DNA of 64,000 nt. Source: Pseudophaeobacter leonis (lineage in GTDB: Bacteria > Pseudomonadota > Alphaproteobacteria > Rhodobacterales > Rhodobacteraceae). Positions 1-64,000 of the stretch are shown one piece after another; positions within the stretch are counted from its first letter, which is position 1; the number at the start of each line of letters is the position of its first letter. The DNA is taken from contig NZ_MWVJ01000005.1 in the NCBI RefSeq assembly GCF_002087335.1, forward strand, positions 1 through 64,000, given 5' to 3'. Made by a program: the position numbers and the translations under genes. The notes under the pieces were generated by a model that worked only from the letters and a program-made list of their open reading frames with translations, searched no databases and was not told the DNA's origin.

Positions 1-519
1 CGCCAGGCTGCCCTGATCTTCGGTTGCGAGTTTGACCGCCTCTGACGGGATGGCGGGGCGTGCAGGGGTGTGACGGCTGCTTTGGAAGGTGGCCAATGCG
101 GTTTCTGTCTTGCGGGTGGCCTCGGCGATTTCCTGCAGTTTCTGGCTGACCGTTGGCTCTCCGGAGGCATCGGTCTGCTGCACATGGGTGAGGTAGCTGT
201 AGCGCAGGCTGTCAATCGCCGCCTGCAGGCGCTGGCTTTCGCCGCGCATCACCCGGGCCGAGCGCAGAGCCGAGGGGCCAACCCAGATCATCACCAGCGG
301 CATGGCAATCGCCAAGGCTGTCAGGACCATTGGGGTCCAGTGGGCAAGGCCCTTGTCTGCCGGAGCCAGCAGATACAGGGCCAAAATCACCAGCAGCCAG
401 AGGGCTGACAGCAAAATGGCAATGATCTCGGCGCTACCCATTCCTGCATCGTCCTGGCCTTCGCTGGTGCCGCTCTCAGAAAGAGAGGGGGGGCGTTTTG
501 AGGCTTCCTGGGCAGTCAT
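1..519 (-). CDS. Conserved membrane protein of unknown function (partial, runs off left edge)
   Basis: The minus-strand frame opens with ATG at 519 and stays open to the window edge, giving at least 173 residues. A hydrophilic N-terminus is followed by two hydrophobic stretches (about residues 30-52 and 58-80), read as two membrane segments. After these comes a polar, probably coiled-coil part containing QRLQAAIDSLRYS and QKLQEIAEATRK. I do not recognise a named domain. It lies downstream of greA on the same strand with a strong hairpin between, so it need not be cotranscribed. The C-terminus is outside the window, so size and function stay open. Confidence 0.6.
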   Translation of the reverse strand, partial: MTAQEASKRPPSLSESGTSEGQDDAGMGSAEIIAILLSALWLLVILALYLLAPADKGLAHWTPMVLTALAIAMPLVMIWVGPSALRSARVMRGESQRLQAAIDSLRYSYLTHVQQTDASGEPTVSQKLQEIAEATRKTETALATFQSSRHTPARPAIPSEAVKLATEDQGSLA

Positions 520-587
520 ATGCAAGCTCGCAATGCGGGAATGGAACGGGGTTGAAACAAGGCTACCGGTTTCAGATGCGGTGGCAA

Positions 588-615
588 GGGGGGCGGCGCA
601 ATTGCGCCGTCCCCC
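588..615. terminator. GC-rich perfect palindrome downstream of greA
   Basis: Fourteen-base arms centred on GCGCAATTGCGC form an almost perfect hairpin (one G-U pair) beginning 14 bp past the greA stop. There is no T-run on either side, so it may slow or stabilise RNA ends rather than act as a canonical intrinsic terminator. Confidence 0.45.
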
Positions 616-628
616 ATGATTGGTAAAC

Positions 629-1099
629 TTAGCGGTAAACGATGCTCAGGATCTCGTAGCCGCGCACACCACCGGGGGTGCGGACCTCGACACTGTCACC
701 TTCGTCCTTGCCGATAAGGGCGCGGGCAATGGGGGATTTGATGTTCAAAAGCCCGGCCTCGACATTGGCCTCGTGCTCGCCGACGATCTGCCAGGTTTTC
801 TCCTGATCGGTATCTTCGTCAACCAGGGTGACACGGGCGCCGAATTTAACCGTGCCCGAGAGTTTGGCCGGGTCGATCACATCGGCAAGGCTCAGGATGC
901 CTTCGAGTTCCTTGATGCGGCCCTCAATAAAAGAGTGCTTTTCGCGGGCAGAGTGGTATTCGGCGTTTTCCGAAAGATCGCCCAGTTCGCGGGCTTCGGC
1001 AATGGCCTGAATAATCGCCGTACGTTCAACCGTTTTAAGTTTCTTCATTTCGGCTTCCAGTGCGGTGTGACCCGCAGAAGTCATAGGGATCTTTTCCAT
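629..1099 (-). CDS. greA: Transcription elongation factor GreA
   Basis: At 156 aa this is the usual GreA length. The N-terminal antiparallel coiled coil (residues 1-75) contains the family hallmarks MTSAGHTALEAEMKKL and ARELGDLSENAEYHSAREK. The C-terminal FKBP-like half carries IVGEHEANVEAGLLNIKSPIARALIGK. GreA inserts its coiled coil into the RNA polymerase secondary channel and stimulates cleavage of backtracked transcripts. The start at 1099 gives the expected MEKIPMT N-terminus. The gene stands alone between hairpins on both sides, consistent with its own transcription unit. Confidence 0.97.
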   Translation of the reverse strand: MEKIPMTSAGHTALEAEMKKLKTVERTAIIQAIAEARELGDLSENAEYHSAREKHSFIEGRIKELEGILSLADVIDPAKLSGTVKFGARVTLVDEDTDQEKTWQIVGEHEANVEAGLLNIKSPIARALIGKDEGDSVEVRTPGGVRGYEILSIVYR

Positions 1100-1171
1100 T
1101 TCTTGGGTCAGGTCGTTTGGCTAAAAAACTAGCTCTTGGGTCATGTTGCTTTTGTTTGCGCCAAAGGCAGA

Positions 1172-1197
1172 GCCCCGCCACAGAGCTGCAGCGGGGC
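1172..1197. terminator. Hairpin between greA and the glyoxalase-like gene
   Basis: A seven-base GCCCCGC/GCGGGGC stem with a 12-base loop is followed on the plus side by CTTTCTTT and on the minus side by a weaker T-containing stretch. It lies downstream of the minus-strand gene at 1371-1754 and probably separates its transcript from greA. Confidence 0.45.
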
Positions 1198-1370
1198 CTT
1201 TCTTTGTGTTGGCAATTACCTGACCCAATCTGGGTGTGAATTTCAAGAGGGCGGAGACATCTGTTGCCAGACTAATACACTCAATCCACAGATTTTACTG
1301 TTTGCTGCCGGGTTTGCGCGGAAAAATGCTGTGGTCAGGCAGCTGCGGCAGCCCAACCTGCCATAAAAGA

Positions 1371-1754
1371 TCAATCATCATACTGTACCGCCTCATATTC
1401 GATCCCATCGGCGTCATGGAAATAGAGGCGGCGACCGGGCTCATAATCTCCGTGGTTGTGCGGCGTGAAGCCAGCTGCCTTGACCGCCGCTTCGGTGGCG
1501 GTGAGGTCCGTGACCACCACCGCCAGATGGTTGAGGCCTCCCTTGGTCTGGTAACTTTCCGGTGCCTCGCCGGGGGCGGCCGGGGGGGAATAGAGCGCAA
1601 GGTAGCTGTCCGCGCTGCCCACATGCAGGCTGCGGCCGCCGTTGATCGATGCGCCCGACCAGCGGGTGTGCCAGCCAAAGACCTGCGCCATCCATGCGGC
1701 GGTGGCTTCGGGGTTGCTGACGGTGACATTGGCATGTTCGAGAATGGCGCTCAT
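1371..1754 (-). CDS. VOC-family (glyoxalase/bleomycin-resistance type) protein
   Basis: The product is 127 aa with the beta-alpha-beta-beta-beta repeats of the vicinal-oxygen-chelate fold. The N-terminal LEHANVTVSNPEATAAW and the C-terminal HLAVVVTDLTATEAAVKAAG with YLYFHDADGIEYE-like elements are typical; a His near each half and the terminal Glu are candidate metal ligands. An AGGAG ribosome-binding site precedes the ATG. Substrate cannot be assigned. It is divergent from soxR and its promoter contains a SoxR-type operator with 19-bp spacing, so it is probably induced by redox-cycling agents. A detoxification role is inferred from that context only. Confidence 0.85.
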   Translation of the reverse strand: MSAILEHANVTVSNPEATAAWMAQVFGWHTRWSGASINGGRSLHVGSADSYLALYSPPAAPGEAPESYQTKGGLNHLAVVVTDLTATEAAVKAAGFTPHNHGDYEPGRRLYFHDADGIEYEAVQYDD

Positions 1755-1806
1755 GTGTCGATCTCCTGAGTGTAGTTTTGGGTTTCGTTTTGACCTGAGT
1801 CTCCTT

Positions 1807-1837
1807 ACGGTAATTTCTCAACCTAACTTTAGGTCAA
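1807..1837 (-). promoter_or_regulatory. SoxR/MerR-type promoter of the glyoxalase-like gene
   Basis: Read on the minus strand, a -35 TTGACC (1832-1837) and a -10 TACCGT (1807-1812) are separated by exactly 19 bp, the overlong spacing used by MerR-family activators. The spacer holds the palindrome ACCTAA-CT-TTAGGT (1821-1834). The arrangement resembles the soxS operator of enterobacteria, and soxR itself begins 34 bp away. Confidence 0.75.
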
Positions 1838-1870
1838 GGTAATTTTGAACAATTTTGCGGAGGCGGAAAC

Positions 1871-2338
1871 ATGGCGAAATCAGCAGGGGTGGCGATCGGA
1901 TATCTCGCGGAGCGCGCTGGGCTGGCAGTCTCGGCCATTCGTTACTACGAGGCGCAGGGCCTGCTGGAGCCCTGGCGCAATTCTGGCGGACAGCGGAGGT
2001 TTCACCGGGCAGATATTCGCCGTCTCAGTTTTGTTATGATCGCGCAGCAGTTTGGATTTTCCCTGCCTGAAATCCGGGGCCTTCTAAAGGATCTGCCGGG
2101 GGGGCGGACGCCAACACCGGCAGACTGGGCCCGGATCTCGTCCGGGTTTCGCAGCCATCTGGATCAGCGAATCGAAACGCTGCAAAAACTGCGCGACAAT
2201 CTGGATGGCTGTATTGGTTGCGGCTGTCTGGCGCTGCCAAACTGTGCTCTGTACAACCCGCAGGACAGGGCAGCGCAAAAAGGCAAGGGGCCGCGATACC
2301 TGATGGGAGACAGTCCAGAGCCGCAAAACGGGTCATAA
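1871..2338 (+). CDS. soxR: Redox-sensitive transcriptional activator SoxR
   Basis: This is a 155-aa MerR-family regulator. The N-terminal winged helix-turn-helix (about residues 8-75) has SAIRYYEAQGLL and the RRF motif. A dimerisation helix follows. Near the C-terminus the cysteine cluster at residues 114, 117, 119 and 125 (CIGCGCLALPNC) is the [2Fe-2S] ligand set that defines SoxR. Oxidation of the cluster by redox-active compounds activates transcription from promoters with 19-bp spacers. It is divergent from the VOC gene and shares the 116-bp intergenic region that holds the operator. No soxS is visible, as expected outside enterobacteria. Confidence 0.95.
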   Translation: MAKSAGVAIGYLAERAGLAVSAIRYYEAQGLLEPWRNSGGQRRFHRADIRRLSFVMIAQQFGFSLPEIRGLLKDLPGGRTPTPADWARISSGFRSHLDQRIETLQKLRDNLDGCIGCGCLALPNCALYNPQDRAAQKGKGPRYLMGDSPEPQNGS

Positions 2339-2511
2339 GGCATAAAAACGGGCAGTGCCCCTGCGGCAAAGCGCGGATCCGTAGCAACTAACGCAGAGTT
2401 TGGATTGACCTCGCCGGGTGCCAAACGCTAATCAACGGCGAAAGAAAATTACGCCCAGGTAGGGCCCAGAGAGGGGACCGGTAGCGAACACAATAGCCAA
2501 GGAGCACCTCT

Positions 2512-4161
2512 ATGGCCGAGATCGAACGCGAAACGTTGGATTATGACGTAGTGATCGTAGGGGCTGGTCCTGCCGGTCTTTCTGCCGCGATCCGTCTCAA
2601 GCAGCTGGACGCCGACCTTGAGGTCGTGGTTCTGGAGAAGGGCTCGGAGGTGGGCGCGCATATCCTGTCGGGTGCCGTGCTGGACCCCTGCGGGCTCGAC
2701 GCCCTGATCCCGGACTGGAAGGAAAAAGGCGCGCCTTTGAATGTGCCGGTGGTCGAAGACCATTTCTACATGCTGGGCGAGGCGGGGGAAATCCGCATCC
2801 CCAACTTCCCGATGCCCCCCCTGATGGACAACCACCGCAACTATGTTGTCTCGATGGGCAATGTCTGCCGCTGGATGGCGGAACAGGCCGAAGAACTGGG
2901 CGTCGAGATCTTTCCGGGCATGTCCTGCTCAGAGCTGGTTTACGGCGACAATGGCGAAGTCAAAGGCGTGGTCGCCGGTGTTTTTGGTCTGGAAGCAGAC
3001 GGCTCTTACGGCCCCAACACCGAGCCGGGCATGGTGCTGAACGGCAAGTATGTGTTCCTCAGCGAAGGCGCGCGTGGCTCGCTCTCTAAAGAGGTGATCT
3101 CCAAATACGCTCTTGATCAGGGCAAGGAGCCGCAGAAATACGGCCTGGGGATGAAAGAGATCTGGGAAATTGATCCGGCCAAGCACAAGCCCGGCTCGGT
3201 CACCCATACCATGGGCTGGCCATTGGGAGTTAAAAACACCGGTGGCACCTTCATTTATCACCTGGACAATAATCAGGTCTATGTCGGCATGATCGTGGAT
3301 CTGAACTACAAGAACCCGCATCTGTTCCCCTATATGGAATTCCAGCGGTTCAAACATCACCCCATGGTGGCAGAGCTGCTGGAAGGCGGCAAACGCGTCG
3401 CATATGGCGCGCGGGCTGTGACCAAGGGTGGCACCCAGTCGATGCCGGATGCAGCCTTTCCGGGCGGCGCGCTTTTGGGCTGCTCTGTTGGCCTGGTGAA
3501 CCTGCCGCGCATCAAGGGCAACCACAACGCGATGCATTCAGGTCGTCAGGCGGCCGAAGCGGCCTATGCTGCGATCAAGGCGGGCCGCAGTGGCGACACT
3601 CTGGTGGAATACGACAGCGACCTGCGCACCGGCCCTGTTGGCAAGGATCTGAAAAAAGTGCGTAATGTTGCGCCGCTGAATGCCCGTTTTGGCCTGATGG
3701 GTGGCCTGTTGGTCGGTGGCTTTGACATGTGGTGCAACACGCTGTTTGGTGTCTCGCCGCTGGGCACGCTGGGTCACGGGAAATCCGATGCCGAGGCAAC
3801 GGAACCCGCCTCTAAGCACAAGGTGATCGACTATCCAAAACCCGATGGAAAGCTGAGCTTTGACCGGCTGACCAATGTTGCGTTCTCCTTTACCAACCAC
3901 GAAGAAAGCCAACCGGCGCATTTGCGCCTCAAGGACGCAAGTATCCCTGTGGGTGTGAACCTTGCGACCTATGCAGGCCCCTCGGCGCGCTACTGCCCTG
4001 CCGGCGTGTATGAGTTTGTCGAAAAAGACGGCAAGCAAGAGTTCGTGATCAACTTTCAGAACTGCGTGCATTGCAAAACCTGCGATATCAAAGACCCCAG
4101 CCAGAACATCACCTGGACGACACCACAGGGTGGCGACGGTCCAAACTATCCAAATATGTAA
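2512..4161 (+). CDS. Electron transfer flavoprotein-ubiquinone oxidoreductase
   Basis: The 549-aa product matches the usual ETF-QO length. An N-terminal FAD-binding Rossmann motif, VIVGAGPAGLSAA, is at about residues 14-26. The C-terminal [4Fe-4S] ferredoxin-like segment has Cys at 518, 521 and 524 (CVHCKTC) with a further Cys in ARYCPAG upstream. The enzyme is bound to the inner membrane and passes electrons from ETF, reduced by acyl-CoA and dimethylglycine-type dehydrogenases, to ubiquinone. The start at 2512 follows an AGGAGC ribosome-binding site. It appears monocistronic, with a hairpin closing the region downstream. Confidence 0.96.
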   Translation: MAEIERETLDYDVVIVGAGPAGLSAAIRLKQLDADLEVVVLEKGSEVGAHILSGAVLDPCGLDALIPDWKEKGAPLNVPVVEDHFYMLGEAGEIRIPNFPMPPLMDNHRNYVVSMGNVCRWMAEQAEELGVEIFPGMSCSELVYGDNGEVKGVVAGVFGLEADGSYGPNTEPGMVLNGKYVFLSEGARGSLSKEVISKYALDQGKEPQKYGLGMKEIWEIDPAKHKPGSVTHTMGWPLGVKNTGGTFIYHLDNNQVYVGMIVDLNYKNPHLFPYMEFQRFKHHPMVAELLEGGKRVAYGARAVTKGGTQSMPDAAFPGGALLGCSVGLVNLPRIKGNHNAMHSGRQAAEAAYAAIKAGRSGDTLVEYDSDLRTGPVGKDLKKVRNVAPLNARFGLMGGLLVGGFDMWCNTLFGVSPLGTLGHGKSDAEATEPASKHKVIDYPKPDGKLSFDRLTNVAFSFTNHEESQPAHLRLKDASIPVGVNLATYAGPSARYCPAGVYEFVEKDGKQEFVINFQNCVHCKTCDIKDPSQNITWTTPQGGDGPNYPNM

Positions 4162-4167
4162 ATCCAC

Positions 4168-4202
4168 CTGGGGCAAAACTGGGGGCAAAACTGGGGGTAA
4201 AA
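4168..4202. repeat. Short tandem repeat, 11-12 bp unit, three copies
   Basis: Three successive units of the form CTGGGG(G)(C/T)AAAA begin 7 bp after the ETF-QO stop codon. They resemble the other small minisatellites found at gene 3' ends in this window. Confidence 0.7.
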
Positions 4203-4253
4203 CAGGCGGCAGAACGCTTGTCTGGCGCAATATATATGGAAATCACGTAAAAT

Positions 4254-4277
4254 TGGGGCGGCCTTCGGGTCGCCCCA
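4254..4277 (+). terminator. UUCG-capped hairpin downstream of ETF-QO
   Basis: A ten-base stem TGGGGCGGCC/GGTCGCCCCA (one G-U pair) closes on a TTCG tetraloop, an unusually stable RNA hairpin. It lies about 90 bp after the stop codon. The 3' flank lacks a strong T-run, so terminator strength is uncertain. Confidence 0.5.
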
Positions 4278-4345
4278 TTGCGTGTGGACAGGTCCCGCAC
4301 TACGTTTCCTTTTAAGCGACGTACATACGTATAGGAGAGTTCCGA

Positions 4346-6079
4346 GTGCCGGCATCATATCTTCGCAACCTGCCAGCGCTGGCATTGGTTGCCTTTTCTG
4401 CGACAGGACCCCTTGTGAGCGCGCAAAGCGCTGCAGCTGATGGTCTGGCGGGGGCCTATCTCGCCGGGCGCGCGGCCACCTATGAAAGCGACTTCTCGGC
4501 GGCGGCAGAGTATTACACCCGCGCGCTGGTCCGCGACCCGGCCAATCTGGTGCTGATGGAGAACGTGGTCTTTGCGCAACTGGCGCAGGGCCGTTTGAAG
4601 CAGGCGCTCCCTGTCGCCGAGCGGCTTTGGCAGGCCGGGGCGCGTAGCCAGGTTGCCAATATCGTTATGATGGGGGGCTTTGTCCTCTCCGATAACTACC
4701 AGGCCATTCTGGACCGTGATCTTGAAACGCGGCAAATTCATCCACTGGTGGACGGGCTGCTAAAGGCCTGGGCGCATATGGGGATCGGCTCGGTTGACGA
4801 GGCGATCAAGGCCTTTGACCAGGTCGCCGAAGAAGAGGCCCTGCGGGCCTTTGCCACCTATCACAAGGCCCTGGCCCTGGCCTCAGCCGGCAATTACGGC
4901 GCCGCTGAAGCGCTGTTTGCGGCGGAGGATGGCCAGCTCACCCGGCTGTCGCGGCGCGCGGCGCTGGCGCGGATTGAAATCCAGTCACAGCTTGGCGAAA
5001 ATGATATGGCGCTGGCCACTTTGGATGCCGCGTTTGGTGCTGGCAATGATCCAGCCCTTGCCGCAATGCGCAAGCGCCTCGAGGCCGGTGAGGCGCTGGG
5101 CTTCTCGGTTGCCAGTACAGCCCGCGATGGTATCGCCGAGGTGTTTTATACGCTTGCGGCTGTGATGACCGGTGAAGCTGCCAATGATTTTGTCCTGATG
5201 TATGCCCGCATGGCTTCGGCTCTTAGCCCGGAGCATGTGGATGCAGTGCTGCTGAGCGCCGAGTTGCTGGATCAGCTGGGGCGCTATGAGCTGTCAATTG
5301 CCACCTATAAACAGGTGCCGAGCGGCCATCCCGAGTATTACGCCGCCGAAATGGGCCGTGCCGAGGCGCTACGCCGTGCGGCCAAACCGGATGCCGCCGT
5401 CGAAGTGCTGGAGCAGCTGGTGCAGGACTTTCCGACCCTGCCGCAGATTTCGACTGGACTGGGCGATCTGCTGCGCCAGCAAGAGGACTATGTCGGCGCA
5501 GCAGCGGCCTATGACTCTGCGCTGGGCAATATGCCCGAGAATTCTGGCAGCCGCTGGTTTCTGTACTACGCCCGCGGGATTTCCTATGAGCGGCTTTCTG
5601 ACTGGCCAAAGGCCGAAGCGGACTTTCGCGCCTCGCTGGCGCTGCGTCCCGACAGTCCGCAGGTTTTGAATTATCTCGGGTATTCCTTGATCGAGAAAGA
5701 AGACAAACTGGACGAGGCGCTGAGCATGATTGAGCGCGCCGTCGCGGCCCGGCCGGACTCGGGCTATATCGTCGATAGTCTGGGATGGGTACTGTACCGT
5801 CTTGGCCGCTATCGTGAGGCGGTGGGCCATATGGAGCGCGCCGTTGAGCTGATGCCGGAGGATCCGGTGGTGAACGACCATTTGGGCGACGTTTTCTGGG
5901 CGGTTGGACGTCAACGCGAGGCTGAATTCCAGTGGAAGCGGGCGTTGTCGTTCATCCGCTCTGGCGAGGGCGACGGCGAGGCTGATCCCGAGCGGATCCG
6001 CAGCAAGCTGGAACTGGGTCTGGATGCCGTTCTGGAGCAGGAAGGCGCCGCCCCCCTGCAGGTGGCCAATGGGGGTTGA
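4346..6079 (+). CDS. Secreted/periplasmic tetratricopeptide-repeat protein
   Basis: The 577-aa product starts at a GTG preceded by TAGGAGAG. A hydrophobic N-terminus (LPALALVAFSATGPLVSAQ) looks like a signal peptide. The rest is a run of TPR motifs, clearest at YYTRALVRDPANLVL, ATYKQVPSGHPEYY, AYDSALGNMPEN, DFRASLALRPDS, MIERAVAARPDSGY and HMERAVELMPEDPVV. Such proteins are protein-protein scaffolds, and no catalytic domain is seen. The 3' end overlaps the ispE start by 11 bp, so the two are translationally coupled. That arrangement is common in Rhodobacteraceae and tells little about function. Confidence 0.85.
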   Translation: MPASYLRNLPALALVAFSATGPLVSAQSAAADGLAGAYLAGRAATYESDFSAAAEYYTRALVRDPANLVLMENVVFAQLAQGRLKQALPVAERLWQAGARSQVANIVMMGGFVLSDNYQAILDRDLETRQIHPLVDGLLKAWAHMGIGSVDEAIKAFDQVAEEEALRAFATYHKALALASAGNYGAAEALFAAEDGQLTRLSRRAALARIEIQSQLGENDMALATLDAAFGAGNDPALAAMRKRLEAGEALGFSVASTARDGIAEVFYTLAAVMTGEAANDFVLMYARMASALSPEHVDAVLLSAELLDQLGRYELSIATYKQVPSGHPEYYAAEMGRAEALRRAAKPDAAVEVLEQLVQDFPTLPQISTGLGDLLRQQEDYVGAAAAYDSALGNMPENSGSRWFLYYARGISYERLSDWPKAEADFRASLALRPDSPQVLNYLGYSLIEKEDKLDEALSMIERAVAARPDSGYIVDSLGWVLYRLGRYREAVGHMERAVELMPEDPVVNDHLGDVFWAVGRQREAEFQWKRALSFIRSGEGDGEADPERIRSKLELGLDAVLEQEGAAPLQVANGG

Positions 6080-6896
6080 GGGTTTTGCACCCGCCAAGAT
6101 AAACCTGACCCTGCATGTCACCGGCCAGCGCCCGGATGGCTATCATATGCTGGATTCCCTTGTGGTTTTTGCCGATATTGGCGACCGGCTGCGCATTGAG
6201 CCGGCAGAGGATTTGTCCCTCACGGTAACCGGTCCAATGGCTGAAGGCGTGCCCAGTGACGGGCGCAATCTGGTGCTCAAGGCGGCGCAGTTTGCAGGCT
6301 TTGCGACGGGGCGTGTTGTGTTGGAAAAGAACCTCCCTGCGGAGGCGGGTATTGGCGGCGGCTCATCAGATGCGGCAGCTATGCTGCGGGCTGTGTCACA
6401 GCTGACCGGTGCGCCTGTGGTTGCAGGGGCCGAGGCACTGGGCGCGGACATACCCGTTTGCCTTGCGGCGCGTGCCACCCGCATGCAGAACATCGGAGAG
6501 CAGCTGTCGGGCGTTCCCGAGCTGCCGGTGCTGCATGCGATTCTGGTCAATCCAGGCCTCAGTGTTCCGACGCCTGCAGTCTTTAAGGCTTTGGCGCAAA
6601 AAGATAATGCTGCGATGCCCGCGGAGATCCCGCGATTTGAGACAGCGTCTGACATGATGCTTTGGCTGCAGGCCATGCGCAATGATCTGGAGCCAGCAGC
6701 GCTCTCGTTGCATCCGGGCATTGGCACTGTGCTAGAAGCCCTTGCCGAGCTTCCCGGCGCCAGCGTTGTACGTATGTCAGGGTCAGGTGCGACGTGTTTT
6801 GCGCTCTTTGCGCACGGGGCGGAGGCCGAAGAGGCAGCGCTGAGGCTGGAGCAGAAATATCCCGATTGGTGGGTTCGGCCTGCAACCCTGTGCTAG
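6069..6896 (+). CDS. ispE: 4-diphosphocytidyl-2-C-methyl-D-erythritol kinase
   Basis: The 275-aa GHMP-family kinase carries PAKINLTL (residues 8-15), the substrate-loop DGYHMLDSL and the ATP-binding glycine loop PAEAGIGGGSSDAAAML (about 90-106). A C-terminal MSGSGATCFALF motif completes the fold. It phosphorylates CDP-methylerythritol in the MEP pathway of isoprenoid synthesis. I chose the ATG at 6069, inside the TPR gene's last codons, because MGVEGFAPAKINL is the natural N-terminus; the longer upstream frame is not GHMP-like. The polyprenyl diphosphate synthase that uses the products lies just beyond, convergent. Confidence 0.96.
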   Translation: MGVEGFAPAKINLTLHVTGQRPDGYHMLDSLVVFADIGDRLRIEPAEDLSLTVTGPMAEGVPSDGRNLVLKAAQFAGFATGRVVLEKNLPAEAGIGGGSSDAAAMLRAVSQLTGAPVVAGAEALGADIPVCLAARATRMQNIGEQLSGVPELPVLHAILVNPGLSVPTPAVFKALAQKDNAAMPAEIPRFETASDMMLWLQAMRNDLEPAALSLHPGIGTVLEALAELPGASVVRMSGSGATCFALFAHGAEAEEAALRLEQKYPDWWVRPATLC

Positions 6897-6946
6897 AGCG
6901 CGATTCTGTAGGGGCTGATCCCGAGAGGACAGTCGGCAGAGCAAAT

Positions 6947-7020
6947 GCTCCCGCCCGCAGCTTCCCCATCTAAAGATGGGGCGCTGCCGTTGGGCATGGC
7001 AGCGTGCTTACGCACGCTGC
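6947..7020 (+). repeat. Two-hairpin 3'-end repeat, copy A (after ispE)
   Basis: The order is the box GCTCCCGCC (6947-6955), a hairpin CCCCATC-TAAA-GATGGGG (6964-6981), an 8-nt spacer, the box TTGGGCATGGC (6990-7000), and a hairpin GCAGCGTGC-TTAC-GCACGCTGC (6999-7020). It begins 51 bp after the ispE stop, on the same strand. The same architecture with different stem sequences occurs at 7139-7209 (minus), 24568-24651 and 53987-54064. Confidence 0.85.
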
Positions 7021-7138
7021 GGTCGGCGCGCCATTGCGACCTCAAATATTTGAACGCGGCGGCTATGTGGAGCGGCGGCCTGCATCTTTCGGAACAAGGT
7101 TAGCCATTTGTCCGAAAGGGGGCTGTCAGTGCGCTGCA

Positions 7139-7209
7139 GCGCCGCGCGGAGTGCGGCGCCGGGCCCAACTGGTGCAGGGCATTTTAATGCCCGTACAACA
7201 GGCGGGAGC
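7139..7209 (-). repeat. Two-hairpin 3'-end repeat, copy D (after the polyprenyl synthase gene)
   Basis: On the minus strand the box GCTCCCGCC (7209-7201) is followed by the hairpin GGGCATT-AA-AATGCCC (7192-7177), an 8-nt spacer, the box TTGGGCCCGGC (7168-7158) and a hairpin with 7-base GCGCCGC/GCGGCGC arms (7159-7139). It starts 22 bp after the stop of the minus-strand prenyl synthase. Together with copy A it fills the tail-to-tail gap 6897-7230, where I see no gene. Confidence 0.85.
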
Positions 7210-7230
7210 CCCACGGCCAGCAGGGTGTAC

Positions 7231-8229
7231 TCAGTGCAGCCGGGCTACGACGTATTCTGCCAGATCATGCAACATATGCCGGATCGGATGATCTGGCAGG
7301 TCCGCAAGCGCTTGGGTGGCCTTTTCGGCCCAGAGCAGCGCATCCCTGCGGGTGGCTTCCAGCGTGTCATATTTCGCCATCAGGGCCAGAGCCTGGTCCA
7401 GGTCGCCCTCTTCCTGGCGGCCCTTTTCAATGGTGCGCTGCCAAAAGGCGCGTTCCTCATCACTGGCCGTGGCCCAGGCCTTGATCACCGGCAGAGTCAG
7501 CTTGCGTTCGCGAAAATCATCGCCAACATTCTTACCGGTCGCCTTGCTATCGCCCTGATAGTCCAGCAGATCATCTGCAATCTGAAAGGCTATGCCCAGG
7601 GCGTCACCATAGTCATACAGCGCCTTCACCTCGGCGGCAGAACCCCCGGCAATGACGCCACCAACTTCGGTCGCTGCCGAGAAAAGAGCCGCAGTTTTGC
7701 CACGGACCACCTGCAGATAGATGGCCTCATCTGTGGCCAGATTTGAGGCGGCAGTCATCTGCAGCACCTCGCCTTCGGCAATGGTCGCCGAGGCATTGGC
7801 GAGAATATCAAGAACCCGCAGGGATCCGGTTTCGACCATCAACTGAAAACTGCGGGAAAACAGATAGTCGCCAACCAGAACCGAGCTTTTGTTGTCCCAA
7901 AGCAGATTGGCAGGGGGGCGTCCCCGCCGCTGGCTGCTTTCATCAACAACGTCATCGTGCAGCAGGGTCGCCGTGTGAATGAACTCTACCGTAGCAGCCA
8001 GTTTGATATGGTGTTCACCCTCATAGCCACACAGACGCGCCGCCGCGAGGGTCAGCATGGGGCGCAGGCGTTTGCCGCCGGCCTCAACCAGATGTGCCGT
8101 CACCTCGGGGATGCGGGGGGCATGTTCAGAGGCCATCCGGGTCTGGATCAGCGTATTTACTGCGGCCATCTCGCCGCTCAAGGTAGCGGCCAGCATGTCA
8201 TGTGGCTTCTGCGTCTTGACTTGGTTCAT
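7231..8229 (-). CDS. Long-chain polyprenyl diphosphate synthase (ubiquinone side chain)
   Basis: The 332-aa trans-isoprenyl diphosphate synthase has the first aspartate-rich motif DDVVD at residues 92-96 and the second DDLLD at 219-223, plus GGKRLRPML near residue 51. Length and lineage suit a decaprenyl (or solanesyl) diphosphate synthase supplying the ubiquinone-10 tail in alphaproteobacteria. Chain length cannot be read with certainty from sequence. It is divergent from the DUF2007 gene with a 56-bp gap and convergent with ispE. Confidence 0.93.
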   Translation of the reverse strand: MNQVKTQKPHDMLAATLSGEMAAVNTLIQTRMASEHAPRIPEVTAHLVEAGGKRLRPMLTLAAARLCGYEGEHHIKLAATVEFIHTATLLHDDVVDESSQRRGRPPANLLWDNKSSVLVGDYLFSRSFQLMVETGSLRVLDILANASATIAEGEVLQMTAASNLATDEAIYLQVVRGKTAALFSAATEVGGVIAGGSAAEVKALYDYGDALGIAFQIADDLLDYQGDSKATGKNVGDDFRERKLTLPVIKAWATASDEERAFWQRTIEKGRQEEGDLDQALALMAKYDTLEATRRDALLWAEKATQALADLPDHPIRHMLHDLAEYVVARLH

Positions 8230-8285
8230 TACATTCCGGCTTTCAGGCTCGACAAGGCGCAGGCCTTGCCCTTAGATCCATCCCC

Positions 8286-8507
8286 ATGAAAGAACTTTTG
8301 CGCAGTACCGATCCAACAGTCCTGGCCTTTGCATCCGCCCTTCTTCAGGGGGAGGATATAGACTGCTTTCAGATGGACGTAAATATGAGCATCCTTGAAG
8401 GGGGCATCGGTATTTTTCCACGTCGCCTGATGGTGCGCGAAGGCGACTATACACTGGCGCTCCGGGCGATGCAGGACAACGAGATCCCGCTTGGCACCGA
8501 GACATGA
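8286..8507 (+). CDS. DUF2007 domain protein
   Basis: This is a 73-aa protein beginning MKELLRSTDPTVLAFASALL and containing the compact ferredoxin-like DUF2007 fold, ending in IFPRRLMVREGDYTLALRAM. Members are small putative signalling or regulatory proteins without a known reaction. Its stop overlaps the start of the methyltransferase by 4 bp (ATGA), so the two are translated together, which is the usual pairing in Rhodobacteraceae. Confidence 0.88.
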   Translation: MKELLRSTDPTVLAFASALLQGEDIDCFQMDVNMSILEGGIGIFPRRLMVREGDYTLALRAMQDNEIPLGTET

Positions 8508-9346
8508 GCCTGCCAAGCGATGAGGGCCTGAGCCACGACACTGGGTCTGACCAGGATTTTCCGGATGAAGCATTGTCCAGAAACGATTTTCTGGGTGGCC
8601 GGGTGCAGCTTTGGCAGCCGCGACAGGGCTATCGTGCCGGGGTGGATCCTGTGCTTTTGGCGGCTGCCATTCCGGCCCGTGCAGGCGAACGTGTTCTGGA
8701 GTTGGGCTGCGGCGGCGGACAGGTGCTGTTGTGCCTTGGTGCCCGGGTGCCGGGACTGTCTCTGACGGGGATTGAACTGCAGCCCGGCTATGCCCGTCTG
8801 GCGCGGCGAAATGCAGCAGAAAACAACCAGGTTCTCGACGTGGTCGAGGCGGATCTTGCCGCGCTGCCAGCCGGGATGCGGCAACGTCAGTTTGACCACG
8901 TCCTGGCCAACCCCCCGTACTATCGTGCCGGTGCTCACAGTCCTGCCGAGGATGCAGGGCGGCAGATTGCGCTGGGAGAGAACACACCATTAGCGCTCTG
9001 GATCGAGACGGCAGCCAGGCGACTGACCCATAAAGGCTATCTGCATATGATCCAGCGGGCGGACCGCCTGCCGGAGATGTTGATGGCCTGTGCGGGATGT
9101 CTCGGCTCGCTTGAGGTGCTGCCCCTTGCGCCTCGCCGGTGTCGCGCAGCCGAGCTGGTTTTACTGCGGGCACGCAAAGGTGGACGGGCCGATTTTCGGC
9201 TGCATGCGCCCCTGATCCTGCACGACGGCGAGCGTCATTTGCGCGATGTCGAAAGCTACCGGGCCGAGATCCGCGCCATCTTGCGGCAGGGCTGTGCACT
9301 GGAATGGCCGAAAACCAAACTGGCACCCAAACCGGCGCCTAGATAG
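8504..9346 (+). CDS. TrmN6-like tRNA1(Val) (adenine-37 N6)-methyltransferase family protein
   Basis: The 280-aa class I SAM-dependent methyltransferase has motif I VLELGCGGGQ (about 64-73) and the N6-adenine catalytic motif NPPYY (136-140). The preceding RQGYRAGVDPVLLAAAIP is characteristic of the YfiC/TrmN6 group, which modifies A37 of tRNA-Val. The exact tRNA substrate in this lineage is inferred. It is translationally coupled to the DUF2007 gene upstream. Confidence 0.88.
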   Translation: MSLPSDEGLSHDTGSDQDFPDEALSRNDFLGGRVQLWQPRQGYRAGVDPVLLAAAIPARAGERVLELGCGGGQVLLCLGARVPGLSLTGIELQPGYARLARRNAAENNQVLDVVEADLAALPAGMRQRQFDHVLANPPYYRAGAHSPAEDAGRQIALGENTPLALWIETAARRLTHKGYLHMIQRADRLPEMLMACAGCLGSLEVLPLAPRRCRAAELVLLRARKGGRADFRLHAPLILHDGERHLRDVESYRAEIRAILRQGCALEWPKTKLAPKPAPR

Positions 9347-9565
9347 GTTGCGGCCGGTCTTTTGCAAGAGAACCCATCAAAGGTGCACAAATTTTATGGG
9401 CTTTTGCGCTATAAAAATAACGATATTGGCGAGCTTTGGCCGATATGACAAATTCATGACAAAAACTATGCGACTGCGGCGTGACAGATTCAAAAACTTG
9501 TGCTCCACTCATGTCAGCCCCGCAGGCATTGGGGCTGATCGTCTCGCTTTAAAAGGAGGAACGCC

Positions 9566-9745
9566 ATGAGCCTCAGCTCGCATCTCACCGAACTGAAAAA
9601 GAAGCATGACCACCTGAGTATGGAAGTAGAGCACGCTCATCGATCGCCGAGTACCGATGGGTTGCAGATCGCTGGATTGAAAAAACAAAAACTAAAAATC
9701 AAGGAAGAGATCATGCGGCTGGGCAGCGAAACAGCATCAGCATAG
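9566..9745 (+). CDS. DUF465 (YdcH-family) small protein
   Basis: This is a short gene of 59 residues with a strong AAGGAGGA ribosome-binding site 5 bp before the ATG. The product, MSLSSHLTELKKKHDHLS then QIAGLKKQKLKIKEEIMRL, matches the charged helical hairpin of DUF465/YdcH proteins. These are widespread in alphaproteobacteria and lack an assigned function. About 220 bp of AT-richer sequence upstream probably holds its promoter. The next gene, the EamA transporter, is convergent. Confidence 0.9.
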   Translation: MSLSSHLTELKKKHDHLSMEVEHAHRSPSTDGLQIAGLKKQKLKIKEEIMRLGSETASA

Positions 9746-9868
9746 TCTTTGGTCACCTGCGGGTGAATCGAGTGAAGTAAGTCCCAGGGCTGCCAGATAT
9801 GGCGGCCCTTTGTTTTGAGCGCCGCGGTCTGAATGCCGCATCCGACCCTGATTCTGCGCCTCTTGTGC

Positions 9869-9943
9869 CAAACCGTAACGGGTCAAACCATAGCGGATCG
9901 CACCGAAGCGGGTCACACCGAAGCCGATCAAACCGTAGCGGGG
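9869..9943. repeat. Minisatellite, 15-bp unit, five copies
   Basis: Five head-to-tail 15-bp units of the form CAAACCGTAGCGGGT, each differing at a few positions, occupy 9869-9883, 9884-9898, 9899-9913, 9914-9928 and 9929-9943. They lie in the tail-to-tail gap between the DUF465 gene and the EamA transporter. Confidence 0.9.
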
Positions 9944-9982
9944 CCAGCAAGTGGGGCCAGAAAACGGGGGCGCGCGTCTGCC

Positions 9983-10837
9983 TCAGCCGCTTTTTGCGGC
10001 GATTGCAGCGCCAGCCGTGATCAGCGCGGCCGCCAGCGCCAGCGCCCAGCTTGGATCCGCAACACCCGCCAGAACCAGCACCAGGGTGGACAGCAGCGGC
10101 GCGGCATAAGAGCTGGTGCCAAGCATCTGGATATCGCCCTGTTTGACTCCGATGTCCCAGACATAAAACGCCAGCCCAACAGGCCCAAGCCCCAGGAGCA
10201 GCGCGGAGGCCCAGCCCACAGTGCCCTGCGGCCAAAGCGTGTCTTCCAGCGTAAAATGCAGCCCCCAGGAGGCTATGGCTGTCACGATGCAAAACACCGC
10301 CACCGAGCTGGTCGGGGCAGCGCCCATCAAACGCGACAACACGGAATAGCCGGACCAGGTCAGCGCACAGAGAAAGGCGAGGAGGTAGCCGGGCAGGAAC
10401 TCGGCCTGAAAGCCACCAGAGCCACCGGTGATGATCGCCGCAGCACCCGCAAAGCCCAAAAGCGCGCCAATCATATGGCCGGGGCGCAGGCGCTCCCCCG
10501 GCAGCAGACCGGAGAACAGCACGATCATCAGGGGCCAGAGATAGGCGATAAGCCCCGCCTCAGCAGCCGGTGCCAGACGCAGGGCGGAAAAATACAGCGC
10601 GTGATAGCCAAACAGCCCGAGCGAGCCAAAGGCGTAGACTTTCCACGAGATCGCGCGCAACTGTGCCAGCCCGCCGCTGCGCAGGGTCCAGATCAGCCCC
10701 AGGGTGCCGCCAATGGAAAAACAGATCGCATTGAGCAACAGCGGCGGTGTCGGGGCCGAGCCGACCGTCAACAGCGCCAGCAGCGCCCAGAGCAGAACAG
10801 CAATAAATCCGACTGCGGTGGCTTTTGTACGGGTCAT
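9983..10837 (-). CDS. EamA/DMT-family inner-membrane exporter
   Basis: This 284-aa protein is almost entirely hydrophobic, with about ten predicted membrane helices arranged as two EamA repeats (roughly residues 5-135 and 145-280). The first repeat ends in LIAYLWPLMIVLFSGLLPGERL, the second in SYAAPLLSTLVLVLAG, both typical of the drug/metabolite transporter superfamily, YdcZ/aromatic-exporter-like side. Substrate is unknown. Its start overlaps the 3' end of the upstream LysR gene by 4 bp, so that regulator is a plausible controller. Confidence 0.88.
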   Translation of the reverse strand: MTRTKATAVGFIAVLLWALLALLTVGSAPTPPLLLNAICFSIGGTLGLIWTLRSGGLAQLRAISWKVYAFGSLGLFGYHALYFSALRLAPAAEAGLIAYLWPLMIVLFSGLLPGERLRPGHMIGALLGFAGAAAIITGGSGGFQAEFLPGYLLAFLCALTWSGYSVLSRLMGAAPTSSVAVFCIVTAIASWGLHFTLEDTLWPQGTVGWASALLLGLGPVGLAFYVWDIGVKQGDIQMLGTSSYAAPLLSTLVLVLAGVADPSWALALAAALITAGAAIAAKSG

Positions 10838-11782
10838 AGGGCGGGGATATCCTCAACCGGGATGATTTGAAAATCGTCAGAGATATAGGCCGTTTTCTCG
10901 ATCTCGGCCAAGAACCAGTCGCGAAAGGCTGCGATTTGCGGCCGTTCTTCTGCGCCCGGCAGGCAGAGAAAGCGAAACCGGGCCTGGGTTTCGATGGCGA
11001 TTTTGAACGGGGCGACCAGACGGCCCTCCTGCAGGTCCTTGATGATCATCGGACGACGCCCAAGCGCTGCGCCCATGCCAGAGACGGCCGCATTGATGGC
11101 GTGATCCGCATTAGAGAAATGGGTGCCGTGATCAGGGGTGAAATCGATGCCAACCGCGCGAAACCAGTCGGGCCAGTCACAGGCTGGCTGCAGAAAGTCG
11201 ATGGAATCATCAAAAATCAGCGGTGCGTCTTTCAGGCTCTCGGCAGTTGGAAACTGTGCCGCCATTTCTGGGGTCATCACGGGTGTCAGCCATTCCTTGC
11301 GGATCGGCACTGAATAAAGTCCATCGTCCTGGCCATAGCCAAAACGGATCGCCACAGCGACGTCATCGCGCGCCAGATCCATGTTGCGCAGGGTTGCCGA
11401 GAACCTGAGGTCAATTTCGGGATGCGCCCGGGCAAAGTCATAGAGCCGCGGCGCCAGCCATTTTGCCGTCAGGGCCGGGCCTGCAGTGACCGTCAGCGCG
11501 CTGTTGTCCTGCAGACGTTTGGTGGCCCTCCAGGCGGCCGAGAGTGTTGCAAACCCTTCGGCAGCGCCCGGCGCCAGGGTGCGGCCTGCCTCGGTGAGCT
11601 CAACAGCGCGGTTCAGGCGGCGAAACAGCGCCACACCAAGGTGCTCTTCAAGAGATTTGATCTGAAACGACAGCGCGGCCGGCGTCACGTTCAACTTCTG
11701 CTGCCGCAAGGGCAAAGGACATATGGCGGGCGGCGGCATCAAAGGCGCGCAGAGCGGTGAGGGGAGGGAGCCTGTCAGTCAT
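10834..11782 (-). pseudogene. LysR-family (GcvA-like) regulator with a one-base frameshift
   Basis: A good N-terminus starts at the ATG at 11782 and encodes MTDRLPPLTALRAFDAAARH and SFALAAAE. The rest (LNVTPAALSFQIKSLEEHLG, the recognition helix, and a substrate-binding domain to 10834) is in another frame. One extra G at about position 11695 accounts for the break: removing it joins AAAE to LNVTPAAL, the normal helix-turn-helix of the GcvA branch. The intact protein would be about 315 aa. It overlaps the EamA gene by 4 bp, suggesting joint regulation. A sequencing indel is more likely than true decay, given the many similar breaks in this window. Confidence 0.75.
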
Positions 11783-11896
11783 GCTCACACAAGTATAACT
11801 TAACTGAAGGGATGAAAGGTCTCGTTTGTGCGTTTTCGGCTAAAGCGTCATATTGGCTTCAGATAGACAATTTTGATCCGAATGGAGGCCGAAACG

Positions 11897-12052
11897 ATGG
11901 AATATTCTACCAGCAAAGACGTCAAGCAGGCGATGGAGCGGGCACATGATATCCGCAGTCAAACCCTTTTCGCGGGTGTCTCCTGGGTCTTCCATTTCTG
12001 CAAATCGGCGGTTGGTAAACTCGCCGGAACAGGGTTTTTCCGCTGGGCATAG
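11897..12052 (+). CDS. Small hypothetical protein (51 aa)
   Basis: The frame begins MEYSTSKDVKQAMERAHDIR and ends GKLAGTGFFRWA, with a GGAGG ribosome-binding site 7 bp before the ATG and a clear intrinsic terminator after the stop. The first half is charged and helical; the second half is hydrophobic and aromatic and could lie on a membrane. I recall comparable mini-proteins in Rhodobacteraceae but cannot name a family. The ribosome-binding site and terminator framing it are the main evidence that it is real. Confidence 0.65.
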   Translation: MEYSTSKDVKQAMERAHDIRSQTLFAGVSWVFHFCKSAVGKLAGTGFFRWA

Positions 12053-12076
12053 CGCGCATGTTCTTACGGAATGCAA

Positions 12077-12108
12077 AAGGGCCGGTCTGCAAAGACCGGC
12101 CCTTTTTT
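12077..12108 (+). terminator. Intrinsic terminator of the 51-aa protein gene
   Basis: A GC-rich stem GGGCCGGTCT/AGACCGGCCC with a GCAA loop is followed by CTTTTTT on the plus strand and preceded by a short A-run, so it can act in both directions, also serving minus-strand phaB. Confidence 0.8.
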
Positions 12109-12154
12109 GGTGGTGCTGTCCCTACGGCGCGCACTGACTTAAGGCGTGCACTGG

Positions 12155-12877
12155 TCAGACGAAGAACTGACCGCCGTTGGCCGAGATGGTCGAGCCATTG
12201 ATAAAGCCAGAGTCGTCTGAGGCGAGGAAGGCGACGCAGCGGGCGATTTCTTCCGGCTCACCCAGACGGCCTGTTGGGATCTGGCTGATGATTGATTCGC
12301 GCACCTTTTCGGGCACGGCCATCACCATTTCAGTTGCGATATAGCCGGGGCAGATCGCATTGGCGGTGATGCCGGCGCGCGCACCTTCCTGAGCCAGGGA
12401 TTTGACGATACCCAGATCGCCGGCCTTGGTTGCGGCATAGTTCACCTGTGCGAATTGGCCTTTTTGACCGTTGATCGACGAGATCACGATGACGCGGCCA
12501 AATTTGCGCTCGCGCATACCGGGCCAGACAGGGTGAACCGTGTTGAACACGCCGGTGAGGTTGGTGTCGATCACTTCCTGCCACTGCTCGGGGGTCATCT
12601 TGTGGAAGGGGGCGTCACGGGTGATGCCGGCATTGGCAACAACGATGTCGATAGGGCCCAGTTCCGCTTCGACCTTGGCGATGCCCGCCTGGCTGTCCGC
12701 GTAGGAGCCGACATTCCATTTATAGGTCTTGATGCCCGTTTCCTCAGTGAACTTTGCCGCCGCGTCGTCATTGCCAGCATAGGTGGCAGCGACGTTGCAG
12801 CCCTGGTCCTTCAGGGCCTTAGAAATTGCTGCGCCAATGCCGCGCGATCCGCCGGTGACGAGTGCAGTACGTGCCAT
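12155..12877 (-). CDS. phaB: Acetoacetyl-CoA reductase
   Basis: The 240-aa short-chain dehydrogenase has the NADPH-binding GGSRGIG at residues 9-15 and the catalytic Ser134, Tyr147 and Lys151 (YAATK). The sequence INGQKGQFAQVNYAA and the ending SANGGQFFV are diagnostic of PhaB. It reduces acetoacetyl-CoA to (R)-3-hydroxybutyryl-CoA, the monomer for polyhydroxybutyrate; the same intermediate pool feeds crotonyl-CoA and the ethylmalonyl-CoA pathway. phaA lies upstream on the same strand, but a terminator between them suggests phaB also has its own promoter. Confidence 0.96.
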   Translation of the reverse strand: MARTALVTGGSRGIGAAISKALKDQGCNVAATYAGNDDAAAKFTEETGIKTYKWNVGSYADSQAGIAKVEAELGPIDIVVANAGITRDAPFHKMTPEQWQEVIDTNLTGVFNTVHPVWPGMRERKFGRVIVISSINGQKGQFAQVNYAATKAGDLGIVKSLAQEGARAGITANAICPGYIATEMVMAVPEKVRESIISQIPTGRLGEPEEIARCVAFLASDDSGFINGSTISANGGQFFV

Positions 12878-12935
12878 TCAATATTCCTCCAGTTCGAGAT
12901 TCTCTCGGTAATCTTGCTACAGTTTGTTAATGATA

Positions 12936-12954
12936 TGCGCAACAATATTGCGCA
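12936..12954. promoter_or_regulatory. Inverted repeat upstream of phaB
   Basis: The palindrome TGCGCAA-CAATA-TTGCGCA has perfect 7-bp arms and sits 59 bp before the phaB start codon, in an AT-rich stretch. It looks like an operator for a dimeric regulator. The regulator is not identifiable from sequence. Confidence 0.45.
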
Positions 12955-13009
12955 ATGGATTTTTGCCGCACCGCCGCGTAAATTGTCGCACCTGCAGCAA
13001 GCACCTATA

Positions 13010-13042
13010 GTACCAATAAAAAGGGCGCCAAAACGGCGCCCT
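13010..13042 (-). terminator. Intrinsic terminator after phaA
   Basis: On the minus strand AGGGCGCC-GTTTT-GGCGCCCT is followed by TTTTATT. It lies about 25 bp past the phaA stop. Confidence 0.8.
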
Positions 13043-13067
13043 GTTCTATGTCAAGTTCTGCGACGAT

Positions 13068-14243
13068 TTATGGCCGCTCCAGGCACATTGCGACGCCCAT
13101 GCCGCCACCGATGCACAGGGTGGCAAGGCCTTTTTTGGCGCCGCGCCGCTGCATCTCAAACAGCAGCGTGTTCAGCACCCGGCAGCCCGAGGCGCCAATG
13201 GGGTGGCCAATGGCGATGGCGCCACCGTTCACGTTGACGATTTCTGGATCCCAGCCCATGTCTTTGTTGACGGCACAGGCCTGGGCGGCAAAGGCCTCGT
13301 TGGCCTCGACCAGATCGAGATCACCAGCCGACCAGCCGGCTTTGTCCAGCGCTTTGCGCGAGGCATAGATCGGGCCGACACCCATGATCGAGGGGTCAAG
13401 ACCTGCCGTGGCATAAGAGGCGATCCGGGCCAGCGGCTCAATCCCGCGCTTTTCGGCTTCATCGGCGCTCATCAGCAGAGTGGCGGCGGCGCCGTCATTC
13501 AGGCCGGAGGCATTGGCGGCAGTGACAGATCCGTCCTTGGCAAAGGCAGGACGCAGTTTCTGCATCGCTTCCATGGTGGCGCCGTGGCGGATGTATTCAT
13601 CCTGGTCGACAATGATGTCGCCCTTGCGGGTCTTTACCGTAAAGGCCGCAATCTCATCGGCGAATTTGCCTGCTTTTTGCGCGGCTTCGGCTTTGTTCTG
13701 GCTGGCAACCGCAAAGGCGTCCTGCATTTCGCGCGAGATTTGCCATTTGTCGGCAACATTCTCGGCCGTTTGCCCCATGTGGTAGCCGTTGAAGGCATCC
13801 CAGAGTCCATCGCGGATCATGGTGTCGATATATTTCATATCGCCCATCTTGTGCCCGGCGCGCAGGTTTGCGGCATGGGGGGTCAGGGTCATGTTTTCCT
13901 GACCGCCGGCGCAGATGATCGAGGCATCGCCCAGCTGAATGTGCTGCGCTCCAAGGGCCACGGCACGCAGACCAGAGCCACAGACCTGATTGATGCTCCA
14001 GGCGGCGCTTTCCTGCGGAAGGCCAGCATTGATATGGGCCTGACGCGCCGGGTTCTGGCCCTGGGCGGCAGTCAGCACCTGACCCAGGATGGTTTCGGAA
14101 ACCTCGGCCTTGTCGATGCCTGCGCGCTCTACCACGGCTTCGAGCACGGCACGTCCCAGATCGTGGGCCGGCGTATTGGCGAAGGCACCGCCAAAACTGC
14201 CGACTGCGGTACGCGCGGCGGATGCAATTACAACATTGGTCAT
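13068..14243 (-). CDS. phaA: Acetyl-CoA acetyltransferase (beta-ketothiolase)
   Basis: The 391-aa thiolase has the nucleophilic Cys88 in [11 protein letters not shown], the active-site His in [14 protein letters not shown], and the second catalytic Cys in LCIGGGMG close to the C-terminus. It condenses two acetyl-CoA to acetoacetyl-CoA, the first step of both polyhydroxybutyrate synthesis and the ethylmalonyl-CoA pathway. phaB follows on the same strand after 190 bp. The upstream region has a perfect CTGC-N4-GCAG palindrome, resembling PhaR operators. Confidence 0.96.
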
Positions 14244-14356
14244 TAATTTGGGTCCTCTGTCATCAAATTCTTACATGAAGATATGCGCAGCTCACGACGA
14301 GATATTTGCCGCAGTCTGTGACATCTCCACCTCCCTGTCTGGGACCGATATAGCCT

Positions 14357-14376
14357 ATTGCTGCAGTTGCAGCAAT
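14357..14376. promoter_or_regulatory. PhaR-like palindromic site upstream of phaA
   Basis: ATTGCTGC-AGTT-GCAGCAAT has perfect 8-bp arms and contains CTGC-N4-GCAG, the type of TGC-rich site bound by PhaR repressors in Paracoccus and Rhodobacter. It ends 114 bp before the phaA start. A related site, CTGCGTTGCAG followed by CAAT, lies upstream of ccr. Confidence 0.6.
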
Positions 14377-14495
14377 TGACAGGGTGTCTCAGGCCTTGGG
14401 CTTGAGTCAACTATGATATGTAAAAACGAAGAAAACCGCCCCGGGTGGCCCCAAGACGGCTTTTTGATGCTGCAGCGCAGCGGTGTTTTCTGAGT

Positions 14496-14545
14496 TGTGA
14501 CAGTGGCTTATGACAGTGGCTTGCGACAATGGCCTATGACAACCA
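14496..14545. repeat. Minisatellite, 13-bp unit, about four copies
   Basis: Units TGTGACAGTGGCT, TATGACAGTGGCT, TGCGACAATGGCC and a partial TATGACAACCA follow each other. This lies in the 354-bp gap between phaA and the EAL gene; apart from the two arrays and the phaA upstream site I see nothing else there. Confidence 0.8.
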
Positions 14546-14559
14546 TTTGCGCCCGGCGT

Positions 14560-14603
14560 TGGCCCGGTTCTGGCCCGGTTCTGGCCTGGTGCTGGCCCTA
14601 GGC
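14560..14603. repeat. Minisatellite, 11-bp unit, three to four copies
   Basis: The units TGGCCCGGTTC, TGGCCCGGTTC and TGGCCTGGTGC, then a decayed copy, abut the 3' end of the EAL gene, whose stop is at 14598. Confidence 0.75.
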
Positions 14604-15440
14604 CCGGTTGGCTTTTTTCATGTCTTCCAGCCAGGGCGGCGTCACGGTCGGCGCGCCATAGAGGAAGCCCTGCAGGCAGTCGACGCCAATAGAAACCAGG
14701 AACTCGGCATCATTCTGGGTTTCGACGGATTCCGCCACGACCAGCATGTCAAATTGTTTGGCAATGCCAACCAGAGCGCGGGTGACGGCCTGATTGTCCG
14801 GATTGGAGGTGATGCCACGGATGAATTGCCCGTCGATTTTTACCGCATCAAAGAAGAATTCGCGGAAATGGCCGATTGCCGTGGTTCCGGCGCCAAAGTT
14901 ATCCAGCGCAAAGGCAATGCCGTGTTTCTGCATCCGGTTCATAAAGTCGATCACCAGCTCTGGGGTTGCCATGGCTGATGCTTCGCTGATTTCCAGAACC
15001 AGGCGTTCGCCGATGCTGCTGTCCTTTTTCAGGAAGGTATCCAGTACCTTGGACCAGCGGCTGTAGCCAATTGAGCGGGCTGACATGTTGATCGACAGAC
15101 GGATCTGCGGCGATTTGACCAGAGCGCGCAGACCGTGCTGCAACGCGAGACAGTCCAGCTCGCGGCCGATTTCCTTGTCGTCGACCACATGCATAAAGTC
15201 GCGCGCGGGAATCACCCGCCCGGTTGCGTCGAGAACCCGGATATAGCCCTCATAAAAGGCGGTGCCATGCGGCGGCATTGCCTGCATGACGGGCTGGTAG
15301 GCCAGCATGGTCTGGTTGTGTTTGACGGCCTCAGCCACCATGTCCAGCGTTGAGCGTTCCCGCGATACCACGGCCGCGGAAATAGGATCTTCAGAACCCT
15401 CGGCCATATTTGCCAGTCTCAATTTCCGCTTGTTGATCAC
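14598..15440 (-). CDS. EAL-domain protein, possibly degenerate c-di-GMP phosphodiesterase
   Basis: A 280-aa protein is made almost wholly of an EAL domain (about residues 35-275). The signature is altered: FYEGYIRV (Glu64) replaces the EAL tripeptide context. Asn118 (INMS), Glu150/Glu153 (EISE), Lys201 (KID) and AESVET are kept. The usual metal-binding Asp-Asp of DDFG reads Asp180-Asn181 (LDNFGAG). Canonical EAL enzymes hydrolyse c-di-GMP to pGpG using two metals; loss of the second Asp suggests weak activity or a receptor role. No GGDEF, PAS or membrane segment is present. It appears monocistronic. Confidence 0.85.
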   Translation of the reverse strand: MINKRKLRLANMAEGSEDPISAAVVSRERSTLDMVAEAVKHNQTMLAYQPVMQAMPPHGTAFYEGYIRVLDATGRVIPARDFMHVVDDKEIGRELDCLALQHGLRALVKSPQIRLSINMSARSIGYSRWSKVLDTFLKKDSSIGERLVLEISEASAMATPELVIDFMNRMQKHGIAFALDNFGAGTTAIGHFREFFFDAVKIDGQFIRGITSNPDNQAVTRALVGIAKQFDMLVVAESVETQNDAEFLVSIGVDCLQGFLYGAPTVTPPWLEDMKKANRA

Positions 15441-15549
15441 GCGTATGCCTCCTGGTGCTGCTGTGTTCGATGAAAACTATAGCGTCACTGCGGACTGTCG
15501 CGCAAAAGGGTAAATTGAGGCTTAAACCTACAATCTTAATGGTTTTTAG

Positions 15550-15615
15550 CCGCACAGTTTTACCACACGGTTTTGCCACACAGTCCTAGCTGCGCAGTTA
15601 TACCCGCACAGGCTG
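15550..15615. repeat. Minisatellite, 13-14 bp unit, five copies
   Basis: Degenerate units CCGCACAGTTTTA, CCACACGGTTTTG, CCACACAGTCCTA, GCTGCGCAGTTATA and CCCGCACAGGCTG lie about 20 bp beyond the stop of the hydroxylase gene, in the gap before the EAL gene. Confidence 0.75.
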
Positions 15616-15636
15616 GCACATCAGAACCTTGTCACC

Positions 15637-16560
<924 letters not shown>

Positions 16561-16564
16561 CAGG

Positions 16565-16990
16565 TCAGGTCTCCTTTGGGGCGCGGGGGCGCGCGTCTGC
16601 ACCGACAATCTGGCGCAGCCAGGCATCGGTCTCTGCAGCACTCAGGCGCAACAGAACCTGCGGCGCCGAGAAATCGGCAAAGCGCAGGTGCAGGCCGTGT
16701 TTTGCTCTTGTTGCTTTTGTGTCGTGCAGGCTGCGCGCCACGGTGTCGGCGCCAAAAGACCAAACCAGCCCCAGCGGTGCCGTGTCATCCTCTAGCTGGA
16801 CAAGGGCGGCATGACCGTCCTCGGCCAGGGTCAATTGCGCAATGTGGTTTTCAGGAAACTGTCGCAGCCAGGCCTCGCGCGCCTGAGCGGCAGTCATCAC
16901 TTTCTGGCTGGAGCGTCCGGTCAGGTGCAGGACCACGGCAATTGCCGTGATGCCCCCGATGACCAGGGTTAACAACAGTTCCAGCGGCAT
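16565..16990 (-). CDS. Membrane-anchored protein of unknown function
   Basis: A 141-aa product has one N-terminal membrane helix (LELLLTLVIGGITAIAVVLHL) and a soluble domain with no cofactor motif that I recognise. The domain includes WLRQFPENHIAQLTLAEDG and LHLRFADFSAPQVLLRLSA. The gene immediately precedes the hydroxylase gene on the same strand (4 bp apart), so a joint role in lipid modification or membrane redox is possible but unproven. Confidence 0.75.
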   Translation of the reverse strand: MPLELLLTLVIGGITAIAVVLHLTGRSSQKVMTAAQAREAWLRQFPENHIAQLTLAEDGHAALVQLEDDTAPLGLVWSFGADTVARSLHDTKATRAKHGLHLRFADFSAPQVLLRLSAAETDAWLRQIVGADARPRAPKET

Positions 16991-17099
16991 CGGCCCCTCC
17001 CTGATCTCGCCTGTTGCTGATCAGAATGGCGGCCCAGGGGGCGTGCTGTCAAAGGTTGCGTAGGGGCAAGGGCAACCCGAGACAGCAGGAAACGGCTGG

Positions 17100-17732
17100 T
17101 TAATCGCTGTCAGCTGGCCCAATCTGATCTACGATCCGGCACCGCCATTTGGGGGAATTCATAATCTGTTGAGCCATCATGGGGACTCCCGGCTTGTCAT
17201 CCAGATCTGCGGTGGATCTTTGGCAGTCTTGCAAGGCTATGGCGCGCGCATCTGCCGGGGTTTTCTGATTGACCCCGTATCCGAGACCTCCAATCCGGTT
17301 TATTGCCAAGGCCGAAAACCCTCCCCTTGTCGCTTTTACACGATAGTGGGAGTTGAAGTATCCAAAGTTGATTTCCGACAAGGTGACATCACGCCGCGAA
17401 GCCACATATTTTCTTGGGGAAAGGGTGGCATGGATCTTGCAGCCTTGATCGCCGTATTTCCTGCAAATCATCAAGGCGAGATCCTTGGCTGCTTTCAGGT
17501 CGTTGACACCGTCAGCGCGCCCAAAAGCCAAACCAGTTCTGGAAACGGCTAAGGCCCCAAAGAAATGGTTTTGTTTCAGTCTTTGGAGAGCCTCTTTCGC
17601 GTCAGAGTTGAGCGTTCTCTGGCTGTGGATGGTCAGGACAGCGGGGCCGTCTAAAATTTTCAGATCCCCGGCAATTGCTGCTGATGTAATTGTGGCCGCA
17701 GCTGCCAGGGCCAAAAGCGCTTTCTTAAACAA
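17100..17732 (-). CDS. Secreted protein with two DUF4189-like repeats
   Basis: A 210-aa protein begins with a clear signal peptide (MFKKALLALAAAATITSAAIA). Two similar segments follow: FGALAVSRTGLAFGRADG...ALMICRKYGDQGCKI and FSALAINRIGGLGYGVNQK...ALQDCQRS, each with a pair of cysteines and an alanine-rich helix. This pattern resembles DUF4189 domains of exported proteins, for which no activity is established. The family assignment is by eye only. It follows tlpA on the same strand with a 63-bp gap, so the cysteines may be oxidised or reduced by that thioredoxin. Confidence 0.65.
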   Translation of the reverse strand: MFKKALLALAAAATITSAAIAGDLKILDGPAVLTIHSQRTLNSDAKEALQRLKQNHFFGALAVSRTGLAFGRADGVNDLKAAKDLALMICRKYGDQGCKIHATLSPRKYVASRRDVTLSEINFGYFNSHYRVKATRGGFSALAINRIGGLGYGVNQKTPADARAIALQDCQRSTADLDDKPGVPMMAQQIMNSPKWRCRIVDQIGPADSD

Positions 17733-17795
17733 GGGTTTTCCTCCGGATGTCGACAGGGAGAAACTGCTTCCCCCGGCCGAAAATTCAACCGGAGG

Positions 17796-18359
17796 TTAAT
17801 TGCTTTCGATCATCGCCGCAATAATCGCTTTGGCGCTGTCGGAATTCCACTCGGCATCGCCCAAAAGGCGGGCGACCTCCTGCCCCTCGCGGTCCAACAG
17901 CACGGTGACGGGCAGGCCGATCACTGCCATCTTACGGGCTAGTGCCTGTTTCGGGTCCGTGTGGCGGGGCAGGTTGCTGATGCCGTTTTTGTCAAAGAAC
18001 TTTGTAATGCCAGCAGGGCTGTTGCGCCCGGCGGCAATGGTCAGCACCTCAAAATCCTCGCCCCCCAATTCCTCCTGCAATTCCGCAAGCTGCGGCATTT
18101 CTTTGCGGCAGGGCGCGCACCAGGTGGCCCAGAAGTTCAACAGTACCACCTTGCCGTGGTAGTCCTGCAGCGTCGCGGTGCCGCTGTCATCCTGAAGGAA
18201 AAATTCCGCATCAGAGACAGCACGGGGAGTGGAGTGCACCACCAGACGTTTGAGACTGTGATCGCGCAGCGCTTCCAGCTGGGCCGCATCAGCCGCGATT
18301 GCTGCATTTGCACCCAGGGCCAGGGCGATATAAAGGGAAAGGTGACGTAACAGACGCAT
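17796..18359 (-). CDS. TlpA-family periplasmic thioredoxin
   Basis: The 187-aa protein has a signal peptide ([16 protein letters not shown]) and a thioredoxin fold with the active-site WCAPC in [18 protein letters not shown] and a cis-proline region at [11 protein letters not shown]. TlpA/ResA-type proteins keep cysteines reduced in the periplasm, often for cytochrome maturation. It is divergent from argH with a 20-bp gap, an arrangement widely kept in Rhodobacteraceae, so the two share a compact promoter region. Confidence 0.92.
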
Positions 18360-18379
18360 TTTATCTCCGGGATTCCACC

Positions 18380-19774
18380 ATGACAGATCAAGCCTCGAAC
18401 CAGATGTGGGGCGGCCGTTTTGCCGCTGGTCCAGACGCGATCATGGAGGCAATCAATGCCTCGATCGGTTTTGACAAGCGAATGGCTGCCCAGGACATTG
18501 CTGGCTCCAGGGCCCACGCAGCGATGTTGGCCGCAACAGGCGTTATAAGCGATAACGACGCCGAGGCAATTCGGGAAGGCCTGCTCACGGTCTTGTCAGA
18601 GATTGAGACCGGCACGTTCCAGTTCTCGACTGCGCTGGAAGACATCCACATGAACGTCGAGGCCCGCCTGAAAGAGGTCATCGGCGAGCCCGCAGGCCGT
18701 CTGCACACGGGCCGGTCGCGCAATGATCAGGTGGCCACCGATTTCAAACTCTGGGTGCGCGACCAGCTGGATGCCGCCGAAGGCGGTCTTTTGGCCCTTA
18801 TCCGCGCGCTTTTGACCCAGGCCGAGGCCGGGGCCGACTGGGTAATGCCGGGCTTTACCCATCTGCAGGTGGCGCAGCCGGTGACCTGGGGCCATCATAT
18901 GATGGCCTATGTCGAGATGTTTGGCCGCGATCTGTCTCGTGTGCGCGACGCCCGCAAACGCATGAACGAATCGCCTCTGGGGGCTGCGGCCCTGGCGGGC
19001 ACCTCCTTTCCGATTGATCGCGACATGACAGCGGCGGCGCTGGGCTTTGACCGGCCTGCGGCAAACTCACTGGATGCGGTCTCGGATCGTGATTTCGCGC
19101 TGGAATTCCTCTCCACCGCCTCGATCAGTGCCGTGCATCTCAGCCGGTTTGCCGAAGAGCTGGTGATCTGGTCCTCGGCGCAGTTCCGCTTTGTCACCCT
19201 GTCGGATCGTTTTTCGACCGGCTCGTCCATTATGCCGCAAAAGAAAATCCCCGACGCAGCCGAGCTGATTCGCGCCAAGGTGGGCCGTATCTTTGGCGCC
19301 AACACGGCGCTGATGGTGGTGATGAAGGGCCTGCCGCTGGCCTATTCCAAGGACATGCAGGAAGACAAGGAACAGGTCTTTGATGCTGCCGACAACTGGA
19401 TGCTGGCCCTGGCCGCGATGGAAGGCATGGTCAAGGATATGAGCGCCAACCGTGCCGAGCTGGCCGTGGCCGCCGCCTCGGGTTTCTCAACCGCTACCGA
19501 TCTGGCCGACTGGCTGGTGCGGGTGCTGGGCCTGCCGTTCCGCGATGCGCATCACGTTACTGGCTCATTGGTGGCCCTGGCCGAGTCGCGCGGCTGTGAT
19601 CTGCCGGAACTGACTCTTGCCGACATGCAGGGCGTGCACAGCGCGATCACCCAGGATGTCTTCTCTGTTCTCGGCGTTGAAAACTCGGTAAACTCACGCC
19701 TGTCCTATGGCGGCACAGCCCCGGCGCAGGTGCGCGCCCAGGTGGCCCGCTGGACCGCGATTCTGGACGCCTGA
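18380..19774 (+). CDS. argH: Argininosuccinate lyase
   Basis: At 464 aa this has normal length and carries GGRFAAGPD, the [12 protein letters not shown] substrate loop, [14 protein letters not shown] and the superfamily signature GSSIMPQKK near residues 281-289. It cleaves argininosuccinate to arginine and fumarate. I chose the ATG at 18380 since [14 protein letters not shown] is the conserved N-terminus. One oddity: the signature should continue KNPD but reads KIPD. Residue 290 is Ile (ATC at 19247-19249) instead of the near-invariant Asn (AAC), a single A-to-T change. That would be expected to harm the enzyme, or is a base-call error. Confidence 0.95.
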
Positions 19775-19785
19775 GCGGACAGCGC

Positions 19786-19866
19786 TTTCAGGGGCCTGAA
19801 AGGGACCTTTTATGGGTTTCCGGCTTTGCGACTTTGATCATGGGCCGCCTTGAATTTTGGCCCATG
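19786..19866 (+). terminator. Pair of hairpins after argH
   Basis: TTTCAGG-GG-CCTGAAA (19786-19801) is followed by CATGGGCC/GGCCCATG (19839-19846 with 19859-19866). Neither has a strong T-run, so termination is only suggested. Confidence 0.4.
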
Positions 19867-19916
19867 ACACCCATCTATGCCGGGTAACGAGCCCGGCTGG
19901 TTTTTGGAGGCTACAG

Positions 19917-20104
19917 ATGCGCAGATCGATATTGAGCCTGACTGGCGCTGCTGTTTTGATCGCCAGCCTGAGCGCCTGTGGCGTCGATGGCGAGCCGGTG
20001 CGCCCCTCGCTGAAGCCGGTGTTGGGGTCTCTAATAACGGTGTGCATGCGGGCGGCTCTGTTGGATTGCACAAGGGTCCGGTGAATATCTTCCTCGGCTT
20101 TTAG
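19917..20104 (+). CDS. Small lipoprotein (apparent one-base frameshift)
   Basis: MRRSILSLTGAAVLIASLSAC is a lipoprotein signal with lipobox LSAC, after a TGGAGG site. In the starting frame the product ends at 20084 with an unconvincing tail. Inserting one G in the CCGG run near 20018 continues instead as KPGVGVSNNGVHAGG...NIFLGF and stops at 20104. That glycine/valine-rich tail resembles the C-terminus of the next lipoprotein (RVSGYARVGVSHSF), so the shifted reading is preferred. Small lipoproteins between argH and lysA are usual in this family and lack a known function. Confidence 0.65.
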
Positions 20105-20192
20105 CAAACTTCTTCTAACAATCGCGGGTCGTTCCGGCGGGTCAGTGATTTCAATCCTGACTGCAGACAGCCGCACACAGAGGGCTTTTATC

Positions 20193-20384
20193 ATGATCCG
20201 TCGCTTTTTGGTTCTGGGTGTACTGTGGCTTAGTGTACTGGGGCTCTCTGCCTGCGATCTGCCAACCTCCTATGCAAGACCGCCCGAGGCCAAACAGCCC
20301 GAGGCCAGGCAGCCTGAAAAGGCGCCAGTCTCTGGTGTTCGCGTGTCCGGCTATGCGCGCGTGGGTGTTTCGCACAGTTTCTGA
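20193..20384 (+). CDS. Small lipoprotein
   Basis: The 63-aa product begins MIRRFLVLGVLWLSVLGLSAC with lipobox LSAC, then a proline-rich segment with the repeated PEA(K/R)QPE motif, and ends GVRVSGYARVGVSHSF. It is predicted to be lipidated and membrane-anchored. It lies in the argH-lysA interval next to a sister lipoprotein with a similar tail, suggesting a duplicated pair. Function is unknown. Confidence 0.75.
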   Translation: MIRRFLVLGVLWLSVLGLSACDLPTSYARPPEAKQPEARQPEKAPVSGVRVSGYARVGVSHSF

Positions 20385-20511
20385 ACGGGTCTGAGCAGCG
20401 CTGACAGGGGCCGGTCCGGGCAGGTCGCACTGATCCGGGCAAAGCTCAAAGATCTTTGGGTGCGCGGGAATCATTTGCCAGCCCTGCCGGTTTTGGTCTA
20501 GTGGCCAAGGC

Positions 20512-21777
20512 ATGGATCACTTTCTCTACCGCGACGGCGCGCTTTTCGCCGAAGACGTGCCGGTTGCCGAGATTGCGGCTGCCGTGGGCACTCCGTTTTA
20601 CGTCTATTCCACTGCCACGCTGCAGCGCCACTTTCGCCTGTTTGACGAGGCGCTGGAGGGCATGGATCATCTGGTTTGCTACGCCATGAAGGCGGCCAGC
20701 AATCAGGCTATTCTAAAAACTCTGGCACAGGCCGGGGCTGGCATGGATGTGGTCAGCCAGGGCGAATATCTGCGCGCCAGGGCCGCAGGTGTGCCGGGGG
20801 ACAAAATTGTCTTTTCCGGCGTTGGCAAAACGGCGGAAGAAATCCGCACCGCCCTCAGCGGTGGCATTCGTCAGTTCAACGTCGAATCTGAACCGGAAAT
20901 GGCAGTGATCAACGCGGTCGCGCTAGAGCTGGGCCAGGTGGCGCCGATCACCATTCGGGTGAACACGGATGCGGATGCAAAAACCCACGCCAAGATCGCC
21001 ACCGGCAAGTCTGAAAACAAATTTGGCATTCCCATTGCCCGCGCCCGCGAGGTCTATGCCCATGCAGCACAGCTGCCGGGGCTGCAGGTCATTGGGATCG
21101 ACGTCCACATTGGCTCGCAGCTGACCGAGCTTGAGCCCTTTCGCAAGGCCTATGAAAAAGTCGCCGAGTTGACGCAGGTGCTGCGCGACGACGGCCATGA
21201 CATTCGCCGTCTTGATCTGGGCGGCGGTCTGGGCATTCCCTATACCCGCTCAAACGAGGCGCCACCGCTGCCGGTGGAATATGGCCAGCTGATCAAGGAG
21301 ACGCTGGGCCATCTGGGCTGCGAGATCGAGATCGAACCTGGGCGGCTGATTGCGGGCAATGCGGGGCTGATGGTCAGCAAGGTGATCTATGTGAAATCCG
21401 GCGAGGACCGCGAATTTCTGATCGTGGATGGCGCCATGAATGACCTGATCCGCCCGGCAATGTACGAAGCGCACCATGACATCGTTGCCGTCAATGAACC
21501 GGCGCCGGGGGTTGAACCTCGTCCCTATGACATCGTCGGGCCCGTCTGCGAATCCGGCGATACCTTTGCCAAAGAGCGCGACATGCCGCCGCTGCTGGCG
21601 GGCGACCTCATCGCCTTTCGCAGTGCCGGTGCCTACGGCGCGGTGATGTCGAGCGAGGACAATTCCCGGCCGCTGATTCCCGAAGTTCTGGTGCATGGTG
21701 ATCAATTCGCGGTTATTCGCCCACGACCGAGCTTTGACGAAATGATAAATCGCGATACCATCCCGGAGTGGCTGTAA
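20512..21777 (+). CDS. lysA: Diaminopimelate decarboxylase
   Basis: The 421-aa fold-type III PLP enzyme has Lys60 (VCYAMKAASN) as Schiff-base residue, the glycine-rich phosphate site DLGGGLGIPY, EPGRLIAGNAG and the catalytic PVCESGD. It decarboxylates meso-diaminopimelate to lysine, the last step of lysine synthesis. The start at 20512 gives MDHFLYRDG, the usual N-terminus. The DUF4175 gene follows after 63 bp on the same strand, as in most Rhodobacteraceae. Confidence 0.97.
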   Translation: MDHFLYRDGALFAEDVPVAEIAAAVGTPFYVYSTATLQRHFRLFDEALEGMDHLVCYAMKAASNQAILKTLAQAGAGMDVVSQGEYLRARAAGVPGDKIVFSGVGKTAEEIRTALSGGIRQFNVESEPEMAVINAVALELGQVAPITIRVNTDADAKTHAKIATGKSENKFGIPIARAREVYAHAAQLPGLQVIGIDVHIGSQLTELEPFRKAYEKVAELTQVLRDDGHDIRRLDLGGGLGIPYTRSNEAPPLPVEYGQLIKETLGHLGCEIEIEPGRLIAGNAGLMVSKVIYVKSGEDREFLIVDGAMNDLIRPAMYEAHHDIVAVNEPAPGVEPRPYDIVGPVCESGDTFAKERDMPPLLAGDLIAFRSAGAYGAVMSSEDNSRPLIPEVLVHGDQFAVIRPRPSFDEMINRDTIPEWL

Positions 21778-21840
21778 CGGCTCCGGCGTACCTGTCGGAA
21801 TTTTTGGCCACATGCAAAGCCCAAAGGAGGCAGAGCAGAG

Positions 21841-24500
21841 ATGGCGCGAAACGGCAAGGCTGACCCAAGATTGCATCCGCTGCGATGGCCCCTGCGGCTG
21901 ACGCAGGCGGGACTGTTTGGCGAACGCGCCCTGCGGGCTTTTTGGCCATTGGCCTCGGTGGTGATGCTGGTCTGTGCTGCTGTGATGTTGGGGCTGCATG
22001 ATCTGGTGTCGCCTGGCGCCGTGTGGCTTGCGGCAGCGATTGCCCTGCTGTGCTGCCTTGCGACCCTTACCTTTGGTATATGGCGCTTTCGCTGGCCACG
22101 CCGTCATGAGGCACTGGCGCGGCTGGATGCCAGCCTGCCGGGCCGACCGGTCACCGCCCTGTTGGATGCGCAGGCGATTGGCGGCTCTGATCCCGGGTCG
22201 GCGGCGCTGTGGCAGGCGCATCAGGCGCGCATGGCGCGCGCCGCCGCACAGGCAAAAGCTCCAGCTCCCGATCTGCGCATTGCAGCGGCAGACCCCTTTG
22301 CCCTGCGCTATGTGGCGCTGGTCTCGCTGCTGATGGCGCTGGTGTTTGGCTCTGTGTGGCGGGTCAGCAGCCTTGCGGCCATGGCACCGGGGGGCGGGGC
22401 CGGACTGGGGGCTGGACTGGCGGGGCCTTCCTGGGAGGGCTGGATCGAGCCGCCGCGCTACACCGGCTTGCCGGTGCTCTATCTCAATGATCAGCAGGAC
22501 GAGGATCTGGAACTGCCCGTGGGCAGCCGTATTACGCTGCGCTTTTATGGCGAAGTCGGCGCGCTGACGCTGGAGCAAACCGTCTCTGAACAAGGCGAAA
22601 ACGCCGCATCAGAGAGCATGCTGGAGCATGCGGTCGAAATTCAGCAGGCGGGGCGATTGGCGATCAATGGCCGCAATGGCCGGGCCTGGGATATCGCGGT
22701 GCTGCCGGATTTTGCGCCCAGCATATCCATTACCGGTCTGCCCGAACTCACCCCGGAGGGGGCGCTGTCACTGCCGTTCCTGGCGCAGGACGACTACGGG
22801 GTCGAGCGTGGCGAAGTCAAGATCTCGCTGGACATTCTGGCGCTTACGCGGCGGTATGGCCTGACCCCGGATCCCGAACCACGCGAAGATATCGTGCTGG
22901 ATTTGCCCATGCCTCTCAGCGGCTCACGCCAGTCTTTTGAGGCCTTCCTGATCGAGGATTTTGCCAAGCACCCCTGGGCCAATTTACCGGTGGTCTATCA
23001 TGTCTCGCTGCAGGATGCAGCCGGGCAGTCGACCACCAGCGCCGGGCTTGGCGCGCCTCTGGTTGCACCGCGTTTCTTTGATCCTCTGGCGGCGGCGGTC
23101 GCAGAGCAACGCCGGGACCTGATCTGGTCGCGACAAAATGCGCCGCGTATCGCGCAGATCTTGCGCGCGGTGTCGCACCGACCTCAGGATATCTTCCGCG
23201 AGGCGGGCAGCTATCTGCAAATGCGCGGCATTTTGCGTCGCCTTGAGGCGTCTTTACAGCCTGCAGAGTCGGGGCAGCCTGCAGAGTCGGGCGTTGACAT
23301 CCTCAGTGAGGCGCAACGCGATGAGACGGCGGCGGCGCTTTGGGCGCTGGCGCAGAGTCTGGAAGATGGCGATATTGGCGATGCCCTTGCGCGGATGCAG
23401 CAGGCCAAGGAGCGCCTGAGCCAGGCCATGCGCGATGGCGCCAGTGACGAAGAAATCGCCCAGCTGATGCAAAAACTGCGCGAGGCCACCCAGGACTACA
23501 TGCGCCAGTTGCAGCGGCAGGCGCAACGCGAAGGCCAGTCCGGCGAGCAGGGCGAGGGCCAGGACAGTGCCATGACCCTGAACCAACAGGACCTGCAGGC
23601 CATGATGGACCGGATCCAAGAGCTGATGGAGCAGGGCCGCATGGCCGAGGCGGAACAGGCGCTGGAAGAGTTTCAGCGTATGATGGAAAACATGCGGATG
23701 AGCCAGAGCCAGCAGGGTCAGCAGGGCTCTGACGGTCAGCAGGCCATGGAGGATCTGGGCGAAACACTGCAACAACAGCAGGGGCTGTCGGATCAGGCGT
23801 TTCGGGATCTGCAGGAACAGTTCAACCCCAATGCTCAGGCTGGTGAGAGCCAGAACAATGAAGGGCGCAGTGGCGGTCAGGGGCGCGGACAGCAGCATCA
23901 GGGCGGCTCTGGTCAAAATGGAGAATCGGGCCAGAACGGAGAATCGGGCCAGAACGGCAGCGACAGCCAAAGTGGTCAGGGCAGTGGCGCTGATGGCGGG
24001 AATCAGGGCGCTGGCAGTTTGGCCCAGCAACAGCAGGCGCTGCGCGAGGCGCTGCGGCAACAGCAAGATGCGCTGCCACTGGGACAGGGCGCCGAGGGCG
24101 AAGGAACCCGAGAGGCGCTGGACCGGGCGGGCCGGGCGATGGATGGGGCCGAAGAGGCACTGCGCCAGGGGGATCTGGCCGAGGCGATCGACCGGCAATC
24201 CGAGGCGATGGAAGCTCTGCGCGAGGGGATGCGCGCCCTGGGCGAGGCAATGGCGCAGAACCAGCAACCCGGACAGCAACAGGGTCAGGGGCAAAACGCC
24301 TCGTCAGCACAGGCGGATCCCCTGGGACGTGACCGCAATTCCACCGGGGCTGGTGATGAGCGCAATGCGCCCTTTGGCGGCGAGCGCGCCTACCGCCGGG
24401 CCTGGGATTTGTTGGAAGAACTCCGCCGCCGCGCCGGAGACTTGGAGCGTGGGGCGAAGAGGAGCGGCGATATTTTGAGCGTCTTTTGGATCAGTTCTGA
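21841..24500 (+). CDS. Large DUF4175 (TIGR02302-type) membrane protein, frameshifted near the 3' end
   Basis: Two or three N-terminal membrane helices (about residues 20-80 and 155-180) precede an extended region, then a glutamine/glycine-rich low-complexity part (about 540-830) with tandem 18-bp repeats encoding GQNGES. The protein is anchored in the inner membrane; its function is not established. The frame breaks in a G-run near 24453: one added base restores the expected ending EEERRYFERLLDQF with a stop at 24500. Without correction the frame runs on to 24627 through a repeat element, which is not credible. Corrected length is about 886 aa. Confidence 0.85.
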
Positions 24501-24567
24501 TTTGGACGAGGCCGCTCTAGAGCACCAGCATTGTTTTCGAAGCCTTTGGCCCACGAGAGAGGGGGGG

Positions 24568-24651
24568 GCTCCCGCCCAGGTCTTGGGATTTGAAAAATCC
24601 CACGGCCTCGTTGGGCATGGCGCTTAGCGCTCCTGACGGAGCGCTAAGCGC
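24568..24651 (+). repeat. Two-hairpin 3'-end repeat, copy B (after the DUF4175 gene)
   Basis: Box GCTCCCGCC (24568-24576), hairpin TGGGATTT-GAA-AAATCCCA (24584-24602), 8-nt spacer, box TTGGGCATGGC (24611-24621), then hairpin GCGCTTAGCGCTCC-TGAC-GGAGCGCTAAGCGC (24620-24651). It begins 68 bp after the corrected stop of the upstream gene. The rest of the tail-to-tail gap to 24866 holds two 17-bp repeats (CATGCGGCGTCACCGGG-like, 24661-24694) and no gene that I can support. Confidence 0.85.
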
Positions 24652-24866
24652 GCCGCATGGCATGCGGCGTCACCGGGCATGTGGCGTCACCGGGGCCGAT
24701 CAGGGGGGAGGGGTTTTGCGCGATAGGTGCAATCTGTTGTCACAGTTTTGATTTTGGCCTTCGTTTGAGCCCGGTATTCGTCCTAACGAAGGCCTTGGTC
24801 CTGACCGCAGCTTTAGTCCTGAGCCGCTCTGGCGGCGCTTTCGAGACAGCCAGAGCAGATCAGGGC

Positions 24867-25937
24867 TCAGAACTGGGGCTTTTTCAGCTCGGTTACCTGC
24901 GTGTCCAGCCACAGGCGCATCTGATCCACCCAGGTGACATAGGTGCTGAGATAGGGATCTGCCTGTGGCAGCAGCTCAGCGATTTGAGGCGCGTTACTGT
25001 AGACCATGACTAGGGCCAATATGGCGAGGATCGCCAGGGCAAACCCGCGGGTGAAGCCGGATTTGCGCGGCGGCGGCACCATGTCGCCCACCGGAGCAGG
25101 CGGGGCGGTATCCGCCGCCCGCAGCGTTGGGTTGATTTTTTTAATATCTTGCAGGACGCCGCGTTTCAGCCCGCTGGCTTCGGCGGCCCGACGGCGCGGG
25201 TCTTCGCCCCGAATGCGGGCCATACGATCAGAAGCCTGCCGGGTGCGGCGTGCCTCCTCGTTCTCAGGGAAATCATCCAGACCGAGGTTGGGCTGCGTTT
25301 CAAGCGCCTCGGCCTGGCCGTGCTCATTGGCCCGCAGGCTCGCCTCGCGCTCTGCCTCTTCGCGCAGGATCTCGCCAAGCGCCGGATCAAGGCGGCGCTT
25401 CTGCGGCGTCGCCTCAGGGGCCACAGCGTCAGAAACAGGCGCGGTTTCAGAGGCTGGACTGCTGTCGTGCGCGAGGCCCCGCCGGGGCTGCGGCCTGCTT
25501 GGGCGCGGTGCCCTCGCGACATCTTCAGCGTCTTGCGGTGATGCAGCCTCTTGCAGGGCTTTGGTGACTGCGACCTCAGGCGGGGTGGGATCCTGAAATG
25601 GCTCTGATGCGATTTCGGCCTCTGTGCGCTCTCTGCCCTCTGTGCCCTCAGTTTCCTCTGCTGCCAGCTCTGCGTCCTCTGCGGGCAGATCTTCATCCTC
25701 GGGCACCGCAGCCTCTGGACGGGAGGCGGTCGGCGCGGCCTCATGCCCGGCAGGTGGGACGCTTGGGTCATTGTCCTGCTCCTCGGCATCAATGTCATCT
25801 GTGGCCTGGCCAAAACCAGCAGTCTGCTGAAACCAGGTATCGCCGCAGTTGGAACACTGCACATCACGGCCTTCGTCGGGAATGACGTCATCCGGCACTT
25901 CGTACTGGGCACCGCAATTCGGGCAGGTCAGGCGCAT
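24867..25937 (-). CDS. Zinc-ribbon (MJ0042-type) single-pass membrane protein
   Basis: The 356-aa product starts MRLTCPNCGAQYEVPDDVI and continues VQCSNCGDTWFQ, giving a CxxC...CxxC zinc ribbon of the MJ0042 type. A long acidic, low-complexity middle follows. A membrane helix near the C-terminus (FALAILAILALVMVYSN) and a short tail ending LKKPQF complete it. The start at 25937 is favoured because the zinc finger is normally the extreme N-terminus and an AGGAGAT-like site precedes it. It is divergent from ftsE. A role near the cell-division site is a guess from position. Confidence 0.85.
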   Translation of the reverse strand: MRLTCPNCGAQYEVPDDVIPDEGRDVQCSNCGDTWFQQTAGFGQATDDIDAEEQDNDPSVPPAGHEAAPTASRPEAAVPEDEDLPAEDAELAAEETEGTEGRERTEAEIASEPFQDPTPPEVAVTKALQEAASPQDAEDVARAPRPSRPQPRRGLAHDSSPASETAPVSDAVAPEATPQKRRLDPALGEILREEAEREASLRANEHGQAEALETQPNLGLDDFPENEEARRTRQASDRMARIRGEDPRRRAAEASGLKRGVLQDIKKINPTLRAADTAPPAPVGDMVPPPRKSGFTRGFALAILAILALVMVYSNAPQIAELLPQADPYLSTYVTWVDQMRLWLDTQVTELKKPQF

Positions 25938-26140
25938 AAATATCTCCTTGAACCCGGAGGCCTCCGGGAAACTGTCGGCAGTATTTCCAAATAACAATAG
26001 GCAGTTCCAAGCTTTCGCGAAAGGGTCAATCGCGTTTTGCTCCCCGTGGTGATAAGGCTGGTATTGTCGCTTTCAGCCATGGCCCATTGAAACTGACGAC
26101 CCGCTAGGGCAAAACTGCGTGGCGCATACAGGGGACAGTC

Positions 26141-26818
26141 GTGATAGAGCTGGAAAACGTTGGTTACAACTACGGAGGAGGAGAGCTGCTGAGCCAGGTC
26201 TCGGTTAAACTCGCTCCGGGGTCCTTTCATTTCCTGACCGGGCCGTCAGGCTCGGGCAAGACCACGTTGATGAAGCTGTGCTACGGCGCTTTGTCTCCCA
26301 CCTCGGGTCGGGTGCGTGCCATGAATATGGATGTGCAGGGGCTGGACCGCGATCAGATGGCGCATCTGCGCCGCCGCGTTGGCGTGGTGCATCAGGACTG
26401 CCGTTTTCTCGACCATCTGCCGGTGATCGAGAATATCGCCCTGCCGCTGATTGTTGCCGGCAAGGATCTGTCTCTGGAAGAGGCCAACCTGCGTGAGTTG
26501 CTGAACTGGGTCGGGCTGTCGCAACGTGCTGATGCGATGCCACCAGAGCTCTCTGGCGGCGAGCGGCAGCGGGCGGCCCTGGCGCGCTCAGTCATTCTGT
26601 CGCCGGATGTGATCATCGCGGATGAGCCGACCGGCAATGTGGACTGGGAAATGTCGCAACGCCTGCTGCAGTTGCTGGTAGAGCTCAACCGGATGGGCAA
26701 GACCATTTTGGTCGCAACCCATGATATGGCGCTGATCCGGGCCGCCAAGAAACAGGTGCAGGCCCGGGTGCTGCGGATCTCGTCAAAACAGTTGCAACAG
26801 GCGGGGGCAGACCTATGA
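26141..26818 (+). CDS. ftsE: Cell division ATP-binding protein FtsE
   Basis: The 225-aa ABC ATPase has Walker A GPSGSGKT, signature LSGGERQRAALAR, Walker B VIIADEPTGNVD and the switch His in VATHD. With FtsX it forms the divisome ABC complex that controls periplasmic amidase activation. It starts at GTG and overlaps ftsX by 4 bp. The order ftsE-ftsX-plsC forms one tightly coupled operon. Confidence 0.96.
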   Translation: MIELENVGYNYGGGELLSQVSVKLAPGSFHFLTGPSGSGKTTLMKLCYGALSPTSGRVRAMNMDVQGLDRDQMAHLRRRVGVVHQDCRFLDHLPVIENIALPLIVAGKDLSLEEANLRELLNWVGLSQRADAMPPELSGGERQRAALARSVILSPDVIIADEPTGNVDWEMSQRLLQLLVELNRMGKTILVATHDMALIRAAKKQVQARVLRISSKQLQQAGADL

Positions 26819-27714
26819 GCGAGGGACGTCTACGCAAACTGATTGTGGGTGATGCCCAGGCGGATCGGGTGGTTCCCCCCAGCGGCTTTACGGCGCAGCT
26901 GACGCTGTTTGTCTCCGGTGCCATGGCCTTTCTGGCGGTCTTTGCGCTGGCGCTGTCGCTGGCCTCGGGGCGGCTGGCCAATCGCTGGGCAGATGAGCTG
27001 GCGCGGGCGGCCACGCTGCGCATCAATGCGCCTGCCGAACAACGTCTGGCACAGACCGAGGCGGCGCTGACCATTTTGCAACAAACACCGGGTGTCGCTT
27101 CTGCCCGGGCGCTGAGCACCGAAGAACAGGTTGCCTTGCTGGCCCCCTGGTTTGGGTCTGGCCTGCCCATCGACAGCCTGCCGGTTCCGCAATTGATCGA
27201 GGTGATCGAGGGCGACCCCGGCTATGATGGCACAGGCCTGCGACTACGGTTGCAGGCAGAGGTGCCGGGGGCGGTTCTGGATGACCACACCCGATGGCGC
27301 GCGCCCCTGGTGGATGCCGCCCGGGCGCTCAGGCGGCTGGGGGCGGTCTCTATCCTGCTGATCGCCGGGGCCACAGCCGCTATGATCACCCTTGCAGCCA
27401 ATGCAGCCCTCGCGGCCAATGCGCAGGTGATCGAAGTGCTGCGGCTTGTCGGCGCTTTGGACAGCTATATTGCGCATGCCTTTATTCGCCGCTTTACCCT
27501 GCGCGCCCTTGGCGGTTCTGCCGTGGGGGTGGCGCTGGGCATGGTCGGAGTCTGGCTGATGCCTGCGGCCTCTAATGAGGGGGGATTTCTCACCGGGCTT
27601 GGCTTTCAGGGCTGGGCCTGGTTGCTGCCTCTGCTGATCCCTGTGTTGGGCGCCCTAGTGGCCTTTGCGGCGACAAGCCGGGCGGCTAAGAAACGTTTGG
27701 GAGATTTGACGTGA
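26815..27714 (+). CDS. ftsX: Cell division protein FtsX
   Basis: The 299-aa permease-like subunit has one N-terminal membrane helix (about residues 33-53), a periplasmic extracellular domain, and three C-terminal helices beginning near LGAVSILLIAGATAAMITLA and including ALGMVGVWLMPA. FtsX transmits ATP-driven changes in FtsE to periplasmic hydrolase activators. Both ends overlap its neighbours by 4 bp, indicating translational coupling in ftsEX-plsC. Confidence 0.95.
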   Translation: MSEGRLRKLIVGDAQADRVVPPSGFTAQLTLFVSGAMAFLAVFALALSLASGRLANRWADELARAATLRINAPAEQRLAQTEAALTILQQTPGVASARALSTEEQVALLAPWFGSGLPIDSLPVPQLIEVIEGDPGYDGTGLRLRLQAEVPGAVLDDHTRWRAPLVDAARALRRLGAVSILLIAGATAAMITLAANAALAANAQVIEVLRLVGALDSYIAHAFIRRFTLRALGGSAVGVALGMVGVWLMPAASNEGGFLTGLGFQGWAWLLPLLIPVLGALVAFAATSRAAKKRLGDLT

Positions 27715-28451
27715 GATTTGCACTTCAGTGGCTGCGCTCGTTTCTTTTTGTGTTTCAGATCTATTTCATGATGCCGATCTTTGGCCTGCTGTTTGCCCCC
27801 TGGGCGATTTTCAGCAAACGCGGCGCGCGGGCCTGCTGCAAAAGCTATTCGCGCTGGGTGTTCTGGACCGCGCGTCTCATGGTGGGCATTCGCTGTGAGG
27901 TACGCGGCACGCCGCCAACGGGCGAGGTTTTGATTGCGGCCAAGCACCAGTCCTTTCTTGATATCATGATGATCTTCACGGCGCTGCCAACTGCCAAGTT
28001 CATCATGAAAAAAGAGATCCTGCGCACGCCTGTGATTGGCCAATATGCCAAATTGCTGGACTGCGTTGCGGTGGACCGGGGCAAACGCGGCGCGGCCATC
28101 GACAAGATGGTGGCGGATGTAAAGGCCGGGCATCAGGAGGCCGGGCAGCTGATTATCTATTCACAGGGCACCCGCGTCGCCCCTGGCGTCAAGGCGGATT
28201 ACAAGGTCGGCACCGGGGTTCTGTATGAACAGCTGGCGCAGCCCTGTGTGCCTGTGGCGACCAATGTCGGCGTGCTCTGGCCGCGTACGGGTATTATGCG
28301 CAAACCCGGCGTGGCGGTGGTGGAGTTTCTCGACCAAATCGACGCGGGTCTCGACCGTAAAGAGTTCATGGAGACGCTTGAAACCCGGGTTGAGGCCAGG
28401 TCAAATGAACTGATGCGAGAACTGGGGTTTGATCCGGATGCAGTATCTTGA
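27711..28451 (+). CDS. plsC: 1-acyl-sn-glycerol-3-phosphate acyltransferase
   Basis: The 246-aa protein starts at a GTG overlapping the ftsX stop. It has an N-terminal membrane stretch, the acyltransferase HX4D motif in AAKHQSFLDIM, a variant of the FPEGTR block reading YSQGTRVAPG, and the CVPVATNVG segment. It transfers the second acyl chain to lysophosphatidate to give phosphatidate. Coupling to ftsEX links membrane synthesis with division in this lineage. Confidence 0.93.
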   Translation: MRFALQWLRSFLFVFQIYFMMPIFGLLFAPWAIFSKRGARACCKSYSRWVFWTARLMVGIRCEVRGTPPTGEVLIAAKHQSFLDIMMIFTALPTAKFIMKKEILRTPVIGQYAKLLDCVAVDRGKRGAAIDKMVADVKAGHQEAGQLIIYSQGTRVAPGVKADYKVGTGVLYEQLAQPCVPVATNVGVLWPRTGIMRKPGVAVVEFLDQIDAGLDRKEFMETLETRVEARSNELMRELGFDPDAVS

Positions 28452-29043
28452 AACCATCGACGATCTAACGTCGCTTTATGGCACACCGGGGGCGCCCTCT
28501 CTGCGCAAGGTGGCCCGTCGGATGACGCCGCTGTACCGTCAATGGATCATGGCCTCAAAGCTGTGCATGTTGACCACGGTGGGGCCCGATGGCACAGACG
28601 ATAGCCCGCGCGGCGATGACGGGCCGGTGGTGCTTGAACTTGACCCTGGCACCCTTGCCCTGCCGGACTGGCGCGGCAACAACCGTCTGGATTCCCTGCG
28701 CAATATTGTGTGCGATGGCCGGGTGTCTTTGATGTTTCTGGTGCCGGGCTCGAATAATGTGGTGCGCATCAATGGCACGGCCAAGGTGACGGCTGATGCG
28801 GATCTGCGCGCCCGGTTTGAAAAGGCGGGAAAACTACCTGCCACGATGATCGTGATCTCGATTGGCGAGATCTACAGCCAATGTGCCCGGGCGCTGATGC
28901 GGGCGGGCACCTGGAGCGGTGTCGACGAAAGCAAAGATCTGCCCACTGTGGGCGAGATCCTGGCTGAGCAGACGGGGGGACAAGAGGGCGGCGCCGACTA
29001 TGACGCCGCCTGGGGTGCGCGGGCTGCTGCGACCATGTGGTGA
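28438..29043 (+). CDS. Pyridoxamine-5'-phosphate-oxidase-like FMN-binding protein
   Basis: The 201-aa product shows the split-barrel flavin fold typical of the MSMEG_1061-type PNPOx-like group. Its elements include ASKLCMLTTVGPDGTDDSPRG, LPDWRGNNRLDSLRNI, LMFLVPGSNNVVRINGTA and SIGEIYSQCARALMR. Such proteins bind FMN or related cofactors and often act on small molecules; no substrate can be named. I prefer the ATG at 28438 (MQYLETIDDL) to an upstream TTG. It overlaps plsC by 14 bp and so ends the ftsEX-plsC operon. Confidence 0.85.
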   Translation: MQYLETIDDLTSLYGTPGAPSLRKVARRMTPLYRQWIMASKLCMLTTVGPDGTDDSPRGDDGPVVLELDPGTLALPDWRGNNRLDSLRNIVCDGRVSLMFLVPGSNNVVRINGTAKVTADADLRARFEKAGKLPATMIVISIGEIYSQCARALMRAGTWSGVDESKDLPTVGEILAEQTGGQEGGADYDAAWGARAAATMW

Positions 29044-29135
29044 GACAACAGCAGGGCCTGTAGCGCCCGCACAGAGTTTGCACTGGGTCTCTACGGTACC
29101 GGGTCGGTACGGTGGCGCGCCCTGTTGATGGGCCT

Positions 29136-29444
29136 TTAGGCGATGACTTCACCAATCAGCACCTGCGGCTGGATATTGGTGAAATTCGCCACATCCGCCA
29201 TCACCGGCCCCGAGGCCTTCAATGCGGCGCCCATGGCCGCCTGATCGGCAAAGACGATACTTGCCACCGCATGAAATCCGGCCGGTTTGTCGGGGCCACC
29301 GGCGATGCCTTTGGTGACCAGAACCCGGTCGATATGGCTGCCCATATGTTCCTGAACCAGCGCCATGTGGGTATCGGCATAATAGCCGTGGTCAAAGGTG
29401 CTGTCGTCGCTGACTGGATAAATTACTTGTAGTGAAACGGCCAT
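29136..29444 (-). CDS. EthD-family protein
   Basis: The 102-aa product begins MAVSLQVIYPVSDDSTFDHGYY and contains DTHMALVQEHMG, matching the small alpha+beta-barrel EthD fold (dimeric ferredoxin-like). Members occur in ether or steroid degradation, but most are of unknown function. A GGGAGG site lies upstream of the ATG at 29444. It is convergent with the PNPOx-like gene. Confidence 0.82.
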   Translation of the reverse strand: MAVSLQVIYPVSDDSTFDHGYYADTHMALVQEHMGSHIDRVLVTKGIAGGPDKPAGFHAVASIVFADQAAMGAALKASGPVMADVANFTNIQPQVLIGEVIA

Positions 29445-30073
29445 CTGTCGTCCTCCCCTGCGTTGAAACTGGCTGCAGTAGACAGGGCGGACAGTGATTT
29501 TCCAAATGAAACTTTTTGTGATGCTGCGTTCTTGTCTCAGCGGGCATGATTTTCTGCGTTGGGGATGCAAGGAAGAGAATGCTGCCGACAGACGCTCCCC
29601 AGTCGGGATAGGCGGAAAAGAAAACTCCCCATCGCTCTGGTGATTGGGCCTTACCGAGCAGCCAGCCTTTGCTGATGCTATCCGGCCCCATCGTAGCCTT
29701 GGGATCAATTGGCAATTCCGAGAATTCTTGTGCGACGATGGGCGCAATCAGATCAAGCAGTTCTTTGGCATCTAAAGCGGACAGCGCAAAGGGGTGGGTG
29801 GTTGTTACCTGGCAGCGCCGTGTCGCGAGCTGTAGAAAGCTGGCGGAGGCCTGATCTATCCACTGCGTAGAGGATGCTGTGTGCGCGTGGGGAACCAAGT
29901 CGGCCGATGCTTTGGCTGTCACGTCTTCTCCGCGATGATGCGGCAGGCAGTAGTCTTTGAAGAGTGTCGCAATGCGTTCAGCACGGCTTGGGACTGGCCA
30001 GAGGAGCGATGCCAGTCCGCAAGCCTGCGATCAGGCCAAGAGCCACAATGGGGGCAAGTATGGATTTTTTCAC
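29392..30073 (-). pseudogene. Putative secreted protein with disrupted frame
   Basis: From a GTG at 30073 the frame encodes a signal-peptide-like start (KKSILAPIVALGLIAGL) that stops after about 32 codons. One base away, a second frame continues SRAERIATLFKDYCLPHHRGE and runs on with plausible protein sequence to at least GASVGSILFLASP, ending at 29392 inside the EthD gene. A single-base shift near 29990 would join them; the true C-terminus may need a second correction. The family is not recognised. The ribosome-binding site is weak, so the gene call is tentative. Confidence 0.35.
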
Positions 30074-30134
30074 GGGGTCTGTGCGGCAGGTCCTGCGCCC
30101 CAGTTAAAAGGAAACCGGGGCGCAGAGATCTTGT

Positions 30135-31525
30135 TTAGCTATGGATCGCGCCGGTGCCGCAGGCCAGGGCGGCCTCACGCACGGCTTCCGAATAGGTTGG
30201 GTGCGCGTGGCAGGTGAGGGCCACATCTTCGGCAGAGGCGCCAAATTCCATCGCAACGCAGAGCTCATGGATCAGATCACCGGCACCGGGGCCGATGATC
30301 GCCGCGCCTAAGATTCGATCGGTTTCCTTGTCGGTGATGATTTTGACAAAGCCACCCTCGGCCTGATGCACCGCCTTGGCGCGGGCATTGGCCATAAAGT
30401 TGAACTTGCCAACCTTGACCTTGCGCCCCTCGGCCTTGAGCGCATCCTCGGTGGCGCCCACGGTGGCCACTTCGGGCGTGGTGTAGACCACACCGGGGAT
30501 GACGCCATAGTTCACATGGCCATGCTTACCGGCGATCACATCTGCCACGGCCATGCCTTCGTCCTCGGCCTTGTGGGCCAGCATCGGGCCTTCAATGACA
30601 TCGCCAATGGCAAAGAGGCCGGGCACATTGGCGCGCCACTGGGCGTCCGTCGCGATCTGGCCGCGCTCGGTCAGTTTGACACCCAGGGCATCGAGCCCGA
30701 GGCCCTCGGCATAGGCTTTGCGCCCGGTCGCGACCAGCACCACATCGGCGTCGATCACCTCGGCATCGCCACCCTTTTTGGGCTGGTATGTCACCTTGGC
30801 CTTGGTCTTGCTGGCCTCGACGCCCTGCACGGCGGCGCCCATGATGAAGGTGACGCCCTGCTTTTCCAGCATGCGTTTAAAGCCGCGCTGCACGTCCTTG
30901 TCCATGCCGGGGCAGACCGCATCCATGTATTCCACCACGGTGACCTCGGAGCCGAGGCGGGCATAGACCGAGCCCAGCTCAAGCCCGATGACACCGGCGC
31001 CAATCACCAGCATCTTTTTGGGAACCTTTGGCAGGTCCAGCGCGCCGGGGAGGTGACAACGACCTTCTCGTCGACCTCGACACCGGGCAGCGAGGAGGGC
31101 ACAGAGCCGGTGGCCACGACGATATTTTTGGCCTCATGGGTCTCATCGCCGACCTTGACCTGACCGGCGGCCGGAATAGAGGCCCAGCCTTTGAGCCAGT
31201 CGATCTTGTTCTTTTTCATCAGGAATTCGACACCGCCGGTGTTCTGGCTGACGACGTCTTCCTTGTAGGATTTCATCTGGTTCCAGTCGACCGAAGGCGA
31301 TTTGCCTTTGAGGCCCATGCCGGCAAAGTTGTGTTCGGCCTCGTGCAGCATATGCGTCGCATGCAGCAGTGCCTTTGACGGGATGCAGCCGATGTTGAGG
31401 CAGGTGCCGCCGAGGGTTTCGCGCCCCTCAACAATGGCGGTCTTGAGACCCAGCTGGGCGCAGCGGATGGCGCTGACATAGCCGCCGGGGCCTGCACCGA
31501 TGATGATGACGTCATAGCTTGCCAT
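30135..31525 (-). CDS. lpdA: Dihydrolipoyl dehydrogenase (E3), frameshifted in this sequence
   Basis: The first part begins [19 protein letters not shown] with the redox-active CLNIGC (Cys42, Cys47). The second begins [21 protein letters not shown] (NAD-binding) and ends with the dimer interface and catalytic [11 protein letters not shown]. One missing base near 31050 breaks the frame: restoring it gives [21 protein letters not shown], the family's expected join. Full length would be about 464 aa. E3 reoxidises the lipoyl groups of the 2-oxoglutarate dehydrogenase E2, encoded upstream (sucB). The gene is needed for growth on most carbon sources, so a sequencing error is far more likely than a null allele. 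Confidence 0.93.
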
Positions 31526-31551
31526 TTTTAAAAGGTCCTTTGCGGTTGAGC

Positions 31552-31612
31552 GGGGGAGGGGCGCTGCCCCCGGCCCTGATGGGCCTCCCCCGAGGTATTT
31601 GAGAGAAGGTGA
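31552..31612. repeat. Rhodobacterales-type intergenic palindromic repeat
   Basis: Nested inverted repeats are present: outer GGGGGAGG/CCTCCCCC (31552-31559 with 31584-31591) and inner GGCCC-TGAT-GGGCC (31572-31585), then CGAGGTATTTGAG and AAGGTGAA. I recall this kind of palindrome plus a CCCCCGAGGTATTT tail as a common dispersed sequence in Roseobacter genomes. Only one copy is in this window, between lpdA and the MAPEG gene. Confidence 0.5.
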
Positions 31613-31616
31613 ATGG

Positions 31617-32004
31617 TCATATGAGGGCGGCAACCAGCATGGCGGTGGTGGCGACGAGCCCCACGGCCCAGATCAGGGAGCGCCAGGGGCTGAGCCCGAA
31701 GGCGTAGGCGGGGACATAAAGAATGCGGGCGCCGAGGTAGGTCCAGGCGCAGGCGGTGGTGAAGGGCGTGGATTGATCCCCAAGCGTGACAACGATGCAG
31801 GCGATGGAGAAGAGGATCAGCCCCTCGAAGTGGTTGTTCATGGCGCGTTTTAGCCGTCCGGCAGTGCCGGTGAGTTCCACGGCTGTATCACGCGGGCCAA
31901 AGGCGACCTTGCGGCTGACCTGCTGGTTGGCCGTGAAGGAATAGGCGCAGAACTGCAGGACGCAGCAGGGCAGCGAGGGTGAGGATGGTGAGTTCGGTGG
32001 TCAT
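31617..32004 (-). CDS. MAPEG-family membrane protein, frameshifted in this sequence
   Basis: From the ATG at 32004 the start [14 protein letters not shown] is followed, after a shift near 31961, by [22 protein letters not shown] in the second frame. That frame continues [35 protein letters not shown] and ends at 31617. The rejoined protein of about 128 aa has four membrane helices and the MAPEG motif [15 protein letters not shown] proteins include glutathione-dependent enzymes of lipid mediators; bacterial members are mostly uncharacterised. It lies between sucB and lpdA. A 24-codon frame (32075-32001, ending DDFLDEALK) overlaps its start by 4 bp and may be the tail of another small gene. Confidence 0.8.
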
Positions 32005-32154
32005 TTTAGGGCCTCGTCCAGAAAATCATCGCCTTCGATGTAATGGGCGTCCAATGTCCCTTGGCGGAACGGCATGGCGACTAGAGTGAGCGACGCACCA
32101 TCGGAAAAGGAAAGTTGAGAGAGTATGAGGATAGATTTCCGACACGCTCTCGAT

Positions 32155-32197
32155 GGTTCTTCCCGATCAGGTTTTTTTTACCCACTCGGGAAGAACC
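32155..32197. terminator. Long hairpin after sucB
   Basis: Perfect 12-bp arms GGTTCTTCCCGA/TCGGGAAGAACC flank a loop that contains eight T on the plus strand. It begins 12 bp beyond the sucB stop (minus-strand sense). The missing T-tail outside the stem makes it an atypical terminator; it may define the 3' end of the suc transcript. Confidence 0.5.
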
Positions 32198-32208
32198 CAT
32201 TTGGTCAA

Positions 32209-33716
32209 TTACAGATCCATCAGCAGGCGGCGGGGATCTTCCAGCGCTTCTTTGACGCGCACCAGGAAGGTCACAGCCCCTTTGCCGTCGACGATGCGGC
32301 GGACGTAGCTCAGCGCCAGATACATCATCGGGCGGATCACCACTTCACCGTTGATCGCCATGGGGCGGTCCTGGATCTTGTGCATGCCCAGAATGCCGGA
32401 CTGCGGTGGGTTCAGGATCGGCGAAGACATGAGGGAACCATAGACGCCACCGTTGGAGATCGTGAAGGTGCCGCCCTGCATCTCTGCCATCGATAGCTTG
32501 CCGTCACGGGCGCGTTTGCCTTTTTCGGAAATTGCCTTTTCGATCTCGGCAAATGACATGGCGTCGGCGTCGCGGATCACCGGAACCACCAGGCCGGTCG
32601 GGGTGCCGGCAGCAACGCCCATGTGGACAAATTTCTTGTAGACCACATCGGTGCCGTCGATTTCGGCATTGACCTCAGGCACTTCTTTCAGCGCGTGGCA
32701 GCAGGCCTTGGTGAAGAAGGACATAAAGCCCAGACGCACACCGTGCTTTTTCTCAAACTGGTCTTTGTACTGAGTGCGCAGGGCCATGACCTCGCCCATG
32801 TCCACCTCGTTATAGGTGGTCAGCATGGCGGCGGTATTCTGGCTTTCTTTCAGGCGCTTGGCAATCGTCTGGCGCAGGCGGGTCATTTTCACCCGCTCTT
32901 CGCGTGACGCATCATCTGCGGGCACAGGCGCGCGCGGTGTTGGCGCTGCGGCAGCTGGGGCCGGAGCGGCAGCGGCGGCTGCCATGGCGCGGGTGACATC
33001 GTCCTTCATGATCCGACCATCGCGACCTGTGCCTGCAACTCTGGCGGCAGAGAGCCCGGCTTCGGCCATGGCCTTTTCCGCCGATGGCGCATTGGCGATG
33101 TCCTTGCCTGCGGCGGCAGGAGCCACTGCGGCTGCGGGCGCCGTGGCTGGCGCCGCCGCGACGGCTGCCCCTGCGCCTGAGATCTCACCAAGTTTGGCGC
33201 TGGCCTCGACAGTACTGCCTTCTGCGGCGGTGATTTCCGCCAGCACGCCTGCGGCAGGTGAAAGCACCTCGACCGAGACCTTGTCGGTTTCCAGCTCACA
33301 GAGCATCTCGTCCTGGGCCACGGTGTCGCCGACCTTTTTGAACCAGACCGAAACGGTGGCCTCGGTCACAGATTCGCCAAGCGTGGGCACCATCACATCA
33401 GTACTGCCACCTGTGGCGGCAGGGGCCGCAGGGGCCGCAGCAGCAGGCGCTGCAACGGCTGCCGGAGCTGCGGCGGCGCCGGAGGCAGTAATATTGGCCA
33501 GCAGCGCGTCAACGCCGACCGTGTCGCCTTCATTGGCGACGATATCGGCCAGCACGCCTGCGGCGGGAGCAGGCACCTCGACGGTAACCTTGTCGGTTTC
33601 CAGCTCACAGAGCATTTCATCCTGCGCTACAGTGTCGCCGGGTTTCTTGAACCAGGTGGCGACAGTGGCTTCGGTAACGGATTCGCCCAAAGTGGGCAGC
33701 GAACTTCGGTGGTCAT
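32209..33716 (-). CDS. sucB: Dihydrolipoamide succinyltransferase (E2 of 2-oxoglutarate dehydrogenase), frameshifted at the 5' end
   Basis: The ATG at 33716 opens MTTEVR; one missing G near 33699 then shifts the frame, after which [21 protein letters not shown] continues to 32209. The protein has two N-terminal lipoyl domains (lysines in [11 protein letters not shown] and [11 protein letters not shown]), separated by Ala/Pro-rich linkers. A peripheral-subunit-binding domain ([19 protein letters not shown]) and a catalytic domain ending [12 protein letters not shown]...RRLLMDL follow. Two lipoyl domains instead of one is notable but known in this group. It transfers succinyl groups to CoA within the complex with SucA and LpdA. 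Confidence 0.94.
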
Positions 33717-33727
33717 GACTGTCTTCC

Positions 33728-36682
33728 TCAGATGCTCAGCGCGTCGTTCACGAGCGCAGCTTGTTGGGCTTTATGTTGGCTGGCGAGACCGGTTGCAGGC
33801 GACGCCGAGGTGGCACGGCCGACGTAAGCGGGCCGGGTGTGCTTGGCCTTGATGCGGCTCAGCACCCATTCGATATTGGGCTCAATAAAGGACCAGGCCC
33901 CCTGGTTCTTGGGCTCTTCCTGACACCAGACCATCTCAGCGCCGTTGAACCGTTCTATCCTTTCGACCAGCGAGATCGCCGGGAAAGGATAGAACTGTTC
34001 AACCCGCATGAGATAGACATCGTCGATCCCACGGGCATCGCGCTCTTCCAGCAGGTCATAGTAGACCTTGCCCGAGCACATGACGACGCGCTTGATCTTG
34101 TCATCAGAGGCCAGTTGCGTGTCGGAATTACCCTTTTGGGCATCATCCCACAGCACCCGGTGGAAGCTGGAGCCGGTGGTGAAATCCTCGGCATTGCTAA
34201 CAGCCATCTTGTGGCGCAGCAGCGATTTGGGCGTCATCAGCATCAGCGGTTTACGGAACGAGCGGTGCAGCTGGCGGCGCAGGATGTGGAAGTAGTTGGC
34301 TGGCGTGGTGCAGTTGGCCACGATCCAGTTGTCCTGACCACACATCTGCAGGAACCGCTCCAGACGGGCGGAGGAGTGTTCCGGCCCCTGGCCCTCAAAC
34401 CCGTGCGGCATCAGGCAGACCAGACCGGACATCCGCAGCCATTTGCTTTCGCCGGAAGAGATGAACTGATCAAACATGATCTGCGCGCCATTGGCAAAAT
34501 CGCCAAACTGGGCTTCCCAGAGGGTCAGCGCGTTGGGTTCCGCCAGCGAGTAGCCATATTCAAACCCCAGAACCGCATATTCCGACAGGGCAGAATCGAT
34601 CACATCAAAATGTGACTGGCCTGCGCGGATATTGTTGAGCGGGAAGTAGCGCTCTTCTGTGTTCTGGTTGATGATGCCGGAGTGGCGCTGCGAGAAGGTG
34701 CCACGGGTGGCATCCTGTCCCGACAGACGGACCGGAAAGCCCTCGGTCAGCAAGGAGCCAAAGGCCAGTGCTTCACCGGTGGCCCAGTCAAAGCCCGCGC
34801 CGCTTTCAAACATCTTGCCGCGGGTTTCCAGAACCCGGCCAACGGTGCGGTGCATCGGGAAGCCTTCGGGCACGCTGGCCAGGGACTTGCCGATTTCGGC
34901 CATGGTTTCAGGCTCAATCGCGGTCTTGCCGCGCTGGTATTTGTTTTCTTTCTGACGGTCCAGATGCGACCAGCGACCATCAAGCCAGTCGGCCTTGTTT
35001 GGTTTGTAGTCTTTGCCGGCCTCGAACTCTTCGTTCAGCTGGGCCTGAAACGCGGCCTTCATGTCCTCGATCTCGCCCTCGGGGATCAGGCCATCCTTGA
35101 CCAGACGTTCCGTATAAAGGCTGAGCGTGGTTTTGTGGCCTTTGATCCGTTTGTACATCAGGGGGTTGGTGAACATGGGCTCGTCGCCCTCGTTGTGACC
35201 AAACCGGCGATAGCAAAAGATGTCGAGAACAACGTCCTTGCCGAATTTCTGGCGGAACTCGGTGGCCACCTTGGCGGCATGTACCACGGCCTCGGGGTCA
35301 TCACCATTGACGTGGAAGATCGGCGCCTCGACCACCAGCGCGTTGTCGGTGGGGTAGGGCGAGGAGCGCGAGAAATGCGGCGCCGTGGTGAAACCGATCT
35401 GGTTGTTCACCACGATATGCATGGTGCCGCCGGTTTTGTGACCCTTCAGTCCCGACAGCGCAAAACACTCTGCCACAACACCCTGGCCGGCAAAGGCCGC
35501 ATCGCCGTGCAGCAGGATCGACAGAACCTTGCCGCGCGCACCGTCGTTTTTCTGATCCTGTTTGGCGCGGACCTTGCCCAGAACCACCGGGTTCACCGCC
35601 TCAAGGTGCGAGGGGTTGGCGGTCAGGCTGAGGTGCACGGTATTGCCGTCAAATTCGCGATCCGACGAGGCGCCAAGGTGGTATTTCACATCGCCCGAGC
35701 CATCAACGTCTTCGGGCTTAAAGCTGCCGCCCTGGAACTCGTTGAAAATGGCGCGGTAGGGTTTTTGCATCACATTGGCCAGAACCGACAAGCGGCCCCG
35801 GTGTGGCATACCAATGACGATCTCTTCGACGCCCAGGTTGCCACCGCGTTTGATGATCTGCTCCATCGCCGGGATCAGGCTCTCGCCGCCATCCAGACCA
35901 AAGCGCTTGGTGCCCATGTATTTGACGTGCAGGAATTTTTCAAAACCCTCGGCCTCGACCATTTTGTTCAGGATCGCCTTGCGACCCTCACGGGTAAAGC
36001 GGATCTCTTTGTCGTAGCCCTCAATGCGTTCCTTCAGCCAGGCGGACTGGCCGGGGTCAGAAATATGCATGTATTGCAGCGCAAAGGTACCACAGTAGGT
36101 GCGTTTTACGATCTCGACGATCTGGCGCATGCTTGCGACCTGCAGCCCCAGAACATTGTCGATAAAGATCGGGCGATCCATGTCGGCGTCCAGAAAGCCA
36201 TAGCTTTGCGGGTCCAGCTCGGGGTGGGGGGCGTCACTGCGCATCGACAGCGGGTCAAGATCGGCCGCCAGGTGACCCCGGATCCGGTAGGCGCGGATCA
36301 GCATCAGGGCGCGGATCGAATCGAGCACGGCGCGCTGGATCTGCTCATCCGAGACTTCCACACCGGCCTTGACCGCCTTTTCGGCAATCTTTTTGCCCGC
36401 AGCCTTTGCCTCGACCGGCGCAGGCCATTCGCCAGTCAGGGCGGCGGTCAGGTCATCATTGGGAGCGGGCGGCCAGTCAGGGCGTGCCCAGGAAGGACCC
36501 TGGGCCTCAGCCTTCACATCCAGGTCAGCATCGCCCATCTGGCGAAAGAACTCGCCCCAGGCGGCATCAACCGCATTCGGGTCATTGGCATATTGCGCAT
36601 AGAGCTGTTCGAGATACTCGGCATTATGCCCCTGCATGAAGGAGGAGGCGTGGAACAGGTCGTTGGGAGAGTTATCGGTCAT
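33728..36682 (-). CDS. sucA: 2-oxoglutarate dehydrogenase E1 component
   Basis: The 984-aa thiamine-diphosphate enzyme includes the N-terminal [19 protein letters not shown] segment that anchors E1 to E2, then [21 protein letters not shown] (ThDP/Mg region) and the C-terminal [20 protein letters not shown]. It decarboxylates 2-oxoglutarate and loads the lipoyl arm of SucB. The start at 36682 ([10 protein letters not shown]) is four codons into the longest frame and is the conventional one. sucB follows after only 11 bp. Confidence 0.97.
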
Positions 36683-36717
36683 GGATGTTCTCACTGCGAA
36701 AGGTCAGAGGCGAAAAT

Positions 36718-37110
36718 TTATAGGGTACAGGGTGGTGTTGGCGTAGGGCTTTGACCACCGGGTATATTGCAGACATCTTTCGCAATACTTACGGAGGTTT
36801 TATCTGTGTCAGCTGCAGAGCCCTGCGATGAAAGCTCAGCCAGCGGGGTGTGCTGTAGGGGCGCGGCTGCTTCGGCCTCTGCCAGGGCGGCGGGTGGCGG
36901 TATCGCGGACATCTGATCTGCGGAGATGGGTGTTGGCTCGTTTTGCGGCGCGGCGGCCTGCTCCTGACGTTTCAGGCTCCTGGCCTCGGCGAGCGAAATC
37001 TGACGCCAGCCTTCACCATCCTGCACATAGGCGACACGCGGACTGGGGCCACTGCAGCCGGTTGCCAGAACCACTGATGCAAGGGCTGCACATATCAGTC
37101 TCATAGTCAT
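36718..37110 (-). CDS. Lipoprotein of unknown function between sucD and sucA
   Basis: The 130-aa product starts MTMRLICAALASVVLATGC, a lipoprotein signal with lipobox ATGC, followed by a Pro/Ala/Gln-rich body with no fold that I recognise. The start is uncertain by two codons. It sits within the suc run on the same strand, 35 bp before sucA, with a perfect palindrome separating it from sucD. Its presence inside the TCA operon need not mean a metabolic role. Confidence 0.7.
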   Translation of the reverse strand: MTMRLICAALASVVLATGCSGPSPRVAYVQDGEGWRQISLAEARSLKRQEQAAAPQNEPTPISADQMSAIPPPAALAEAEAAAPLQHTPLAELSSQGSAADTDKTSVSIAKDVCNIPGGQSPTPTPPCTL

Positions 37111-37136
37111 GGGGCCTGCCGTAACTGAGTAGGGTT

Positions 37137-37162
37137 TTCGGGGCGAATTCATTCGCCCCGAA
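37137..37162. terminator. Perfect palindrome after sucD
   Basis: TTCGGGGCGAAT and ATTCGCCCCGAA form 12-bp arms around a 2-base centre, 7 bp past the sucD stop. There is no T-run, so partial termination or RNA processing inside the operon is more likely than full stop. Confidence 0.5.
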
Positions 37163-37168
37163 GAACTA

Positions 37169-38053
37169 TTAACCTTTGATGGCTTTCAGCACCGCTTCGC
37201 CAAGGCCGGCGGGGCTTTCGGCAACAACGATACCAGCAGAGCGCATGGCTTCGATCTTGTCCTCAGCGCCACCTTTGCCACCGGCGACGATTGCGCCAGC
37301 GTGGCCCATGCGACGGCCGGGAGGGGCAGTCCGGCCGTCGCTGAAACCAGCCACGGGCTTCCAGCGGCCTTTTTTGCGCTGCTCGGCGAGGAATGCTGCG
37401 GCTTCCTCTTCGGCAGAACCACCGATTTCACCAATCATGATGATCGACTGGGTCTCATCATCGTCGAGGAAGAGATCCAGCACGTCGATGTGCTCGGTGC
37501 CCTTGATGGGATCACCACCGATGCCAACAGCCGAAGACTGGCCCAGGCCGATGTCGGAGGTCTGTTTCACCGCTTCATAGGTCAGGGTGCCGGACCGCGA
37601 CACAACACCAACAGAGCCACGTTTGTGGATGTGACCGGGCATGATGCCGATTTTGCAGGCGTCAGGGGTGATCACGCCGGGGCAGTTGGGGCCGATCAGG
37701 CGCGATTTAGAGCCTTCCAGCGCGCGCTGAACCCGCATCATGTCCAGAACCGGGATGCCTTCGGTGATGCAGACGATCAGCTCCATCTCGGCGTCGATTG
37801 CCTCGAGGATTGAGTCAGCGGCGAAGGGGGGCGGCACGTAGATGACAGAAGCGTTTGCTTCGGTCACATGCCTGGCTTCGTGCACCGAGTTGAAGACGGG
37901 CAGACCAAGGTGGTTGATGCCGCCTTTGCCTGGGGTCACACCGCCGACCATTTTGGTGCCATAGGCAATGGCCTGTTCAGAGTGAAAGGTGCCCTGCGAG
38001 CCGGTAAAGCCCTGACAGATAACCTTGGTGTTTTCGTCGATGAGGACTGCCAT
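37169..38053 (-). CDS. sucD: Succinate-CoA ligase, alpha subunit
   Basis: At 294 aa this has the family's standard length. It carries an N-terminal CoA-binding [15 protein letters not shown], the phosphohistidine region [17 protein letters not shown] with the catalytic His, and [20 protein letters not shown]. With SucC it interconverts succinyl-CoA and succinate with nucleotide phosphorylation. Unusually, it is separated from sucC by a 519-bp gene for a secreted protein; in most bacteria sucC and sucD are adjacent. Confidence 0.97.
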
Positions 38054-38065
38054 TTTAGGAGTCTC

Positions 38066-38584
38066 CTAATTTGTCTTGAGAAAGACTGCTTCCATCAAGG
38101 AAGCTTTCTCTTTTCGATGAAACTTGACTTCGAGTGTGATGAGGTCGGGGTAGCCTGCTTCCCAAGCGGTGCCGAAGGTGAACCCGCCAGAAAGGTCAGA
38201 TTTGTGACTTGGCCCCTGGGGCAAGTGCTGCTGAGCTTGGCTTGTTAGATTCTTCGCGTAGGATGCGTCTGTTCCATATTGAGTGACGAGGAGGCGTACA
38301 TGGTCTGCACTAAGAGACGCGCGATGGTCACGAATACCGACAATGTAAAAATCTTCGTCTGTGTTGGCTGCTTCTAAGTAGCTTAGGTGGCTGCCAGTGC
38401 TTTCTTTGGAAACAATGCGAAATCCTGCTTGGATAGACAATTTCTCTAAGGCTTCAAGGTTCGGAACCGTTTGCACGGCACGATCAAAAAGCGAAACAAA
38501 TTCGTCTTGTGAAACCGCAGTCTCCGCCTGTGACGGAGCCGAAATTAGCACGGACAAAATCGCAAAGAGAAATTGACGAAGCAT
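38066..38584 (-). CDS. Predicted secreted protein inserted between sucC and sucD
   Basis: The 172-aa product has a signal peptide (MLRQFLFAILSVLISAPSQA) and a soluble domain with no motif that I recognise. It contains DEFVSLFDRAVQTVPNLEALEK and DEDFYIVGIRDHRASLSADHVR; no lipobox or metal site is visible. Base composition is lower in GC than the flanking suc genes. Only 8 bp separate it from sucC and 12 bp from sucD, so it is cotranscribed. It looks like an insertion of an unrelated gene into sucCD. Confidence 0.75.
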   Translation of the reverse strand: MLRQFLFAILSVLISAPSQAETAVSQDEFVSLFDRAVQTVPNLEALEKLSIQAGFRIVSKESTGSHLSYLEAANTDEDFYIVGIRDHRASLSADHVRLLVTQYGTDASYAKNLTSQAQQHLPQGPSHKSDLSGGFTFGTAWEAGYPDLITLEVKFHRKEKASLMEAVFLKTN

Positions 38585-38592
38585 TCTCTGAC

Positions 38593-39786
38593 TTACCCTT
38601 TAACCGCTTTTACGATCTTCTCGGCGCCGTCAGAGAGGTTGTCGGCTGCGATCACGTCAAGACCAGAGGTGTTGATGATCTCTTTGCCGGCTTCCACATT
38701 GGTGCCCTCAAGACGGACAACCAGCGGAACCTTCAGGCCCACTTCTTTCACCGCGGCAACAACACCCTCGGCGATCACATCGCAGCGCATGATGCCGCCG
38801 AAGATGTTGACCAGGATGCCTTTGACCTGTGGATCAGAGGTGATGATCTTGAACGCTTCGGTGACTTTCTCTTTGGTGGCGCCGCCACCAACATCGAGGA
38901 AGTTTGCAGGCTCAGCACCATAGAGTTTGATGATGTCCATGGTGGCCATCGCCAGACCGGCGCCGTTCACCATGCAGCCGATCTCACCGTCGAGCGCGAT
39001 GTAGTTCAGGTCGTACTTGGAGGCTTCCAACTCTTTGGGGTCTTCTTCGGTGGTGTCGCGCAGCTCAGCCACATCGGGGTGGCGGTACATGGCGTTGCCG
39101 TCAAAGCTGACCTTGGCGTCGAGCACTTTCAGATCACCGGTGTCAGAGACGATCAGCGGGTTGATTTCCAGCATCTCCATGTCTTTGTCGGTGAAGGCCT
39201 GGTACAGCTGGCCCATCAGTTTGACGCACTGCTTGATCTGCTGGCCCTCAAGGCCGAGCGAGAAGGCGATGCGACGGCCGTGGAACGCCTGATAGCCGGT
39301 GGCTGGATCAACGCTGAACGACAGGATCTTTTCCGGGGTAGAGGCGGCAACCTCTTCGATGTCCATGCCGCCCTCGGTGGAGCAGACAAAGGAGATGCGC
39401 GAGGTCTGGCGATCCACCAGCAGCGCCAGGTACAATTCGGTCTGAATGCCCGAGCCCGCCTCAATATAGATGCGGTTGACCTGTTTGCCGGCGGGGCCGG
39501 CCTGATGCCTGACCAGGGTGCGGCCCAGCATTTTCTTGGCTTCTTCCGAGGCCTCTTCGACCGATTTGGTGAGGCGTACACCGCCTTTTTCACCGGCATC
39601 GGCTTCTTTGAAAGAGCCCTTGCCGCGACCGCCGGCATGGATCTGTGCTTTTACCACCCAAAGTGGGCCGTCAAGCTCCCCTGCGGCGGATTTGGCTTCG
39701 TCGGCCTTCAGTACGATGCGACCGTCGGAAACTGGCGCTCCATAGCTGCGAAGAAGGGCCTTGGCCTGATATTCGTGGATGTTCAT
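38593..39786 (-). CDS. sucC: Succinate-CoA ligase, beta subunit
   Basis: The 397-aa ATP-grasp protein begins [19 protein letters not shown]. It carries [17 protein letters not shown] (nucleotide binding), LEINPLIV and [13 protein letters not shown]. It pairs with SucD to make succinyl-CoA ligase. It is the first gene of the suc run on this strand after mdh; its upstream region holds two GTGATCAC palindromes 21 bp apart at about 113 bp from the start. Confidence 0.97.
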
Positions 39787-39898
39787 GAGAAACTGTCCCG
39801 TCTGGCTTCAATAATCTCTGTCATACCGCCGTCATATGCCAAATCTTTAAAGGTTTTTCTTATGCCGCGCGGGTTTTTCACGAAGATTTTCACTATTT

Positions 39899-39927
39899 GT
39901 GATCACAGGTTTTTTACGCGTGATCAC
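39899..39927. promoter_or_regulatory. Twin GTGATCAC palindromes upstream of sucC
   Basis: GTGATCAC occurs at 39899-39906 and again at 39920-39927, starts 21 bp apart. In sucC sense the first is TTGTGATCAC and the second CCTGTGATCACAAA; the proximal one ends 113 bp before the start codon. The same pair with the same spacing lies upstream of sdhC (46377-46405), so a common TCA-cycle regulator is proposed. Confidence 0.6.
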
Positions 39928-40087
39928 AACTGCGGCAAAACCAGGCGCCTGCGCAAGCGAATCAACCCGTGGGTTGAAGAGAGGAGGTGCAACTAAGACA
40001 AAAGCCTTGAACCTGAATTTTTCAAAAAACAGGGCCGGGCGCTGTGGCGTTGTTTGGGTGGTGCCGCGATGCTTGTCTGGCACTTGT

Positions 40088-40155
40088 CCTGAGCGCGGGT
40101 CCTGAGCGCATGGCCTGCTGATCGCACGGCCAGAGCGGATGGCCTGAGCGCACGG
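40088..40155. repeat. Minisatellite, 13-bp unit, five copies
   Basis: Units CCTGAGCGCGGGT, CCTGAGCGCATGG, a 16-bp variant, CCAGAGCGGATGG and CCTGAGCGCACGG run head to tail about 100 bp beyond the mdh stop. The 465-bp gap between sucC and mdh also holds the twin GTGATCAC sites and the mdh terminator, and no gene. Confidence 0.8.
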
Positions 40156-40192
40156 CCTGGCCCTCACAGGGGGCGCGGCTGCGCTCGGATGT

Positions 40193-40223
40193 AAAAAAAG
40201 CCGCCGGAAACTCCGACGGCTTT
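40193..40223 (-). terminator. Intrinsic terminator of mdh
   Basis: On the minus strand AAAGCCGTCGG/CCGGCGGCTTT (one G-U pair) is followed by seven T, 29 bp past the mdh stop. Confidence 0.85.
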
Positions 40224-40251
40224 AATCTTTGTATATGGGAGTGCTGCGCCT

Positions 40252-41984
<1,733 letters not shown>

Positions 41985-42302
41985 TCAGGCGTCGTTGTCG
42001 ACGGAGGGCACTGCTTCTGCCAGGGCTTCAAAGGACTGCCCCGAGGCCATCAGGCAGGTCATGCCCGTGGGCATCGTGACCGTGATGGTCCAGCTGCCGC
42101 TCTCGGCTGAGGCAAAGGTTTCCATGACCATTCCCTGCTGGCCCATGCCAATGGCCTGGCGGCTTTCGCCGTATTTTTCAGCAAGCCGTGCAATGACAAC
42201 CTCGCGCGGTGCGCAGTTGCGGCCCTGGGCGGCAACGGGGGCGGCGGTCATCAGTCCAGTGATAAGGCCCAGGACAGACAGGCCAAGTGTAGTTTTAAAC
42301 AT
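41985..42302 (-). CDS. Small secreted protein of unknown function
   Basis: The 105-aa product begins MFKTTLGLSVLGLITGLMTAAPVAAQ, a classic signal peptide. A short domain follows with two cysteines, RNCAPREVVIARLAEKYGE and TMPTGMTCLMASGQSFEAL, probably disulphide-linked. The pattern recurs in small alphaproteobacterial exported proteins, but no activity is known. A GGAGAAG site supports the start at 42302. It is divergent from mcl2. Confidence 0.75.
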   Translation of the reverse strand: MFKTTLGLSVLGLITGLMTAAPVAAQGRNCAPREVVIARLAEKYGESRQAIGMGQQGMVMETFASAESGSWTITVTMPTGMTCLMASGQSFEALAEAVPSVDNDA

Positions 42303-42767
42303 CGTCTTCTCCATGGGTTTTACCCGTTGCGGAACGGCCGATCTGAAAGAGAGCGGTCAGCTGACCTCTCTGCGAACCCAACAGATCTGGGGCCGGTTGC
42401 GTGTGACGTAATCGTTATGCAGGCCTTTGACCTGATGTATTCTCAACGGGCTTCTGCCCTCGCAGAAAGAGATCCTGTGTCGAAGCCCAGTCCCCGAAAC
42501 CCGGAGGCTAAATCTCGGCTCTGATCCCTGACCTTTCGGTCTCTGCGATAGAAAAAGTTTGCCAAGGACACTTTGAAAAACGGTTAATTCGCCGATCCGA
42601 AGTGAAGATATGGAATGTCAAGTCAAAATACCCTTTTTCATGTGCGGCTTAGCCCGGCGCCCTGGCAGTGTCGTGAGGTCGTTTCTGCAATGCGGCATGA
42701 ATGCTCTTGAAAGTTTCCGCCCGAATCTGTAGCCGTTTGCGCAACAAAATAACCTGGAGGTTTCCTT
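42303..42767. other. 465-bp divergent intergenic region
   Basis: No gene is supported. Near 42685 CTGCAATGCGGCATG resembles, imperfectly, the CTGC-N3-GCAGCAAT site upstream of ccr and phaA. A CCTGGAGG ribosome-binding site at its right end serves mcl2. Promoters for both flanking genes are expected here but no unambiguous -35/-10 pair was found. Confidence 0.4.
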
Positions 42768-43621
42768 ATGGACCCGCGCCCCCGCCCCTATCGTTCGGTA
42801 CTTACATCCCCGGCTCCAAGCCCCGGGCGCTGGAAAAGGCCAAGACCTTGCCGGTGGACGCGGTGATTTTTGACCTTGAGGATGCGGTCTCGGCGGAAGA
42901 AAAGGACAATGCGCGCGATATCCTGGCGGCGGCCCTGAAAGAGGGCGGCTATGGCGCGCGGGTGAAAATTGTCCGCATCAATGGCTTTGACACCCCTTGG
43001 GGCAAAGAGGATGCCAAAGCGGCGGCGTTGATGGATTGTGACGCCATTCTGCTGCCCAAGGTCTCGAGCCCGGCGGATCTGGATGCATTGGACGAGATCA
43101 CCGGCGACAAGCCGCTTTGGGCGATGATGGAGACGCCGCGCGGTATGCTGAACGCCGCCGCCATCGCGGCGCATCCCAAATTGCAGGGCATGGTCATGGG
43201 CACCAATGATCTCGCCAAGGAGCTGCAGACCCGGTTTCGCGCCGATCGTTTGCCGATGATGGCGGGGCTGGGCCTGTGTCTGCTGGCCGCCAAGGCCGAG
43301 GGGCGGATCATTGTGGGTGGTGTCTACAACGCCTTCAAAGATGACGACGGTCTGAAGGAGGAAAGCACCCAGGGGCGCGACATGGGCTTTGATGGCAAGA
43401 CGCTGATCCACCCGGCGCAGGTCGATGTGGCCAATGCGGCCTTTGCTCCCAGCGCTGATGAAATCGATCTCGCCCGGCGTCAGATCACCGCCTTTGAAGA
43501 GGTCGAGGCCTCGGGGCAGGGCGTGGCGGTTGTGGACGGCAAGATCGTGGAAAACCTGCATGTGGCCACCGCACGCGAAATCCTTGCAAAAGCGGATGCA
43601 ATTGCTGCCATTTCCGCCTAG
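42768..43621 (+). CDS. HpcH/HpaI-family malyl-CoA enzyme, probably (3S)-malyl-CoA thioesterase (Mcl2), frameshifted
   Basis: The ATG at 42768 after CCTGGAGG opens MDPRPRPYRSVL. One missing T near 42803 shifts the frame, which then reads YIPGSKPRALEKAKTLPVDAVIFDLEDAV and continues to 43621 (about 284 aa). The acidic metal-binding residues sit in FDLEDAV and the MMETPRG motif. Length and sequence fit the CitE-like Mcl2 group better than the longer malyl-CoA lyase Mcl1. Mcl2 hydrolyses malyl-CoA at the end of the ethylmalonyl-CoA pathway. mch lies three genes downstream, supporting the pathway assignment. Confidence 0.82.
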
Positions 43622-43655
43622 GTGTTAACAAAGTTAACATCTATGGGAGACTGAC

Positions 43656-44207
43656 ATGACACTTCTGGTCCTAGGCATCCTGCTGTGGTGGGGCGCGCAT
43701 CTGTTCAAGCGCGTCGCCCCCGGCATCCGTGAAAAACTGGGCCCCAAGGGCAAGGGCATTGTGGCCGTTGCTTTGGTGCTGAGTATTGTTCTTATGGTGC
43801 TGGGCTATCGCTCGGCCGAGAGCTTTGATCTGGCGCTGTACCCGCCGTTTTTGCAGCATATCAACAATCTGTTGGTGCTGATTGCGCTGTATTTCACCAG
43901 CCCCGGCCCCTCTAAGGGCGCGATTTTTTACAAGATGCGGCATCCGATGCTGTTTGGCTTTGCGCTCTGGGCGGTTGCACATTTGCTGGTCAACTGGGAT
44001 CCGGCGTCCTTTGTGCTGTTTGGCGGCTTGCTGGCCTGGGCGCTGGTCGAGATGGTGGTGATCAACCGGGCAGAGCCCAACTGGACACCAAAACCCAAAG
44101 GCAGCATCAAAAAGGATGCGATGTTCTTTGCGATCTCCATCCTGCTGCTGGCGGTTATTGGCTTTATTCACGGGCTGGTTGGCCCCTCACCGTTTCCAGG
44201 AGGCTGA
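43656..44207 (+). CDS. NnrU family membrane protein
   Basis: The 183-aa product is mostly hydrophobic, with five or six membrane helices, starting LLVLGILLWWGAHLFKRVAPG. It carries the family signature YFTSPGPSKGAIFYKMRHPMLFGFALW. NnrU proteins are linked by name to nitric oxide reduction and related to NnrS/isoprenylcysteine-methyltransferase-like folds; a direct function is unproven. Here it lies inside the mcl2-mch operon rather than near denitrification genes. Confidence 0.9.
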   Translation: MTLLVLGILLWWGAHLFKRVAPGIREKLGPKGKGIVAVALVLSIVLMVLGYRSAESFDLALYPPFLQHINNLLVLIALYFTSPGPSKGAIFYKMRHPMLFGFALWAVAHLLVNWDPASFVLFGGLLAWALVEMVVINRAEPNWTPKPKGSIKKDAMFFAISILLLAVIGFIHGLVGPSPFPGG

Positions 44208-44210
44208 GGC

Positions 44211-44414
44211 ATGAAACTGTACCGGTTCCTGAGCGAAGACGACACCTCCGCCTTTTGTCACAAGGTGACCGATGCGCTGAACAAAGGGTGGGAGCTGCAT
44301 GGCAGCCCTACCCAGACCTTTGATCCGGTCAAAGGCATCATGCGTTGCGGTCAGTCTGTGGTGAAAGAGGTGGATGGCACCTACACACCCGAGACAAAAC
44401 TGGGAGAACACTGA
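44211..44414 (+). CDS. DUF1737 domain protein
   Basis: The 67-aa protein MKLYRFLSEDDTSAFCHKVTDALNKGWELHG matches DUF1737, a small beta-rich domain of unknown function. The start has a CAGGAGG site overlapping the nnrU stop region, and its stop overlaps the mch ATG by 1 bp. It is thus tightly coupled in the mcl2-nnrU-DUF1737-mch operon. Confidence 0.88.
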   Translation: MKLYRFLSEDDTSAFCHKVTDALNKGWELHGSPTQTFDPVKGIMRCGQSVVKEVDGTYTPETKLGEH

Positions 44415-45461
44415 TGGTCAAGACCAGAGTGGCAAAAACCAATTCAGGCCGATTTTTTGAGGACTACGCCCTGGGCGATGTGATCCGCCATGCGGTGCCG
44501 CGCACCGTATCGGGCGGCGAGCGCGCCCTGTATCATGCGCTCTATCCGGCGCGTCATGCGCTCTATTCCTCGGATGAATTTGCCCGCCGCTCTGGTCTGC
44601 CAAAGGCGCCGCTGGACGATCTGGCCGCCTTTCATATCGTGTTTGGCAAGACGGTGCCGGATGTTTCGCTGAATGCAGTGGCCAATCTGGGCTACGCCGA
44701 GGGACGCTGGCTGCTGCCGGTCTATGAGGGCGACACCCTGCGCTCTGAGAGCGAGGTGATTGGCGTTAAGCAGAACTCCAACGGCAAATCCGGTGTGGTC
44801 TATGTGCGCACACGCGGCCTGAACCAGCGTGACGAGACGGTGATGGAATACGTGCGCTGGGTGATGGTGCGCAAAGGCAACCTGGACGCGCCCGCGCCCG
44901 AAACCGTGCTGCCAGAGCTGGCAAAGGTCATTCCGGCGGATCAGCTGGTGCTGCCTGCGGGGCTGGATTTCAGCGATTACGATTTTGACCTCGCGGGAGA
45001 GGCGCATCGCTGGGGCGACTACGCGGTGGGCGAGACCATCAAACCACGTCGATGGCGTCACCGTTGAGGAGGCCGAGCATATGCTGGCCACCCGCCTGTG
45101 GCAGAACACCGCCAAGGTGCATTTTGACAATACCGCACGCCCGGATGGCACCCGGCTGATCTATGGCGGCCACGCGATCTCGATGGCGCGGGCGCTGTCG
45201 TTCAATGGTCTGGCCAATGCGCAGATGATTGTGGGCCTCAACGGTGGGGCGCATGCCAACCCTTGTCTGTCTGGCACCACCATCCGCGCCTGGTCCGAGG
45301 TGCTGGACAAGGCAGAGACCGCGGCCGCCGGCGTGGGCGTCATTCGTCTGCGTCTGGTGGCCACCAAAGGCGGCGCGCCTTTTGATCTGAAGGGCGAGGA
45401 TGGCAAATACCTGCCAGACGTGCTGCTGGATCTGGATTACTGGGCGTTGATGCCTAAATAA
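44414..45461 (+). CDS. mch: Mesaconyl-C1-CoA (beta-methylmalyl-CoA) hydratase, MaoC fold, frameshifted
   Basis: The frame opens MVKTRVAKTNSGRFFEDYALG and breaks at an AAA run (45041-45043). Removing one A gives GETINHVDGVTVEEAEHM and the rest to 45461, about 348 aa. Two hot-dog MaoC-like halves are visible, the second with HFDNTARPDGTRLIYGGHAIS. Length and sequence fit Mch of the ethylmalonyl-CoA pathway, which hydrates mesaconyl-C1-CoA to erythro-beta-methylmalyl-CoA. The gene ends an operon with mcl2 and is followed by a strong terminator. Confidence 0.9.
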
Positions 45462-45490
45462 TCAGTCCCATATCACATAGCTGCTTCCAG

Positions 45491-45530
45491 AATGGCCATG
45501 CGGCAGTGCGCGTGGCCATTTGTGTTTTTT
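45491..45530 (+). terminator. Intrinsic terminator after mch
   Basis: AATGGCCATGCG pairs with CGCGTGGCCATT (12 bp, one G-U) around a GCAGTG loop, followed by TGTGTTTTTT. It closes the mcl2-nnrU-DUF1737-mch operon. Confidence 0.85.
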
Positions 45531-45623
45531 ACGGGTGAAAAGCGCATAGCTTTGTGTTTGTCCGCTCCCTTTGCCGGCTCAAAGGGGGTGACGGCATCAA
45601 AACTTCTGGCCTAGACTTTTGTC

Positions 45624-46367
45624 ATGAGGATCAAAGCCCGTCTCCTTGCTGGTTTCATCTCAGTGCTGCCGCTGCCTGCTTTGGCCTGCGATCTGGCGCT
45701 GGTGCTGGCCGTGGATGTCTCGGGCTCGGTGGATGCCACCGAGTATCGCATTCAGATGGATGGTCTTGCAGCGGGGCTGCGTGATGGTGTCGTCTCTGAG
45801 GCACTGGTGCGGGCGCAGGCGCAGGTCACCCTGATCCAGTGGTCCGGGCGGGCCCGGCAGGAAGTCTCTATTCCCTGGACGGCGACCCACACATTCGGAG
45901 ATGTCGAGGCTCTGGCCCAAAGCATCGAAGCCGCGCCGCGTCCCTGGCGCAACTATTCCACCGCTTTGGGCGAGGCGCTTTTGCTGGGGCTGACACAGTT
46001 CTCGCGGGGGGCTGACTGTGACAAGCGGGTGATTGATGTAGCCGGTGACAGCTAATCCAACGAGGGCATTGAGCCCGCCGCCTTGAAGCCCCGGCTGAAG
46101 GCGGCCGGGGTCACCGTCAATGCCATCGCCATTGAACAGAGCGAGCCCGAGTTGACAGCCTATTTCTATGAGCATGTGATCCGGGGCGAAGGTGCGTTTG
46201 TGGAGACGGCGCGCAGCTTTCGCGACTATCCTGAAAAGATCCGCCGCAAGCTGGTGCGAGAAGTCGCGCGCAAAACTGCCGTAAATGCACCGCCAATTCA
46301 GCAGCGCGGCCGTAATTTACAAAGATTTGTACTGAGGGGGGATGATTCTGAAAAAGATTTCAGATAA
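45624..46367 (+). pseudogene. DUF1194 (von Willebrand A-like) secreted protein with an in-frame stop
   Basis: A signal peptide (ARLLAGFISVLPLPALA) precedes a VWA-type domain with the metal-site motif LAVDVSGSVDATEY. At 46053-46055 TAA interrupts the frame within VAGDS-stop-SNEGIEP. The family has DVSGDG-x-SNEG here, so the stop replaces one variable codon. The same frame then continues through AAGVTVNAIAIE and YFYEHVIRGEGAFVETA to 46367. A single C-to-T change of CAA would explain it, as would a base-call error. DUF1194 proteins are exported and of unknown role. The gene lies directly upstream of sdhC. Confidence 0.85.
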
Positions 46368-46376
46368 TGGGATTTT

Positions 46377-46405
46377 GTGATCACTGGGCGGTTTCCTGTG
46401 ATCAC
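46377..46405. promoter_or_regulatory. Twin GTGATCAC palindromes upstream of sdhC
   Basis: GTGATCAC occurs at 46377-46384 and 46398-46405, starts 21 bp (two helical turns) apart. Context is TTGTGATCAC and CCTGTGATCACGAA; the proximal copy ends 115 bp before the sdhC start. This mirrors the sucC upstream region almost exactly. Confidence 0.6.
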
Positions 46406-46519
46406 GAAACATCTTTTTTTGCAAAACAGGTCAAATAACCGCCGAAATTTACCTGTCGTTTGGGTGACAGCAGGCAAAAATCAGCTAAAACATCACCAGC
46501 TAACTGTGAAGGAGCCACC

Positions 46520-46909
46520 ATGGCCGACGCCAATCGCGGCAACCGCCCGCTTTCGCCATTTATGATCGGGTCGTACTACCGGCCCCAGATGACGTCTATT
46601 TCGTCCATTATGGTCCGCATCACCGGGATCGCTACGCTTGGCCTGGCAGTGCTGGTGGTGGGCTGGCTGGTGGCTGCTGCAATGTCTGCAGAGGCTTTTG
46701 CCCTGGTCGACGGTCTGCTGCGCAGCTGGTTTGGCGATTTGGTTCTGCTCGGTGCGACCTGGGCGCTGTGGTATCACGTCCTGGGGCGCCTGCGGCATGT
46801 GATCTGGGATTTCGGCTACTGGGTTGAGATCAAGGTTTCAGAACGGATGGGCCTGGGCATGTTTGTTGGCGCAACCGTCCTGACAGTAATCACTGCCCTC
46901 GTGGTGTAA
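46520..46909 (+). CDS. sdhC: Succinate dehydrogenase cytochrome b556 subunit
   Basis: The 129-aa subunit begins MADANRGNRPLSPF with SIMVRITGIATLGLAVLVVGWL (first membrane helix, haem/quinone region SIxHRxTG-like). LLGATWALWYHVLGRLRHVIWD carries the haem-ligand His. Three membrane helices are expected. It anchors SdhAB to the inner membrane and binds ubiquinone with SdhD. A GAAGGAG site supports the start at 46520. sdhD follows after 10 bp. Confidence 0.95.
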   Translation: MADANRGNRPLSPFMIGSYYRPQMTSISSIMVRITGIATLGLAVLVVGWLVAAAMSAEAFALVDGLLRSWFGDLVLLGATWALWYHVLGRLRHVIWDFGYWVEIKVSERMGLGMFVGATVLTVITALVV

Positions 46910-46919
46910 GGAGCGACCC

Positions 46920-47291
46920 ATGCAATATCTGACCGACCGCAAACGAGCCCAGGGTCTGGGTGCAAGCCGCACCGGCACCAAACATCACTGGCAGATGCTT
47001 GTCAGCTCGATCCTGATGATCCCCACGGTTCCACTGTTTATTTTCACGTTTGGCTACGGTCTGGGCGGCAGCTATGACGAGGTTCTGGCCTATTTCAGCC
47101 GCCCCATCCCGGCCATCATCATGGCGCTGAGCCTGATCGTGATCATCCAGCACGTCATGCGCGAAACCCATGAGGCGATCGAGGATTATGTCCACGGGAC
47201 CAAGGCCAAGCTCGCGATTGTCGCCGTGACCGCCTTTTCCTACACGATGATCACTGCGGGCCTTTTCGCCCTCGTTAAACTCGCTCTTTAG
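46920..47291 (+). CDS. sdhD: Succinate dehydrogenase membrane anchor subunit
   Basis: The 123-aa protein has [24 protein letters not shown], the usual N-terminus, and three membrane helices. A conserved His in [20 protein letters not shown] is probably involved in haem or quinone binding. It overlaps nothing and lies 25 bp before sdhA in the sdh operon. Confidence 0.94.
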
Positions 47292-47316
47292 AATATGCGC
47301 GGTAAGGAATAAAACG

Positions 47317-49125
47317 ATGACAGCAGCATATGAATATGAAACCCACGAATACGACGTCGTTGTTGTAGGCGCAGGTGGTGCAGGTTTGCGGGCGACGCTC
47401 GGCATGGCCGAACAGGGGCTGCGCACGGCCTGCGTGACCAAGGTTTTCCCAACCCGGTCGCACACGGTTGCGGCACAGGGCGGCATTGCCGCCTCTTTGT
47501 CCAATATGGGCCCCGATAACTGGCAGTGGCATATGTATGACACGGTCAAGGGCTCTGACTGGCTGGGTGACACGGATGCGATGGAATACCTCGCCCGCGA
47601 AGCCCCCAAGGCGGTCTATGAGCTGGAGCACTACGGCGTGCCGTTCAGCCGTACCGAAGAGGGCAAGATCTATCAGCGTCCCTTTGGTGGCCACACCACT
47701 GAGTTCGGCGAAGGCCCTGCGGTGCAGCGCACCTGTGCCGCGGCGGACCGGACCGGCCACGCCATTTTGCACACGCTCTATGGTCAGTCTCTGAAGAACA
47801 ACGCTGAATTCTACATCGAATATTTTGCCATCGACATGATCAGGTCGGACGAGGGTGAATGTCAGGGCGTTGTCTGCTGGAAGCTTGATGACGGCACCAT
47901 GCATGTCTTCAATGCCAAGATGGTTGTTCTGGCCACCGGCGGCTATGGCCGTGCCTTCTTCTCGGCCACCTCGGCCCATACCTGCACCGGCGACGGTGGC
48001 GGCATGGTGGCGCGGGCGGGTCTGGCGCTGCAGGATATGGAATTTGTCCAGTTCCACCCCACCGGCATCTACGGCTCTGGCTGTCTGATCACCGAGGGCG
48101 CACGCGGCGAAGGCGGCTATCTCACCAACTCTGAAGGGGAACGGTTCCTGGAGCGCTACGCGCCCCAGTACAAAGACCTTGCCCCCCGTGACTATGTTTC
48201 GCGTTCCAACACCATGGAGATCCGTGAAGGCCGTGGTGTTGGCGCTGATGGTGACCATATTCACCTGAACCTCAGCCACCTGCCGCCCGAGGCCCTGGCC
48301 GAGCGTCTGCCGGGTATCTCTGAGAGCGCCAAGATCTTTGCCGGTGTTGATGTCACCAAAGAGCCGATCCCGGTTCTGCCAACGGTGCACTACAACATGG
48401 GTGGCATTCCGACCAACTATTGGGGCGAAGTGCTGAACCCAACCGCAGAGAACCCAACCGGCGTTGTGCCTGGCCTGATGGCTGTGGGCGAAGCGGGCTG
48501 TGCCTCGGTGCATGGCGCCAACCGTCTGGGATCGAACTCGCTGATTGACCTTGTGGTCTTTGGCCGGGCTGCGGCCATTCGCGCCGGCAAAATCGTTGAC
48601 GCAGAGGCGCCGAACCCAGTGCTGAACCAGCCTTCGGTCGATAAGGCCTTTGATCGCTTCGATGGCTTGCGCAATGCCAATGGCGGTATCGCCACGGCGG
48701 ATCTGCGTCTGGAGATGCAGCGCACCATGCAGTCGGATGCAGCTGTTTTCCGCACGGACAAGTCGCTGAAAGAGGGCGTCGATAAGATGACCACGATTGC
48801 GGGCAAGATGGGCGACCTCAAGGTCACTGATCGCTCTCTGGTGTGGAACTCGGATCTGATGGAGACGCTGGAGCTGGCCAACCTGATGCCAAACGCGCTG
48901 GCCACCATTCACGGCGCCGAAGCCCGCCGCGAAAGCCGCGGTGCCCACGCGCATGAGGATTATTCCACACGCGATGATGAGAACTGGCGGGTCCATACCG
49001 TCAGCCGGGTTGACGACGCCAAGGTCGATCTGACCTACCCTCCGGTTATCCTTGATCGTCTGACCACCGAAGAAGAAGGCGGCATCAGCCTGGCGAAGAT
49101 CGCTCCAAAAGCGCGTACCTTCTGA
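47317..49125 (+). CDS. sdhA: Succinate dehydrogenase flavoprotein subunit
   Basis: The 602-aa flavoprotein has FAD-binding [15 protein letters not shown] near the N-terminus, the covalent-FAD His in [12 protein letters not shown] and the active-site [21 protein letters not shown]. The C-terminal [17 protein letters not shown] and [13 protein letters not shown] complete it. It oxidises succinate to fumarate and passes electrons to SdhB. The reading frame is intact, unlike several neighbours. Confidence 0.97.
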
Positions 49126-49126
49126 T

Positions 49127-49357
49127 ATGAGGGCAGGCTGGGATATCAAAGTGGTGCAGCTGGGCTTTATTGTCCTGTTGCTGTCGGCCTGTGCCGACAT
49201 GCCCGAGATATCCCAGAGCGCTCTGCCAGCGGGCTACGCCCTGATGCCCGGTGATGAGGCCCTGTGGCAAAGACTGACCGAGGCAGAGCAAAGGCGCGCC
49301 TTGGCGTTCTTGTCTGATGGCTCGACCATCCGGTCCTCTCTTGCAGGGGACTATTAA
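49127..49357 (+). CDS. Small lipoprotein between sdhA and sdhB
   Basis: The 76-aa product reads VVQLGFIVLLLSACADMPEIS at the N-terminus, with lipobox LSAC, then a helical segment ALWQRLTEAEQRRALAFLSDG. It starts 1 bp after the sdhA stop, so it is translated from the sdh mRNA. Short genes between sdhA and sdhB occur in other Rhodobacteraceae; no function is known. Confidence 0.75.
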   Translation: MRAGWDIKVVQLGFIVLLLSACADMPEISQSALPAGYALMPGDEALWQRLTEAEQRRALAFLSDGSTIRSSLAGDY

Positions 49358-49417
49358 CATGGTGGCTGTGGCGCATCGCACTGTTTCAGCTTATCCTTTC
49401 CGTCGTGGAAGGGGCTG

Positions 49418-50332
49418 ATGATGTCGACATTAGACAGCTCGGCACTGGATGGCGCGGAACTGGATAGCTCGCTGCCGCGCGAATGGCAGGCGCTTGGCTT
49501 TACGCCGGGCCTCAGCCTGCGGGTGTTTGGCATGCGCCGCTCGGGCAATCACGCCATTCTGTCCTGGTTGCAGCGCAATGCACCGGCGGGGGGTTCGGTC
49601 TTTCTGAACAATTGCAAACCCGGCACTGATCCGCTGCAGAACTCGCGCGGGATCGAGCTCAATGGCGCCCATGCCTCGCAGAACAAGGCCCGGCGTGACA
49701 TGACCTCGGTGACCGTGAGGCAGCTGATGGCGCGCTATTACTGGTCTCCTATGAGGACACCAGCCCGGCGGAGTTTGGTGTTTCGCGTCAGGTCTCGGGC
49801 GGCTTTGATGAGGGGCTGTTTTCCCACAATATCCTGATCTACAGAAGTTTTCTGAACTGGTCGGCCTCGCTGCTGAAAAAGATGCAGGGCAATGAGGGCT
49901 ACAGTCCTGGTGCGCCGCAATGCGATATTGCTGCGCACGGTGGACAGCTATACCCGGCTTCTGCAGCTGGTGCGCCAGGCGCGGGATCTTGGGCTGGTGG
50001 CGATTTGCTATGACCGCTGGGTCGCCAGCGAAAGCTATCGTGCAGCGCTGTTGCAAGATCTGGGACTGCAGCAGCGGGACAATGGTCTTGGCAAGGTGCA
50101 GGCCTACGGTGGCGGCTCGTCTTTCCAAAAAGAAGCGGCCTCCGCGACCGAGTTGCAGACAGACAAACGCTGGGCCCAGATGCGGGGTGAGCCAGAGTAT
50201 CAGGCGGTTTTGCATCTGGCGGCGCGCGATACGGCGCTGATGGCCGCGCTTGACGCTTTGTTTCCCAAGGACGCAGCCTATCTGAAATCGGTGGCCGAAC
50301 AGGCGCCTTTGCCGCAGGGGGCGATTTCATGA
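49418..50332 (+). pseudogene. P-loop sulfotransferase-like protein, frame broken at least twice, within the sdh operon
   Basis: The first frame carries LSLRVFGMRRSGNHAILSWL, a P-loop with the RSGNHxI pattern of sulfotransferase-like nucleotide binders. Near 49740 the reading moves to a second frame (LVSYEDTSPAEFGVSRQVSG and HNILIYRSFLNWSASLLKK). Near 49895 it moves to a third (VLVRRNAILLRTVDSYTRLL, ending 50332). Rejoined length is about 305 aa. Donor and acceptor are not predictable. Its position between sdhA and sdhB is unusual. Sequencing indels could explain both breaks, but this accessory gene could also be truly decaying. Confidence 0.6.
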
Positions 50333-50488
50333 TCCATGCCTCCTGTCGCCAGAACCTCACAATTGCCTCATCCGGGGTTGTTATTGATTTTCGGCAGGGC
50401 CTGTTGGCTTTGCCGTTCCATCCGATCTCCTGCCAGCTGAGGGCTTTTGCCCTTGGTGTGGCAGGTCGCTAAGCAAGGAGAACGATCT

Positions 50489-51268
50489 ATGGTCGAATTC
50501 GCACTTCCGAAAAATTCCAAGATCACCACAGGCAAGACGTGGCCCAAGCCGGACGGCGCGACCAATGTGCGCAAGTTCAAAATCTATCGCTGGAATCCCG
50601 ACGATGGCAAGAACCCGCAGGTTGATACCTATTTCCTCGACATGGACAAATGTGGTCCCATGATCCTGGACGCGCTGATCAAGATCAAAAATGAAGTTGA
50701 TCCCACGCTGACCTTCCGGCGCTCGTGCCGCGAGGGCATTTGTGGCTCCTGCGCGATGAATGTCGACGGTATCAACACGCTGGCCTGTATCTACGGGCTG
50801 GATGAGGTCAAGGGCGACGTAAAGATCTACCCGCTGCCGCATATGTCGGTGGTGAAGGATCTGATCCCGGATCTGACGCATTTCTATGCCCAGCATGCCT
50901 CGATTATGCCCTGGTTGGAAACCAAAACCAACGCGCCCGCCAAAGAATGGCGTCAGTCCATTGAGGACCGTAAAAAGCTCGATGGTCTGTATGAATGCGT
51001 GATGTGCGCCAGCTGCTCGACCTCCTGCCCGAGCTACTGGTGGAATGGCGACAAATACCTCGGGCCAGCCGCCCTGCTGCACGCCTATCGCTGGATCATC
51101 GACAGCCGTGATGAGGCGACTCCTGAGCGTCTTGACCAGCTTGAGGATCCCTTCAAACTGTATCGCTGCCACACCATCATGAACTGCACCAAGACCTGCC
51201 CCAAGGGTCTGAACCCGGCGGCAGCGATTGCGCATATCAAGCATATGATGGTCGACCGCGCGGTCTGA
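50489..51268 (+). CDS. sdhB: Succinate dehydrogenase iron-sulfur subunit
   Basis: The 259-aa protein has the plant-type [2Fe-2S] motif [15 protein letters not shown]. It also has the two C-terminal cluster motifs [17 protein letters not shown] ([4Fe-4S]) and [17 protein letters not shown] ([3Fe-4S]). It relays electrons from SdhA to ubiquinone. The start at 50489 follows CAAGGAG. A strong terminator closes the operon about 60 bp later. Confidence 0.97.
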
Positions 51269-51331
51269 TCCGCCTGGGTGAACCGGCTGGACAATCAGCT
51301 GGATTGCCCGTCACTGCGGTATCATTTTAGC

Positions 51332-51362
51332 CCCCGGGCAGCTGGACTGTCCGGGGTTTTTT
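51332..51362 (+). terminator. Intrinsic terminator of the sdh operon
   Basis: CCCCGGGCAG and CTGTCCGGGG form a 10-bp stem (one G-U) around CTGGA, followed by six T. Confidence 0.9.
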
Positions 51363-51399
51363 GTTTGAGCCCAAGACGCCAAGAGGCTAGAGGGGGGCC

Positions 51400-51588
51400 A
51401 TGCCTGTTTTGATATTGCTCCTGCTGACCGGTGTGTTTGGCTATTTTATCTGGCGTCGCAAGACCAGCACCCTGAGCCGCGATTGTCGCTGGCGTCAGCA
51501 GCGCAGTCAGCACCGTTGGCAATGCGCCAATTGCGCTGCGGTGCAGCCCGGTGCGGCAGAGCCGCGGGACTGCCTGCGGGGCAAATAA
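51400..51588 (+). CDS. Small membrane protein with a cysteine motif
   Basis: The 62-aa frame reads MPVLILLLLTGVFGYFIWRRK (one membrane helix), then TSTLSRDCRWRQQRS and WQCANCAAVQP ending in RDCLRGK. The four cysteines (CxnCxxCxnC) could form a zinc or haem-free metal site. I recall similar short proteins in Rhodobacteraceae but cannot name the family. It lies 38 bp after the sdh terminator with a G-rich possible ribosome-binding site. Confidence 0.55.
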   Translation: MPVLILLLLTGVFGYFIWRRKTSTLSRDCRWRQQRSQHRWQCANCAAVQPGAAEPRDCLRGK

Positions 51589-51811
51589 ACCCAGCGTGGC
51601 ATGGCTGCCATGGCTGGGTGCGGGTGTCGCATTTTCTGTCACAGCAGCAAAAAAACGCTTGATCGACTCGCGGCTTTGCCCGATAGCGCGACATAAGACG
51701 CCAACGCACGCGCCTCTGTCCCAAGGGTCTTTAATCCATGGGTACGTAGCGACGGTAACGTCTCTGATGGAACTGAGCGGTCATATATGGCCGGGTCTTT
51801 TGGAGATGACC

Positions 51812-53017
51812 ATGAACGCATTTGTAATCGGGGCTGCAGCTGTTGCTGAGCAGTCGCCAGTCTTGCCATCCTCTGACACGCACATCCCGGCCCGCGCGCG
51901 GCATCTGGACTATATCGCCCAGAACAGTTTTGAGCGCCCGACGCTGGTGGTTGATCTTGAGGCCGTGGCAACGCAGTATCACGCTCTGGCGCGCGGTCTG
52001 GGGCGGGCACAGCTCCACTATGCAGTAAAGGCCAACCCAGAGGCGGCGATCCTGCGCCGACTGGTGGCAGAGGGCGCGCATTTTGATGCGGCAAGCCGGG
52101 CTGAGATTGAGATGTGTCTGGCCGCTGGAGCGCGCCCGGATCAGATCAGCTTTGGCAATACCATCAAACGCTCTGCTGATATCGCCTTTGCCTATGCGGC
52201 GGGGATCAGCCACTTTGCGGCCGATTCACGTGAAGAGCTGGAAAAGCTGTGCGAACATGCGCCGGGCGCCACTGTGTGCCTGCGTCTGATTGTGGAAAAC
52301 AGCGCCGCTGACTGGCCGCTGAGCCGCAAGTTTGGCTGCGCAGCCAACGAAGCGCTGGTGCTGATGGGCTATGCGGTGGAACTGGGGCTGCAGGTTGCGG
52401 GGCTGTCGTTTCACGTGGGCTCACAAACCCGCGCGCCCTGGATGTGGGTAGAGACCCTGGATCAGGTCGCAGCGCTGTGGCAGCGCGCCAAAGAGGCCGG
52501 GTACACCCTGACCCTGCTCAATATCGGTGGAGGTTTTCCGGCCAGCTACGGTAGTGCTGTGCAGGGTGCCGAGAGCTACGGGGCCGAGGTTATGGCACTG
52601 GTCGAGGCGCGGTTCCCTGACGTGTCGCAGATCATGGCAGAGCCGGTCCGTGGCCTGGTGGCCGAGGCAGGGGCTATTGCCGCTGAGGTGCTGTTGGTTT
52701 CCAAAAAGCACCAGAATGACCTGCATCGCTGGGTCTATCTGGATATCGGCAAATTCTCCGGGCTGGCAGAAACCATGGATGAGGCGATCCGCTACCGGAT
52801 CACCACGGCGCGCGACCATGAGGCGACGGGCAGCTGTGTGCTGGCGGGCCCCTCCTGTGACAGCGCCGATGTGCTCTATGAAAAACAGCCGGTGCAGCTG
52901 CCTGTCGGGCTGCGGTCAGGCGACCGGGTGGTGATCCATTCCTGTGGGGCCTATACCTCGACCTATGCCTCGGTTGGATTTAACGGATTTGCGCCGCTTG
53001 ACGTGGTCGTGATCTGA
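51812..53017 (+). CDS. Ornithine/diaminopimelate-type PLP decarboxylase (probable ornithine decarboxylase)
   Basis: The 401-aa fold-type III enzyme has Lys73 in LHYAVKANP as PLP lysine, the phosphate-binding GGGFPASYG and the catalytic PSCDSADVLY (Cys349 region). It is shorter than LysA and lacks its PVCESGD form, so the eukaryotic-like ornithine (or lysine/ornithine) decarboxylase group is favoured, giving putrescine. The start at 51812 has a TGGAG site. A roughly 150-nt leader with a GTAA-capped hairpin (GACG-GTAA-CGTC, about 51744-51755) precedes it. Downstream is a DUF1989 gene. Confidence 0.85.
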   Translation: MNAFVIGAAAVAEQSPVLPSSDTHIPARARHLDYIAQNSFERPTLVVDLEAVATQYHALARGLGRAQLHYAVKANPEAAILRRLVAEGAHFDAASRAEIEMCLAAGARPDQISFGNTIKRSADIAFAYAAGISHFAADSREELEKLCEHAPGATVCLRLIVENSAADWPLSRKFGCAANEALVLMGYAVELGLQVAGLSFHVGSQTRAPWMWVETLDQVAALWQRAKEAGYTLTLLNIGGGFPASYGSAVQGAESYGAEVMALVEARFPDVSQIMAEPVRGLVAEAGAIAAEVLLVSKKHQNDLHRWVYLDIGKFSGLAETMDEAIRYRITTARDHEATGSCVLAGPSCDSADVLYEKQPVQLPVGLRSGDRVVIHSCGAYTSTYASVGFNGFAPLDVVVI

Positions 53018-53102
53018 AACGACAGAGCTATAAGCCCTGCGCGGCTTGCAGTGGGCGTGGGAAAGAGGCCTAGTTGTGCCAAACAACAAAAAGGTCCTTC
53101 CC

Positions 53103-53960
53103 ATGCCGCAACCATCCTTTCCGGCGCCTGCCGATGCAGAGGCCCGTCGCGCTGTCAAACCGGTGATCTGTTATCCCAATGAAACGCTGCCCCAGCCGGA
53201 CGTGGCGCTGTACCGGGCGGCGCGTCAGGGGGCCAGCAAGGTGGCAGAGGTTCTGGTGCCGCCGCGCGATGCCGCCTGTTTTGAAGTGCCTGCAGGACAT
53301 TTCTTTCGGATCTCTTCGGTACAGGGCGCCCAGGTGGGCGATCTGAACCTGTGGAACCGCGAGGATCTCAACGAGCGGTTTTATTCCGGCAAGACCCGGG
53401 CGTTGCATGGCACTCATATCACCACAGGGGAGCGCATGTGGACGAGTTTTCCTATGATGCGGCCGATGGCGACGATTATCGCAGACACGCTGGGCTGGTA
53501 TGGCATCGATGCATTTGGAGGCTCAGTGCATGACGTCATCGGCACCCGCTGCGATCCCTATACCGGTAATCTGCTGGCAGACAGCCAGTATCACCACTGC
53601 TGCCATTCCAACCTCACCCGGGCGTTGGCGGATCACTTGGGCCTCAGTCTGGCTGAGGCTGAACGCCATGTGCATGACGTGCTCAACGTCTTTATGTGCA
53701 CCGGGTTCAGTCGTGACACTGGCCAGTATTTCATGAAACAAAGCCCGGTGCGCCCGGGGGACTATCTGGAGTTCTTTGCGGAAATCCCGCTTTTGGGCGC
53801 CCTGAGCGCCTGCCCCGGTGGCGATTGTTCCGCAGAGCATTCCAGTGACACGGCAGCGTGCTACCCGCTCTTGGTGGAAGTCTTTGCGCCGCAAGAGGGC
53901 GTTTTGGCGGGCTGGCAAAGCCCGGAGCGCAATGGCTATGACCAAAGCCATGGCCGCTGA
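53103..53960 (+). CDS. DUF1989 (urea-carboxylase-associated) family protein
   Basis: The 285-aa protein has the DUF1989 core: FEVPAGHFFRISSVQGAQVGDLNLWN, ERMWTSFPMMRPMATII, DVIGTRCDPYTGNLL and CHSNLTRAL, with conserved Cys, Asp and His residues suggestive of a metal or nucleophile site. Members accompany urea carboxylase and guanidine or amine catabolism genes, but no reaction is settled. It follows the decarboxylase after 85 bp on the same strand, hinting at nitrogen-compound metabolism. The start at 53103 (MPQPSF) is chosen over a longer frame with no ribosome-binding site. Confidence 0.85.
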   Translation: MPQPSFPAPADAEARRAVKPVICYPNETLPQPDVALYRAARQGASKVAEVLVPPRDAACFEVPAGHFFRISSVQGAQVGDLNLWNREDLNERFYSGKTRALHGTHITTGERMWTSFPMMRPMATIIADTLGWYGIDAFGGSVHDVIGTRCDPYTGNLLADSQYHHCCHSNLTRALADHLGLSLAEAERHVHDVLNVFMCTGFSRDTGQYFMKQSPVRPGDYLEFFAEIPLLGALSACPGGDCSAEHSSDTAACYPLLVEVFAPQEGVLAGWQSPERNGYDQSHGR

Positions 53961-53986
53961 GGTGTCAGCGAAGCCCTGCAGGTAGC

Positions 53987-54064
53987 GCTCCCGCGCAGGC
54001 TGGGCGCATCATAGATGCGCTCACCCCGCTTTGGGCCCGGCAGCGCGCCTTAACGGCGCGCTGC
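53987..54064 (+). repeat. Two-hairpin 3'-end repeat, copy C (after the DUF1989 gene)
   Basis: Box GCTCCCGCG (53987-53995), hairpin GGGCGCATC-ATA-GATGCGCTC (54002-54022, one G-U), 8-nt spacer, box TTGGGCCCGGC (54031-54041), hairpin GCAGCGCGCC-TTAAC-GGCGCGCTGC (54040-54064 outer pair). It starts 27 bp past the stop of the DUF1989 gene and before the convergent deoD. Confidence 0.85.
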
Positions 54065-54177
54065 GTCCACCGCGATACATAAAGGCCTGCATTTAGAGAG
54101 TTCTGAAAAAAGAAAAGGCGACCGTTGGAGCTGTCTGATCAAAAAGGACCTGAGGCAGGCCAGTAGCCGCTTTGATG

Positions 54178-54882
54178 TCAGGCGAAGGCGGCTTCCAGCG
54201 CGATCTCGACCATATCGCCAAAGCTGCGCTCGCGTTGATCCGAGGGCAGGGCTTCGCCGGTGCCCAAATGGTCGGACACTGTCAGCACAGCCAAAGCGCG
54301 GCATTGATAGCGGGCTGCCAGCGTATAAAGTTCAGCGGCCTCCATCTCAACACCAAGAATGCCATGCCGCACCATCTGCTCGTTCAGGTCGGGGCGTTCA
54401 TCATAAAAGGTGTCGGAGGAATAGATGCCGCCAACATGTATGCCAATGTCGCGCGATTGCGCGGCCTGAGACGCCGCATGCAAAAGGGACCAATCCGCAG
54501 TTGGTGCGAAATTCAATTCCTTAAAAATGCTTTGCGAGGGGGAGGCGACTGTGGAGGCCGACATTGCCAGGATAACGTCGCGGAGTTTTACCTGCGGCTG
54601 CATGCCGCCACAGGACCCGATGCGAATTAGCGTTTTTGCGCCAAAGTCACGGATTAATTCATTGGCGTAAATGGAGCGGGAGGGCATTCCCATGCCGCTG
54701 CCCTGAATTGTAACACGATTTCCATTCCAGCTGCCGGTATAGCCCAGCATGCCCCGGACTTCATTTACCAGCTTGGCATCCTGCAAAAAGTTCTCAGCAG
54801 CCCATTTGGCCCGATAAGGGTCGCCTGGCATAAGAACAGTTTCTGCAATGTCGCCTTTTGAAGCGCCGATGTGAATGGTCAT
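54178..54882 (-). CDS. deoD: Purine-nucleoside phosphorylase (DeoD type)
   Basis: The 234-aa hexameric PNP begins [27 protein letters not shown] with the phosphate-binding GDPYRA. RIGSCGG, the ribose/base site [12 protein letters not shown] and the catalytic Asp in [10 protein letters not shown] complete the signature. It phosphorolyses purine nucleosides for salvage. It is 20 bp downstream of the H-NS family gene on the same strand. Confidence 0.96.
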
Positions 54883-54902
54883 AGGTTTTCTCCAGTCCGG
54901 AA

Positions 54903-55220
54903 TCAGATTTCCAGTTCAGAGATGTCCATACCAGAGGTCATGGCGGAATGCACCCAATGAGGTTTGCGTCCACGGCCACTCCAGGTTTCCTCTGGGTTGT
55001 GCGGGTTACGATATTTTGCGGCTGCCTTTTGTTTCTTGGCGGAGCCCCGCTGCAAGCCTGCAATTTCGTCCAAAGAAAAACCAAATTGGGCAGCGGCTTC
55101 TTCTGCCGCTTTAATCGCCGCCTTGCGCTCACGCTGTTCGGCTTCTTTCAAGGCATCATCAATGCCGGTCTTTAGCTCAAGAAGCTCTTTTCGGCAATGT
55201 CCCGAAAGGTCAAAGCTCAT
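54903..55220 (-). CDS. H-NS family nucleoid protein (HvrA-like)
   Basis: The 105-aa protein has an N-terminal oligomerising coiled coil (residues 1-50) and a C-terminal DNA-binding motif in [22 protein letters not shown], with the RGRKP hook that enters the AT-rich minor groove. In Rhodobacter the related HvrA tunes photosynthesis and nitrogen genes; here it may silence AT-rich DNA. It precedes deoD but a functional link is unlikely. Confidence 0.9.
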
Positions 55221-55343
55221 TTTGATACTCCAAGTTTATATGTCGCACATCTTTTGACGTGCAATTCTCTTTCATGCCTAAAGATATAGGGACTTTCACC
55301 CCCAATTCATGAATAATGCCACTATTTTTTTATAAAAAAGACG

Positions 55344-57317
55344 TCATTCAATCTGAAGTGGGTCCGCCAATTTCACAATGTCTGCCATAATTGTGTTTAA
55401 CTCAAAGTCTTTTGGCGTGTAAACGCGGGCGACACCCATCTTGAGCAATTTTTCGGCATCTTCGTCTGGAATAATACCACCGACCACCACCGGAATTTGG
55501 TCCAGATCGGCGGCCTTCATTTTCTGCATCAGATCTTCGACCAGGGGCAGGTGGCTGCCGGACAGGATGGACAGGCCAACCACATGAGCGCCATCATCCT
55601 GGGCCTGGGCCACCAGTTCTTCGGGGGTCATACGGATGCCATCATAGGTGATGTCCATACCGCAATCCCGGGCGCGAAAGGCGATCTGTTCGGCGCCATT
55701 TGAGTGGCCATCAAGGCCGGGCTTGCCCACCACGAATTTCAACCGGCGGCCGAGCTGGTCTGAGACCGCATTGACCGCCTCGCGGAGATCTTCCAGCCCT
55801 TCGGTCTTGTTGGCCGGCGAGCCCGACACGCCAGTGGGGCCGCGATAGGTGCCGTGCACCTGGCGCATTTCTTCGGCCCATTCGCCGGTTGTGACGCCGG
55901 CCTTGGCTGCCGCAATCGATGGAGGCATGATATTGCTGCCGTCGCGGGCTGCGGCGCGCAGATCCGCCAGCGCTTTGGTGACCGCGTCATTGTCACGCGC
56001 GCGGCGCCAGGCGTTGAGGCGCGAGATCTGTTCCTGCTCGACCGCCGGGTCAACAACCATGATGCCGCCATCTTCGGTCTGCAACGGCGAGGCTTCGCCC
56101 TCGGTCCAGCGGTTGACGCCAACCACAACGGTCTCGTTGCACTCAATCCGGTTGAGGCGTTCGGCGTTGGAATCCACCAGACGTGACTTCATATATTCAA
56201 TCGTGGCAACCGCGCCGCCCATGGATTGCAGGTTTGCCAGCTCGGCGCGGGCGCCCTCTTTCAGCTCTTCGACCTTTTTGTCCACGGCCGGATTGCCCTC
56301 AAACAGGTCGTCAAATTCCAGCAAGTCTGTCTCATAGGCGAGGATCTGTTGCATCCGCATCGACCATTGCTGACCCCAGGGGCGGGGCAGGCCAAGGGCT
56401 TCGTTCCAGGCAGGCAGCTGCACCGCCCGGGCACGGGCCTTTTTCGACAGGGTCACCGCCAGCATCTCGATCAGAATACGGTAGACGTTGTTTTCTGGCT
56501 GCTGCTCGGTCAGCCCCAGCGAGTTCACCTGCACCCCGTAGCGGAAGCGGCGGAACTTGGGGTCCTCGACGCCATACCGGTCGCGGCATATTTCATCCCA
56601 GAGATCGACAAAGGCGCGCATCTTGCACATCTCGGTGACAAAGCGGATGCCGGCATTCACAAAGAACGAGATCCGCCCCACCAGCGCCGGGAAATCCTCA
56701 GGGGCGATGCGCGGCTTCAGCTCGTCCAGAACGGCCTGTGCTGTTGCCAGCGCAAAGGCCAGTTCCTGCTCCGGCGTGGCACCGGCCTCCTGCAGGTGGT
56801 AGGAGCAGACATTCATCGGGTTCCACTTGGGCACATTGGTGTAGCAGTACTCGGCCACATCGGCGATCATCTTGAGGCTGGGCTTGGGCGGGCAGATATA
56901 GGTGCCGCGGCTCAGATATTCCTTGATCAGGTCGTTTTGCACCGTGCCCTGCAATTTGCTGACATCTGCGCCTTGTTCCTCGGCCGCCGCAATATAGAGC
57001 GACAGCAGCCAGGGCGCGGTGGCGTTGATGGTCATCGAGGTGTTCATCTGTTCCAGCGGGATCTGGTCGAACAGGCTGCGCATATCGCCAAGGTGGCCAA
57101 CCGGCACGCCAACCTTACCAACCTCGCCACGCGCCAGAATGTGGTCGCTGTCATAGCCGGTCTGGGTGGGCAGATCAAAAGCCACTGACAGACCCGTCTG
57201 ACCCTTGGCCAGATTGGAGCGATAGAGCGCGTTTGAGGCCTCGGCAGTGGAGTGGCCGGCATAGGTCCGGATCAGCCAGGGACGATCTGTTTTGCGGTCA
57301 TTCTGCATCTGCGACAT
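55344..57317 (-). CDS. ecm: (2R)-ethylmalonyl-CoA mutase
   Basis: The 657-aa B12-dependent mutase has RPWLIRTYAGHSTAEASNALY, the N-terminal TIM-barrel active site and the C-terminal cobalamin domain with the DxHxxG signature in GLDGHSNGAEQ, then VVGLSILSGSH and VVVGGIIPDED. The sequence and lineage favour ethylmalonyl-CoA mutase (MeaA/Ecm) over methylmalonyl-CoA mutase. It converts ethylmalonyl-CoA to methylsuccinyl-CoA after Ccr. I chose the ATG at 57317, with GAGG six bases upstream, over 57329. ccr is 1.8 kb away on the opposite strand. Confidence 0.92.
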   Translation of the reverse strand: MSQMQNDRKTDRPWLIRTYAGHSTAEASNALYRSNLAKGQTGLSVAFDLPTQTGYDSDHILARGEVGKVGVPVGHLGDMRSLFDQIPLEQMNTSMTINATAPWLLSLYIAAAEEQGADVSKLQGTVQNDLIKEYLSRGTYICPPKPSLKMIADVAEYCYTNVPKWNPMNVCSYHLQEAGATPEQELAFALATAQAVLDELKPRIAPEDFPALVGRISFFVNAGIRFVTEMCKMRAFVDLWDEICRDRYGVEDPKFRRFRYGVQVNSLGLTEQQPENNVYRILIEMLAVTLSKKARARAVQLPAWNEALGLPRPWGQQWSMRMQQILAYETDLLEFDDLFEGNPAVDKKVEELKEGARAELANLQSMGGAVATIEYMKSRLVDSNAERLNRIECNETVVVGVNRWTEGEASPLQTEDGGIMVVDPAVEQEQISRLNAWRRARDNDAVTKALADLRAAARDGSNIMPPSIAAAKAGVTTGEWAEEMRQVHGTYRGPTGVSGSPANKTEGLEDLREAVNAVSDQLGRRLKFVVGKPGLDGHSNGAEQIAFRARDCGMDITYDGIRMTPEELVAQAQDDGAHVVGLSILSGSHLPLVEDLMQKMKAADLDQIPVVVGGIIPDEDAEKLLKMGVARVYTPKDFELNTIMADIVKLADPLQIE

Positions 57318-57397
57318 GGCGAGCCTCATGGTTTCTGGTCGGTAATTTTATTTCGCTGAGCTGATCTAGACTGCAATTTTACATCGGTGTCAATTCG

Positions 57398-57412
57398 CTG
57401 CATCGCGGCAAT
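57398..57412. promoter_or_regulatory. Weak CTGC-N3-GCGGCAAT site upstream of ecm
   Basis: CTGCATCGCGGCAAT differs at one base from the CTGC-N3-GCAGCAAT form found before ccr. It lies 81 bp upstream of the ecm start. On its own the match is not significant. Confidence 0.3.
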
Positions 57413-57512
57413 TTCCGCTTTTGCAGGGGTTTTTGCCGAAACGCGGCGGCACAGACGCGTGGCGTTGCTCTGGGACTTGCCGCATCCCTGCTTTGCTGCC
57501 AAACTCTGCAGG

Positions 57513-58990
57513 ATGAGCGAGACAATCGAACTCCCCCTGTGGCTATTTGTGTTGATTCTGCTGTTTGCGGCGGTCACCTTTGCCTCGCATTTTCTGTTTC
57601 CATCGGTGCGCTGGTTTTTTCGTCGCCGGTTTGAACGGGCGGTGGAGCGGGTGAACCGGCGGCTTGAGCGCCCCATCGAGCCCTTCAAGCTGACCCGGCG
57701 CTATGACATGATCCAGCGGCTGGTCTATGATCCCGAGGTGGCAAAGGCGATTGCCCAGCATGCCGCCGACCAGGGCGTGCCCGAAAATGTGGCGTTTCAG
57801 CAGGCCCGCCGCTACGCCCGCGAGATTGTGCCGGCGTTTTCGGCCTCTGCCTATTTCGGCTTTGCCATCCGGGCGGCGCGCTGGCTGTCAAATGCGATTT
57901 ACCGCCTGCGTCTTGGCTATCAGGATGAGGCAGCCCTGCGGCAGCTTGATCCCAATGCGACGCTGATTTTTGTGATGAACCACCGATCCAATATGGACTA
58001 TGTGCTGGTGACCTATTTGGCGGCGCGGCGCTCGGCGCTGTCCTATGCGGTGGGGGAATGGGCGCGGGTCTGGCCGCTGTCTGGCCTGATCCGGGCCATG
58101 GGTGCCTATTTTATCCGGCGCAAATCCCGCAATGATCTCTATCGCCGGGTGCTTCGGCCTATATGCGGCTGGCGACCCAGGGCGGTGCGACGCAGGCGAT
58201 GTTTCCCGAGGGCGGCCTCAGCCTGGATGGGGCGCTGGCGGCGCCGCGGCTGGGGCTGCTAAAGTACATCGTTGAGGCCGCAGATCCCTACGGCGCAGAC
58301 CCACAGGGCCGGGATGTGGTCTTTGTGCCGGTGGGGCTGAACTATGACTGGGTTCTGGAGGACACCATCCTGACCTCTGCGGCCCGCGCGGGTGAGCGCC
58401 GTTTCAAAGCACGGATCGGTGTGGTCATGGGACGGGTTCTGCGCCAGCTCTGGCTGTGGATGACAGGACGCTACCATCGCTTTGGCTATGCGGCGGTAAC
58501 CTTTGGCCGCCCTCTCAGCCTGCGGCAGTTTTCTCAGGCGCACAGGTCGGCGCGCGAAGAGGTTCCCGAACCTACCCCCGGGCTACATCTGACACAGGAT
58601 CTGGCCACTGAGCTGCTTGGCAGGATCGGCTCGGCCGTGCCGGTGTTGCCGGTGCCAATGGCCGCCTGGCTTTTGTTGCAGCACGGCCCGATGAGCGCCG
58701 ATGTGCTGTCGCACCGCATGACAGGACTTGGTGCGCAGATGGCTCCGGTCTCGGTGCATCATCATAGCGCGGCTCTGAGCTCTGAAGCCGAGTCCGCCGC
58801 CCGTATCCTGTCGATGCGTGGCCTGATCACGCGCAAAAAGGGCCTTTTGATGCCGGAGCCCGCCAAACGCGACCTGTTGGTCTACTATGCCAACTCGATC
58901 GCCCATCTGGTGCCGCACAGCGCTTTGGGTCTGGCCTCCGGCGGGAATGCTGCGGGTGCCAAGGAAAATTCTGCATCCGCGAAGTCATAA
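57513..58990 (+). CDS. PlsB-like glycerol-3-phosphate acyltransferase family protein, frameshifted
   Basis: The frame opens MSETIELPLWLFVLILLFAAV (membrane segment) and reaches RKSRNDLYRRV. One missing base near 58150 then moves the reading to SAYMRLATQGGATQAMFPEGG, continuing to 58990 (about 492 aa when joined). The acyltransferase motifs are NHRSNMDYVL (HX4D) and FPEGGLSLDG, spaced as in the PlsB/DHAPAT group. It probably acylates glycerol-3-phosphate or a related acceptor at the membrane. It lies between ecm and ccr and ends just before the ccr leader. Confidence 0.85.
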
Positions 58991-59063
58991 AATTACAAAA
59001 TGACCCCATGAGGGGTTGCAATGTTACTCAGCTGTTTTTATCCCTCATGTAGACGCTGCGATT

Positions 59064-59074
59064 CTGCGTTGCAG
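59064..59074. promoter_or_regulatory. PhaR-like CTGC-N3-GCAG site upstream of ccr
   Basis: CTGCGTTGCAG, followed by CAATGAC, shares the core GTTGCAGCAAT with the palindrome upstream of phaA. It ends 28 bp before the ccr start codon, close to the ribosome-binding site, so it would act in the 5' leader or a downstream-operator position. Confidence 0.45.
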
Positions 59075-59101
59075 CAATGACGCTTGAAAAAGGAGGCCAC
59101 C

Positions 59102-60387
59102 ATGGCTCTGGACACACAAAACGGACCCCTGTCTTACGAGGCTCCCGAAAAAGATCTCTATGAGGTTGGTGAGATGCCCCCCATGGGCTATGTGCCCAAG
59201 AAAATGTATGCCTGGGCCATTCGCAAAGAACGCCATGGTAACCCTGATACCGCCATGCTGCAGGAAGTATTGGATGTTCCCCAGCTCGACAGCCATGAAG
59301 TGCTGGTGCTGGTGATGGCCGCTGGCGTCAACTACAACGGTGTCTGGGCGTCGCTCGGCAAGCCGATCAGCCCCTTTGACGGCCACAAACAGCCCTATCA
59401 CATCGCGGGTTCGGACGCTGCGGGTATCGTCTGGGCCGTGGGTGACAAGGTGAAGCGCTGGAAAATCGGCGACGAGGTGGTGATCCACTGCAACCAGGAT
59501 GACGGCGACGACGAAGAGTGCAACGGCGGCGATCCGATGTATTCTCCCAGCCAGCGTATCTGGGGCTACGAAACCCCCGATGGCTCGTTCAGCCAGTTCA
59601 CCAATGTGCAGGCGCAGCAGCTGATGCCGCGCCCCAAGCACCTGACCTGGGAAGAAAGTGCCTGCTACAGCTGACACTGGCCACCGCCTACCGGATGCTG
59701 TTTGGTCATGAACCCCATGATCTGAAGCCCGGCCAGAACGTCCTGGTCTGGGGCGCCTCGGGTGGTCTTGGCTCTTATGCGATCCAGCTGATCAACACCG
59801 CCGGCGCCAATGCCATCGGGGTGATCTCGGACGAGAGCAAGCGTGACTTTGTCATGGGGCTGGGCGCCAAGGGCGTGCTGAACCGCAAGGATTTCAACTG
59901 CTGGGGCCAGATGCCCACCGTGAACACGCCGGAATATGCTGCCTGGTTCAAAGAGGCCCGCAAGTTTGGCGCCGCCATCTGGGAAGTGACCGGCAAGGGC
60001 AACAATGTCGACATGGTGTTTGAACACCCCGGTGAGGCGACTTTCCCGGTTTCGACCTTTGTGTGCAAAAAAGGTGGCATGGTGGTGATCTGTGCCGGCA
60101 CCTCCGGCTTTAACCTGACCTTTGATGTGCGCTACATGTGGATGCACCAGAAACGCCTGCAGGGCTCGCACTTTGCCCACCTCAAGCAGGCCGCCTCTGC
60201 CAACAAGCTGATGGTCGAGCGTCGTCTGGACCCCTGCATGTCCGAGGTCTTCTCCTGGGCCGACCTGCCTGACGCGCACATGAAAATGCTGCGCAACGAG
60301 CACAAGCCGGGCAATATGTCGGTCCTGGTTCAGGCCCCCAAAACCGGCCTGCGCACCCTTGAGGATGTGCTGGAGGCGGGCAAGTAA
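59102..60387 (+). CDS. ccr: Crotonyl-CoA carboxylase/reductase, frameshifted in this sequence
   Basis: A strong AAAGGAGGCC site precedes MALDTQNGPLSYEAPEKDLYE. The first frame reaches KHLTWEESACY; one missing base near 59669 then leads to LTLATAYRMLFGHEPHDLKPG and the rest to 60387 (about 428 aa). The MDR-type fold shows the NADPH-binding VLVWGASGGLGSYAIQL. Ccr carboxylates crotonyl-CoA reductively to ethylmalonyl-CoA and defines the ethylmalonyl-CoA pathway. With ecm, mcl2, mch and phaAB in this window the pathway is nearly complete. Confidence 0.95.
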
Positions 60388-60427
60388 TCCACAGGTTTCA
60401 ACCCTGAGGGGGTGTGTCTGAAATCTA

Positions 60428-60473
60428 AAAGGGGCGTCGCGATACCTGAAGAGGTGATTCGCGGCGCCCCTTT
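60428..60473 (+). terminator. Long hairpin after ccr
   Basis: AAAGGGGCGTCGCGA pairs with TTCGCGGCGCCCCTTT (about 15 bp, one G-U) over a 14-base loop. It lies 40 bp past the ccr stop; the T-run is only three long. The remaining gap to luxR (to 60783) holds no supported gene. Confidence 0.65.
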
Positions 60474-60783
60474 GCAATTGTGGACCCATGTACAGGTTTT
60501 CAGAGTGTTAGATGCGCGCACTATCACCAGAAATGGGGGTGTAGCAAATTTGACGCAGCCCAGACCCGCAATGTTTATTGATAGCTTCACGATAGGGCCG
60601 GATGTTGGCGGGCGGCATAGCGAGAGTGAGACAAAAATGAGCCGGACCGTGAACGATAACGTTGACCTTGCACGGCCCGGCACTACAAAAGGTCTGATGA
60701 GGGTGGATTGGATCCCGTGTCGGCCTAAGGGCGGCACAGTGCAGGGGACGACTTCCCAGACGAAATGACTGATGTGTGGACCC

Positions 60784-61503
60784 ATGACGACCAAAGCAGA
60801 GCTGGACAAAATACTCAAGGCACTGGATGCCACCAAAACGCTTGAGGGGTTACAGGGTATTATTGAAAGTATCTGTGCGGAGTTTGGCATTGACCATGCG
60901 ATGTATCATTGGGTCGATAGCGCTGGGGATCACTATTACTTTGGCACCTATTCCGACGCCTGGACCACGCAGTATCAGACCAAGAACTACACCCGGATCG
61001 ACCCGGTCGTGCTGGGCTGCTATCAGCGCTTTCACCCGGTAGACTGGAAACGGCTGGACTGGTCGACAAAATCGGCCCGTGAGTTTCTGAAGGACGCATC
61101 AGAGCATGGCGTCGGCAACCAGGGTTATTCCATACCAATCCGGGGGCCCAACGGTCAGTTCGCCCTCTTTTCCGTAAGCCACACCTGTGAAGATGAGGCC
61201 TGGGAAAAATTTATTGAAGATCACAGCCGCGATTTGATTTTGATCGGGCACTATTTCAATCGCAAGGCGCTGGAGTTTGAACCGGACCGCAGGCCGGAAC
61301 AGGCACAGCCTTTGTCGCCCCGCGAGTTGGATGCGCTGACGCTTTTGGGAATTGGCTATAGCCGGGCCCAGGTTGCCAAAACACTGTCCATTTCCGAGCA
61401 CACACTGCGGGTCTATATCGAAAGCGCCCGCTTCAAACTGGGGGCTCTGAATACCACTCATGCCATTGCCCGGGCAATCAGCGCCGGACTGATCATTATC
61501 TAG
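60784..61503 (+). CDS. LuxR-family quorum-sensing regulator
   Basis: The 239-aa product (a 12-bp longer start at 60772 is possible) has an N-terminal autoinducer-binding domain with the conserved Trp, Tyr, Asp, Pro and Gly set in YHWVDSAGDHYY, YQTKNYTRIDPVV, VDW and GNQGYSIPI. The C-terminal helix-turn-helix LSPRELDALTLLGIGYSRAQ to SEHTLRVYIESARFKLGA follows. It should bind an N-acyl-homoserine lactone and activate luxI and other genes. luxI follows 127 bp downstream on the same strand. Confidence 0.93.
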   Translation: MTTKAELDKILKALDATKTLEGLQGIIESICAEFGIDHAMYHWVDSAGDHYYFGTYSDAWTTQYQTKNYTRIDPVVLGCYQRFHPVDWKRLDWSTKSAREFLKDASEHGVGNQGYSIPIRGPNGQFALFSVSHTCEDEAWEKFIEDHSRDLILIGHYFNRKALEFEPDRRPEQAQPLSPRELDALTLLGIGYSRAQVAKTLSISEHTLRVYIESARFKLGALNTTHAIARAISAGLIII

Positions 61504-61549
61504 GTCCTGATTTCAACACCCTGCATATGTTTGTTTCCCTATTCTAGTG

Positions 61550-61594
61550 CGACCCCCTTGCGTCTTGGGTCGACTCGCCTTGTGGTCGTATAAT
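61550..61594 (+). promoter_or_regulatory. Putative luxI promoter with lux-box-like dyad
   Basis: CGACCC (61550-61555) and GGGTCG (61567-61572) form a dyad centred about 40 bp before the likely transcription start. A perfect -10 TATAAT is at 61589-61594 with TTGGGT as -35 and an 18-bp spacer. A dimer site overlapping -35 is the classic LuxR activation geometry, but the sequence is unlike the Vibrio lux box. Confidence 0.5.
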
Positions 61595-61630
61595 CTCCCT
61601 GCGTTTCCATCAAAAGGGGAGAAAACCGCA

Positions 61631-62271
61631 ATGCTTCGTTATATCTATGCGCGTGAACTTGAGACCTGTGCCGATCTGGCGCATTCCATGTTTCTGGATC
61701 GCGCTGATCAGTTCAAGACCCGCCTCGGCTGGGATGTCCAAATTGATGATGCCGGGGAAGAGCGAGACCAGTACGACGCCCTGAACCCGCTCTATGTGAT
61801 GTGGGAAATGCCCGATGGCAGCCACGGCGGCTCGATGCGGTTTTTGCCGACAACCGGTCCGGTGATGGTGAATGAGGTGTTTGACAACCTCACCGGAGGC
61901 AATCCGATTTCCAGCCCGCTGATCTGGGAATGTACCCGTTTTTGTCTGTCACGGGAGGCAGGCGGTAATGTTGCCGGCGCTTTGACGCTGGCGGGGCTGG
62001 AAATCATGCGGAACCTGAATATTGCGCATTTCGCGGGGGGTTTTGATCGTCGCATGGTGCGCATTATCGCAGCCTTGGCTTTAGCCCCGAGATCATCAGG
62101 TCGGCAGGCGCAGGCCGGGATAAAATCAGCCTTGGGCTGTGGGAATACAATGCCGAGGCCTATAACCGCGTCGCCCTGCGCGCAGGAATTTCCCCGGAGA
62201 TTTCGCAGCTTTGGTTTGATCTGTCTTTTGGGGGTGCCACGTCCCCGGCGCCAATGCGCATGACGGGGTAA
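61631..62271 (+). CDS. N-acyl-homoserine lactone synthase, LuxI family (PgaI-like), frameshifted
   Basis: MLRYIYARELETCADLAHSMF begins a LuxI protein with the conserved Arg/Phe/Trp/Asp block (MFLDRADQFKTRLGWDV, DQYDALNPLYV). SMRFLPTTGPVM and WECTRFCLSRE also fit. One missing T near 62065 shifts the frame: corrected, it reads MVRIYRSLGFSPEII and ends at 62271 (about 213 aa). It makes an acyl-homoserine lactone from SAM and an acyl carrier; chain length is not predictable here. A GGGGAGAA site supports the start. Sequence is close to what I recall for Phaeobacter PgaI. Confidence 0.92.
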
Positions 62272-62275
62272 GGCC

Positions 62276-62346
62276 GGCCAAAACACCGGCCAAAACACTG
62301 GCGCAGAGACTGGCCAAAACACTGGCCAAGAGACTGGCCAAATACT
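62276..62346. repeat. Minisatellite, 12-bp unit, six copies
   Basis: Units GGCCAAAACACC, GGCCAAAACACT, GGCGCAGAGACT, GGCCAAAACACT, GGCCAAGAGACT and GGCCAAATACT begin 5 bp after the luxI stop codon. Units 2 and 4 are identical and 3 and 5 share GAGACT, which hints at a 24-bp higher-order unit. Confidence 0.9.
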
Positions 62347-62412
62347 GGCGAAGATGCAGGCAGTGGATCGGTTGCTCTGGTGCAGCCGATCCAGCCGCTG
62401 TAGGGTCGCGCC

Positions 62413-63948
62413 ATGACAGATCTGACCGTGAAATTCTCCGATGACCAGGCGGTTGCCTATGGCAGTGTCGCGGCCCTGCTGCGCCAGGCTGGGGTCGATA
62501 TGGACGATGGCCTGCTGCAGCCGCCCATGGGGGAGGCTGGGGTCATGGCGGTGATTGGTAAAGCAGGCTCCGGCAAGACCCTGCTGCTCGCAGAGCTTTA
62601 TAAGTCGCTGGAGCAGGCTGGCCTTGAGGTGGTTTCAGGCGACTATGAAAGCCGCAAGAAAACAGGCCGGCGCAGCCTGGCAATTCTGGCGCCAACCAAC
62701 AAAGCGGCCAGCGTGTTGCGACTGCGCGGCGTGCCGGCCACCACCATTCACCGTATTCTGTACACGCCAGTCTATGACCCCGAATATGAGCGTATTGCCG
62801 AATGGCTCACCGGGAACGGCGAGATCCCCGAGGTCGAGGGGCTGACCGAGGAGGCGCTGGCACGCGCGGCGGCGTTTTATGTCAAAAACAAATCCATCCC
62901 CGGCGCCCTCGCCGTGGCAGGCTTGCGCGGCTCGGACTTTATCACCGGCTGGAAGCGACGCGAAGACCCTTTGGATGTGGGCTTTGTCGATGAGGCCTCA
63001 ATGCTGGACAATCGCCAGTTCGAGGACCTGAAAGAGATTTTTCCGACTTTGGTGCTGTTTGGCGACCCGGCGCAGCTGGCGCCGGTCAACCAATCGGGCT
63101 CTATGGTGTTTGAAACCCTGCCAGAGCCACGCCAGCTGGTGCTGCACCGGGTGCACCGGCAGGATGCGGACAACCCGATCCTGGATCTGGCCCATGCGCT
63201 GGCGGATCCGGCGCTGGGGTTTGAAGATTTTGAGCGGATGATCGAAGAGACCGCGCGGCGCGATGACCGGGTGGTCTGGGGCCAGCGGGTCGAAGTCGAT
63301 CTGATGGCGCGCAGTCCTGTTCTGGTCTGGCGCAACGCCACGCGCATCCGGCTGATCAATGCCTTTCGTAGCGTGCATGGCGCCCCCGAGGATGCGCTGG
63401 CAGAGGGTGAGCCGCTGATTTGCGACGGTATTGAGTTGCCGATGAAACACCGCAAGAAACGTCTGGATCTGGAGGCGCGCGGCCTGATCAAGGGCGCACA
63501 GGTTGTCTATCTTGGACCTGGGCGCAAACCGGGGTTCTCTAGGCTGCATGTGATGGGCGCGTTGGACCCACAGGTCTCGGCGGCCTCAATTGTCAAAATC
63601 GAAAAACCCGGCGAGGAAGAGCCGTTTATTCCCTATGCCGCCCGAATGGGGGCGACCTTTTTGCACGGGGCGGCGGTGACGATCCACAAGGCGCAGGGCT
63701 CGCAGTGGGACACCACGCAGGTCTTTGGCCCCGACATCCAGGTTGCGGCCCGCATGGGGCGTGTCGAGGCGGGCCAGCCTCTGTGGAAGCGTCTGGCCTA
63801 TGTGGCGATCACCCGGGCGCAGGAGCGTCTGATCTGGGTGGTGCGCAACCGGCTGTCAAAGCCAACTGGCCCGCTGCGGGTGGATGATCTAAAGGCCGCG
63901 CCGGCCGCAGCGCTGACTTTGGAAATACAAGAGGAAGCAATGCTATGA
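62413..63948 (+). CDS. RecD-like ATP-dependent DNA helicase
   Basis: The 511-aa superfamily 1 helicase has Walker A VIGKAGSGKTLLL (GKAGSGKT at 49-56), motif Ia ILAPTNKAASVLRLRG, Walker B VGFVDEASML, VLFGDPAQLAPV, and the C-terminal HGAAVTIHKAQGSQW with YVAITRAQERL. It resembles the AAA_30 plus UvrD_C_2 group (RecD/Dda type) without RecB or RecC partners here. It would unwind DNA 5' to 3'; its biological task is unknown. Its stop overlaps the next start by 4 bp. Confidence 0.9.
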   Translation: MTDLTVKFSDDQAVAYGSVAALLRQAGVDMDDGLLQPPMGEAGVMAVIGKAGSGKTLLLAELYKSLEQAGLEVVSGDYESRKKTGRRSLAILAPTNKAASVLRLRGVPATTIHRILYTPVYDPEYERIAEWLTGNGEIPEVEGLTEEALARAAAFYVKNKSIPGALAVAGLRGSDFITGWKRREDPLDVGFVDEASMLDNRQFEDLKEIFPTLVLFGDPAQLAPVNQSGSMVFETLPEPRQLVLHRVHRQDADNPILDLAHALADPALGFEDFERMIEETARRDDRVVWGQRVEVDLMARSPVLVWRNATRIRLINAFRSVHGAPEDALAEGEPLICDGIELPMKHRKKRLDLEARGLIKGAQVVYLGPGRKPGFSRLHVMGALDPQVSAASIVKIEKPGEEEPFIPYAARMGATFLHGAAVTIHKAQGSQWDTTQVFGPDIQVAARMGRVEAGQPLWKRLAYVAITRAQERLIWVVRNRLSKPTGPLRVDDLKAAPAAALTLEIQEEAML

Positions 63949-64000
63949 GTACCGCAACACAGGCAAAATCGATACGGGCGAAATCGATCCTGATTACCGG
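63945..64000 (+). CDS. Start of a gene, probably a short-chain dehydrogenase (partial)
   Basis: ATG at 63945 overlaps the helicase stop (ATGA). Nineteen codons are visible, MSTATQAKSIRAKSILITG; the ending SILITG is the typical first strand and start of the glycine loop of short-chain dehydrogenases. The rest is beyond the window, so the assignment rests on this short stretch. Confidence 0.55.
   Translation, partial: MSTATQAKSIRAKSILIT

Follow-up and report, generated by a model that had tools for sequence, protein, structure and literature searches.

A conserved SoxR-type promoter facing a VOC-family gene in Pseudophaeobacter leonis, and a predicted two-gene SoxR regulon in its genus

In the systems characterised so far, the [2Fe-2S] cluster of SoxR responds to redox-active compounds, and the oxidised, DNA-bound dimer distorts a promoter with a long spacer, as set out in the accessible parts of PMC4146615 and PMC4411124. 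Outside the enteric bacteria, according to the same portions of PMC4146615, the absence of soxS is normal, and SoxR governs few target genes, which are devoted to transport and small-molecule modification. One described counterpart of the locus analysed here is the soxR-mfsA pair of Stenotrophomonas maltophilia, where, in the available text of PMC4411124, soxR is likewise divergent from its direct target, the mfsA promoter likewise has its SoxR box between TTGACC and the -10 element with a 19-bp spacer, and the biochemically tested box matches the E. coli box at 14 of 18 positions, the same count as the box reported below. The S. maltophilia target, by the same account, is an MFS efflux pump, whereas here the predicted target is a putative enzyme of the VOC family (glyoxalase/bleomycin-resistance/dioxygenase fold).

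The window, that is, the whole stretch of DNA that was analysed, comprises 64,000 nt of Pseudophaeobacter leonis (GCF_002087335.1, NZ_MWVJ01000005.1, positions 1-64,000 of the forward strand). On the plus strand, at 1871..2338, it encodes a redox-sensitive MerR-family activator of 155 aa, preceded by the ribosome-binding site GGAGG (1859..1863, plus strand; like the other short signals given here, a reading of the sequence). The protein scores 182 bits against TIGR01950 (cut-off 116.9), matches E. coli SoxR (PDB 2zhg) with an E-value of 4.1e-37, and carries the CX2CXCX5C [2Fe-2S] motif, which recurs in 65 of 65 other SoxR proteins of the family and serves as the SoxR criterion in the accessible part of PMC4146615; judged by these features, the gene at 1871-2338 is a true soxR. 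Divergent from it, on the minus strand, lies the predicted SoxR target, the VOC gene (1371..1754, 127 aa), with the ribosome-binding site AGGAG (1763..1767, minus strand) 8 nt before its ATG; the next gene after VOC is greA (629-1099), a housekeeping gene distinct from it. The SoxR box is located between the two divergent genes. The earlier note had described the promoter as driving a glyoxalase-like gene "instead of soxS", a wording that holds for the locus examined, where the gene divergent from soxR is VOC and not soxS, but that is less of a surprise than it sounds, given that this is the norm outside enteric bacteria (PMC4146615, in the parts available).

The VOC promoter, on the minus strand, consists of a -35 element TTGACC (1832..1837), a 19-bp spacer (1813..1831) and a -10 element TACCGT (1807..1812), exactly where the earlier note had placed them. 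The SoxR box, CCTAAAGTTAGGTTGAGA, spans 18 bp (1816..1833, minus strand), overlaps the -35 element by 2 bp, and agrees at 14 of 18 positions with the E. coli SoxR box CCTCAAGTTAACTTGAGG, the consensus being taken as printed in the accessible part of PMC4411124. Two marks of a SoxR-activated promoter are thus in place, an 18-bp box between the -35 and -10 elements and an overlong, 19-bp spacer. The TTG of the -35 element is present in all 30 distinct promoters of the named loci introduced below, and the -10 hexamer is weak, with 3 of 6 matches to TATAAT. The dyad ACCTAA-CT-TTAGGT, proposed initially as the operator, has to be replaced by this conserved 18-bp box: the dyad occupies 1821-1834, extends 3 bp into the -35 element, and has its centre 3 bp off that of the box. 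Such an off-centre dyad can form only where the 22-mer anchored at TTG has GG at positions 15-16, as 16 of 59 distinct family boxes and 15 of 32 distinct boxes of the named loci do; it is therefore a side effect of a single box variant. At these two positions, VOC promoters commonly have either the symmetric AC or the asymmetric GG, with GC coming third. A sigma-70 scan of 1100-2520 returned no promoter-like site, the scan accepting spacers of 16-18 bp and being blind to one of 19 bp, and an Rfam search of 1-4500 gave no match.

How often such a box would occur by chance was gauged with the pattern TTGANCTNAAGTNNNNTTNAG, which has 14 fixed bases, and its reversed form as the control. Without mismatches, the pattern occurs once in the P. 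leonis genome (4,821,592 bases); with up to two mismatches, it yields 10 matches versus 12 for the reversed control, so that the weaker matches as a group are noise, and among the sites with one or two mismatches only the one before an epimerase-like gene, discussed below, was upheld, by comparison across the genus. Among 148 genomes of the family, taken one per genus and including that of P. leonis, the exact pattern gives 54 matches in 49 genomes versus a single control match, and most of the 54 are located some tens of bases upstream of soxR. A chance palindrome and an ordinary sigma-70 promoter are ruled out by these counts against the control together with the fixed spacing to the -10 element described below. 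One family match (L095, genome G090) was set aside as chance; it lies 5' of a gene that by eye resembles rpoB, and its genome encodes no SoxR that reaches the cut-off.

Among named genomes, 50 VOC loci were found, of which the closest (L001-L044) share 51-91% identity and the remainder (L045-L050) 29-34% identity with the VOC protein of the window. A divergent soxR with an intervening box is present in 44 of 44 close loci, and no soxR match was found in any of the 6 distant loci; L045 and L046 have no box, L047 fell below the scoring threshold, and L048-L050 lay outside the box scoring. At the family level, SoxR over the cut-off is encoded in 66 of 149 genomes and a VOC ortholog (E < 1e-28) in 63 of 148, and the joint table for 148 genomes has 61 with both genes, 5 with soxR only, 2 with VOC only, and 80 with neither (Fisher P 6e-33, a value overstated by the non-independence of lineages). 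The five genomes with soxR only (G001, G094, G105, G107, G127) indicate that SoxR can do without VOC. In all 61 two-gene genomes (the window's and 60 others), a box is found upstream of VOC, with 15 to 21 of 22 positions matching; among the boxes linked to soxR, those of L057 and L138 are weak, both at 15/22.

In 51 of these 61 genomes, soxR and VOC are linked; in the other 10 they are not, and it is these unlinked VOC genes (L159-L168) that make the SoxR-VOC connection independent of gene order: in 10 of 10, the box is retained 62-69 nt before the inferred start, with a score that no shuffled version of the respective upstream region attained (200 shuffles each). The soxR genes of these 10 genomes fall, with three others, into a distinct SoxR lineage (13 members, support 97/93). 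No soxR of that lineage adjoins VOC in the sample, and the three other genomes have no VOC ortholog. The family SoxR tree as a whole thus comprises two lineages, with soxR adjoining VOC in 51 of 53 members of one and in 0 of 13 of the other. VOC without SoxR occurs in only two genomes of the sample (G109 and G123), which makes this control anecdotal. No box precedes the VOC gene of one (L169), and that of the other (L170, genome G109) has a decayed box-like site of 15/22, reached by 0 of 200 shuffles, although that genome, too, encodes no SoxR over the cut-off; hence, the absence of the box does not cleanly track the absence of soxR. The L170 site (L170:2930-2956) lies at the usual distance, and is possibly a box in decay after the loss of soxR.

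Farther out, VOC proteins at E 1e-20 or better were detected in 14 of 385 genomes by the class search and in 34 of 398 by the phylum search. The further loci outside the family set (n=32; G762 left out) come from additional genomes of the same family (13), from other families within the class (18) and, in one case (L234), from another class of the phylum. The box is present in 32 of 32, with 16 to 21 of 22 matches, and a divergent soxR in 26; the short fetched flanks of the other six (L205, L216, L219, L223, L230, L231) contain no soxR, and all six have the box. The VOC frame of L216 has one internal stop.

Loss of the 19-bp spacer among relatives had been named beforehand as one observation that would speak against a SoxR promoter, and the spacer turned out to be conserved. 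With the best 22-mer ending before the -10 element as the anchor, and with a box search that did not use the second -10 base, this base (position 1811, minus strand) is A in 59 of 59 distinct promoters of the family, 32 of 32 of the named loci, 31 of 31 of the class/phylum set and 7 of 7 of the genus, these four sets overlapping in part (L001, for example, lies in genus-set genome G151). At the first base, T is found in 47 of 59, 30 of 32, 21 of 31 and 7 of 7, respectively, and TA at other offsets from the 22-mer is rare.

The box lies at most 160 nt from VOC in 53 of the 61 two-gene family genomes and 188-288 nt from it in the other 8, which leaves room for a small ORF. Counting the further loci as well, we observed a small ORF within a box-to-VOC interval of 188-288 nt in 12 loci (L122, L123, L124, L134, L139, L141, L142, L144, L202, L217, L218, L220), with a length of 45-67 aa in 11 and of only 24 aa in L202. 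A motif resembling RDGxGWGHDLDCGC, whole or in part, is found in 8 of the 12, L217 and L218 being near-copies. A Pfam scan of two motif-bearing small ORFs gave no match over the cut-off, and the small ORFs of L122 and L144 have a DUF1127-like end that scores below the DUF1127 cut-off. Conceivably, these ORFs might encode a small protein, so far undescribed, whose expression is coupled to that of VOC.

The P. leonis genome has a second SoxR box, outside the window (G000, contig C24:25598-26402; L082:1501-2305) and unlinked to soxR-VOC, 58 nt before a TTG-start gene for an epimerase/dehydratase-like protein (PF01370, 69.8 bits). In the genus, a 27-base promoter pattern with at most one mismatch, written after the two sites of the P. 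leonis genome were known, gave 24 matches versus 1 for the control, that is, exactly two sites in 12 of 12 genomes, one at soxR-VOC and one 5' of the epimerase/dehydratase-like gene, which is unlinked in all 12 and whose genus copies are 57-73% identical to that of P. leonis. These 12 include Roseobacter sp. MED193 (L001), the coordinates of whose two sites are identical to those of G151. Applied to six named genomes, MED193 among them, the same pattern found one site in four and two in two. The predicted regulon accordingly amounts to one or two genes by the 27-base pattern, which would miss weaker sites, and in the genus of the window it looks like an apparently complete two-gene SoxR regulon. 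Relatives of the epimerase-like protein at E 1e-40 or better occur in only 2 of 147 other family genomes (L172 and L173); the L172 gene has no box, and that of L173 is preceded, at 59 nt, by a box-like site with 15 of 22 matches by our own count. With relatives and boxes this sparse in the wider family, the second target holds at the level of the genus. In some other family members (L099, L156, L157, L158), off-site boxes precede genes for MFS-like transporters, as named by eye from the translations.

What the VOC protein might do has to be approached through its fold and residues. It is a single-domain protein (PF00903, 39.5 bits against a Pfam gathering score of 20.6) with an AF2 model of pLDDT 92.3. 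In an alignment of 38 VOC sequences (the window and 37 of the 50 named loci, the remaining 13, near-copies or weak sequences, being excluded), H7, H76 and E121, which we take to be the expected metal-ligand positions of the VOC fold, are invariant, and the close VOC family shows hardly any variation in the block HNHGDYEPGRRFYF. The top structural matches are bacterial glyoxalase I (4mts and 1f9z, each with Z 15.3), and the other fold matches include FosX/FosA, L-DOPA dioxygenase, homogentisate dioxygenase and TnmS3, identity to the listed structural matches being 10-24%; being spread over several protein types, these matches do not choose a chemistry. VOC reaches no cut-off of a named enzyme model, and the only named NCBIfam enzyme that it touches is GloA (NF050074), at 19.5 versus 165 bits, so far below the cut-off that the chemistry is not assignable. 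From the fold and the residues, VOC is best seen as a probable metal-dependent enzyme of the His-His-Glu kind, acting on whichever redox-active or electrophilic compound induces the system. That its substrate is a redox-active or electrophilic small molecule, as the earlier note suggested, is plausible, and we lean towards it with moderate confidence; the same features, and the persistence of the SoxR-VOC pairing in a large number of relatives, point to a role in detoxification.

The alternative that fares best is that SoxR switches the VOC gene and that its product is an ordinary glyoxalase, which removes methylglyoxal or another by-product of oxidative damage, and not the SoxR inducer. The glyoxalase I structures at the head of the fold matches favour this possibility, but the distance from the GloA cut-off counts against it, as does the sequence profile, in which methylmalonyl-CoA epimerase is the best match (E 2.1e-9) and an uncharacterised VOC chain also outscores glyoxalase I. 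Furthermore, the position that presumably corresponds to the fourth metal ligand of glyoxalase I is A53, by our own reading of the strand, and that ligand seems to be absent. When it is added that the predicted targets of non-enteric SoxR modify or transport small molecules and do not repair damage (PMC4146615, in the available text), a glyoxalase of this kind appears unlikely.

Alternatively, VOC could sequester a redox-active antibiotic without any chemistry, in the manner of TnmS3 or the bleomycin-binding proteins. The presence among the top fold matches of TnmS3 in its tiancimycin-bound form (E 5.3e-8) and of the antibiotic-binding TnmS1 (E 8.2e-8) is in line with this idea, but VOC-fold antibiotic-binding proteins are not known to retain the metal triad, whereas the expected H7/H76/E121 triad, which a pure binder need not keep, is invariant in all 38 sequences, and sequestration therefore strikes us as quite improbable. 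It is still far less credible that the box only represses soxR and that VOC is a bystander on its other side: the box does lie between the two genes, and shared-box autorepression is documented for S. maltophilia SoxR (PMC4411124, in the accessible text), but the box is in the activator register with the VOC -35 and -10 elements at a fixed spacing, VOC and soxR co-occur, and 10 of 10 soxR-unlinked VOC genes of the family keep the box in the same place.

Conservation of the box, its spacing and the gene pair, also at VOC genes away from soxR, gives strong support to the claim from which this analysis set out, that a SoxR-type promoter faces the VOC gene, and control of the VOC gene by SoxR is, on this comparative evidence, very probable. 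The computed part of the case comprises the promoter anatomy, the conservation, the co-occurrence and the number of predicted sites; redox switching and soxR autorepression we infer by analogy with characterised SoxR systems. On these premises, a redox-active small molecule would oxidise the [2Fe-2S] cluster of SoxR, the oxidised bound dimer would distort the overlong, 19-bp promoter such that RNA polymerase could open it and transcribe VOC, and the same bound box would probably hold soxR down. The unlinked second box would drive the epimerase/dehydratase-like (PF01370) gene, and the VOC enzyme would modify the inducing redox-active or electrophilic compound. Taking the switch, the predicted two-gene scope and the enzymatic role of VOC together, we consider a direct sensor-to-enzyme SoxR regulon to be quite probable.

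A broader reading, tentative and on balance doubtful, is that in Alphaproteobacteria the core and perhaps ancestral job of SoxR would be to control one dedicated VOC enzyme that destroys the inducers of SoxR (quinones or phenazines might, for instance, undergo ring-opening oxygenation or be conjugated to thiols), with the epimerase/dehydratase-like protein as its partner in the genus of the window. If this is true, the pair would make up a two-enzyme chemical-defence switch with no efflux pump of its own. More generally, the findings give a conserved enzyme its predicted regulator and a trigger that can be put to the test, and offer a direct approach to what SoxR does in the many bacteria that lack soxS.

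We found no description of a SoxR-controlled VOC gene in the literature, as far as the sources at hand extend; PMC4146615 cites a survey of SoxR targets, done by bioinformatics, that could list one. The word "glyoxalase" was not found in the main text, as available, of a paper on the proteomics of D. shibae under paraquat. Expression data for soxR/soxS of Ruegeria pomeroyi were set aside: the genes used as oxidative-stress soxR/soxS in Table 2 of PMC9769926 (SPO_RS04980/04985) are numbered directly before soxV-soxF and, going by the locus tags in the available part of that paper, are probably the unrelated sulfur-oxidation soxR/soxS, a clash of names.

Non-enteric SoxR regulons of this type have been reported, and the kind is therefore already known; it is in the target that the present case differs. 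Compared with the VOC superfamily members named above (GloA/GloA2, FosX/FosA, the L-DOPA and homogentisate dioxygenases, TnmS3), the VOC protein shares the fold and what we take to be the His-His-Glu positions, but has a conserved block of its own (HNHGDYEPGRRFYF), with only 10-24% identity to them and scores below the cut-offs of the named models. The soxRS system of E. coli shares the SoxR and box architecture, but its target is the regulator soxS, whereas here an enzyme gene would be driven directly (PMC4146615, in its accessible part). Streptomyces coelicolor, according to the same portions of PMC4146615, has no soxS, and its SoxR acts directly on a small number of targets that are for the most part redox enzymes. 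One of these, SCO1178, bears the name NAD-dependent epimerase/dehydratase and falls, by that name, into the broad class of the second target found here (PF01370). The S. coelicolor regulon differs in that it consists of six genes, among them those for an ABC transporter and a monooxygenase, and is tied to actinorhodin, and a VOC protein was not found in it as described in the available text of PMC4146615. Set beside these systems, we rate the VOC gene as a new and unusually well conserved predicted SoxR target, accompanied by a second partner gene.
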